From Candidatus Enterousia onthequi (GTDB taxonomy: Bacteria; Pseudomonadota; Alphaproteobacteria; Rs-D84), in assembly GCA_018064365.1 (NCBI GenBank), contig JAGHVJ010000020.1, forward strand, positions 1-34,150: a DNA stretch of 34,150 bases. Reading direction: 5' to 3'. The translations under genes were made by a program, and so were the position numbers. The notes beneath the pieces were generated by a model. That model saw only the letters and a program-made list of their open reading frames with translations. It was not told the DNA's origin and did not search any database. Positions 1 through 34,150 of the stretch are shown here, piece by piece (the first letter of the stretch is position 1; the number at the start of each line of letters is the position of its first letter).

Positions 1-204
1 ATGAACACATCTTTAACAGGTTATGCCAAAACAACCGATTTGTTAGACGAAAACAACAAATTAAAAGTCGCATTACCTGATTCTGTTGTTACCACAGAAA
101 AGATGAACACATCTTTAACAAGTTATGCCAAAACATCCGATTTACTAGATGAAAACAACAAATTAAAAGTCGCATTACCTGATTCTGTTGTTACCACAGA
201 AAAG
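1..204 (+). repeat. 102-bp tandem repeat inside the coding region (2 copies plus partial third)
   Basis: Bases 1-102 and 103-204 differ at only a few positions; a third copy starts at 205 and diverges after about 36 bases. The unit is a multiple of three, so copy-number change keeps the reading frame. Confidence 0.9.
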
Positions 205-2013
205 ATGAACACATCTTTAACAGATTATGCCAAAACAACCGATATTACAGAGACAATAAACACAACATTAAATGGGACAGGTGAGGGCAGTTTTGCCCAA
301 CGTTTGGCCAACGCGGGTGCAATTACAACAAACAATTTGGAAACATCTGGAATTATTACCAGCAGCAACATTATAAATAAATTGCCAGACACAGTTATCC
401 GTAGCGACAATCTACCCTCTAACATTATTACAACAAGTAATTTGGCTAACTCTGATATAAAAAACGCTTTAACCGGCGCAGGATTCGCACAAAGTTCAGA
501 TATAACAGCAATGCAAAATACTTTATTAAACGGGGACGAAAACACTGCTGGCAGTATAGCAAACAAAGTAAAAACCGCTGGTTTTGCAAAAACAACCGAT
601 GTCGTCACAAAAGACAATTTGGTATCGCAACTAACAAATGAAAACACAACAAATGCATTAACATCTATCGGTTTTGCAAAAAAAAGCGACGTTGTTACAA
701 AAGATAATTTGGTATCACAATTAACAAGCAGCAGCGCAAAAAGCGCGCTGGCTGATGCAGGCTTTGTAACAAACACAGATATCAGCAATCGCGCTTTGAC
801 AATGGCAGATTTATCTAACATGCTTTCAAACAAAATACTTGTTGCAGATGCCACTGGAGCTATTGGATTAAACCCAGAAAAAACACAAACCAGTGTTGCA
901 ACAAAATTGAGTGCCGTAGGTAATTTAAACAATATGACAGCAACCACAAATATCGCAACAACCGTGGCTAATGTGACAATTACAGCAACAGACCCATCGA
1001 CAATTACAGAAGCAACAAAATGTAATGAAATTGACTATATGTTCTGGAATTCAGAAGCAAACAAATGCCAAAAATGTCCTGATGGAACAGAGTTCATTGG
1101 TGGCACAGAACGTTGCAAATGCAAAGACATTTTAACCATATTTGATAAAACAAAAGGAATGTGCATCGAACAAAGTATGGACCAAGCAAAATGCAATATT
1201 ACACCAAATATGTATTGGAACACAAAATACAGTGATTGTTCTACATGTCCCGATGGCACATTTTATAAAGACGCCTGCTTATGTGAAAAAGAAAACCACA
1301 TGTTGAACATATACACCGGCGAATGCACAGAATGTAACCCTGAATATGGTTTGGAATACAACGAAGAAACAAGAACATGCTCTTGCAAAAACGGTGCGAC
1401 AGTTAATTATCAAGCATGGGCAGAAAACCCGAAACAAGCATGTGGATCCATTGATCTGGCACAAGCCTGCAATTCTACAGAAAACAAATATTGGAACACA
1501 AAAAACAATCAATGTTTTGAATGCCCTGAAAACACATATTACAAAAGAAACGCCTGTTTATGTGAAAAAGAAAACCATATGTTGAACACATACACTGGTG
1601 AATGCACAGAATGTAACCCTGAATATGGTTTGGAATACAACGAAGAAACAAGAACGTGCTCTTGCAAAAACGGTGCAGCACTTAATCATCAAATGTGGGC
1701 AGAAGATCCAAAACAAGCCTGTGGCTCTATTGATCTGGTTCAGACCTGTAATTCTACAGAAAACAAATATTGGAACACCCAAGAGAATCTGTGCCTTGCA
1801 TGTCCCGAAAACACATATTACAAAAACGGGGAATGCTTATGTGAAGAGCACAATCACATGTTGAACACATATACTGGGAAATGTATGGAATGTATCTCTG
1901 ATTATGGTTTGCAATACAACGACGAAACGCGCACATGCTTTTGTGAAAACAGCAAGACAATTGACCACCAAAAATGGATAGAGAAACCAGAATTAGTGTG
2001 TGGCGAGAAATAA
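1..2013 (+). CDS. Cys-rich repetitive surface/secreted protein, 5' end cut off by window
   Basis: I do not recognise a named family. The N-terminal part is built of about 34-residue repeats carrying YAKTTD / FAKTTD and SVVTTEK / VVTKDN motifs; the first two (1-102, 103-204) are almost identical. From about residue 340 it becomes Cys-rich, with three repeats of about 92 residues (starting near 1192, 1468 and 1747) containing a YWNT segment, a C-x2-CP pair, CLCE, a TGEC-x2-C motif and TRTCSCKNG. These resemble GCC2/GCC3- or EGF-like disulfide modules, so an extracytoplasmic location is likely. The ATG at base 1 is probably internal, because the same ATG recurs inside each later repeat (103, 205) in the middle of a continuous frame; signal peptide and true start would lie upstream. 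A clean intrinsic terminator follows. Function is unknown; adhesin or fibre-like is only a guess from the repeat architecture. Confidence 0.8.
   Translation: MNTSLTGYAKTTDLLDENNKLKVALPDSVVTTEKMNTSLTSYAKTSDLLDENNKLKVALPDSVVTTEKMNTSLTDYAKTTDITETINTTLNGTGEGSFAQRLANAGAITTNNLETSGIITSSNIINKLPDTVIRSDNLPSNIITTSNLANSDIKNALTGAGFAQSSDITAMQNTLLNGDENTAGSIANKVKTAGFAKTTDVVTKDNLVSQLTNENTTNALTSIGFAKKSDVVTKDNLVSQLTSSSAKSALADAGFVTNTDISNRALTMADLSNMLSNKILVADATGAIGLNPEKTQTSVATKLSAVGNLNNMTATTNIATTVANVTITATDPSTITEATKCNEIDYMFWNSEANKCQKCPDGTEFIGGTERCKCKDILTIFDKTKGMCIEQSMDQAKCNITPNMYWNTKYSDCSTCPDGTFYKDACLCEKENHMLNIYTGECTECNPEYGLEYNEETRTCSCKNGATVNYQAWAENPKQACGSIDLAQACNSTENKYWNTKNNQCFECPENTYYKRNACLCEKENHMLNTYTGECTECNPEYGLEYNEETRTCSCKNGAALNHQMWAEDPKQACGSIDLVQTCNSTENKYWNTQENLCLACPENTYYKNGECLCEEHNHMLNTYTGKCMECISDYGLQYNDETRTCFCENSKTIDHQKWIEKPELVCGEK
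1192..2010 (+). repeat. Three about 276-279-bp in-frame Cys-rich repeats
   Basis: Units begin near 1192, 1468 and 1747 at a Cys-Asn codon pair followed by a conserved YWNT segment. The first and second units are nearly identical over long stretches (for example the segment ending SCKNGA), which indicates duplication or gene conversion. Confidence 0.85.
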
Positions 2014-2022
2014 ATTACATAT

Positions 2023-2053
2023 AAAAATTCCCTGTTTTAACAGGGTAATTTTT
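2023..2053 (+). terminator. Intrinsic terminator after the Cys-rich protein gene
   Basis: Stem CCCTG / CAGGG extended by A-rich and T-rich flanks, followed by a run of T. It lies directly after the stop codon at 2011-2013. Confidence 0.75.
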
Positions 2054-2110
2054 ATATTAAAAATTTATATTATTATACTTGCACGAATCGTTTAAAACAT
2101 ACAATATAAC

Positions 2111-2133
2111 CTTGTTTATAAATTTATAACAAG
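2111..2133. promoter_or_regulatory. Near-palindrome overlapping the acpS ribosome binding site
   Basis: CTTGTTTATAAA and TTTATAACAAG form a 23-bp near-perfect inverted repeat whose right end enters the AAGGGGG Shine-Dalgarno sequence (2131-2137). It could be an operator or an mRNA hairpin limiting translation. Weak promoter candidates lie upstream (TTGCAC at 2079), but no clean -10 at standard spacing. Confidence 0.35.
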
Positions 2134-2142
2134 GGGGAAAAA

Positions 2143-2526
2143 GTGATTATCGGAATAGGAATTGATTTAGTTGAAAGCAATCGTTTCTTGGATTGGTCTG
2201 CATTTAAAAAACAACGCATATTTACCAAAAACGAATTAGAATACGCCGACAACGACAATGCCAAAGCAGAAAAACATCTTGCCAATTTTTGGGCCGCGCG
2301 CGAGGCTTGTTTAAAAGCCCTCAATACAGGATTTGGCGAAAGCATAAGTTTTTCAGATGTATCTGTAATACATAATGATATGGGGGCCCCAGAATTATTA
2401 TTAAATGGTGGCGCAAAAACAGCATTAAAAGAACTATGCAACGGCGCAAAAACAAAAATACACTTATCTATTACCGATCAATCTGATTATTCCGCAGCAA
2501 TGGTTGTAATAGAAACTATTGAATAA
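2143..2526 (+). CDS. acpS: Holo-[acyl-carrier-protein] synthase
   Basis: AcpS transfers 4'-phosphopantetheine from CoA to the serine of apo-ACP, activating it for fatty acid synthesis in the cytoplasm. The protein has the normal length (127 aa). The N-terminal GIGIDLVE motif carries the metal-binding Asp8, and FWAAREACLKAL carries the second metal ligand, Glu54, with the catalytic-region Lys. It starts with GTG at 2143, chosen because AAGGGGG sits 6 nt upstream and the conserved IIGIGID begins immediately. It is transcribed alone after a terminator. Its 3' end overlaps the convergent 712-residue protein gene by 11 bp, so there is no room for a terminator between them. Confidence 0.96.
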   Translation: MIIGIGIDLVESNRFLDWSAFKKQRIFTKNELEYADNDNAKAEKHLANFWAAREACLKALNTGFGESISFSDVSVIHNDMGAPELLLNGGAKTALKELCNGAKTKIHLSITDQSDYSAAMVVIETIE

Positions 2527-4654
2527 TAATCGGAGGATAACAATCCGTTCCACCATCCGGGCAACAAACACCTTGACCGTTTTCTATTAAATATGTCTCA
2601 CCAGGGCAACAACCATCTGCATCAGGTGCGATTCCGCCATCACACAAATTTTGTTCATCCTGAGTCGCATCTACAAAAACATCATCCTGACTAACATTAT
2701 ATTCCGGTTTATTCACAACCGGAGCTTTTTCCGCCGAAGGAACTACTGATTCATCCTGGATTTCTTCTGATTTTTCCACAAACTCTTCCGTTTCTACACC
2801 AGTCATTTCATCCTTTGCAGACCCAACCTGTGGAACATCTGAAACTTCTGCAACCTTATTCAAAGAATCTTCAACAACTTTTTCTAACATCGGTTTCTTG
2901 TTTTCTACTATATCTTCACCACTAGCCACGAATGGATTAGAATCATCAACCACATTTTCATCTTTCACAGCATCAGACTGTTCAACCACAGGCGCATCAT
3001 CAGTAACCAATGTTGGTAATACATTATCCGATATATTTGAACGCTGATATAACCATAAGGTAAAGACAGACAAAGCAATCAAAACTAACAACAAAACATA
3101 ATATAAAAATCCAGGTTTATGTTGCACATTTGTGGTCTGTTTCGGAATTTCCGCAACAACACTAGGCGCAGTTCCAGGTATCATTGGACGCACTTGGGAA
3201 CTTATACCAGAAACAGGCGAAACAACCGTTGATGCAATACTATCGGCATTGTTTTCTGCCAATCCATCCATACTACCTTCGGCTGCGATTATTTCCGGCT
3301 CTTTATTCTCTAAATTAAAAATTTGGCTACTATTATTAGCATCAAAACCTGTTTGGGTTTGACTAACGCTTTGTAATGAATTCAATACACTCGCATTGTC
3401 TTCTGCATCTTGTTCATCGACCTGATTACTATGCTGGGCATTATTCAAAACCTCCGGTGCAGCGGTGTCATACTTTACATCACCATCCAAACCTTCTGAA
3501 AAAACAGAATCTAATTTATCATCATCCTCAGTCTCATAACTTGCGGGCAACTTTACCGCATCTGTTATATCACGCGGAGGTTCAAATTCAATTGCAGGTA
3601 CATGTTTTTCCTTTTCTTCATCCGTTGATACATCAGACACTTCATCCACACGTTCCGGTTCATTTACATCATCATCTATATCAACACCCGACTGATCATC
3701 TGGGACATTTTCATCATATCCAGAATCTTCAACAGACACATCACCAAAATCAATTGGTTTAAAAGCAATATTATCATCTAATATATTTGGGTCTTTATCA
3801 AACAAAGGTTTCACATCTGATTCATCAGCGCCATATTCTGGTTCTTGTAGCAAATCCTGTTCATCATCATCTGCAACATCGTCACCTTTTTCATCATTCA
3901 TATCTTGCAAGTTTGCAACAGGCGCCGCAACGACCATATTATTTTTTTTATCAGACATATTTGGCAACAAATCCAAAACAGATTGAGCCGCATCAATATC
4001 ATCTTGGGCAGTCAACAAACGTTTATTCGCATTTTCCAAACGTTTCTGGGCACGCGCCAATTTATCGTTCAAGGCATCCAATTGAGCCTCGGCCTTTAAT
4101 ATTTTTGCCGCAGATTCTTTTGTTGGCTCACGGCCAACACCACGACGCAACCCCGCAATTTTGACACGTACAGATTTTATTTTAGCCTGCAATTCAACAA
4201 TAGAATCCCCAGTGCGTTCTATTGTTTCTTGTGCATTTTCTGCAACAACCCGAGCCGCAGTCAACCTCTCGTTTGCGGAATTATATGCCGCCATTAAACG
4301 AAAATCCGCCAACTCTTGCAACACTTTTTTCAAGCCATTTCCACTTTTGGATGCACTAATTAAATTATCATAAACAGCCAATTTGTCATACTCGACATCC
4401 AATTTCTGATATTTATTATCTTTCTTTGGACGCACCAACTCTAAATTCATTCCATAATCATTAGCCAACACATCGTCCCACTTGCGATTTCCATAAGACG
4501 ACATCACCAACAACACATTTGGTTTGGTGTCCGTAATCGTCAAATCCAGCACAAACACCAACTTACCTTGATTATCATAAAATGCACGAATGGAATTACC
4601 ACTGATATCATACTCAGTTGGCTTTAACATAACATTTTTCTTCTCACTTGGCAT
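2516..4654 (-). CDS. Coiled-coil, acidic, single-pass membrane protein with Cys-rich tail (unknown)
   Basis: No family recognised. Visible architecture over 712 residues: a folded-looking N-terminal domain (about 1-120), a long charged coiled coil (about 125-230, rich in Ala, Lys, Glu, Leu heptads), a very acidic low-complexity stretch (about 245-480), one transmembrane helix (about 513-535), a second acidic stretch, and a C-terminal Cys-rich tail (about 668-712) with CCPGE and CCPDGG motifs. With no N-terminal signal, the N-terminus is probably cytoplasmic and the Cys tail periplasmic. It starts 21 nt after gcrA with a GGGGG ribosome site, so the two are probably co-transcribed. The tail resembles the Cys motifs of the large secreted proteins elsewhere in the window. 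A scaffold or envelope-linking role is possible but unproven. Confidence 0.85.
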   Translation of the reverse strand: MPSEKKNVMLKPTEYDISGNSIRAFYDNQGKLVFVLDLTITDTKPNVLLVMSSYGNRKWDDVLANDYGMNLELVRPKKDNKYQKLDVEYDKLAVYDNLISASKSGNGLKKVLQELADFRLMAAYNSANERLTAARVVAENAQETIERTGDSIVELQAKIKSVRVKIAGLRRGVGREPTKESAAKILKAEAQLDALNDKLARAQKRLENANKRLLTAQDDIDAAQSVLDLLPNMSDKKNNMVVAAPVANLQDMNDEKGDDVADDDEQDLLQEPEYGADESDVKPLFDKDPNILDDNIAFKPIDFGDVSVEDSGYDENVPDDQSGVDIDDDVNEPERVDEVSDVSTDEEKEKHVPAIEFEPPRDITDAVKLPASYETEDDDKLDSVFSEGLDGDVKYDTAAPEVLNNAQHSNQVDEQDAEDNASVLNSLQSVSQTQTGFDANNSSQIFNLENKEPEIIAAEGSMDGLAENNADSIASTVVSPVSGISSQVRPMIPGTAPSVVAEIPKQTTNVQHKPGFLYYVLLLVLIALSVFTLWLYQRSNISDNVLPTLVTDDAPVVEQSDAVKDENVVDDSNPFVASGEDIVENKKPMLEKVVEDSLNKVAEVSDVPQVGSAKDEMTGVETEEFVEKSEEIQDESVVPSAEKAPVVNKPEYNVSQDDVFVDATQDEQNLCDGGIAPDADGCCPGETYLIENGQGVCCPDGGTDCYPPIIIQ

Positions 4655-4675
4655 TTTTATCCCCCAATTTTATTA

Positions 4676-5311
4676 TTATTTTTTCTTTGGTGCCGTAAAT
4701 TGATACGCCTGGCGACAATGTTCATAGCAATAAGGTTTTCCAACAAACACTGTTTCACCACAAAAATGGAAATTTTCTGAATCCGGATCGCCAATTGGCC
4801 AACGACATTGATTAGGCTTCAACGCGGCCATTTCCAAAGAATGTTGAATAATCCGCTGATGCATAGCCAAATTTTCGCCAGATTTTTTATTTGATTCCAC
4901 AGCACGCGGCAAATGTTTTACAACAGGTTTGTCTTCTGGAACGACCTTTGTTGCCACCTTTTTTTCAACCTTGGATTCCTTGACCGGTTTAGCCACAGGT
5001 TTTTTTTCTGTTTTTTTGGTTGCCACCTTGACCTTGGGCATAACCACAGGTTTCACTGGTGCAATTTTCTTAGAAACGGGCAATTTAGACTTTTTTGCCA
5101 CAGACTTTTTAGGCTCGCCCCCAGATTCCGCCGACGCCTTGCGAACAGTACTGCCAGTTGTAGCTTTTAAATTCCAACCCAAACGGTTCAACTTACCAAC
5201 AACAGCGTTCTTGCTCATTTCCAAGCGCTTACCAATTTCAGAAGTCGACAAACCCTTGCTGATTAAAACTTTTAATTTTTTTAACTTATTTGTATCCCAA
5301 CCAGTTGCCAT
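4676..5311 (-). CDS. gcrA: GcrA family cell-cycle regulator
   Basis: GcrA binds sigma70-RNA polymerase and activates transcription at promoters carrying methylated GANTC sites in Alphaproteobacteria. Residues 1-48 hold the conserved helix-turn-helix: the GWD start, then LSTSEIGKRL and KNAVVGKLNRLGW. The C-terminal 40 residues hold the conserved CRWPIGDP motif and four Cys/His (FCG, YCYEHC). Between them is an unusually long Lys/Pro/Val/Ala-rich linker (about residues 55-135). At 211 aa it is somewhat longer than the Caulobacter protein. The ATG at 5311 follows AAGGGT. A candidate promoter TTGCCT-N18-TACACT (5345-5374) has a GAATC site in its spacer, so the gene may respond to CcrM methylation and to GcrA itself. 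Confidence 0.95.
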   Translation of the reverse strand: MATGWDTNKLKKLKVLISKGLSTSEIGKRLEMSKNAVVGKLNRLGWNLKATTGSTVRKASAESGGEPKKSVAKKSKLPVSKKIAPVKPVVMPKVKVATKKTEKKPVAKPVKESKVEKKVATKVVPEDKPVVKHLPRAVESNKKSGENLAMHQRIIQHSLEMAALKPNQCRWPIGDPDSENFHFCGETVFVGKPYCYEHCRQAYQFTAPKKK

Positions 5312-5324
5312 TTTATAAAAACCC

Positions 5325-5374
5325 TTGTGTTACATATCAATACAAGTGTATCATACATCCGAATCGAAAGGCAA
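5325..5374. promoter_or_regulatory. Overlapping divergent promoters of gcrA and the prepilin peptidase gene, with a GANTC site
   Basis: Plus strand: TTGTGT (5325-5330), 18-nt spacer, TATCAT (5349-5354). Minus strand: TTGCCT (complement of 5369-5374), 18-nt spacer, TACACT (complement of 5345-5350). GAATC at 5361-5365, a CcrM-type methylation sequence, falls inside the gcrA promoter spacer. The two -10 elements overlap, so they may compete. Confidence 0.5.
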
Positions 5375-5383
5375 GGGGGAATT

Positions 5384-5845
5384 ATGTTTTTTTACACTTT
5401 TTTTGTATTACTATTATTGGCTGCTGCATTTTGTGTTTGGCGTATATCTGTGGCGGATTTCCGGCGCAGAATCATTCCTGATGCGTATTTATTTCCGCTG
5501 ATGCTTATTGGATTGGTGATAACACACTTTTTCCCTTGGATATGCAACACTGCCGAATCGGTTGCCGGCGCAGTATTGGGTTACGCTTTGGCGGCAATCG
5601 TCGGAATTATTTTTGAACGTATATCAAAAGATAAAATAAACACCCCAATTGGCATGGGAGACATTAAATTATTGGCTGTTGCCGGATTATGGTTAGGCAC
5701 CACAGGATTATCTATTGCACTAATATTTGCGTGTATTTTTGGCATAATTTGGGGGCGTGCAAAAAAACAAAAATTCATACCATTTGCACCATTTTTATTC
5801 GTAGGTGGATTTTTGTCTTTTATTACAATTTTGTTTTTGTTATAA
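5384..5845 (+). CDS. A24 prepilin peptidase (CpaA/TadV-like)
   Basis: This membrane aspartyl protease processes type IV or Flp/Tad pilin leader peptides. About six hydrophobic segments are visible in 153 residues. The two family aspartates lie in ADFRRRIIPD (near residue 24) and in the GMGDIKLL motif (near residue 90). The ATG at 5384 is preferred over an earlier in-frame ATG because AAGGGGG precedes it and the hydrophobic N-terminus begins there. It is short, as in CpaA proteins, and lacks the N-methyltransferase domain of PilD. No pilin gene is visible in the window, so its substrates are encoded elsewhere. The next gene begins 23 nt downstream, so it probably heads the operon of secreted proteins. 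Confidence 0.9.
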   Translation: MFFYTFFVLLLLAAAFCVWRISVADFRRRIIPDAYLFPLMLIGLVITHFFPWICNTAESVAGAVLGYALAAIVGIIFERISKDKINTPIGMGDIKLLAVAGLWLGTTGLSIALIFACIFGIIWGRAKKQKFIPFAPFLFVGGFLSFITILFLL

Positions 5846-5868
5846 TACAAAACATAAAGGGACAGGGA

Positions 5869-6873
5869 GTGTTGTTTTTGAACCATAATTTTTGTAAATT
5901 TTTGCGAATTTATGGCATTTTTGCATTGCTATTCGTATGCACATTGGCACACGCCGGTCCAACACCATTTTCGCAATATGGCATGATTCAAAATGTTCAA
6001 AATTATTCTTCCAACCCGTTTTATACCCCCGGGGTATACGATGCCGCATATCCAAAAATTGCCTATAATTCCGGTCCTGCATTAAAACCCGCCGATTGCC
6101 AGGTTACCGTATCCACACTAATACAGAACATATGCACCACAAGAAACAATTGTCGCAATACAACATTGGCGGATATCCGGCCTGAAATTATGGTTGCCTT
6201 ATCGAAACTACCAACATACAACTACGCATCCAGTTGTGCTGGGTATATTGACGAAATCTATAAAACATACACAAACAACAATACAAACACCGGCAATGTG
6301 ACACCGACTTCATTTCCATCAGGAACATCTATTACAGTTCCAACAAAGCCGCAAACAGAATACGAAAAACGCGCCTCAGAATTAAAGGCACTGCAACAAC
6401 AAACAAAAAACTCCACGGACAATATTGCTGCAACGGAATTTCCAAAAACATTTGACGATTTATCTTTTACCGAAAAGAACGAAATAAAGCGCGCCGGATA
6501 CGAACCATATAAAGATGCCCAAGTTTATATCCCATTAAACATCGAACGCGATAAAAACGCATACAAATCAACTGCCGAGGCTGAACAAGAAGACGCTCAA
6601 AATGTCGCCGCGTGTATTCAACAATATGGAACTCAAGAACAGGCCGCTGAAGACGCTTTCTTTCAAGCATACAATGAAACCCACGAAATTCCATCAACAG
6701 CGGCATTAAAAAACGCAATTGTAAACGCAATAAAATCTGCATGTACATGCACAGAAAATTCGCGTTTTGCCACCAGTATTCGTGCAACACTGAATGTTCA
6801 ATGTCCAATATCAGACGCCGAAACAACCGCGCAACAATACATTGATAATTTAATTTCACAATTAGGTGCATAA
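5869..6873 (+). CDS. Secreted protein of unknown function
   Basis: No family recognised. The start is uncertain: GTG 5869, TTG 5872 or TTG 5878, all just after an AGGGA ribosome site; all keep the signal peptide, with hydrophobic core IYGIFALLFVCTLAHA and a likely cleavage after AHA. The mature protein of about 305 residues has Cys pairs near its N-terminus (ADC, ICTTRNNC, SSC), a Thr/Asn-rich middle, a charged helical region containing YEKRASELKALQQ, and a C-terminal helical part with CTC and QC. The even Cys content suits disulfides in the periplasm or outside. It is followed 3 nt later by another secreted protein, with which it must be co-transcribed. Confidence 0.85.
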   Translation: MLFLNHNFCKFLRIYGIFALLFVCTLAHAGPTPFSQYGMIQNVQNYSSNPFYTPGVYDAAYPKIAYNSGPALKPADCQVTVSTLIQNICTTRNNCRNTTLADIRPEIMVALSKLPTYNYASSCAGYIDEIYKTYTNNNTNTGNVTPTSFPSGTSITVPTKPQTEYEKRASELKALQQQTKNSTDNIAATEFPKTFDDLSFTEKNEIKRAGYEPYKDAQVYIPLNIERDKNAYKSTAEAEQEDAQNVAACIQQYGTQEQAAEDAFFQAYNETHEIPSTAALKNAIVNAIKSACTCTENSRFATSIRATLNVQCPISDAETTAQQYIDNLISQLGA

Positions 6874-6876
6874 AAA

Positions 6877-7692
6877 ATGAAAAAATTATTTGCAATCTTT
6901 TTTTTGTTACAAATTATACCGATTGTGGCGCACTCTGATACCACAAGCGACGCAAAAAAATACCAATGTATTAACAAAATAAAAAAAGAACATATGCCTG
7001 ATAGCGACGATTTGTTTTGTTTTAATCCCAGTAACAATTCCGCATATTGGGACTGTTTTAAGGTAGATTCTAATGCATGCGTAAAAAACACCACTGTTTG
7101 CATTCTTGGTTCTAATATCGATTTAACAAAAATATCTGTTGTTCACACTAATTCTCTGGATCCTCAAACCAGCCTAACTTTTAATACCACAACATCACCA
7201 GATCGGACACCAGATGGTGCCTATACATTGGATGGTATGTTAATTGGTTATCACACTTGTGCAATATCATACGAAGGTTCCGGATCTGATAATTGGTACA
7301 AGCATTACAACCCAAAAGTAAAAATTTTTACAGAATGTTCTACACAAAAATGGAAAAAAGACGAAACAAAAGATAAAATTCACGAAGTAATGATTATAAA
7401 CAAAAAACCGTTACTAGACGACACAAAAACAAAACCTCTCGAATATTTTGTACAGTATTATTCAACACCAAAATATCCCGACGTTTGTATAGGATATTAT
7501 TGCAAAGATGCAAATGGCAACTATCAAGAACCATGTGCCGACGGTTCTTGTACAGATCCATGTCCTGAACCAGCCCCAGAGCCAGCCCCAAAGCCAGCAC
7601 CAGAGCCTACCCCAGGAAACACAACCCCAGTTCATCGTAACACGGTCAAACCATACTTGGACGCTTTAAAACAAAAGTATGGCATAAAATAA
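6877..7692 (+). CDS. Secreted Cys-rich protein with Pro-rich C-terminal linker (unknown)
   Basis: It starts MKKLFAIFFLLQIIPIVAHS, a typical Sec signal peptide of about 20 residues. The mature part (about 250 aa) contains about 17 Cys in pairs and, near the end, a dense Cys cluster (CIGYYCKD, PCADGSCTDPCP) followed by a PEPAPEPAPKPAPEPTPG repeat of about 18 residues. Such a linker commonly spans cell wall or joins domains. The last 25 residues are basic. I recognise no enzyme motif. Spacing of 3 nt to both neighbours makes this the middle gene of a three-gene secreted set. Confidence 0.85.
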   Translation: MKKLFAIFFLLQIIPIVAHSDTTSDAKKYQCINKIKKEHMPDSDDLFCFNPSNNSAYWDCFKVDSNACVKNTTVCILGSNIDLTKISVVHTNSLDPQTSLTFNTTTSPDRTPDGAYTLDGMLIGYHTCAISYEGSGSDNWYKHYNPKVKIFTECSTQKWKKDETKDKIHEVMIINKKPLLDDTKTKPLEYFVQYYSTPKYPDVCIGYYCKDANGNYQEPCADGSCTDPCPEPAPEPAPKPAPEPTPGNTTPVHRNTVKPYLDALKQKYGIK

Positions 7693-7695
7693 AAT

Positions 7696-10512
7696 ATGCT
7701 AAAAAAATTTTTATTTTTAATAAGCATTTTATTCGCACCATTTATATCTTATGGTGCAGATACATATAGTTTGGACGATTTTGAACGCGGCACAGATAAC
7801 ACCCAATGTGCCAGTAAAATTTTTGCCGACGCATTGCATGCAACCGTAGATACATTAAAAAATTCAGATTCTCAAGAACCACAAGACGCCCAAGATGCCG
7901 ACGGGTCTGAAATCGACACATGGGTTCATTTGGCTTTTTCTATGCCGACAACAATAACAAAAATCTTGGAATGTCCAGAATTACAATCTGCGGACGATAA
8001 CGACACAATTGTTTTTGAAACTGTATCTTATACTTTTCCAAACGGCCGCACTATTGACATAAATTACGAAACACAAAAAAGTGTCCTAAAACAAAAATTA
8101 TTATTAGCAACCAAACCAAAACTGACAACTAACGACATCAATCCCGACATCACCACCGACGTTCAAAACGGCACAGTTTGGGTAAATGTTGATCCCGCAT
8201 GGTATGCTATTTTAATAACAGAACACGATAGTTTATCAAACTATATCGCCCCAAACAAAACAAATGTCTTGGCATTACGATACATAGAAGACAATATAAA
8301 AACACTATACCCACAAAGTCATGGATTTGGCGCATCATGTACTTCGAAATCTGCAATCGCAGGCGATAACGACATGATAAACCTTGCGACGACAAGAACA
8401 GTTGGCGGAGGGCTGCCACGCGAAGAACCACAAACAGATGCAGAAAAAGAGCAAAAAGAAACCGCTGAAAGCAATGATTATTACGTATATGGCGATGCGA
8501 ACTTACAATGGATAACCGGTTTAGAAATCGCAGTTGATGTGGTTATGACCGTCATCACATTTGGTGGCTATGAATTTGTCAATGGCGCATTAAAACTGGT
8601 GCGTGCCACACGTGCTTTTGCCAAGGCACAAAAAGCATTAAAAACATTAAAAAAATCACGTGATGTTATACGATGGATAAAATCATCTAGACGTGCCGAC
8701 GATGTTGCACGTGCTATAAAACTGGCCGACAAAGCAGAAGATGGATACAGTACTATATCCGGAATCAGCAAAACCGCAAATCAAACTGTAAAACAAGTAT
8801 CACATAAACTTGATTTATTACGCGCACGCAAGGCAGACACAAAAGCAATTCGCGCAACAGAACAAGAATTGGAAATCGCGACAAAACAAGCCCAAGCCGC
8901 AGAAAAAGCCGCTGGGACTGCTGAAAAATTAAAATCCGCTAAAAACATTCGAAACAACACAAAAATGACTGCCGAAGAAGCAAAAAATGCAGAAAAAGAA
9001 ATCGAAAATCTAAAAAACGCATACAACACTGAATTAAAAGAATTACAAAAAACACACGCATCAGAATTGTCAGATTTAGAAAAATTATCTGATGTCAAAA
9101 ACTATAAAGAATTGGTCAATGCAAAACGCGAACTGGCACACACTGCATACTTACTTCGCCAAGGCAAAGTCGCATGGCGCGCGAATCGTGGTTTATTGCC
9201 CGTACGCGCGTACCGTGCAGCCAAGGCAACCCGTCAAGGTCTCAAAAGTGCCAAAGGTATGGATAAAGCAATAAAAGTAGTGCGTGCCAACACCAGTGGT
9301 GTTTCTGCAAAAATAAATGATTGGCTATTCCACAACACAATGAAAAATATAAGCGCGATATCCAAGGTTCCTGCCGCAATCAGCGGCCTGAATATGGCTG
9401 TAAAAATTGCAGGCGACATGTATGATTACACAGACGTTTCAACCGGTGATTATACTAACAATATTGATTTAAAACCGTTTTTACTATTGGGCGCTGATGA
9501 ATTGCCTGGTTATGAAAATGTTGTAAATCATGGTATGTGGTTATTCTGGGCCGGCTCTTCAACATCTGCTGCTGATGACGATGCGGCATTTTTACAAGCA
9601 ATGAGTTTTGCTGAAAAATTACATCAAGACTTGGTCGATATCCAACAAGAAAAAGGCGTTGCCACATGCGATGTTGATATATACGTGGTTCGCCCAATCA
9701 TCAGGAATCCTGGCACAGAAAAACAAGAATTATATTATTTATTTATGAACGACACACCTTGGACAACACACGGATATAACGAACCATCAAACGAAAAAGC
9801 AACAGAAACATCTGATAACACCACAACTAACGACAACAATTTTTCATTAGATAGCGACGGCAACCTCACGCTCAGTACCACCACAGGAACAGTGGGGACA
9901 TTAAACAATACAAAATGGATAGAACCGCCATACGATGGAACAAAAATCGGTGGTGCTTGCACAAAACCGTCTTCTTCTGCTGGCAAATTTACAAATGAAA
10001 TTTTAACCACTGGTCGTTACGCATCTATATCACCTGCATTTGAAAAAGCAATGATTACCAAATTCAGAACCGAAGGAGGATGTGTCAACAACCCCGCAGA
10101 CAAATGCGGCTACACTTGTTTTGGGGTATGTGCAACATATTTTCCCCAGGTAAAAAAGAAAGGATTCTCCCGTGCAGATGCCGAAGATATTGCGTATAAC
10201 AGTTTTTGGAAAAAACATAATCTCGACAAATTACCAGACGCAATCAGTGGCGATGTATTTATGGCATTATGGGGCACCGGCAGCAAACCTGCATCTATTG
10301 GGTTATTACAAAAAATCTTAGGTGTTCCACAAACCTCTGTGGTTGACAAAGCAACAATAGAGGCCGCAAAAAATTACCAAGGTGATTTACGCACAAAATT
10401 CTTGAATGCACGTGGCGAAAAATTCAAACACGGACAATCCGAATTCAGTCGCGGATGGTTAAACAGTCTGCAAGTATATCGCGCAAACGGATGTCATACG
10501 ATTTCGGAATAA
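7696..10512 (+). CDS. Large secreted protein with C-terminal GH108-like muramidase and peptidoglycan-binding region
   Basis: Residues 1-20 form a Sec signal peptide (ILFAPFISYGA). Residues 21-265 are a Cys-containing domain of unknown type. A hydrophobic helix (about 270-302) leads into basic and coiled-coil segments (about 300-500, Ala/Lys/Glu rich) and a further hydrophobic helix near 545-575. Residues about 769-938 match the GH108 muramidase family seen in phage endolysins: the EGG motif with catalytic Glu793, the NNPAD motif, an AEDIAYNSFW-like helix, and then the companion peptidoglycan-binding module (LLQKILGVP ... RGWLNSL). Family members are normally about 180-residue stand-alone lysins; here the domain is fused to about 770 extra residues and has four Cys in 17 positions (796, 804, 808, 812), which suggests disulfide stabilisation outside the cytoplasm. 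Proposed role: cleavage of peptidoglycan in the periplasm or in other cells. Domain call confident by motif; biological role inferred. Confidence 0.85.
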   Translation: MLKKFLFLISILFAPFISYGADTYSLDDFERGTDNTQCASKIFADALHATVDTLKNSDSQEPQDAQDADGSEIDTWVHLAFSMPTTITKILECPELQSADDNDTIVFETVSYTFPNGRTIDINYETQKSVLKQKLLLATKPKLTTNDINPDITTDVQNGTVWVNVDPAWYAILITEHDSLSNYIAPNKTNVLALRYIEDNIKTLYPQSHGFGASCTSKSAIAGDNDMINLATTRTVGGGLPREEPQTDAEKEQKETAESNDYYVYGDANLQWITGLEIAVDVVMTVITFGGYEFVNGALKLVRATRAFAKAQKALKTLKKSRDVIRWIKSSRRADDVARAIKLADKAEDGYSTISGISKTANQTVKQVSHKLDLLRARKADTKAIRATEQELEIATKQAQAAEKAAGTAEKLKSAKNIRNNTKMTAEEAKNAEKEIENLKNAYNTELKELQKTHASELSDLEKLSDVKNYKELVNAKRELAHTAYLLRQGKVAWRANRGLLPVRAYRAAKATRQGLKSAKGMDKAIKVVRANTSGVSAKINDWLFHNTMKNISAISKVPAAISGLNMAVKIAGDMYDYTDVSTGDYTNNIDLKPFLLLGADELPGYENVVNHGMWLFWAGSSTSAADDDAAFLQAMSFAEKLHQDLVDIQQEKGVATCDVDIYVVRPIIRNPGTEKQELYYLFMNDTPWTTHGYNEPSNEKATETSDNTTTNDNNFSLDSDGNLTLSTTTGTVGTLNNTKWIEPPYDGTKIGGACTKPSSSAGKFTNEILTTGRYASISPAFEKAMITKFRTEGGCVNNPADKCGYTCFGVCATYFPQVKKKGFSRADAEDIAYNSFWKKHNLDKLPDAISGDVFMALWGTGSKPASIGLLQKILGVPQTSVVDKATIEAAKNYQGDLRTKFLNARGEKFKHGQSEFSRGWLNSLQVYRANGCHTISE

Positions 10513-10520
10513 AAAGCCTA

Positions 10521-10549
10521 TTGATTTAATCTTGAATTTTCTATAAAAT
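10521..10549 (+). promoter_or_regulatory. Promoter of the small secreted Cys protein gene
   Basis: TTGATT (10521-10526), 17-nt spacer, TAAAAT (10544-10549), followed by an AGGGGAA ribosome site and ATG at 10574. It starts just after the stop of the muramidase gene. Confidence 0.5.
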
Positions 10550-10573
10550 ATAAACAAAAGACCAGGGGAACAA

Positions 10574-10876
10574 ATGAAAAAATTATTCTTATTTATATTT
10601 GCAATTTGTATAACAAACAATGTGTATGGGTACCAGAAAATATCATCAAACGAACTGGGAATGGGTGATGCACGCAACCAAAACATTGTCGTCAAATGCA
10701 CCACACCTGGGGGACAAATTTCAAACGAAACATGCGCATTACGCAGATACGCAAAATGTACAAACAACAATTGTGCATCATGGGATGTGTGGCGTGATTT
10801 ACGAAACACAACTGCAACATACACAACATGGCAAGATGCAGCCGATGCATGTTGCCGTGCCAAAGGATTACGATAA
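10574..10876 (+). CDS. Small secreted Cys-containing protein (unknown)
   Basis: 100 residues; a signal peptide of about 19 residues (core LFLFIFAICITNNVYG), then an 81-residue mature protein with seven Cys spaced as KC, TCALRRYAKC, NNCASW and ACC. No family recognised. The ribosome site AGGGG lies 7-8 nt upstream of the ATG. The gene lies 61 nt behind the muramidase-domain protein on the same strand and ends at a strong terminator. Having both its own promoter and this position, it could be an accessory or immunity-type partner of that protein, but nothing in the sequence proves it. Confidence 0.75.
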   Translation: MKKLFLFIFAICITNNVYGYQKISSNELGMGDARNQNIVVKCTTPGGQISNETCALRRYAKCTNNNCASWDVWRDLRNTTATYTTWQDAADACCRAKGLR

Positions 10877-10882
10877 ACAAAA

Positions 10883-10909
10883 AAAAATCGCCAGTTATTG
10901 GCGATTTTT
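10883..10909. terminator. Bidirectional intrinsic terminator between the secreted-protein operon and the tRNA cluster
   Basis: An 11-bp perfect stem AAAAATCGCCA / TGGCGATTTTT with a 5-nt loop; T-runs follow on both strands. It ends the plus-strand operon and lies just downstream of tRNA-Val on the minus strand. Confidence 0.85.
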
Positions 10910-10916
10910 ATTTTCA

Positions 10917-10993
10917 TGGTGGATGAGATTGGACTCGAACCAACGACCTCTTCGATGTGAACGAAGCGCTCTAACCAACTGAGCTACACATCC
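10917..10993 (-). tRNA. tRNA-Val (anticodon CAC)
   Basis: Read on the minus strand: acceptor GGATGTG pairs with CTCATCC (one T-T mismatch), D stem GCTC/GAGC, anticodon stem CTTCG/CGAAG with loop TTCACAT giving anticodon CAC (codon GTG), T stem GTTGG/CCAAT around TTCGAGT, encoded CCA end. It is the last tRNA of the cluster. A TrmN6-like enzyme that modifies tRNA-Val in other bacteria is encoded 6.5 kb downstream. Confidence 0.95.
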
Positions 10994-11000
10994 AAAACTT

Positions 11001-11020
11001 TTGGCGCCATGGGCGCCGAA
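11001..11020. other. Stem-loop between tRNA-Val and tRNA-Leu(TAA)
   Basis: Perfect inverted repeat TTGGCGCC / GGGCGCCGAA around CAT. There is no T-run, so it looks like a spacer or processing structure rather than a terminator. Confidence 0.5.
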
Positions 11021-11027
11021 ATAAACT

Positions 11028-11114
11028 TGGTGGGGATAGTGGGACTTGAACCCACACGATCGCAATGATCAAAGGATTTTAAGTCCTCAGCGTCTACCAT
11101 TCCGCCATATCCCC
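11028..11114 (-). tRNA. tRNA-Leu (anticodon TAA)
   Basis: 87 nt with encoded CCA. Acceptor GGGGATA/TATCCCC, anticodon stem GAGGA/TCCTT with loop CTTAAAA giving anticodon TAA (codon TTA), and a long class II variable arm (GATCATTGCGATC). T loop TTCAAGT. Confidence 0.95.
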
Positions 11115-11177
11115 GAGAACTTTTTCATTACCTATTTCTGGCGAACACACAAAACTACACCATACCACAAGTAATTC

Positions 11178-11253
11178 TGGTGGAGCTGATGGGACTCAAA
11201 CCCACGACCTCTACGATGCGAACGTAGCGCTCTATCAACTGAGCTACAACCCC
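11178..11253 (-). tRNA. tRNA-Ala (anticodon CGC)
   Basis: 76 nt with encoded CCA. Acceptor GGGGTTG pairs with CAGCTCC, which includes the G3-U70 wobble that identifies alanine tRNA. Anticodon stem CTACG/CGTAG, loop TTCGCAT, anticodon CGC (codon GCG). Confidence 0.95.
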
Positions 11254-11265
11254 GAAACTTTCTTT

Positions 11266-11352
11266 TGGTGGGCATAAGAAGACTCGAACTTCCAAGGCAT
11301 TGCTACCACTAGTACCTGAAACTAGCGCGTCTACCAGTTCCGCCATATGCCC
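11266..11352 (-). tRNA. tRNA-Leu (anticodon CAG)
   Basis: 87 nt with encoded CCA. Acceptor GGGCATA/TATGCCC, anticodon stem CTAGT/ACTAG with loop TTCAGGT giving anticodon CAG (codon CTG), and a long class II variable arm. It is the first gene of the tRNA transcript. Confidence 0.95.
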
Positions 11353-11400
11353 AACGCACAAGGCGTTGAACATAATAACCCATCACAACAAAAAAAGCAA
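11352..11400 (-). promoter_or_regulatory. Promoter of the tRNA cluster
   Basis: On the minus strand TTGCTT (complement of 11395-11400), 17-nt spacer, TATTAT (complement of 11372-11377). A small hairpin CAACGC/GCGTTG (11352-11368) lies in the leader, just before the first tRNA base. Confidence 0.6.
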
Positions 11401-11463
11401 CAATTTTTTACAAAAATTTTACACAGAATCACAATTTATTACGAAAAAACAATGATAATTTGC

Positions 11464-11493
11464 TTGCCCTGGATTTCTGAAATTTGCTAACAT
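11464..11493 (+). promoter_or_regulatory. Promoter of the 966-residue secreted protein gene
   Basis: TTGCCC (11464-11469), 18-nt spacer, TAACAT (11488-11493), 12 nt before the ATG at 11506. A GAATC (GANTC) site lies upstream at 11426-11430. Confidence 0.45.
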
Positions 11494-11505
11494 ATCAACA
11501 GAGAC

Positions 11506-14406
11506 ATGAGAAGGATTGGAATTATCTTGGTTTTCTGCACGATTTTGGCAACGGGCGGCTTTGCCGCATCGCGCGTGCAAAACACATCTCCGACAACACG
11601 TGCGGGAACAACAACACAACGCGTCAAAACACAAAGTCTGGCAACACGTCCAGCAACTCGTGTGGCGACACAAAAAGCAACCTCGCGTACTGCAAAAAAC
11701 ATAACCACAAATGTCAATCGCACAATATCCAACCGACAAAACACAACATCTGCACGCGCCGGCGTTGTTGCGCGCACCACAACTGACACACAAATTGGCG
11801 CAGAATATGAACAATGCAAAACCGCATATTTTGCATGTATGGACCAATTTTGCCAATTAAAGAACGACGATTATCGCCGTTGTTCTTGCAGTGATCGCAT
11901 CACCTCTCTACAATCTGCACGCGACAACCTTGTTCAGGCCGGCGAACAACTGATGGCTTTCAATGAAAATCTGGACATTGTTGGAAAAACTGCGGCCCAG
12001 GCAACGGCAATGAATACTGCATCCCAAGGTGAACTCGCCCTAAGCGGTGATAAATCCGCATCTTCTGCACTGTTATCAGCAATCATGGATTCTATCCGCG
12101 GAACCAGCCCCAGGGTCGAAAACAACCTGTTATCCAGCCTAAATAGTGTCAATATGTCTTTTGATACCGCCAATTCTTTTGGCACGTCCAGTGTTGGGCA
12201 AACCATCGCCGCATATAATGGCCAGGCTTTATATTCTGCGGTATATCCACAATGCCGTGATGCTGTTAGTACCAGTTGCAATACCGCATCATTGCAACGC
12301 GCAGTAAACGCATATTTAATGGCAATCGAACAAGATTGTAACACTGTTCAAACCGCAATAAATGCGAAACAAAAAGAAACACACGCGGCAATTCGTGAAA
12401 GTAGTGCAATGCTGGATATGGCGCGCGCAGAAAATCATCAAAAACACAATTCTGATAACATTGCAACCTGTCTGGCCAATGTAGAATCTGCTATACTCAG
12501 TGAAGAAGTTTGCGGTGCCAATTATCACAAATGTTTGGACAACGGTGAATATATCAATGTTGCAACCGGCGCCCCAATCGCAGGTGTAATTGATTTTTAT
12601 AAACTGGGAACAATGCTAAGTTTTACATCCGGACGCAGTAATGCAGACCAAAAATTGGCACAAAACCCAAACAACAGAACTTTTGTCACAAATTTTGAAA
12701 AACGCGTCAAACAATTCGCAGAACCCGCATTGGACAAATGTTACGATGACGCAAATACTGTTTGGACAGATTATTTGAACAAAGCGTTACTGGACATTTA
12801 TTATGCACAACAATCCAAAGTTGATGAAATCAAACAAGGATGTTTTGATTTTGTATCTGCATGCTACATGAATGGCAGTACCGCTATGACAGAAGCAATG
12901 CAGGGATTGGTTGCCGCACAAACGACCGTCTTAAAACCGAACAACTTGAATTTGAACCGCAGTTTGTGTTCAGATTATATCGCGTCTTGCAACAATATGT
13001 TTGACGGCAATATTGTAAAAGACTACATAAATCACCGCCACGACACAGATTCTCAGACTGCATGTCGCGCCGTTGTTCAACAATGTTTTGATAATTACGG
13101 CGGCCAAAATTATGAAAACTTTTATAATCCATCCAGTGGTCTATTTGCATCAGGCGAGGCTCCAAAATGGTTTGCACTATATGAATATGATTCTAACGGC
13201 AACCAAGTCCCAGGATATGCTTCGGAATGTGCCAAACAACTGGCTGAAATTGACGCGTGCAAAGATAATATCGAACAAGTATTCGGCGGATTTGATTACT
13301 ATGCAATCAAGGAGGATATTTTCCAAAGGTACAAATTTAATAACCAACCACGTGTATTACGTCCCAGTGGCATTGCAACCGAGGTTTATAACCAAATCAT
13401 TGATATTTTACAAACAAATTGCACCAATCTGGATGGGAAATTCATGACCATCCAAAATCTTGCTTTGGACGAATACAAAAACAGTTATAGCGAAACAAAC
13501 TTTTGTCAAGAAACATTCAATAAATCCGGCAGCAGATACTACGGATTATACAAAGCATATAGCATCGGGAAAACAGCAAACAAAGTTATTATAAAACAAC
13601 AGCTGGCAAGCACAACCACTCAAATAAACTCCCAGGTTTCAACCATAGTCAAACAAAACATGTTGCAACCCAAAAAACATATTTCTGAAAACATGTGTCC
13701 TCGGGACTACGAAACACAAATAGATGTTCAATCATGGGGGGCGTGCCTATGTTGGGAAAAGGGCGGCCGTCGTAGCAATGACGGGACCAGCAAACGTTGT
13801 TCCACATCATTCCCAGTCCGACCTTTATCACACCACGAAGAAACAACAACAACAACCGTTTCAGGAAACACCTCGTCGTATGCATCAACTCCTCAAACGG
13901 TACATGGATTAAATCATTCTTGTAATACAAAGTTTATAACACGCGTTACCACCGACAATAATGGCAACCAAACAGCGATAGAAGGCTCATTTGACATATG
14001 GTCATACGAAATATTATCTACAGCCGATATTCCAACTAATCAAGACTGGTGTACAGTCCCAACCACATCAATAAACAACAAAAATCAAGTTTGTCCATTA
14101 GGAACATCCGTTGACCAAACCACTGGCAAATGTCAAGAATGTCCTGCCGATTGGACACAAAACGGAACAACCTGCACTTTACAAAATTGTCCAACTGGAT
14201 ATACTTTTGGCACTGTTGATAATGTGAACGTATGTTATCCAACAAACAACTTTAACAAACCTACATGTTGTCCTTATGGATCGACTTATGATTCACAGAC
14301 AAATAAATGCAAGGGAGGACCACTATCCCAATCTTCGCCCTGCGTTAAACTACCAATACCAACAGAAGTATCTTCTGAATTAATGAAAAAATTCCCAGAA
14401 GGATAA
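11506..14406 (+). CDS. Large secreted Cys-rich protein (unknown)
   Basis: 966 residues with no recognised family. The N-terminal 20 residues form a Sec signal peptide (IILVFCTILATGGFAA). Residues 22-100 are Thr/Arg-rich and basic, likely disordered. Residues about 100-720 are helical with many regularly placed Cys (CKTAYFACMDQFC, CSCSD, CGANYHKCL, CFDFVSACY, CSDYIASC, CRAVVQQC), suggesting stacked disulfide-linked helical hairpins. The C-terminal 250 residues have Cys motifs CPLGTSVD, CQECPADW, CPTGYTF and CCPYGSTYD, like the tails of the other large secreted proteins of the window. A monocistronic unit: own promoter, strong terminator. It probably sits at the envelope or outside; no enzyme motif is visible. 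Confidence 0.88.
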   Translation: MRRIGIILVFCTILATGGFAASRVQNTSPTTRAGTTTQRVKTQSLATRPATRVATQKATSRTAKNITTNVNRTISNRQNTTSARAGVVARTTTDTQIGAEYEQCKTAYFACMDQFCQLKNDDYRRCSCSDRITSLQSARDNLVQAGEQLMAFNENLDIVGKTAAQATAMNTASQGELALSGDKSASSALLSAIMDSIRGTSPRVENNLLSSLNSVNMSFDTANSFGTSSVGQTIAAYNGQALYSAVYPQCRDAVSTSCNTASLQRAVNAYLMAIEQDCNTVQTAINAKQKETHAAIRESSAMLDMARAENHQKHNSDNIATCLANVESAILSEEVCGANYHKCLDNGEYINVATGAPIAGVIDFYKLGTMLSFTSGRSNADQKLAQNPNNRTFVTNFEKRVKQFAEPALDKCYDDANTVWTDYLNKALLDIYYAQQSKVDEIKQGCFDFVSACYMNGSTAMTEAMQGLVAAQTTVLKPNNLNLNRSLCSDYIASCNNMFDGNIVKDYINHRHDTDSQTACRAVVQQCFDNYGGQNYENFYNPSSGLFASGEAPKWFALYEYDSNGNQVPGYASECAKQLAEIDACKDNIEQVFGGFDYYAIKEDIFQRYKFNNQPRVLRPSGIATEVYNQIIDILQTNCTNLDGKFMTIQNLALDEYKNSYSETNFCQETFNKSGSRYYGLYKAYSIGKTANKVIIKQQLASTTTQINSQVSTIVKQNMLQPKKHISENMCPRDYETQIDVQSWGACLCWEKGGRRSNDGTSKRCSTSFPVRPLSHHEETTTTTVSGNTSSYASTPQTVHGLNHSCNTKFITRVTTDNNGNQTAIEGSFDIWSYEILSTADIPTNQDWCTVPTTSINNKNQVCPLGTSVDQTTGKCQECPADWTQNGTTCTLQNCPTGYTFGTVDNVNVCYPTNNFNKPTCCPYGSTYDSQTNKCKGGPLSQSSPCVKLPIPTEVSSELMKKFPEG

Positions 14407-14411
14407 AAAAT

Positions 14412-14438
14412 AAATGGCGATTTTAATCGCCATTTTTT
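14412..14438. terminator. Bidirectional terminator between the 966-residue protein gene and lpxB
   Basis: Perfect 11-bp stem AAATGGCGATT / AATCGCCATTT with a 2-nt central gap and T-runs on both strands. It lies between convergent stop codons. Confidence 0.85.
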
Positions 14439-14441
14439 ATA

Positions 14442-15569
14442 TCAGATAGATTTTTTTATATCTGCGGCAATTCGTGCACCCACAGATTCCGAATCTGGTC
14501 GCCACAATTTATCCGCAGATTTCAATTCCGCAATCATTTCTTCGCGCACATGTTCATCATCTGCAATTCGATTAAATTCGCGCAATATATTCTTTGCCGT
14601 CGCCCCCGAACCCAATAATTCTGGATACACTGAACGATTTAACAAAATATTTACCAAAGAAACCCATTTAACATTTACTAAAATTTTACCGATTATCGTT
14701 GTCAACCAATTCATCCGATACACAATTATTGCCGGCACATGCACCATTGCTAATTCAGCGGACACAGTTCCACTGGCCGCAACCGCAACAAATGTTTTTT
14801 CATATAACGCATATCTATCCTGGGCAGAAATTATTTCTGGACGAATTGTCCAATCTGCAATCGCGCCACGCACCAATGCATCTGTGGTTTCAACCGTCGG
14901 TATAATGAATTTATATTTATCACCAACCAAATCAACAAATTCACGAAACACGGGCATCAACTTTTTAACCTCGGTCTTGCGACTGCCCGGCATCAAAGCA
15001 ACGATTTTTTTACCACGAACATTTCGTGCCACATATTTTCCCATAATATTGTCTGACACAGGATGTCCAACCGCAATTGTATCCAAACCATGACGAGTAA
15101 AATAGGGCACCTCAAAATCAAAAAAAGCATATAATTTATCAAATGTTTCTGAGTATTTTTTTGCCCGTCCTGGTCGCCAAGCCCAAACCTGGGGTGCAAC
15201 GACATGATAAAACCGCAATCCATCACGAATCAAATCACGACCCACACGTGAATTCTTTAATCCACCTATAACAGACCGTGCAAATCCCGGAGAATCAATC
15301 GTCAACACCAAATCTGGTTTTTCATCAATAATTTTCTGCACAGTTTCCCGAATACGATGTTTCAATGTTCGCGCATGGGACAAAACCTCTATTATTCCCA
15401 TCACCGCCAAATCTGACATTGGGAAAATAGATTGCAACCCGGCACCACACATATTCTGTCCACCAATGCCAATAAAATTATACTCTGGCAACTCGCGCAT
15501 TATATTTGCGCCCAAAACATCACCAGACACTTCACCTGCGATAATAAATATTGTTTTTTTATTCGGCAT
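14442..15569 (-). CDS. lpxB: Lipid-A-disaccharide synthase
   Basis: LpxB joins UDP-2,3-diacylglucosamine and lipid X to form the lipid A disaccharide at the inner membrane. Visible family motifs: N-terminal IIAGEVSGDVLGA, DSPGFA, the VVAPQVWAWRPGR segment, LMPGSRKTEV (nucleotide-binding region) and a C-terminal GSGATA segment. At 375 residues it has the usual length. The ATG at 15569 (MPNKK) overlaps the lpxA stop by 11 nt, so translation is probably coupled; an in-frame TTG at 15587 would add six residues but has no usable ribosome site. It closes the lpxA-lpxB unit. Confidence 0.96.
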   Translation of the reverse strand: MPNKKTIFIIAGEVSGDVLGANIMRELPEYNFIGIGGQNMCGAGLQSIFPMSDLAVMGIIEVLSHARTLKHRIRETVQKIIDEKPDLVLTIDSPGFARSVIGGLKNSRVGRDLIRDGLRFYHVVAPQVWAWRPGRAKKYSETFDKLYAFFDFEVPYFTRHGLDTIAVGHPVSDNIMGKYVARNVRGKKIVALMPGSRKTEVKKLMPVFREFVDLVGDKYKFIIPTVETTDALVRGAIADWTIRPEIISAQDRYALYEKTFVAVAASGTVSAELAMVHVPAIIVYRMNWLTTIIGKILVNVKWVSLVNILLNRSVYPELLGSGATAKNILREFNRIADDEHVREEMIAELKSADKLWRPDSESVGARIAADIKKSI

Positions 15570-16368
15570 TTTTATTAGTAGAACCAATTCCGCGCTTTGA
15601 ACGATTTTCTATGAAATCAATCGCATCCATTGCGTACATATTGTTTTTTACTTCCTTGCGTACGCGTTTTAATCTTTCTTCCACTGTTCCTTCTGTTTCA
15701 TGAAATACCGCAGAATAAACAGAATGTATTGCATGTATATCTTCGTTAGTAAAACCATGACGCATCAAACCAACGCGATTAATAGTTCGATAAGTCGCAC
15801 GACCAGACATTCCTTCGTAAATAGCATACGGCAAAACATCATTGGCAACCCCAGACATCCCCGCAATAAACGCATTACGACCAATACGCACAAATTGCAA
15901 TACCATCGAACCACCAGACAAAATTACAAAATCTTCAATTTCGACGTGTCCCGCAACCTGAACCAGGTTAGACATCACAACACTGTTGCCAACCTTGCAA
16001 TCATGACCGACATGGGCATTAACCATAATCTGACAGTCATCACCAATTTCTGTCCCATCCGATGCAGGTGTTCCAGAATGAATTGTCACATATTCACGAA
16101 TTTTACACCGTTTTCCAATCCGCAAGCCCGTCATTGTGGATTCGTCTTGCCATTTTAAATCCTGGCTCATCACGCCCAACACAGCAAAAGGATACACAAT
16201 AGAATCATCGCCAATACTGGTTTTACCATCAATAATCACATTAGCGACCAACTCAACACGATCACCCAAAACAACATTTGAACCAACTATACAACCCGGA
16301 CCGATCTTACAATCAGCACCAATAACCGCACCGTCTTTTATAATCGCACTTGGATGAATCTCTGTCAT
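15559..16368 (-). CDS. lpxA: Acyl-ACP--UDP-N-acetylglucosamine O-acyltransferase
   Basis: LpxA performs the first step of lipid A synthesis, moving a hydroxyacyl chain from ACP to UDP-GlcNAc. Residues 1-190 are left-handed beta-helix hexapeptide repeats (IHPSAIIKDGAVIG and onwards), with the catalytic His at 122 in VGHDC, and the conserved IREYVTIHSGT and NLVQVAGHVEIED segments; the helical C-terminus follows. 269 aa, normal length. The ATG at 16368 follows AAGGTAG. An lpxD or fabZ neighbour, common in other bacteria, is absent here. ACP used as donor carrier would be activated by the acpS product of this window. Confidence 0.97.
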   Translation of the reverse strand: MTEIHPSAIIKDGAVIGADCKIGPGCIVGSNVVLGDRVELVANVIIDGKTSIGDDSIVYPFAVLGVMSQDLKWQDESTMTGLRIGKRCKIREYVTIHSGTPASDGTEIGDDCQIMVNAHVGHDCKVGNSVVMSNLVQVAGHVEIEDFVILSGGSMVLQFVRIGRNAFIAGMSGVANDVLPYAIYEGMSGRATYRTINRVGLMRHGFTNEDIHAIHSVYSAVFHETEGTVEERLKRVRKEVKNNMYAMDAIDFIENRSKRGIGSTNKNAE

Positions 16369-16448
16369 ATATCTACCTTACATTTATTGTTTAGTACATA
16401 AATATTACACGAATTTATTCCACAAGTGTATTCAATAAATATAACAAA

Positions 16449-17456
16449 TTATAACAACGACCGCACATCGCGTACAAAATCACTGTGAGGCAGTGCACAC
16501 CACCCCAAAATCGCCATACAAGAAATTACCGGCATCACAGTAACCAAACCAAAACAAAATATCGCCAACAACAACAATCTGTCTGACAAATATTTTGGCA
16601 CACTATGCGCATGCACGATACGCAACCACGCCAAACCACCAACCAACACACACACACCAATAAACACTGGTACAGACTCTGTCATAACGAACAACACCCC
16701 GGACAAAGCAACTAAACAACGCATCATCCATTTTAATTTAACAAATGCACTGTTATAAATTTTCCCTGCCGGACGAGTATTTCTTACAACCACCATATCC
16801 ACAATAGGCAAACCAACAGATAAAACACCAATCAAATGCAAAATTGTTAAATTGCCCAACTGACCATATCTAAAAAATTCAGGTTGCATCAAAATCATCG
16901 TAACAAACAACAATAAAAATGCAGAAATAAATGGCACATTTTGTAATTTATACTTCATACTGCGCCCACACCATGCGCCACCAACAAACGCAACAATCTG
17001 CAAAATAGGCCCCCACCATTTATGTGTATCTGTCAAACCAATAATTCCCAAGACAACCGCCGCCAAAAACGCAAATTTGAATTTATCACGACGCACTAAA
17101 CTTTTCCATTTTGGCAACTTTATATCACGAGTTATAAAACCAACAAACATCATCCCCATAAATAAAATAGTGGCTGTTATAAACGGCAAAACAGTTTCTG
17201 AATCACGCAAAACATTGTAATTTCCACCAAACAACACAACCCACATCAAAGAAAAAACAACAGTCCATTTTATAATACGCGTATATGAATCATCGCGTTG
17301 CCAACCAATCATATCCATGAACCGATTGCCATATTTATAAACAACAAAAAACAAAGGAACCATCAACAGTCCCCACCAAAAAAAAGCCGGTGTCGCCAAT
17401 GCCGCATTATTAAACGCACTAACCGCGCTCTGAACTACTAAAGATTCTTCAAACAT
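16449..17456 (-). CDS. Polytopic integral membrane protein (unknown)
   Basis: 335 residues with about eight to nine hydrophobic helices spread over the length, Trp-rich early (FFWWGLLMVPLFFVVY, WWGP). Short charged loops separate the helices (for example RDDSYTRIIKW and LVRRDKFKF). No catalytic motif or named family recognised. The ATG at 17456 follows an AAAAAGGC ribosome site, and its promoter overlaps the divergent methyltransferase promoter. The lpxA start lies 80 nt downstream on the same strand, so read-through into lpxA-lpxB is possible and an envelope role is conceivable. Confidence 0.85.
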   Translation of the reverse strand: MFEESLVVQSAVSAFNNAALATPAFFWWGLLMVPLFFVVYKYGNRFMDMIGWQRDDSYTRIIKWTVVFSLMWVVLFGGNYNVLRDSETVLPFITATILFMGMMFVGFITRDIKLPKWKSLVRRDKFKFAFLAAVVLGIIGLTDTHKWWGPILQIVAFVGGAWCGRSMKYKLQNVPFISAFLLLFVTMILMQPEFFRYGQLGNLTILHLIGVLSVGLPIVDMVVVRNTRPAGKIYNSAFVKLKWMMRCLVALSGVLFVMTESVPVFIGVCVLVGGLAWLRIVHAHSVPKYLSDRLLLLAIFCFGLVTVMPVISCMAILGWCALPHSDFVRDVRSLL

Positions 17457-17462
17457 ATATAC

Positions 17463-17512
17463 TTGCCTTTTTTGTCTTTTACTATTATGATACAGACATG
17501 GCAGAAAAACAA
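17463..17512. promoter_or_regulatory. Overlapping divergent promoters for the methyltransferase and membrane protein genes
   Basis: Plus strand: TTGCCT (17463-17468), 17-nt spacer, TATGAT (17486-17491), only 6 nt before the ATG at 17498. Minus strand: TTGTTT (complement of 17507-17512), 17-nt spacer, CATAAT (complement of 17484-17489). The -10 boxes share bases. The plus-strand transcript would begin at or next to the start codon, and no Shine-Dalgarno is present. Confidence 0.65.
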
Positions 17513-18184
17513 GAAATATTTACCTTATTAAATGGCGCAATAAAAATGCGTCAATCTTGTTATAATCCAACATCTGATGCGGTATGGTTGGCGGCATTTC
17601 CATACACAGAACCCAACACAATACTGGATGTTGGCATCGGTTCTGGTGGGGTATCTTTATGCCTGCAACACCATTTTCCAAATGCAAAAATCACAGGGAT
17701 TGACTCTTCACCAACAATGTTACAGGCATGTTCCGACAACTCACAATTGAACGGTTTTCATTTTGATTTGATAAACGCCGATATTCTCACTTGGTCCACC
17801 GATAAAACTTTCGATTTGGTCGTAACAAACCCTCCTTATTTTATTGGCACTCCATCTCCAAAACACCCAGACGCCCACCACAATACTGATTTAACTCGTT
17901 GGATTCGGCGAAGTCTTGCACGCGTAAAACCACGTGGATATATATGCGTTATCGTTGATGCCGCCCGAATGGCCGAAGTTATACACGTTATCACAAAAAG
18001 TTGCGGACACATTACAATACTTCCGTTATTCGGCACGAAACAGGTCGCAGAACGCGTTCTAATTCGTGGCAGGTTGGGAACCAACGGCGGTTCAACAATA
18101 CATTTAGGCTACCCAATGAATTACGACCCAATTTTACGTGACGGCTTGACTATTGAGAATATTTTGTCTAACATACGGGCATAA
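17498..18184 (+). CDS. TrmN6-like tRNA1(Val) adenine-37 N6-methyltransferase
   Basis: A class I SAM-dependent methyltransferase of 228 aa. Family features: an N-terminal LLNGAIKMRQ-like strand and SDAVWLAAF, the SAM motif LDVGIGSGG (about residues 43-51), the acidic motif GIDSS, and the NPPY motif (TNPPYF, about residue 110), which marks N6-adenine or similar amino methylation. The layout best matches TrmN6/YfiC, which methylates A37 of tRNA-Val(UAC) in E. coli; another N6-adenine substrate cannot be excluded. Translation apparently starts on a leaderless mRNA. Its TAA stop overlaps the next ATG by one base, coupling it to the LytM peptidase. Confidence 0.85.
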   Translation: MAEKQEIFTLLNGAIKMRQSCYNPTSDAVWLAAFPYTEPNTILDVGIGSGGVSLCLQHHFPNAKITGIDSSPTMLQACSDNSQLNGFHFDLINADILTWSTDKTFDLVVTNPPYFIGTPSPKHPDAHHNTDLTRWIRRSLARVKPRGYICVIVDAARMAEVIHVITKSCGHITILPLFGTKQVAERVLIRGRLGTNGGSTIHLGYPMNYDPILRDGLTIENILSNIRA

Positions 18185-19461
18185 TGTTAAACTTTATTGC
18201 CAGATATTTTTCATCCCTGTGGTCATTTATAACGTGGCCATTTCGCGCATGCTGGAAAATTATCGTACAATTTTTTCCGCCACGCGAATTTACCGTAATG
18301 GACACACCGCGCGGCAATGTATACAGCTTTAATCAAAGTAGTTTTTGGCGTTTTACTAAATTCGTTGGAAAAATAGGATTACTCTTATGGGCCTCTTGGT
18401 CAACATACGTTTTTGTATACCATCGTCCAATGCTGCAAAAAAGAACCATGCAATTACAGGCCGAACGCGAACGTCACGACCGACAATTAATTGATCTCCA
18501 AGTATATTTAACAAAATTTAACGATTTAACCCACGATTTAAATGTTATTGACGATAAAATTTTAAACTCAAAAAAATTATCTGACAAAGAACGCGAACAA
18601 CTAACAAATTCTCGCGTAAAAATTTGGGGCGAATTAGATTTTTTAAAAACCAGAATCTCTGAATTATTTGCCGACCGTGATTATTCCCCTGAATACACAA
18701 AAATGGCAGATTTATCTATTGCATACGACATGATTCGCGCAGAAAACGAAACCATAAAACAACATAACGCACAAATCGTCGAAACAATGACTACAATATC
18801 CGAGGCTGACACAGAAATCATCAACACAGTCACAACATTAACATCAGAACACACCCAAGAATTACGACAGAAATTACAAAAAATTAGTTCTACATTATTA
18901 TCACTCGGGCTTCAAGAACAAACACTTATACAAAACGCAAACAAATATTCCAATCCTATTGTGAATACAATATTTACACCGATAAAATTCGATGCAAAAA
19001 TTGACAACAAATATAAAAAACTTGCCAACGATTTAGAAATGTGGGCGGGCTTATCCAAATTGTCCCAGATTTTACCATTGGGGGCACCTGTCCAAAATCC
19101 TCGTGTAACATCTGGCTTTGGCACACGCAATGACCCTTTTACCAAAAGTCAAAAAAAACACAAAGGTATCGATTTTGCGGGTAAAGTCGGCACAGAATTA
19201 TCCGCCGTTGCCCCTGGACGTGTAATATCTGTTGGCGAACGCAGTGGATACGGCCTAACAGTCGAGGTTGATCACGGACTTGGTTTTTCAACATTATACG
19301 CCCATATGTCCAAGGTTTTGGTATCTCGGGGTGATTGGGTGCGACCTGGAACAATCGTAGGGCTGGCCGGTTCTTCGGGTCGTTCAACTGGCGCACATTT
19401 ACATTACGAAATAAAATACAAAGGAAATCAATTCGATCCAACAAAATTTGTAAAAGAATAA
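18184..19461 (+). CDS. Membrane-anchored LytM/M23 peptidase, bactofilin-linked (LmdC-like)
   Basis: A zinc endopeptidase predicted to cut peptidoglycan crosslinks in the periplasm. Residues 1-59 are cytoplasmic with aromatic, amphipathic character, residues 60-79 are the single membrane helix, residues 80-270 are coiled coil, and residues about 300-420 are the LytM domain with intact zinc ligands: His326 and Asp330 in HKGIDF, and HLH at 405-407. With all ligands present it should be active rather than an EnvC/NlpD-type activator. Followed 32 nt later by a bactofilin gene. The same pairing is known in Hyphomonas, where the bactofilin recruits the M23 enzyme LmdC via its cytoplasmic tail to shape the cell. 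425 aa. Confidence 0.92.
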   Translation: MLNFIARYFSSLWSFITWPFRACWKIIVQFFPPREFTVMDTPRGNVYSFNQSSFWRFTKFVGKIGLLLWASWSTYVFVYHRPMLQKRTMQLQAERERHDRQLIDLQVYLTKFNDLTHDLNVIDDKILNSKKLSDKEREQLTNSRVKIWGELDFLKTRISELFADRDYSPEYTKMADLSIAYDMIRAENETIKQHNAQIVETMTTISEADTEIINTVTTLTSEHTQELRQKLQKISSTLLSLGLQEQTLIQNANKYSNPIVNTIFTPIKFDAKIDNKYKKLANDLEMWAGLSKLSQILPLGAPVQNPRVTSGFGTRNDPFTKSQKKHKGIDFAGKVGTELSAVAPGRVISVGERSGYGLTVEVDHGLGFSTLYAHMSKVLVSRGDWVRPGTIVGLAGSSGRSTGAHLHYEIKYKGNQFDPTKFVKE

Positions 19462-19493
19462 AAAAACAAGAAAAAGGAAGAAAGGTAGATAAA

Positions 19494-19850
19494 ATGCTGG
19501 CATTTACAAACGCAGACGAAAAACAATCGCCAACCGTAATCGGGGCAGGGTGCAAAATCAACGGAGATATAAATTCTGATTTAACCGTTCAAATTCATGG
19601 TACTGTCCACGGCAATATAAACGCGTCTATCGTTGTAATTGGGCGGGGCGGGCATGTTATTGGTGACATAGCAACCGATACATTATTTTTGCATGGTGAA
19701 CTTTCTGGTTCGGCATTGACATACACCGCAAACATATTCAGCAACGCAAAAATGGACGGCACATTAACATACAAAACATTGAACATAACCGCAAACACAG
19801 AATTAGAATGCAAACTAAAAAAACGCAAAGGAAACAAAGATGACAAATAA
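19494..19850 (+). CDS. Bactofilin
   Basis: Polymer-forming cytoskeletal protein; forms a right-handed beta helix that assembles filaments at the inner face of the membrane. The 118-residue protein has the bactofilin core: TVIGAGCKINGDI, then short Gly-spaced strands (IHGTVHGNI, VVIGRGGHVIGDI, LFLHGELSG, KMDGTLTYKTL). The start at 19494 is chosen over an upstream in-frame ATG because GGAAGAAAGG precedes it and the core begins soon after. A short basic tail (KKRKGNK) ends it. It overlaps the rpiB start by 11 nt. With the upstream LytM peptidase it probably forms a local cell-wall shaping module. Confidence 0.93.
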   Translation: MLAFTNADEKQSPTVIGAGCKINGDINSDLTVQIHGTVHGNINASIVVIGRGGHVIGDIATDTLFLHGELSGSALTYTANIFSNAKMDGTLTYKTLNITANTELECKLKKRKGNKDDK

Positions 19851-20286
19851 AATATCTAAAATTTTTCTAGCCGCCGATCATCGTGGTGTTGCATTAAAAT
19901 TATATTTACTTGAAATGTTAAACGCAGCAGGATTTCAAACCGTTGATTTGGGAACATCTGACCCAACAACACCGGTTGACTTTCCGGATATCGCCGCAAA
20001 TTTAGCAGACGCCATGTTGGACGACGACGCATCACGCGGGATTTTAATCTGTGGCACCGGCGCAGGCATGGAAATTGCCGCAAACCGTTATCACCACATT
20101 CGTGCATCGCGTTGTGAACGTCCAGAACAAGCACGCGACGACCGTTTTCACGATGATATAAACGTTCTGGCATTAGCCGCCGACGATATTGATATCGAGG
20201 TTGCATACCTGTGCGCCCAGGCATTTTTGGAAAGCCCATTTGACGACATCGAACGCCGCCGCCGCAGATTAGAAAAAATATCATAA
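19840..20286 (+). CDS. rpiB: Ribose-5-phosphate isomerase B
   Basis: Interconverts ribose 5-phosphate and ribulose 5-phosphate in the pentose phosphate pathway. Conserved features in 148 aa: the ADH motif (AADHRG, residues 11-16), the VDFPDIA segment, the catalytic Cys71 in CGTGAGMEIAANR, and His104 in FHDDINVLAL. Length is normal. It overlaps the bactofilin gene by 11 nt and so is translationally coupled to the envelope genes. Its last 37 bases, ending exactly at the TAA, are the left copy of a perfect direct repeat whose right copy lies 1.28 kb downstream. Transketolase, encoded elsewhere in the window, uses the same pathway. Confidence 0.96.
   Translation: MTNKISKIFLAADHRGVALKLYLLEMLNAAGFQTVDLGTSDPTTPVDFPDIAANLADAMLDDDASRGILICGTGAGMEIAANRYHHIRASRCERPEQARDDRFHDDINVLALAADDIDIEVAYLCAQAFLESPFDDIERRRRRLEKIS
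20250..20286 (+). repeat. 37-bp direct repeat, left copy (3' end of rpiB)
   Basis: Perfect match to 21531-21567. The right edge coincides exactly with the rpiB stop codon. The repeat encodes the end of RpiB (ERRRRRLEKIS). Confidence 0.97.
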
Positions 20287-20299
20287 CAAAGCAATATCT

Positions 20300-21184
20300 A
20301 TGCCCCACACAATAACATTATCACGGCCATTATACAGTCCAATCCAAGAACTGAATTATGCCTGTTATAAAAACAAAAATTACGCATTTCGGTTTGACAA
20401 TGTGCGGGACAGATACGATTTTTTGCTTTCTAATAACCTTGTCAGCCACGAACAATGTACCCCGTCATTTATGATAAATTGTATTGATTTGCTTGATTCT
20501 AATTGGTGTATGAAACATTTTCTGGATATCCTTGGCGAAGATAAAATCCCAGAATATATTAAAATTTATGCCGCCCAAAAAGATTATGACGGAAACATAT
20601 TATCACTCTTAAAACAACATTCCGCCCGGATTATAACCACCGCACTGACAACCGCAGGACAAAATTTAGAACATTTGTCCAGTCCAACCACAAAACAAAT
20701 ATTATTGGGGCTGTCACACGAAACAGATACACCGTGGCTGATAACAAAAATAAAACACCCAACGCTTCAAATGCAAATTACCGCGGTGACACACAACATA
20801 CAGGCGTACAAATATATAACAAACCCTTGTGAATCTGTAAAATTGGCTGCGGCCCGGGCACACGGCATAGAAATATTACGTTATATAAAAACCCCCAGTG
20901 AACAGGTAATATTAACCGCAATCCGTCACACACTTGATACAACGGGCGAATTATTATTCTATTTTTTACCACACCCAAACCATAAAATTTATAATGCAAT
21001 TAAACAACAAATAAATTCAAGCAAACACTTAACCAGCACAAAACCACAGGAACAAATTTCCGCAAAAACATTACAATTTAATTCATGGCAAAATGCGGAT
21101 GTCCAACATTGTCAAAAATTGGCAAAGATAAAACAAGAAATGACAAATTTTTCTGCGGATATGTTTTTAATTCCAACGAGATAA
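20300..21184 (+). CDS. Repeat protein of unknown function (NPSE/VKLAA-type repeats)
   Basis: 294 residues, no signal peptide. The central part (about 125-220) shows degenerate repeats of about 20-25 residues: HPTLQMQITAVTHN, NPCESVKLAAARAH and TPSEQVILTAIRHT, each with a P-x-E/L-x-V-x-x-x-A pattern followed by an aromatic helix and I-x-x-I. Such alpha-helical solenoid repeats occur in scattered bacterial and phage proteins and suggest binding rather than catalysis. The ribosome site is weak. It lies inside the repeat-bounded insert 13 nt after rpiB, so it may be transcribed by read-through from the rpiB operon. Function unknown. Confidence 0.65.
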   Translation: MPHTITLSRPLYSPIQELNYACYKNKNYAFRFDNVRDRYDFLLSNNLVSHEQCTPSFMINCIDLLDSNWCMKHFLDILGEDKIPEYIKIYAAQKDYDGNILSLLKQHSARIITTALTTAGQNLEHLSSPTTKQILLGLSHETDTPWLITKIKHPTLQMQITAVTHNIQAYKYITNPCESVKLAAARAHGIEILRYIKTPSEQVILTAIRHTLDTTGELLFYFLPHPNHKIYNAIKQQINSSKHLTSTKPQEQISAKTLQFNSWQNADVQHCQKLAKIKQEMTNFSADMFLIPTR

Positions 21185-21187
21185 AAT

Positions 21188-21565
21188 TTATTTTGTATAT
21201 AAATCCTGCAATTTTTTAGATAACGCCGGATTATATTTGAAATACTTTGCCGTTCCCGGAATAACATAGTCCGTCAATTTTTCACCCGCCGCCAATTCGT
21301 CTTCGGAAATTGTATTTTCAAAATCGATATTGGGGCGCGTCAATTTATTTGGACCAATAAACTTTTTAACATACGGGCAAAAACCCGGCACCACATAATC
21401 ATGGTGCAAGGTATCAAAATTCACCGGACTGCCGTTGCTTTTGAAACAACTGTCGCAATCTTCATCCACACGCGCCGAAAAATCAGTATTATAGCAATCG
21501 CACAAACGATTTTTACCCAAATGACAACAACGAACGCCGCCGCCGCAGATTAGAAAAAATATCAT
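21188..21565 (-). pseudogene. 5'-truncated CxxCxxCC-family paralogue
   Basis: The 125-codon frame aligns with the C-terminal two thirds of the intact paralogue just upstream on the same strand: shared CDCY/CSCY, HDYVVPGFCPYVKKF versus NDYVVPSFCPYVQKF, ENTISEDEL, VIPG and KYFKYNP. The N-terminal CKQCGICC metal-binding part is absent. Its place is taken by the reverse complement of the rpiB 3' end, which by chance supplies an ATG and the residues before VRC. No ribosome site precedes that ATG, and a terminator hairpin sits between it and the intact paralogue. It is therefore probably a remnant. Confidence 0.7.
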
Positions 21566-21567
21566 AA
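21531..21567 (+). repeat. 37-bp direct repeat, right copy
   Basis: Identical to the last 37 bases of rpiB (20250-20286). The match starts at the junction with the truncated CxxCxxCC-family frame. Confidence 0.97.
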
Positions 21568-21574
21568 AACAATA

Positions 21575-21599
21575 AAAAACATCCCATTGGGATGTTTTT
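21575..21599. terminator. Bidirectional terminator
   Basis: Stem AAAAACATCCCA / TGGGATGTTTTT with almost no loop and T-runs on both strands. It ends the intact CxxCxxCC gene (minus) and, before the insertion, probably ended rpiB (plus). Confidence 0.8.
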
Positions 21600-21601
21600 A
21601 T

Positions 21602-22075
21602 TTAAGTTTCTTTTTCATGCAATAGTTTATTTACAATCGGATTATACAAAAAATATTTATTAGACCCAGGAATAATATGTTGTTCCAAATTTTCGCCAGG
21701 CTTTAATTCTGCCTCTGAAACAGTGTTATCCCAATCCATACCCAAAGCAGTCTTTGGCATTCGACCAACATTTGTCTTGCGAAATTTCTGAACATAAGGA
21801 CAAAAAGACGGAACCACATAATCGTTCTGTAAAGTTTCATAATTCAAACAACTTCCATTATAATCTTTACAAGTCTTACAACCATTATCACGTTTATCGA
21901 CATCGGCCGAATAACAAGAACACTTGCGTGTTTTTTTATCCAAAGCAGGGCATCGAACATCAGTCAACCAAACATTACCATTTTTATCACAATATTTTAC
22001 CAAACAACATATACCACATTGTTTGCAAATATTTTCCCACTTGATACTACCCGGAATAATTTCTTTTTTTGCCAT
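21602..22075 (-). CDS. YkgJ-type CxxCxxCC metal-binding protein
   Basis: 157 residues. The N-terminal CKQCGICC (Cys17, 20, 23, 24) is the signature of the CxxCxxCC/YkgJ family, believed to bind zinc or iron. Further Cys follow (RCPALD, CSCYS, CKTCKDYNGSC, FCPYV). The C-terminal half contains the IIPGSNKYFLYNP segment. The start at 22075 is preferred over a longer frame from 22147 because AGAGGTGA lies 6-8 nt upstream and it opens with MAKKEI. Biochemical function of the family is poorly defined. A truncated paralogue lies directly downstream on the same strand, indicating a former tandem or inserted second copy. Confidence 0.88.
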   Translation of the reverse strand: MAKKEIIPGSIKWENICKQCGICCLVKYCDKNGNVWLTDVRCPALDKKTRKCSCYSADVDKRDNGCKTCKDYNGSCLNYETLQNDYVVPSFCPYVQKFRKTNVGRMPKTALGMDWDNTVSEAELKPGENLEQHIIPGSNKYFLYNPIVNKLLHEKET

Positions 22076-22255
22076 ACTTTCACCTCTTTGACTCAAACTT
22101 ACGATAACACAAAAATAAAAATCGTCAAGAATAAAAATAAGATTCAAGTGTAAAGGATGTATCTTTTTGAACGATAAAACTTGATTTCTAATGAATTATA
22201 TCATAAAATCCCCTCAAAAATTCATAAAAATATAAAAAAACGACAAAGGCAAACA

Positions 22256-22456
22256 ATGCTACGCATTATGCAAGATTATAAAGATTATAGACAACAAAAA
22301 AAGAACATGAAATTGCTCAAAAATAAAGCGATTATCAAATTTCAAAATATGGTAAAACCAATCAGTTTTTCAGAATTAGATGATTATACACGTCAACTAA
22401 CTCTATTAATCAAGGGAGGAGAGGCTGTTTATGATGGAAAAATGTTCAAGCACTAA
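22256..22456 (+). CDS. Small basic protein (unknown)
   Basis: 66 residues from the ATG at 22256, preferred because AAAGG lies 6 nt upstream; an alternative TTG start at 22181 would give 91 residues but has no ribosome site. The sequence is helical and basic (RQQKKNMKLLKNKAIIKF) with SFSELDDYTRQLTLL near the end. No family recognised, no signal peptide. It precedes the frame-disrupted secreted-protein locus, with which its last codons overlap. Confidence 0.45.
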   Translation: MLRIMQDYKDYRQQKKNMKLLKNKAIIKFQNMVKPISFSELDDYTRQLTLLIKGGEAVYDGKMFKH

Positions 22457-22803
22457 AAAAATATATGGATGAAAAGGCACCTTTGGTTCATTTGCCTTCT
22501 TGTTTTTGCACTGTGTTTGCATCATCCTATTTAATACCTACCTGCATCATTCAAAGTATAATTTATTCAGATTGTGAAAGGAAAGAACATTCCGAACTTA
22601 AAGAAGACAATGTGTTTAGATGCACTCATAACCGAGAGGATGGTATAATATTTGAAAATAATTGTGTCAATTGTTCAACAGACATATTCAGAAACTTGGT
22701 AGAATATAATGCTTTAAAAGGTGAATTACAGAATGCACAACAATCACTAAAAGATACAAAACAAAAATTATTAAATCATTTTAAATTCAGAAGACACAAA
22801 TAA
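22431..22803 (+). pseudogene. Probably frame-disrupted gene for a secreted or anchored protein
   Basis: An ATG at 22431 has a good ribosome site (AGGGAGGAG) but its frame stops after 13 codons. A second frame from 22469 encodes MKRHLWFICLLVFALCL, an ideal signal peptide or membrane anchor, but stops near 22536. A third frame, open to 22803, carries the Cys-containing C-terminal part (DCERKEH, CVNCS) and a coiled coil (ALKGELQNAQQSL). One extra base in the A7 tract at about 22455-22461 would join the first two frames, and a second shift the third. I read this as a degraded or switchable single gene; a separate 112-residue protein starting at 22465 is the alternative, but has no ribosome site. 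Confidence 0.4.
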
Positions 22804-22817
22804 AACAACAGATGATT

Positions 22818-22847
22818 AAATACCACCCTAAACGGGCGGTATTTTTT
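22818..22847 (+). terminator. Intrinsic terminator
   Basis: AAATACCACCC / GGGCGGTATTT stem with one A-C mismatch, 5-nt loop and a T-run. It supports past transcription of the preceding disrupted locus. Confidence 0.65.
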
Positions 22848-22892
22848 ATATTTTTCAAAAAGATACATTCTTTACACTTGGAGCCAAAAACA

Positions 22893-22923
22893 ATAAAAAA
22901 AACCGTCCTGTAAAAACAGGGCG
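22893..22923 (-). terminator. Terminator of leuS
   Basis: Minus-strand stem CGCCCTG / CAGGACG (one G-T pair) with a 6-nt loop, then a run of eight T; 24 nt after the leuS stop. Confidence 0.75.
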
Positions 22924-22946
22924 ATTATTTTATATAATATATTATT

Positions 22947-25346
22947 TTACTTTTTCACAACAAAGTTCACTAACTTTTTTGGGACAACGATTGTTTTAAT
23001 TATCGTTGCGCCATCCAATTGTTTGGTTGCGTTTTGTTTTGCCAGTTCCACTAAATCATATTCGGCAATATCTACCGGGACAACAAAGTCACGCACGCGT
23101 TTGCCATTGACCGACACAACAATCGTCATATCATTATCTACCAATTTAGACGCGTCCGCAACCGGCCACGGTTCAAACACCAACATATCGGCATGTCCCA
23201 TGCGTTCCCACAGTTCTTCGGTTAAATGCGGTGCAAACGGATTCAACAATTGGATTAAAACAGAGTAGGCCGCCCGAGGCATTTTACCACCCGGAAAAGC
23301 ATTTATAAATTCCATCATCCCCGAAATCGCGGTATTAAATTTCATATTGTCCAACCGTTCTGTCACATCGGCAATCAAACGATTGACCAATTTATCCTGG
23401 GATTCTGTCAAACTGTCGTCTGTTAAATTATCTGCAAACGCCTCGACACGGTTCAAAAATCTTTGCACGCCGGCCAATGCCCCATCGGTCCAAACAACAT
23501 TATTTTCCCACGGTCCCAAAGATAAAACCGCAACACGCCCAGCATCCGCACCAACGCGTTCTAACAAATCAACGACCATAAAACCGTTTCCGCGCGATTT
23601 AGACATTTTGTATCCGTCACTCCCCATCAACAACCCCTGGGCCGTGCGTTTAGCATATGGTTCTGGCGTATTCACCAACCCCAAATCATACAAAGCATGA
23701 TGCCAAAAACGAGAATATATCAAATGGCGAGTATTATGTTCATGCCCACCATTATAATGTGTCACAGGCATCCAATTTTGCATTTTTTGTTTTGAACAAA
23801 ATTCTTTATCATTCTTTGGGTCCAAATAACGCAAATAATACCACGAAGACCCAGCCCAACCCGGCATAGTATCTGTTTCGCGTGTTGCCACACCACCACA
23901 TTTTGGACACGTCGTATTCACCCAATCTGTCGCACGCGCAAGCGGACTTTCGCCATCGTCAGTCGGACGATAATCTGTCATATATGGCTGCATAACCGGT
24001 AATTGATTTTCTGGCACAGGCACCCAACCACATTTATCACAATGAACAAGAGGTATTGGTTCACCCCAATACATTTGACGCGAAAACCCCCAATCTTTCA
24101 ATTTGTATTTTGTTGTGCCGCGCGCAAACCCGTGTTCTGTGCCGTATTTAATCGCCGCTGCAATCGCGTCCGCCTTGCCCATACCGTCCAAGAACGATGA
24201 ATTTATATGCGGACCGTCACCTTCCCACACTTTATCAGGTTCACCACCCGCCAACACAGGAATAATATCCAGACCAAATTTTTTAGCAAAATCCCAATCG
24301 CGTGAATCATGCGCCGGCACAGCCATAATTGTCCCATATGCATAATCAACCAAAACATAATCAGATGTAAAGATTGGAATTTCACGGCCATTAAACGGAT
24401 TTATTGCGACAATACCATCCAGTTTTATACCAGTTTTTTCCTTGGTTGCGTCCGTCCGTTCGATTTCTGTTTTTGCCGCTGACGCGCGAATATAATCTTT
24501 GACCGCAGCCGCATTTATAATACGACCATCATCCAACCATTTACGCAATAATTTATGTTCCGGTGCAATCACACAAAATGTCACACCAAATATAGTATCA
24601 ACACGAGTCGTGTAAACCGTCATAACATCGTCGCCAACACGAAAATCAACATCTGTCCCACGAGATTTTCCAATCAAATTTATTTCGTCTTTTTTAATAC
24701 GTTCATCAAAATCGACATCGTTCAACCCATCCAGCAATTTATCTGCGTATTTTGACAGAGCCAAATTCCACTGCAATTTTTCTTTTTTTTCAATCAAGCC
24801 ATGACAACGCGGACATTTGTTATCTTCTAACTCTTCATTTGTAAATGTTGTTCTGCACTCTGGACACCAATTCATCGGCAGGGCAGATTTATACGCCAAC
24901 CCAGCATTAAAGAATTGAATAAACATCCATTGAGTCCATTTGACATATTCCGGATCTGATGTTGCAACCCGCGTATCTGGGGACACAGACCAACCAACAC
25001 TATCAATTACATCCGAATAAGATTTCACCAAATCACGCGCCACATCTGCCGGATGACGACCAATTTTCGTAGCATAATGTTCTCCCGCAATTCCCATCGC
25101 ATCAAACCCCATCGGGAACAACACATCATAGCCCAAATGACGACGATATCGCGCCAAAACATCCATCCCAGAATAATTCAACATATGCCCCGCGTGCATC
25201 CCAGCACCAGACAAAAAAGGAAACTCTACCAAATTATAATAACGTGGTTTTGAACCATCGTCCAACGGCACAAAAGCACGCGCATCGCGCCAACGGCGTT
25301 GCCATTTTGCCTCGCGTTCTTGAATTTTCTTGGTATTGTCTGTCAT
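22947..25346 (-). CDS. leuS: Leucyl-tRNA synthetase
   Basis: Charges tRNA-Leu in the cytoplasm; two of its substrates are encoded in this window. Class Ia motifs: HAGH at residues 51-54 (HIGH signature), the CP1 editing domain (about 220-370, TTRVDTIFG and VPAHDSRDWDF), SSWYYLRYLD, and YKMSKSRGN near residue 580. At 799 aa it is about 60 shorter than the E. coli type. It has a full zinc ribbon after the HIGH region (CPEC and CPRC, Cys161, 164, 178, 181), where E. coli has none, and replaces the usual PSG-x-LHVGH by LSGAGMHAGH. This suggests an enzyme type different from typical proteobacterial LeuRS. The ATG at 25346 follows AAGGA. Confidence 0.96.
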   Translation of the reverse strand: MTDNTKKIQEREAKWQRRWRDARAFVPLDDGSKPRYYNLVEFPFLSGAGMHAGHMLNYSGMDVLARYRRHLGYDVLFPMGFDAMGIAGEHYATKIGRHPADVARDLVKSYSDVIDSVGWSVSPDTRVATSDPEYVKWTQWMFIQFFNAGLAYKSALPMNWCPECRTTFTNEELEDNKCPRCHGLIEKKEKLQWNLALSKYADKLLDGLNDVDFDERIKKDEINLIGKSRGTDVDFRVGDDVMTVYTTRVDTIFGVTFCVIAPEHKLLRKWLDDGRIINAAAVKDYIRASAAKTEIERTDATKEKTGIKLDGIVAINPFNGREIPIFTSDYVLVDYAYGTIMAVPAHDSRDWDFAKKFGLDIIPVLAGGEPDKVWEGDGPHINSSFLDGMGKADAIAAAIKYGTEHGFARGTTKYKLKDWGFSRQMYWGEPIPLVHCDKCGWVPVPENQLPVMQPYMTDYRPTDDGESPLARATDWVNTTCPKCGGVATRETDTMPGWAGSSWYYLRYLDPKNDKEFCSKQKMQNWMPVTHYNGGHEHNTRHLIYSRFWHHALYDLGLVNTPEPYAKRTAQGLLMGSDGYKMSKSRGNGFMVVDLLERVGADAGRVAVLSLGPWENNVVWTDGALAGVQRFLNRVEAFADNLTDDSLTESQDKLVNRLIADVTERLDNMKFNTAISGMMEFINAFPGGKMPRAAYSVLIQLLNPFAPHLTEELWERMGHADMLVFEPWPVADASKLVDNDMTIVVSVNGKRVRDFVVPVDIAEYDLVELAKQNATKQLDGATIIKTIVVPKKLVNFVVKK

Positions 25347-25385
25347 AATATATGTCCTTTTTTACACAACACAGTTATCCACCAG

Positions 25386-25414
25386 ATTTTATATAAAACA
25401 CCAAGCAAATTCAA
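25386..25414 (-). promoter_or_regulatory. Promoter of leuS
   Basis: Minus strand TTGAAT (complement of 25409-25414), 17-nt spacer, TAAAAT (complement of 25386-25391), about 40 nt before the leuS ATG. Confidence 0.6.
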
Positions 25415-25942
25415 GATATTTATACATAAAAAAACACCAAAAAACAGGGCAGAAAAGGGCAAACACCGATTTTTTACAAGACCCCTCCAAAAACCGCAGA
25501 AATCCGCCATTTTTTACGATTTTGAACATAAAATAGGGCGGTTTTTGCGATTTTTTCGACTTTTGCACAAGTTTTACCGTTTTCATACATATGTCAGTAC
25601 ATATCACAGCGAAACACATACACATATTGCCGCAACAAAAAACTTTTGCACACACAAAAAAATAAAAAAATCTAAAATTTTATAAAAATTTTATTTATAA
25701 ATGTTTACACACAACAAAAAAAACAATTCACGAAACAAAACAATACCAACAACGCAGAATTCCGCCAAATTACGGGGACGGGCGCCCATTTCAAAAAATC
25801 ACCAATATCGCCCTACGCCCAGATTTCTGCATTTTTTAGCCGATTTTACATATATCAAAAACACACTATAACCACAAATCGATTCTGGACGAGATAAATG
25901 TTTCAAACTGTATAATCATATGTTGGTGGCTTTGAAAACCGG

Positions 25943-26005
25943 TCGATTTTCAGGCTTTTGAGCCTCCAATTATACGATTAAAAACATTATCACGCTGAAA
26001 ATCGA
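25943..26005. repeat. Nested inverted repeat
   Basis: Outer arms TCGATTTTCAG (25943-25953) and CTGAAAATCGA (25995-26005) are perfect complements; inside the left part is a second hairpin GGCT-TTTG-AGCC (25953-25964). A TATAAT lies 27 nt upstream (25911). It could be an RNA fold or a protein-binding cruciform. Confidence 0.7.
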
Positions 26006-26043
26006 TTGAGCAAATTCGGGGCATAAAAACACAAAAAAACACA

Positions 26044-26232
26044 TTCGTTGGTGTGCGTAAGGACCATAGCGAACAAACAACACCACCACACACATCAGTT
26101 ATATTCGGCTATATTATGTATAGTTTCGTTGGTGTGAGCAACAGAGAACAAACAACAACAACACACATCAGTTATATTCGGTTATATTATGTATAGTTTC
26201 GTTGGTACGTGAGCCATAGCGAACAAACAACA
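26044..26232. repeat. Tandem direct repeat, about 73-81 bp, two full copies plus a partial third
   Basis: Units start at the TTCGTTGG motif at 26044, 26125 and 26198. Each contains GAACAAACAACA; the first two also share a nearly identical block of about 45 bp spanning ACATCAGTTATATTCGG and the TATATTATGTATAGT segment. The spacing varies by 8 bp in the less conserved inner part. Confidence 0.9.
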
Positions 26233-26247
26233 AACTATACATAATAT
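26183..26247. repeat. Inverted repeat closing the tandem array
   Basis: TATATTATGTATAGTTT (26183 onward) is the exact complement of AAACTATACATAATATA near 26231-26247, enclosing about 31 nt that hold the partial third tandem unit. A long hairpin would form in either strand. Confidence 0.85.
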
Positions 26248-26300
26248 ACATTATACGCCTTTTATAAATACACATTTCCACCATCTACCATCCTCCTTCA

Positions 26301-26315
26301 CCCCCCGCCCCCCCC
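26301..26315. repeat. Poly-C tract C6-G-C8
   Basis: A near-homopolymeric C run in an AT-rich non-coding context, 71 bp downstream of the mscL stop. It may be length-variable or a sequencing weak spot. Confidence 0.9.
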
Positions 26316-26326
26316 ATAAAAGGAAC

Positions 26327-26358
26327 AAAAAAATCGCGCATCAAAAATCGACACGCGA
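26327..26358 (-). terminator. Terminator of the hisS-prfA-aroK-mscL operon
   Basis: Minus-strand stem TCGCG / CGCGA with an inner partial TC/GA pairing, followed by seven T. It lies 30-60 nt after the mscL stop. Confidence 0.6.
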
Positions 26359-26386
26359 CACAAAATATTTTTTCACCACAGAAAAA

Positions 26387-26890
26387 TTATTTTTTCATCT
26401 TGGCGACTTTTTTAATTTTACTAACACCAACGCCCGCCAATTTAGTCAGGTTTTTAACACCTTTTTCCAATTCACTCTCTTCCACCGCTGCTGTTGCCAC
26501 AGGCTCAACCACAGAACAACAGTATGGACATTTTGTTGCCGCGTTACTGATTGTTTGTTGACAATACGGACACGCATGTGTCGTCACCGGTTGTTTTGAT
26601 TTGGCCTTGGCTGCAATACGCACCACCAAGAATACCGCAAACATAGTAATCAAGAAACTGATAATAGAATTCAAAAACAAACCAATTCCAATGGCCGAAT
26701 CCGCGCCCAACACAATTTTCCAATCAGAAAAGTCTATTCCACCAATCAACAACCCAATCGGCGGCATCATAACGTCTTTAACCAACGAATTGACCACAGA
26801 TGTCATCACCGACCCAACGATGATACCGACCGCCATATCGATTGCATTACCACGATTTATAAAGCTTTTAAAATCTTTCATCATACCCAT
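26387..26890 (-). CDS. mscL: Large-conductance mechanosensitive channel with C-terminal zinc ribbon
   Basis: MscL opens under membrane tension to release solutes in hypo-osmotic shock. Residues 1-98 match the family: the N-terminal helix KDFKSFINRGNAIDMAVG, TM1 with VGIIVGSVMTSVVNSLV, the DVMMPPIGLL segment, and TM2 (about 70-93). The usual cytoplasmic helix bundle is replaced by a zinc-ribbon-like module (Cys107, 110, 121, 124: CPYC and CPYC) and a basic, helical 40-residue tail, giving 167 aa instead of about 136. AAAGGAG precedes the ATG at 26890, which lies 3 nt from the aroK stop, so mscL ends the operon. Confidence 0.94.
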   Translation of the reverse strand: MGMMKDFKSFINRGNAIDMAVGIIVGSVMTSVVNSLVKDVMMPPIGLLIGGIDFSDWKIVLGADSAIGIGLFLNSIISFLITMFAVFLVVRIAAKAKSKQPVTTHACPYCQQTISNAATKCPYCCSVVEPVATAAVEESELEKGVKNLTKLAGVGVSKIKKVAKMKK

Positions 26891-26893
26891 TTT

Positions 26894-27487
26894 TTACTCC
26901 TTTCTTTGTTTATAACTTTGATTGCTTTTATTGTTTTCTTGTTCCTTTTGATACCCAACCAACGCACGCAAAACCGCATTCAATGTCTTGCGCAAACTTT
27001 CATCATGTGTTTCAACCATAATATTTGCCATCGCATAAGTATCATAACGTTCTTTTATCAACTGAGATAAAATCACCCTACTATCATTATTTAACAGTTG
27101 TGGGCGTGTATTTCTAAAATTAGTCCGTTTAACCAACAAATCCAAATCTGCCTTTAACCAAATACTAATCGCGCGGCTTAACACCATTTCACGCACCGTC
27201 GGAGTGATAAAAGCCCCCTCGCCCGTGGAAATTACTTTCACACGTGGTTCAGAATCCAACAATCGTTCAATCACAGATGTTTCTGCACGACGAAATTCTT
27301 GTTCACCATACATCGAAAAAATATCAACAACCGATGCGCCGGCCGCAGTTTCTATTTCAGAATCAGAATCAACAAAATCAACACCCAACGCACGCGCCAA
27401 CGCACGTCCAACCGATGTTTTGCCCGCCCCCATCAATCCAACCATAACTATTGGTTTATCTAAAATAATTTTCGGCATTTTCAACAT
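26894..27487 (-). CDS. aroK: Shikimate kinase
   Basis: Phosphorylates shikimate with ATP in aromatic amino acid synthesis. Walker A GLMGAGKTSVGR (residues 17-28), the DSDSEIE segment with the shikimate-binding Asp, the EQEFRRAE motif, and RPQL in the lid region. The shikimate-binding GGG loop is TGEGAF here, so one glycine is replaced by Glu. 197 aa; the ATG at 27487 is used although a second ATG three codons on is equally possible, neither with a good ribosome site. The C-terminal 25 residues are hydrophilic and Lys/Asn/Gln rich. The usual aroB partner is missing; it sits between prfA (41 nt upstream) and mscL. Confidence 0.93.
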   Translation of the reverse strand: MLKMPKIILDKPIVMVGLMGAGKTSVGRALARALGVDFVDSDSEIETAAGASVVDIFSMYGEQEFRRAETSVIERLLDSEPRVKVISTGEGAFITPTVREMVLSRAISIWLKADLDLLVKRTNFRNTRPQLLNNDSRVILSQLIKERYDTYAMANIMVETHDESLRKTLNAVLRALVGYQKEQENNKSNQSYKQRKE

Positions 27488-27528
27488 GGACTTATTTATA
27501 CCACATTTTACAATTTACGACAATAAAA

Positions 27529-28593
27529 TTATTCTATTGCAGCCAAACGTTCCAATTGATCCGCAGAAATCAGGGCATCAATCATTTCATCCAAGGCTTC
27601 GCCACCTGCCAAAATATCATCCAATTTATACAATGTCAGTTTTATTCGATGATCAGTCACGCGTTGCTCCGGGAAATTATAAGTTCTAATTTTTTCACTA
27701 CGATCACCAGAACCGACCATCGACCGCCTTGCACCATTACTTGCATTTTGTTGTTCCAATCTTTGTTTTTCATACAACTTGGAACGCAACACCGCCATCG
27801 CAGACGCCTTGTTCTGGAACTGACTCCGTTCATTTTGACATGTCACAACAATACCAGACGGAAAATGAGTAATACGAATTGCACTGTCTGTCTTGTTCAC
27901 GTGTTGTCCCCCCGCCCCAGATGCACGGAATATATCAATACGAATATCTTTATCTTCTATCACAACATCGATTTCTTTGGCCTCGGGCATAACGGCAACA
28001 GACGCAGCCGATGTATGAATTCGTCCGCCCGCCTCGGTTTCTGGAACACGTTGAACACGATGAATTCCAGATTCAAATTTCATACGCGAATACGCACCAA
28101 CACCATCGATTTTGAAAACAATTTCTTTATACCCATGCAAAGACGTTGGATTTTCTTCAATCACTTCTATTTTCCACCCACGACGCAACGCATAAGATTT
28201 ATATTGATTATACAAATCACCTGCAAACAACGCAGATTCTTCACCACCCACACCGGCACGAATTTCCATAATCACACTGTTATCATCCGCATCATCACGC
28301 GGCAACAAAGCAATTTGCAAACGATTTTCAATATCAGGCAATTTATGATTTAACTCCATCAACTGCTCATTCGCAATATCACGTAATTCAGCATCACTTT
28401 GCATTTCTTTTGCATCCGCAATACCCTGAAGCGTTTGAAAATATTCATCTATCAATGGCAGCAATTCAGACAACCGCGAATACTCTTTTGAGACCTTGGA
28501 CAATTCATCACCTGTCAAATTGCCAGAATTCATCTGATCAGAAATTTCAGCTGCACGTTTTTGAATATCCAATAATTTGCTTTCTATAATCAT
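27529..28593 (-). CDS. prfA: Peptide chain release factor 1
   Basis: RF1 recognises UAA and UAG in the ribosomal A site and triggers peptide release. 354 aa, normal length. The GGQ catalytic motif is at 228-230 (GAGGQHVNK). The codon-reading PxT motif is present as PET (184-186, in RVPETE); RF2 would have SPF. Conserved VGGEESALFAGDL and THFPSGI segments are present. It begins one base after the hisS stop. The common partner prmC, which methylates the GGQ glutamine, is not next to it. Confidence 0.97.
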   Translation of the reverse strand: MIIESKLLDIQKRAAEISDQMNSGNLTGDELSKVSKEYSRLSELLPLIDEYFQTLQGIADAKEMQSDAELRDIANEQLMELNHKLPDIENRLQIALLPRDDADDNSVIMEIRAGVGGEESALFAGDLYNQYKSYALRRGWKIEVIEENPTSLHGYKEIVFKIDGVGAYSRMKFESGIHRVQRVPETEAGGRIHTSAASVAVMPEAKEIDVVIEDKDIRIDIFRASGAGGQHVNKTDSAIRITHFPSGIVVTCQNERSQFQNKASAMAVLRSKLYEKQRLEQQNASNGARRSMVGSGDRSEKIRTYNFPEQRVTDHRIKLTLYKLDDILAGGEALDEMIDALISADQLERLAAIE

Positions 28594-28594
28594 A

Positions 28595-29896
28595 TTATGC
28601 CGCCTTTATCATTTTTATAGCATCAACCACAGACACTGTTTGCTGATTTCCTGTTTGCATATCTTTTAATGACACAACTTTACTTTTTGTTTCATCATCG
28701 CCAACTATTATACTGAATTTAGCCTTTATTTTATCAGCATATTCGATTTGATTTTTGAACTTTTTATCTGTATCCAAATAAGAAGCCGTAGGAATACCAG
28801 CATCACGCAAAGCATTCACAACACCCGCAGCATAACCAATATTACCATCACCCATAATCAACACTGCGACATCTATCAATGCCTCAAATCCAGATAAATC
28901 CAACTGGTTATTTTCTAACAAAGCAGCAAAGATTCGTGAAAAACCAATCGCCGCCCCAACCCCAATTATTCGGGTTTTAGAAAATTTACCAGCCAAATCA
29001 GCATAACGCCCACCACCGGCCGCCGTTCCCAATTCTGGATGATTTAACAACTTAAATTCAAACACCAACCCTGTATAATACGCCAAACCACGTGCAATAG
29101 ATAAATCTACCACTGCGTTTTTAACCCCCATACAGGTCAATAAATTCATAAAATTATCCAGCTCCGCAATTGCAAAATCTAATTTATCAGTTTTGTTCAC
29201 AAAATCACGATAACCATTTGTAAATACAGATTTTATTACATTTTCCTTATGTGCATTATTTAACGAATCTCGTAATCCTTCAGCAAAATCATCATCCCCC
29301 ATTTTGTCGCGTTTATCAATCAAGACAAACACATCTTTCTTTTGAGCATCCGTCATTTCCAACCAATCAAAAATCGCATCCCAAAACGGACGACTACCAA
29401 TACGCACTTCATTTGGTCCAATAAATTCAGCCACAGAATCTAATGCGCATCCAATAACATTTATAATTTCTGCATCATAATTCGTAGACAAAGAATTTAT
29501 TCCCATAATATCCAAGTCCATCTGATAAAACTCGCGATAGCGCCCCTTTTGTGCGCGCTCACCACGATAACGTTTAGAAAACTGTGATGCACGAAACGGA
29601 AACACCAAATCATTCAAATGCCCTGCGACATAACGCGACAAACCAACCGTCCCGTCATACCGCAATCCCATTTTTGTATCGCCTTTTTGAAACAAAAACA
29701 TCTGGGTTTCGATTTCATCCCAGTTATCTTTATCGGTTAAAACCTCGGCTCGTTCAATCGCAGGCAAATCCAACATAGAAAAACCCGCAATCCGCAAAAC
29801 ATTTTGCATTTTTGCCGCACAATAATCAAACAAACGCTGCTGCGCCGGCAACAGTTCTATAAATCCTGACAATGGTTTTGTTGGCTTCAAATCCAT
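28595..29896 (-). CDS. hisS: Histidyl-tRNA synthetase
   Basis: A class II synthetase charging tRNA-His. Visible: motif 2 region RYRGERAQKGRYREFYQ (about residues 108-124), the histidine-binding segment IARGLAYYTG (about 264-273), motif 3 with GVGAAIGFSR (about 315-325), and the C-terminal anticodon-binding domain (about 340-433, VAVLIMGD onwards). 433 aa is normal. The ATG at 29896 follows AAGGA at suitable distance. It heads the hisS-prfA-aroK-mscL operon. A TATAAT box (complement of 29944-29949) lies upstream, though without a clear -35. Confidence 0.95.
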   Translation of the reverse strand: MDLKPTKPLSGFIELLPAQQRLFDYCAAKMQNVLRIAGFSMLDLPAIERAEVLTDKDNWDEIETQMFLFQKGDTKMGLRYDGTVGLSRYVAGHLNDLVFPFRASQFSKRYRGERAQKGRYREFYQMDLDIMGINSLSTNYDAEIINVIGCALDSVAEFIGPNEVRIGSRPFWDAIFDWLEMTDAQKKDVFVLIDKRDKMGDDDFAEGLRDSLNNAHKENVIKSVFTNGYRDFVNKTDKLDFAIAELDNFMNLLTCMGVKNAVVDLSIARGLAYYTGLVFEFKLLNHPELGTAAGGGRYADLAGKFSKTRIIGVGAAIGFSRIFAALLENNQLDLSGFEALIDVAVLIMGDGNIGYAAGVVNALRDAGIPTASYLDTDKKFKNQIEYADKIKAKFSIIVGDDETKSKVVSLKDMQTGNQQTVSVVDAIKMIKAA

Positions 29897-30071
29897 AGTA
29901 AAATCCTTTTTTATCGTTTATGAAACACACAAAAGTTAAACTTATTATATCACAAAAATTAGAATAACGCTAGAAACACACACCCATACGGGCATGATGC
30001 AAAACATGATTAAAAGCCGCATTTTCAAATTTCATATTTCAACAATACCAACAACATATAGAAATTTCAAC

Positions 30072-30103
30072 AAAAAATAACACCACCCAACGGTGATGTT
30101 ATT
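30072..30103 (-). terminator. Terminator of the 177-residue protein gene
   Basis: A 12-bp minus-strand stem AATAACATCACC / GGTGGTGTTATT (one T-G pair), 4-nt loop, then six T. It lies 20 nt beyond the stop codon. The rest of 29897-30124 shows only the hisS leader. Confidence 0.85.
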
Positions 30104-30124
30104 TCACAAAACACAAAGGGCAAA

Positions 30125-30658
30125 CTAACACCCGCCAAATACCCTTTGGTTAAATCTTATCATTTTATTTCTCCAATCAACCAAACCTTGGATGCGTTTT
30201 TGGAAATTCGCACAAGACACCTCTTCTGCATTAACCATTTGGAACGCTTCCATGAACTTGTTATCATAATATAAGTCTTCTAAATACACCATGCCAATTT
30301 TGCGTTCCTTACAATTCAGCAAGCACAAAATAAAATAATTTGTTGTCAAACGCAGTAAAATAGATGAATCAAAATTTGCAGATTTTTCACCATTATCAAG
30401 TGGAGTGAAAAAACTTTTCTTTAACATATCATCAGATTTACAAAACCCGGTTTTCTTTACAATATCACGCACTTTACATTCAAATCCCTTGGACGGTTTT
30501 TTTGGGGTACCGCTGATTTCTACATAAGGTTTTGTTTTAATTTTACCACCCAGAACATTATAAACCCTGACCGTCTCATTTCCGGACCGTGGCTCGACAA
30601 AAAGAGTATCGGAAATATAATATGAATCATCAGTAGGCCGTTGCAAAAAATTACTCAT
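30125..30658 (-). CDS. Cytoplasmic protein of unknown function
   Basis: 177 residues from the ATG at 30658, chosen because AAGGATAAG lies upstream; a longer frame from 30721 has no ribosome site. No signal peptide or membrane helix. The N-terminal half is beta-like (YYISDTLFVEP, VRVYNVLGGKIK, PYVEISG) and the C-terminal half helical with scattered Cys (FILCLLNCKERK). No recognised family or motif. It follows the YgjP-like gene by 90 nt on the same strand and may be its operon partner, ending at a strong terminator. Its codon choice looks less biased than that of tkt. Confidence 0.75.
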   Translation of the reverse strand: MSNFLQRPTDDSYYISDTLFVEPRSGNETVRVYNVLGGKIKTKPYVEISGTPKKPSKGFECKVRDIVKKTGFCKSDDMLKKSFFTPLDNGEKSANFDSSILLRLTTNYFILCLLNCKERKIGMVYLEDLYYDNKFMEAFQMVNAEEVSCANFQKRIQGLVDWRNKMIRFNQRVFGGC

Positions 30659-30748
30659 CTTTCTTATCCTTATTTTGTATAACTCTCTGCCCCCCTCAAC
30701 AACCGATGCTAACGCTATCAAATATTCTGTATAAAAGCAACCATTTTT

Positions 30749-31456
30749 TCAAAAATACCGATGCAGCGACGCGCCATTTTGCGCCAGCCACCGTTTTGCC
30801 CGCTCCACACCAAAACCATATAATCCAAAGACCTGGTGCCAAAATGCCGGTGAATGATCCATATGCTTTTTATGCGCCAATTCATGCATCACAACATATC
30901 GCATTACATCCCGCGGCGCAAATGCCAACCTCCACGAAAAAGACATTGTCCCGGTCGAAGAGCAACTGCCCCAACGGGTTGTCGTATCCCGCAAGGCAAT
31001 TCTGGCGGGCCAAAATTCTCGTGGTGTCGTCCGAATAATATTTTTAATTTCTTTTAACAATTCTGCCTTTATTACATCACGCACGCGCCGCTCAAACATA
31101 TCCGCCCCGCCCCCAACACGCAATGTCCAAGCCCCATTATCATTTTGCGCAAATTCATTAGACCGCAAATTAGGACAATATATTAAACGCACACGTTTAT
31201 CCAAAAACTCTATTTCATCACCATCACGCAATACACATTTTTGTGGAACTTTTTCCAAAATCTTTTCCACCCATTTACGTTTAGATTCTAAAAACTTTAA
31301 CACATGCGAATCCGACACCAACCACGGTTTAGAAATATGAATTTCTGGATTTCCAACAACCCGTGGCCGAATTGTAATATTACGCGAACCGCGTCGTGAC
31401 TCAATAACAATTGGAATATTCCGCCCAGATAAACTTTCAAAAACATATTCAGACAT
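30749..31456 (-). CDS. YgjP-like zinc metallopeptidase (DUF45 family)
   Basis: 235 residues. The gluzincin motif HELAHKKHMDHSPAFW (about residues 190-205) contains the HExxH zinc site with the third-ligand region HSPAFW; just before it is RWGSCSSTGTMSFSWRL, the characteristic family segment. The N-terminal half is beta-rich (VIESRRGSRNITIRP). It belongs to the YgjP/WLM-like group; physiological substrates are largely unknown. It starts 9 nt after the transketolase stop, so they share a transcript. Cytoplasmic, as no signal is seen. Confidence 0.92.
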   Translation of the reverse strand: MSEYVFESLSGRNIPIVIESRRGSRNITIRPRVVGNPEIHISKPWLVSDSHVLKFLESKRKWVEKILEKVPQKCVLRDGDEIEFLDKRVRLIYCPNLRSNEFAQNDNGAWTLRVGGGADMFERRVRDVIKAELLKEIKNIIRTTPREFWPARIALRDTTTRWGSCSSTGTMSFSWRLAFAPRDVMRYVVMHELAHKKHMDHSPAFWHQVFGLYGFGVERAKRWLAQNGASLHRYF

Positions 31457-31465
31457 ACAACAAAA

Positions 31466-33250
31466 CTATTTCATCTTTTTACAAATGTCAACCGCAATTG
31501 CATCTGCATCCATACCCAATTCACGATAAACGGCATCACCGTCCCCAGATAACCCGAAACGGTCAATTCCAACAACAGCATCAGCAAATTCAAACCAAGA
31601 AGCAGATGCACCTGCCTCAATTGCGACAACATACCCACGCAACAAATCTTTTTGGAAACGCATTGGGGACTTGCGGAACAATTCTACACACGGCATAGAA
31701 ACAACCCGCACAGACGGTCCGATTTTATTCGCCACCGCCAACGCCAGTGCAACATCCGCCCCAGTGGCAATAATCGTCAAACGCACACGACGCGCCTTTT
31801 CAGGACGAATAACATACGCACCATAACCCAAATCCGTCCCACGCGGAGTCGCAATTTGCAAAAACTTTTGCCGTGACAAAATAATCGCAGACGGTCGCAC
31901 AACATCATTTAAGGCAACCTGCCATGACCACGCAACCTCTGTCGCATTGGCTGGCCGCAACACATTCATATTCGGAATCAAACGCAACGCAGACAATTGT
32001 TCAATCGGCTGATGCGTTGGACCATCCTGCCCAACTGCGACACTGTCATGACTAAACAAATAAATCACCGGAAACCCAGACATTGCCGCAACACGAATCG
32101 CCGGCCGCATATAATCAGAAAACACCAAAAAAGTCGAACCATACGCACGCACCCCACCCGCACTTAGTCCGTTCATAATCGCCGCCATTGCATGTTCACG
32201 CACGCCATAATTTATATAATTTCCAGAAAAATCACCCGCAACAATATCACGAGAATTCGCAACATATGCGCCAGTATTTTTTCCTAAATCCGCACTACCC
32301 CCGATTAAATTCGCACCTGCATCCAACAATAAATCCAAATATTTTGCCGATAATTCCCGCGTAGAAATTTCCGTATCAGAAACATTAAACTTTGGATTTG
32401 GAACAAGGGTATACGTTTTTTGCGACGCATGTTTAACCGTTCCTGCTGCCAATTGTGACCAACACGCCTCGCCATGACCAGACACATATTGCCGCATCAA
32501 ATTTAATAATTCTTTTGAATCTATCGCCAATCCATGCGCCACAGGTTTTCCCGCAACAGACGCCCCCGCACCCAACACAGATTTCACTTGAACAAACACC
32601 GGATACCGCGACCGTTTTGCATCAACCAAAACACGATTTAATCGGTCAAAATCATCCGCCGACACATTATCCACCACACGCCAACCACATGCACGCACCA
32701 TCCCCGGCACATCCACCGCAGTCTGGGTCACACCATCGATAGACAAACCGTTATCATCCCACAGCAAAACCAAATTATCTAATTTCATTCGCCCAGCAAA
32801 AGCAATCGATTCGGCGGCAACACCTTCGGTCAAATCACCATCAGAACACAAACAATAAACCCGACCACCCGTGCCACGTATTTTTTCCGCCAAAGCCAAC
32901 CCTACGGCATTTGCGACACCCTGCCCCAATGGTCCCGTTGTTGCATCGACACCGTCAATTCCGTATTCCGGATGCCCAGGCAATCCACCAATTTTTCGAA
33001 AAGAATCTAAATCCGGTATATCATAGCCCGCCAATTTTAACACCGCATACAGCATCGCCGACCCATGCCCCGCCGACAACACAAAACGGTCTAATCCAGG
33101 CCGCAAGAAATTCGCAAACACGGTTGTAATGGTTCCAGACGCCCCCAAAACGATTCCAATATGCCCACTGTGCGCAGAATATATTGCATGCAAAGCCAAC
33201 GCCCGTACGGCATTCGACATATTTTTTAAATCACTCGCATTAAATCTCAT
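31466..33250 (-). CDS. tkt: Transketolase
   Basis: Thiamine-diphosphate enzyme moving two-carbon units between sugar phosphates. Conserved: the HSGHIG substrate loop (residues 27-32; GHPG is usual), TTGPLGQGVANAVGLA, the ThDP/metal motif SDGDLTEGVAAES followed by LLWDDNGLS, the cofactor-activating Glu in VREHAMAAIMNG, and HDSVAVGQDGPTHQPIEQL. 594 aa is about 65 shorter than E. coli TktA, mainly in loops and the C-terminal domain, but all cofactor motifs are intact. A TATAAT box (complement of 33259-33264) lies 8 nt before the ATG with no Shine-Dalgarno, so the mRNA may be leaderless; a second in-frame ATG is at residue 11. Operon with the YgjP-like gene. Confidence 0.95.
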   Translation of the reverse strand: MRFNASDLKNMSNAVRALALHAIYSAHSGHIGIVLGASGTITTVFANFLRPGLDRFVLSAGHGSAMLYAVLKLAGYDIPDLDSFRKIGGLPGHPEYGIDGVDATTGPLGQGVANAVGLALAEKIRGTGGRVYCLCSDGDLTEGVAAESIAFAGRMKLDNLVLLWDDNGLSIDGVTQTAVDVPGMVRACGWRVVDNVSADDFDRLNRVLVDAKRSRYPVFVQVKSVLGAGASVAGKPVAHGLAIDSKELLNLMRQYVSGHGEACWSQLAAGTVKHASQKTYTLVPNPKFNVSDTEISTRELSAKYLDLLLDAGANLIGGSADLGKNTGAYVANSRDIVAGDFSGNYINYGVREHAMAAIMNGLSAGGVRAYGSTFLVFSDYMRPAIRVAAMSGFPVIYLFSHDSVAVGQDGPTHQPIEQLSALRLIPNMNVLRPANATEVAWSWQVALNDVVRPSAIILSRQKFLQIATPRGTDLGYGAYVIRPEKARRVRLTIIATGADVALALAVANKIGPSVRVVSMPCVELFRKSPMRFQKDLLRGYVVAIEAGASASWFEFADAVVGIDRFGLSGDGDAVYRELGMDADAIAVDICKKMK

Positions 33251-33258
33251 AATATGGT

Positions 33259-33264
33259 ATTATA
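33259..33264 (-). promoter_or_regulatory. -10 element of tkt in a 36-bp divergent region
   Basis: TATAAT on the minus strand, 8 nt before the tkt ATG; overlapping TATTAT on the plus strand (33258-33263) could serve rnhA. No convincing -35 on either strand. Confidence 0.4.
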
Positions 33265-33286
33265 ACACAAAAGGACGGTAAATAAA

Positions 33287-33718
33287 ATGATAAAAATTTG
33301 GACAGACGGTTCATGCCTGGGCAACCCAGGTCCGGGTGGTTGGGCATTCATCGCCACAGACGGAATAAACACGGTTGAACGCAACGGCGGCGAAGAAAAC
33401 ACAACCAATAACCGCATGGAATTAATGGCGGTAATATCTGCATTGACCGCGGCAAGAAAACACAAATCAATTGAATTACACACCGACAGTCAATATGTCA
33501 AAAACGGCATGCAAAGTTGGATGAAAAATTGGAAAAAAAACAATTGGCGCACTGCGGATAAAAAGCCTGTAAAAAACCAAGACCTGTGGATGAAACTGGA
33601 CGAACTATCACAAAACATAGAATTACATTGGGTTTGGGTTCGCGGGCATAATGGCGAAGAAATGAACGAAAGGTGTGACGAATTGGCGCGCACCTATGCC
33701 GAAAAATTAAAGAAATAA
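33287..33718 (+). CDS. rnhA: Ribonuclease HI
   Basis: Cleaves RNA in RNA-DNA hybrids (primers, R-loops). 143 aa, normal. All active-site residues are visible: Asp7 in IWTDGSCLGNPGPGG, Glu45 in NNRMELMAV, Asp67 in LHTDSQYV, His121 in VRGHNGEE and Asp131 in ERCDELAR. The Trp/Lys-rich handle (NWKKNNWRTADKKP) is present. AAGGACGG precedes the ATG at 33287. Divergent from tkt with 36 bp between start codons. A block of intergenic palindromes follows rather than a standard terminator. Confidence 0.97.
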   Translation: MIKIWTDGSCLGNPGPGGWAFIATDGINTVERNGGEENTTNNRMELMAVISALTAARKHKSIELHTDSQYVKNGMQSWMKNWKKNNWRTADKKPVKNQDLWMKLDELSQNIELHWVWVRGHNGEEMNERCDELARTYAEKLKK

Positions 33719-33749
33719 ATTCCACAAATATCACAAAATGTTATCCTGG

Positions 33750-34035
33750 GCAGAATCGTCATTCCGCAGGAGTGCGTAATCCAGTTTTGCGTTTCGCAAA
33801 ACTTGTGTCATTTTGCATCATTATACAAACAAAAACGCAAAGCGTTTTGTCATCCTAAGCGGAGCAAAATTGCGATGTCGCACATTCGCGATTTTGCGCA
33901 GTCGAAAGGATCCAGTTTTATCAAAGTACCAGCAATATGCTGGACTTTATTATTGACTAATTGCCACGTCTCGCTCGTTCGGCCTTGCGCCACACCGCGC
34001 AAGTTGAACTCGTTCGCTCGCAATGATAAAAAATG
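33750..34035. repeat. Mosaic of intergenic palindromic repeats
   Basis: No gene is supported here. Perfect or near-perfect hairpins: GTTTTGCG-TTT-CGCAAAAC (33784-33802), AAAACGC-AAA-GCGTTTT (33832-33848), CCAGCA-ATA-TGCTGG (33929-33943, extended with one bulge), and CTTGCGC-N6-GCGCAAG (33984-34003). The GTCATTGCGAGCG-like text (complement near 34016-34029), GTCATTCCGCAGGAG and repeated CTCGTTCG resemble dispersed intergenic repeats found in many bacterial genomes. Open frames across it are low-quality by-products. Confidence 0.7.
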
Positions 34036-34049
34036 TGTTGCGCTGGGGG

Positions 34050-34150
34050 TTATGGTTCGATGATGGGGTACCAATGTGGGGTGCCGTCTTCGTCTTGGAC
34101 AAGTAAGCATTTCATATTTGCGGGACAATTTTCATCAGGGCGCGTTTGTT
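34050..34150 (-). CDS. C-terminal end of an unidentified protein, cut off by window
   Basis: A minus-strand frame is open from the window edge to a TAA at 34050-34052. The readable end is about 32 residues, including ENCPANMKCLLVQDEDGTPHWYPIIEP. Two Cys and a compositionally normal, non-repetitive sequence suggest a real gene tail rather than chance. Too short to assign to a family. Confidence 0.5.
   Translation of the reverse strand, partial: QTRPDENCPANMKCLLVQDEDGTPHWYPIIEP

What the first reader, a model, noticed from the sequence alone, without database searches (positions are those of the whole stretch)
7696..10512. Phage-type GH108 muramidase domain fused to a large secreted bacterial protein
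GH108 lysins are normally short, cytoplasm-made phage proteins. Here the domain (catalytic Glu793 and the peptidoglycan-binding module preserved) is the C-terminus of a 938-residue protein with a Sec signal, hydrophobic helices and coiled coil, and has gained four Cys around the active site. This architecture could be a secreted antibacterial toxin, a cell-wall remodelling enzyme or a secretion-channel lysin.
Basis: partly seen in the sequence, partly recalled or inferred. Interest (0 to 1): 0.78.

Follow-up and report, generated by a model that had tools for sequence, protein, structure and literature searches.

The report
Exported muramidase fused to lineage-specific protein
A tiny-genome gut bacterium has welded a cell-wall-cutting enzyme, of a type best known from viruses, onto the tail of a secreted protein peculiar to its family; comparison with relatives suggests that this enzyme takes the place of another wall-cutting domain lost from a membrane protein, so it probably serves the cell's own wall rather than acting as a weapon.

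Summary
Confirmed: ORF 7696-10512 (938 aa) has a Sec-type signal and a C-terminal GH108 domain (Pfam E=2.8e-12; catalytic Glu793 invariant in 19/19 relatives; modelled fold matches Brucella SagA). The genome is an 885-kb alphaproteobacterium, probably Ca. Enterousia (order Rs-D84).

Residues 30-691 are a family-specific secreted protein present in 76/78 genomes of the family, normally ending at '..NDxPWTTxE' without GH108. The fusion happened once (7 genomes, GH108 tree 100/99). In 16 other genomes an exported GH108 gene sits beside the host gene, often fused to a copy of the neighbouring P0002 protein (21 linked versus 0.6 expected by chance). These GH108s form one clade, apart from phage lysins and from the cytosolic GH108s of the same genomes.

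Main new result: an inner-membrane protein elsewhere in the genome usually carries its own peptidoglycan-hydrolase domain (endolysin-type, M23 or GH108). Where that domain is missing, the exported GH108 is present in 17/24 genomes, against 6/50 where it is intact (Fisher p=7e-7; Pagel test p=0.004).

Best reading: an exported muramidase for own-wall remodelling that displaces a lost hydrolase. A toxin role is not supported, though not excluded. The machine it serves is unidentified.

The parts
7696..10512 (+). fused ORF, 938 aa: signal peptide, family-specific host protein, linker, GH108 muramidase
7696..7758 (+). Sec-type signal peptide, residues 1-21 (MLKKFLFLISILFAPFISYGA)
   Evidence: sequence inspection and hydropathy; homologous N-termini in relatives
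7783..9768 (+). 'host' region, residues 30-691, found alone as a 555-720 aa protein in most genomes of the family
8500..8580 (+). hydrophobic segment, residues about 269-295
   Evidence: hydropathy; low model confidence there
8581..9330 (+). long helical, coiled-coil-like region, residues 296-545, variable in length among relatives
9769..9945 (+). fast-evolving linker, residues 692-750
   Evidence: model mostly low confidence over 697-725; dN/dS 0.3-0.8 where dS could be estimated
9958..10500 (+). GH108 muramidase domain, residues 755-935
   Evidence: dN/dS 0.10-0.20
10072..10074 (+). codon of catalytic Glu793
   Evidence: aligned with the EGG motif of SagA
5384..5845 (+). prepilin peptidase (Peptidase_A24), first gene of the operon and the only one in the genome
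5869..6873 (+). P0002, secreted Cys-containing protein; copies of it are fused to GH108 in relatives
6877..7692 (+). P0003, secreted protein of a variable slot between P0002 and the host gene
10574..10876 (+). small secreted Cys-rich protein (100 aa), conserved last gene of the operon with or without GH108
10883..10909 (+). intrinsic terminator, 12-pair stem plus T tail
4676..5311 (-). GcrA-type cell-cycle regulator, conserved divergent neighbour
2516..4654 (-). conserved coiled-coil protein with one TM helix and a Cys-rich tail, next to gcrA in nearly all genomes

Best explanation
The protein is an exported peptidoglycan hydrolase. Shown: a GH108 muramidase domain under purifying selection, with its catalytic Glu, joined once in evolution to the C-terminal end of a secreted protein specific to this family, with even cysteine counts in all the fused forms. 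Shown statistically: this exported GH108 is retained where a core two-TM inner-membrane protein has lost its own C-terminal hydrolase domain. Inferred: after Sec export the GH108 domain folds in the oxidising periplasm, two or three disulfides stabilise it, and it cuts the MurNAc-GlcNAc glycan strands of the cell's own wall. The host protein (coiled coil, hydrophobic segments) holds it at one site, so that it takes over wall remodelling that relatives do with a membrane-tethered endolysin-type or M23 domain. Which structure needs the local opening (divisome, type IVb pilus, type IV secretion channel) is open.
For: GH108 identity and fold. Glu793 invariant; Cys755/933 invariant; Cys796/808 in 18/19. 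Even Cys counts of 4 or 6 in all seven fused GH108s and mostly even in the separate exported ones, against 0-2 in phage or cytosolic GH108. dN/dS 0.10-0.20 in the fused clade. Host protein in 76/78 family genomes and 0/18 of other families in the order; unfused forms stop at NDxPWTTxE. GH108 within 3 kb of the host gene in 21 genomes against 0.6 expected. GH108 fused instead to P0002 copies in G096, G082, G086, G107 and G103, that is, domain fusion between genes of one operon. FUSED is one clade at 100/99, inside a locus-linked clade of 26 rows at 100/99. Membrane protein carries an endolysin-type domain (PHROG 873 E 1e-21 to 1e-24; PDB 7q47, 9vvp), M23 or GH108, or none. Domain missing: 17/24 have the exported GH108; intact: 6/50; Fisher p=7e-7; Pagel LR 15.3, p=0.004. 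Three of the seven remaining domain-less genomes have a separate endolysin-type gene or fragment beside the membrane protein, two of them clearly with a signal.
Against: No activity data. Six genomes keep both hydrolases and four have neither in the loci examined, so displacement is a tendency, not a rule. Nearly all genomes also keep a Slt70-like lytic transglycosylase, so the role is specialised. Draft MAGs can lose or split genes. The displaced partner is unlinked in the genome, so shared location or function is inferred from co-distribution. Two relatives with the same host protein (G040, G042) have lost the fused domain, although they keep an unlinked exported GH108.
Confidence: 0.62

Rival explanations
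1. Machine-specific lysin: the GH108 opens the wall for a type IVb pilus (as PilT lytic transglycosylase does in R64-type pil operons) or for the VirB-type secretion channel. A special case of the best explanation.
For: The operon starts with the genome's only prepilin peptidase. The genome has PilO, PilP, PilQ/GspE and PilR/GspF homologues, a secretin and a VirB11 ATPase. In R64-type pil operons a lytic transglycosylase (PilT) is encoded together with the prepilin peptidase (PMC6232867).
Against: GH108 is at this locus in only 21 of 76 host-bearing genomes although the pilus genes look universal in the sample. The displaced membrane protein lies next to a ZapA-like gene and housekeeping genes, not pilus genes. 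In some genera the peptidase is on the other strand from the host gene.
Confidence: 0.22
2. Secreted antibacterial or contact-dependent toxin: the host protein is a carrier that delivers the muramidase into neighbouring cells.
For: Signal peptide; modular C-terminal enzyme; hydrophobic segment plus coiled coil resemble pre-toxin regions; weak fold similarity to alpha-pore-forming toxins (best E=0.02); DUF847/GH108 proteins have been listed as putative T6SS effectors (PMC3235180).
Against: Only one C-terminal domain type is found on the host in all seven fused genomes, and the host is conserved without it. The downstream secreted protein is present whether or not GH108 is, so it is not a dedicated immunity gene. 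No PADLOC or delivery-domain match. No significant host-core fold match. The link with loss of a membrane-tethered hydrolase points to the cell's own wall.
Confidence: 0.1
3. Non-functional or neutral fusion: GH108 picked up by read-through, without a selected role.
For: Absent from most genomes with the host protein; lost from the host again in G040 and G042.
Against: Catalytic Glu and Cys pairs retained in every fused member; dN/dS 0.10-0.20, similar to the host domains, with a fast-evolving linker between.
Confidence: 0.06

Closest known systems
GH108 muramidase Brucella abortus SagA (PDB 7dnp) and Neisseria NMB1012 (2is5/2ikb)
   Same: Catalytic EGG motif, same predicted fold over nearly the whole domain (TM 0.73 on SagA), cellular rather than phage enzymes
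   Different: SagA is about 180 aa with nothing attached; here the domain ends a 938-aa secreted protein and carries conserved cysteine pairs
Phage GH108 endolysins (PHROG 315; Mannheimia, Rhizobium, Vibrio phages)
   Same: Homologous catalytic domain (24-31% identity)
   Different: Short, few or no cysteines in the four compared, no signal peptide in three of these; they branch outside the exported clade
PilT/BfpH-type lytic transglycosylases of type IVb pili
   Same: Peptidoglycan hydrolase encoded near a prepilin peptidase
   Different: GH108 not SLT fold; optional; physically fused to another secreted protein
Membrane-tethered hydrolases of the same genomes (two-TM protein with endolysin-type, M23 or GH108 C-terminus)
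   Same: Exported wall hydrolase domain on the C-terminus of a family-core protein; anti-correlated with the exported GH108
   Different: Inner-membrane anchor instead of a Sec-secreted coiled-coil carrier; mostly an unrelated catalytic domain
Polymorphic toxins
   Same: Conserved exported N-terminal part plus C-terminal enzyme
   Different: No variable C-terminus, no dedicated immunity gene, no known delivery domain

Membership tests
GH108 (PF05838) | Pfam match above the curated cut-off | tested here: met
   47.4 bits against 21.2, E=2.8e-12
GH108 (PF05838) | catalytic Glu in the E-G-G motif | tested here: met
   Glu793, invariant in 19/19, aligned with the EGG of SagA
GH108 (PF05838) | lysozyme-like GH108 fold | tested here: met
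   pLDDT mostly 88-98 over 790-938; Foldseek 7dnp E=1.5e-4, TM 0.73 on target
GH108 (PF05838) | C-terminal PG_binding_3 module | tested here: inconclusive
   No Pfam match in this protein; matched in 4/19 relatives; fold match covers that part of SagA
GH108 (PF05838) | muramidase activity | not testable with these tools
   needs enzyme assay
Phage endolysin | phage gene neighbourhood, short cytosolic protein | tested here: not met
   Neighbours are bacterial core genes; signal peptide; separate clade
Polymorphic/antibacterial toxin | variable C-terminal toxin domains on a conserved carrier | tested here: not met
   host either ends near PWTTxE or carries GH108 only
Polymorphic/antibacterial toxin | cognate immunity gene tied to the toxin | tested here: not met
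   the downstream gene is present regardless of GH108
Type IVb pilus lysin (PilT-like) | encoded with the prepilin peptidase | tested here: met
   single A24 peptidase heads the operon
Type IVb pilus lysin (PilT-like) | SLT lytic-transglycosylase fold | tested here: not met
   GH108 fold; the genome's one SLT match lies elsewhere, in a frame of about 620 aa
Type IVb pilus lysin (PilT-like) | present wherever the pilus genes are | tested here: not met
   at the host locus in 21 of 76 host-bearing genomes while pilus genes look universal in the sample

The most novel reading that the evidence does not exclude
The secreted P0002/P0003/host operon headed by the only prepilin peptidase is a surface apparatus by which these reduced-genome bacteria, suspected obligate symbionts or parasites of other cells, hold on to partner cells, and the fused muramidase (or the membrane-borne endolysin-type domain it replaces) locally opens the partner's wall to obtain nutrients.
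Probability: 0.1. Interest if true: 0.85.

Novelty: new variant of a known kind. Interest (0 to 1): 0.56.

Why it matters
It shows an exported cellular GH108 clade with conserved cysteine pairs and a new domain architecture. It also shows a clear case of enzyme displacement: in one family of minimal gut bacteria, three unrelated peptidoglycan-hydrolase folds are exchanged on a membrane protein, and one of them also moves to a secreted protein encoded elsewhere. This makes a testable link between uncharacterised secreted proteins that are nearly universal in this family and wall remodelling. Rs-D84/Enterousia have been proposed to be obligate symbionts or parasites (PMC12306168) but lack any described envelope machinery, so these core operons are candidates for what holds or opens partner cells.

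Tried and rejected
1) Phage origin of this GH108: rejected; best phage hits are 24-31% identical, no relative was confirmed in viral contigs, and the clade is distinct. 2) Assembly artefact or frameshift fusion: rejected; seven genomes. 3) Host fold: the full-length search gave only generic helical matches, several of them alpha-pore-forming toxins, at E of 0.02 or worse; a second model of the compact host from another genome gave none below E=0.24, so no pore-forming claim is made. 4) PilT-type complementarity: nearly every genome has one SLT frame of Slt70 size, and its presence does not track GH108. 5) Accelerated evolution of the host on the fusion branch: the long stem is at least partly lineage-wide, since LpxB and GcrA are also more divergent; dropped. 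6) Host beyond the family: 0/18 in other families of the order and no genus but its own among 240 class genomes. 7) Four domain-less genomes (G051, G088, G093, G113) with no hydrolase found in the fetched loci remain unexplained; genome searches were exhausted.

Full report
WHAT IS THERE. The window lies on contig C23 of an 885-kb, 37-contig genome. Relatives with names are rumen MAGs and an alphaproteobacterium. ORF 7696-10512 encodes 938 aa. Pfam finds GH108 at 791-862, PHROG 315 at 761-929, and the PDB relatives are SagA and NMB1012. The AlphaFold model is confident over the GH108 part (pLDDT mostly 88-98), and its best structural match is Brucella SagA 7dnp. Glu793 is invariant.

THE HOST PART. 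Residues 30-691 belong to a secreted family found in 76 of 78 sampled genomes of the taxonomic family, in none of 18 from other families of the order, and in no genus but its own among 240 class genomes. In almost all other genomes it ends within a few residues of NDxPWTTxE; in the fused clade the chain continues through a fast-evolving linker into GH108. No fold or domain match was found for it.

THE OPERON. In nearly all relatives the order is: A24 prepilin peptidase, P0002, P0003 slot, host, optional GH108, 100-aa Cys-rich protein, with gcrA and a coiled-coil protein divergent upstream. In the window a strong terminator follows at 10883-10909. The peptidase is the only A24 enzyme in the genome. 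PilO, PilP, GspE/PilQ and GspF/PilR genes are on C17, a secretin on C32 and VirB11 on C22.

GH108 MOVES WITHIN THE OPERON. Of 74 GH108 matches in the order sample, 21 lie within 3 kb of the host gene (0.6 expected): five fused and sixteen separate. The separate ones have N-terminal signals and carry either a full copy of P0002 (G096, G082, G086, G107, G103) or a P0002-derived segment. All these plus two unlinked copies and a basal member form one clade (100/99); the seven fused domains are one subclade (100/99). Phage lysins and the cytosolic GH108s elsewhere in the same genomes are outside. The host tree places G040 and G042 inside the fused clade: they have lost the fused domain but have an unlinked exported GH108 of another subtype beside a peroxiredoxin gene.

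SELECTION AND EXPORT. dN/dS of the GH108 domain within the fused clade is 0.10-0.20, like the host (0.04-0.35 where dS could be estimated), with a faster linker (0.3-0.8). Cysteine counts are even (4 or 6) in all fused GH108s and mostly even in the separate exported ones; non-exported relatives have 0-2. Cys755/933 is invariant and Cys796/808 nearly so. Cys804 and Cys812 occur together only here and in RUG13827 among fused members. Disulfide pairing itself was not measured.

DISPLACEMENT. The basal GH108 of the clade (G006, G007) is fused not to the host but to a two-TM inner-membrane protein. That membrane protein is present in 57/60 family genomes and normally carries a C-terminal wall-hydrolase domain: an endolysin-type domain with the motif WRNNNPGNIR (PHROG 873, E down to 7e-24; PDB endolysin 7q47), M23 in G001 and G014, or GH108. 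In 24 genomes, including this one, it stops at 145-217 aa without that domain. Of these 24, 17 have the exported GH108; of 50 with the domain only 6 do (Fisher p=7e-7). A Pagel correlated-evolution test on the host tree (58 tips) gives LR 15.3, p=0.004; the fitted rates say that GH108 is lost fast where the membrane-borne hydrolase is intact and slowly where it is gone. Among the seven domain-less genomes without GH108, G091 and G085 have a separate endolysin-type gene with an apparent signal near the membrane protein and G059 a fragment of one; the other four are unexplained.

INTERPRETATION. Shown: domain identity, N-terminal signal, conservation, single fusion, linkage, statistical displacement. 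Inferred: periplasmic action on the cell's own wall, positioning by the host protein, disulfide pairing. The displacement argues for a housekeeping wall role more than a weapon. A link to the type IVb pilus or the T4SS is possible but GH108 is optional while those genes look universal in the sample.

LIMITS. Genomes are drafts of uncultured bacteria; the displaced partner was found by following one lead, so the association deserves testing in complete genomes. No activity has been shown.

Noticed in passing
G000:C22:76910-77329 (L202:8908-9357): Two-TM inner-membrane core protein beside a ZapA-like gene, radC, map, holA and lptE; in relatives it carries an endolysin-type, M23 or GH108 domain, here none. 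Its own function is unknown.
   Followed up: partly
L086:5734-10521; G000:C32:290-790; L222:7241-8200: R64-like type IVb pilus genes (PilO, PilP, GspE, GspF, secretin) and a VirB11 ATPase; PMC12306168 mentions type IV pili for UBA9783 but not for Rs-D84.
   Followed up: partly
L058:10814-11671 (G000:C2): Phage Mu F-like domain fused to GH108 plus PG_binding_3 (285 aa), followed by a second secreted GH108-like protein.
   Followed up: partly
L066:8225-8752, L070:7708-8274 and others: Stand-alone 175-190 aa GH108s without a signal peptide in non-phage surroundings, with an altered motif (EGGYTDG..DDEPTNMGI); they look domesticated.
   Followed up: no
L093:170-1171 and 4319-5977; L095:13143-14237 and 8181-9875: P0002 and P0002-GH108 copies in one genome have nearly identical N-terminal halves, suggesting recent duplication or gene conversion.
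   Followed up: no
window 1-2013: C-terminal part of a large repetitive surface protein with Cys-rich repeats, 600-1357 aa long in relatives.
   Followed up: no
window 10917-11352: Four tRNA genes (Val, Leu, Ala, Leu) on the minus strand between the operon and the conserved 966-aa secreted protein.
   Followed up: no
L091:12044-13618, L064:11147-12634: The P0003 slot holds unrelated proteins in different genomes, one type being a paralogue of the host's C-terminal domain, another a glycine-zipper protein.
   Followed up: partly

Follow-up and report, generated by a model that had tools for sequence, protein, structure and literature searches.

Integrase elements insert at the 3' ends of genes and are bounded at their far side by an exact copy of the gene end. 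Behind rpiB in a contig of Candidatus Enterousia onthequi, the end of the gene recurs in just this manner, which raises the question of whether the DNA between the two ends is a mobile element or reached its place by another route. The window analysed here is the whole 34,150-nucleotide contig; its source genome (G000) comprises 884,736 bases in 37 contigs and is evidently a metagenome assembly, and the two-copy junction is known from this one MAG contig in the one genome of the species. We compared the locus with a sample of 156 genomes of the genus, in 148 of which rpiB was found, and examined 111 rpiB loci, the window included, 26 of which have less than 1.5 kb behind rpiB.

The 3' end of rpiB is repeated exactly behind a two-gene block

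The last 37 bases of rpiB, with the stop codon at the end, recur at all 37 positions, and an imperfect extension takes the match to 48 of 52 bases (20235–20286 against 21516–21567) at a spacing of 1,281. A sequence-only reading of the window had reported this recurrence, with one repeat-protein ORF and one truncated gene between the copies, and our analysis bears it out on both counts: the space is filled by orf294 and, on the opposite strand, by a 5'-truncated remnant of gene A (Table 1). On the 3' side of copy 2 follow a hairpin, an intact A-type gene (A'), an inverted-repeat element, and a gene that we take to be leuS, going by its alignment to relatives.

Table 1. Coordinates of the features between rpiB and leuS in the window
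Feature	Positions	Strand	Basis or remark
rpiB, ribose-5-phosphate isomerase B	19840–20286	+	Pfam LacAB_rpiB PF02502, E 2.5e-38; copy 1 of the 37-bp end at 20250–20286
Putative exchanged block: rpiB 3' part, orf294 and gene A remnant	20176–21530	+	Identity, dS; left edge not sharp
orf294, all-helical repeat protein, 294 aa	20300–21184	+	14 nt behind rpiB
Gene A remnant, YcgN-like cysteine-cluster protein	21188–21535	-	First ~40 codons (CxxCxxCC end) missing
Junction patch, gene A against rpiB 3' end	21516–21537		18/22, CGAACGC exact
Copy 2 of rpiB 3' end, 37 bp including stop	21531–21567	+	Exact repeat
Bidirectional terminator-like hairpin behind copy 2	21575–21599		Sequence
A', intact YcgN-like gene from another lineage	21602–22075	-	NCBIfam YcgN models, tree, collinearity with G019
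Inverted-repeat element on the A' side	22141–22885		Arms 22145–22179 and 22846–22880; ORFs 22181–22456 and 22465–22803
leuS (presumed), right flank of the variable interval	22947–25346	-	Aligned to relatives; 94% aa to G015

The recurrence of these 37 bp is genuine and exceeds what chance would give. With two loci (G011, G140) set aside for their short flanks, 109 were compared, and the window is the sole locus at which the rpiB end recurs. When the last 150 nt of rpiB were matched to the downstream DNA at the other 108 loci (among which G120 has a misplaced rpiB stop and an invalid row), the longest exact match was at most 12 nt, and ungapped comparison with the last 37 nt gave 17–23 matching bases of 37 at best. 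In G120 itself, rpiB seems to be broken or frameshifted, with two consecutive partial matches (C15:17708–18080) and orf294 directly behind. A transposon with target duplication was discarded as the source of the repeat: the 37-bp duplication ends exactly at the stop codon, and the ends of the block bear no inverted repeats.

The window joins two layouts that occur separately in relatives

The rpiB–leuS interval is highly variable across the genus: in many genomes leuS lies 30–60 nt behind rpiB, and in others at least one gene stands between them. The order rpiB–orf294–A–leuS, with A intact, is found in G015 and G126, and more distant versions of it in G013 and G129. An A-type gene without orf294 lies between rpiB and leuS in G028, G128, G019, G118, G162, G091, G101, G156, G001, G065 and G158, and G066 has an A-type gene behind rpiB on a fetched stretch that stops before leuS. 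The larger intervals also hold further recurring ORF groups, which by blastp have 13, 7 and 6 members among 60 ORFs genus-wide.

The two layouts differ in what follows the rpiB stop codon. Of the 97 loci without orf294, 77 have a terminator-like hairpin no more than 75 nt from the stop, versus 1 of the 12 with orf294. Copy 1 in the window has the orf294 type of context, with orf294 close behind and no hairpin, and copy 2 has the hairpin type. The G015 locus aligns unbroken to window positions 18000–21537 and then again only from 22942, and the G019 locus (rpiB tail, spacer and A-type gene) aligns to 21544–22082. The sequence-only reading had predicted an empty site in relatives, and such a site exists, with rpiB followed by the terminator and then by leuS or an A gene, without orf294; it had also allowed, as evidence against itself, for two copies in all relatives, an arrangement that we looked for and that did not occur, the window alone having two.

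The remnant of A and the intact A' trace to different parts of the family. Over 115 aa, the remnant shares 95.7% amino acid identity with the intact A protein of G015, and A and A' are about 50% identical to each other. When 18 A-family proteins were placed in a tree, the remnant fell with G126 and G015 in an A clade with support 100/100, while A' lay outside this clade, at an uncertain position. G000 is the only one of the 156 genomes with two strong A-family matches. Given the low identity and the different parts of the tree, we dismissed the idea that A and A' are divergent tandem paralogues made by simple duplication. Both proteins appear to be YcgN-like by NCBIfam models, with scores of 45 and 47 bits for the pair against a curated cut-off of 150 (best E 1.7e-12, for A'), and at these scores below the family cut-off they are not filed as members.

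Both layouts thus occur separately in relatives, and the window is best explained as a fusion of the two, in which rpiB–orf294–A, with the 5' end of A lost, is followed by the last 37 bp of rpiB, the terminator and A'. The first layout, of the G015/G126 type, would have supplied everything up to 21530, and the second, rpiB–terminator–A'–...–leuS of the G019 type, everything from the second rpiB end on. We regard this fusion, taken jointly with the mechanism proposed below, as a likely account of the locus. The fusion also appears to have made a 125-aa open frame on the minus strand (21188–21565), which begins in the antisense rpiB end and continues in frame into gene A.

The orf294–A block has recently been exchanged between species

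Compared with G126 and G015, the window has 96.5–96.6% nucleotide identity in orf294 and 95.3–96.8% in the A part, against 84.6–86.4% in rpiB, 83.5–88.3% in leuS and 83.0% in lytM (G015 only). Synonymous divergence follows the same division: dS is 0.05–0.07 for orf294 and 0.15–0.16 for A, against 0.78–0.80 for leuS, 0.99–1.51 for the 5' part of rpiB and 1.04 for lytM (G015 only). G126 and G015 likewise share the block at higher identity than their flanks. The low dS of orf294 and A next to the high dS of lytM, rpiB and leuS indicates that the orf294–A block was exchanged between species recently, as judged from these sequence comparisons. The sequence-only reading spoke of an insert, and was right in that the DNA between the repeats has, by identity and dS, a recent foreign history; that this DNA is a unit bounded by 37-bp sites is not supported.

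Identity to G015 and G126 jumps about 112 nt before the rpiB stop. Over the 444 nt before the stop codon, the window and G015 differ at 65 positions in the first 332 and at 4 in the last 112. Few differences are likewise seen in the last 110 nt of rpiB in G066 and G013, so the left edge of the block can be placed only within the last ~110 nt of the gene. We had also entertained the converse history, with 20287–21530 resident from the start and the A' side arriving later; the low orf294–A dS to two other species weakens this idea.

The window's two rpiB ends show no difference, but identical 37-bp ends occur in 0 of 276 species pairs whose rpiB otherwise diverges by 14–20% (108 of the 111 loci, all except G120, G011 and G129, in pairs that overlap and are not independent). 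Set against these pairs, the match suggests that the donor end is not simply that of a foreign species. On these comparisons, the identical ends favour a donor and recipient that were conspecific in rpiB, a crossover inside the end, or later homogenisation.

The junction lies at the best short match available

Gene A of G126 and G015 runs on past the break point, and there 18 of 22 bases match the rpiB end, 7 of them as an exact run (CGAACGC). When the final 112 nt of rpiB in the window are compared with the 1,450 nt behind rpiB in G126 or in G015, there are 130,039 ungapped pairs of 22-mers, and the junction pair ranks first in both genomes. The best scores in 20 shuffled blocks were 14–16 for G126 and 14–17 for G015, against the 18 of 22 observed. 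Since the junction pair ranks first, the joint appears to have formed at the best short match available. Microhomology had been among the earlier suggestions, and a short match did make the right end; the accompanying remark on GTTCG was true and understated the match, and the GTTCG in the paralogue A' is not the relevant one.

The same junction bears on an assembly error, in which the contig would falsely join two strains of one population. The source is a 37-contig MAG, and the two layouts could be those of two coexisting strains. A k-mer misjoin, however, would pass through the common rpiB end and so lead from rpiB to orf294 or from rpiB to the terminator, not from A into an rpiB end, and the closest known A genes have only 7 exact bases in common with rpiB, so that a chimeric read would presumably be needed. 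We therefore think an assembly error quite improbable.

The repeat does not bound a moving unit

Members of the orf294 family occur in 15 of the 156 genomes (E ≤ 0.001) and adjoin rpiB by position in 13 of these 15. The AlphaFold2 model of orf294 (mean pLDDT 80.7) is armadillo-like and all-helical. It had no match in the PDB at E ≤ 0.001 by Foldseek, and searches of the family against Pfam, NCBIfam and PADLOC gave no family, one weak chance Pfam match to 1 of 13 members aside. The orf294 of G013 (L057:699–1496) is ~91% identical to that of the window over the first 284 nt and then diverges, with 60% amino acid identity overall; since this copy is similar at the start and divergent after, the family itself appears to be mosaic.

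In 11 other genomes with a readable rpiB end (G015, G126, G013, G129, G087, G009, G096, G093, G071, G097 and G031), orf294 family genes lie at the same site behind rpiB, and in none of the 11 does the rpiB end occur a second time. Because orf294 stands at these loci without a second end, the repeat is not part of a moving unit. This bears directly on site-specific integration, by which a recombinase acting in trans would have put a small circle, made of the 37-bp site, orf294 and the A remnant, at the rpiB end. The exact regeneration of the gene's 3' end and the 37-bp direct repeat are what such an event would leave. Against it stand, besides the 11 loci, the intact A of G015 and G126, which extends beyond the junction, the position of the junction inside a gene at a chance match, and the interval's ORFs, none of which matches a recombinase. 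The earlier suggestion of a tiny non-autonomous element with 37-bp sites is accordingly not supported, and we rate site-specific integration as very improbable. In our reading the 37-bp repeat is probably a scar that recombination left, rather than the trace of a new mobile element.

Inverted-repeat cassettes lie beside the junction

The element on the A' side has 35-nt arms that are 89% identical and a target duplication matching at 7 of 8 positions. Neither of its two ORFs matches a transposase, and the parent insertion sequence was not found; the matches of the two ORFs lie in one longer frame of 187–192 aa in G104 and G072. Ends of the form GGCT-CAAGTGTAAANNATGTATCTTTTTGA also bound other elements of 0.3–1.3 kb with different cargo and no transposase seen. 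Ankyrin-repeat-like proteins form part of the cargo in G063, G064 and G127, the G127 protein having been searched against Pfam, and G127 also carries a 107-aa ORF as cargo. Target duplications are exact over 8 bp in G064, G014 and G127 C4 and match at 7 of 8 in G127 C8, and the G063 element lies at a contig end. The end pattern occurs in 8 of the 156 genomes of the genus; among genome_contigs it marks 5 stretches, and viral_contigs gave none. These inverted-repeat elements look like mobile insertion cassettes.

A proposed mechanism for the fusion

As our best explanation, and with the fusion itself a likely one, we propose that DNA of the rpiB–orf294–A layout joined the terminator–A' layout by homology-facilitated illegitimate recombination (HFIR), or as a circularised fragment with one crossover. 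DNA with the first layout would have entered a cell carrying the second and recombined by homology in the 3' portion of rpiB. Because the sequences of A and A' have too little in common, the far end would have joined illegitimately, annealing at the best short match, which lay in the resident rpiB end. After such an event, the final 37 bases of the resident rpiB, with the resident terminator and A', would stand behind the new block, and A would be without its 5' end. By the related alternative route, a circularised fragment would integrate by one crossover. HFIR places one junction in a homologous region, and identity here rises in the 3' part of rpiB, at a position that is blurred; it places the other where there is little or no homology and few shared bases, and the right junction has the 7 exact bases within the match of 18 in 22. 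As an uptake route, canonical competence was set aside: ComEC was found in 140 of the 156 genomes by a search also positive in an E. coli control, so that its presence does not prove competence, and it was not found in G000, the window's genome.

The same final sequence would also result from two steps, in which a larger tandem duplication or merodiploid, with the first layout beside a full second one and a whole second rpiB, was followed by a deletion from A to rpiB at the 22-nt match. Deletions at short matches are common. This history, however, takes an extra step and requires that a second rpiB was lost except for its 37-bp end, and an rpiB protein search gives one match in G000; we hold it to be improbable.

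Beyond this locus, the rpiB–leuS interval might be a recombinase-free cassette slot, where modules would cross species anchored on the rpiB 3' end and stack before an older module where the far side is without homology, with an rpiB end left as a scar and a chance 22-nt match in the cargo steering the joint. We consider this general scheme rather doubtful.

Comparison with known systems

The kind of event proposed for the window is already known, and the window is a clean example of it. One parallel is the stepwise displacement of effector-immunity modules at Rhs loci and in type VI clusters of Vibrio, for which the authors propose HFIR (PMC5361080). The two cases are alike in that a new module stands behind a conserved anchor and the old downstream gene is kept behind the new module (PMC5361080); they differ in that the window retains a duplicated anchor end and that neither orf294 nor A or A' was found to have a toxin or immunity function.

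HFIR has been described for S. pneumoniae, A. baylyi, P. stutzeri and E. coli, with one end homologous and the other illegitimate; the experiments in E. coli also gave many recombinants that had a partial duplication instead, made through a circularised molecule and one crossover (PMC3240628). The window resembles the events described there in that one end would have been joined by homology and the other illegitimately (PMC3240628). It differs in being seen as a natural footprint in a single genome, and in the match at its illegitimate end, which is long though imperfect. With close relatives of both parents at hand, this natural junction allows the length and quality of the illegitimate match to be read directly, and it does so for an uncultured lineage of gut bacteria whose genome is small.

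With integrase elements, the locus has in common the exact copy of the gene end at the far side; it differs from them in an interval whose ORFs include no recombinase match, relatives without a repeat-bounded unit, and a break inside a gene. Exact copies of a gene's 3' end are usually read as a sign of an integrase element, and ordinary exchange between versions of a gene slot can also produce them.
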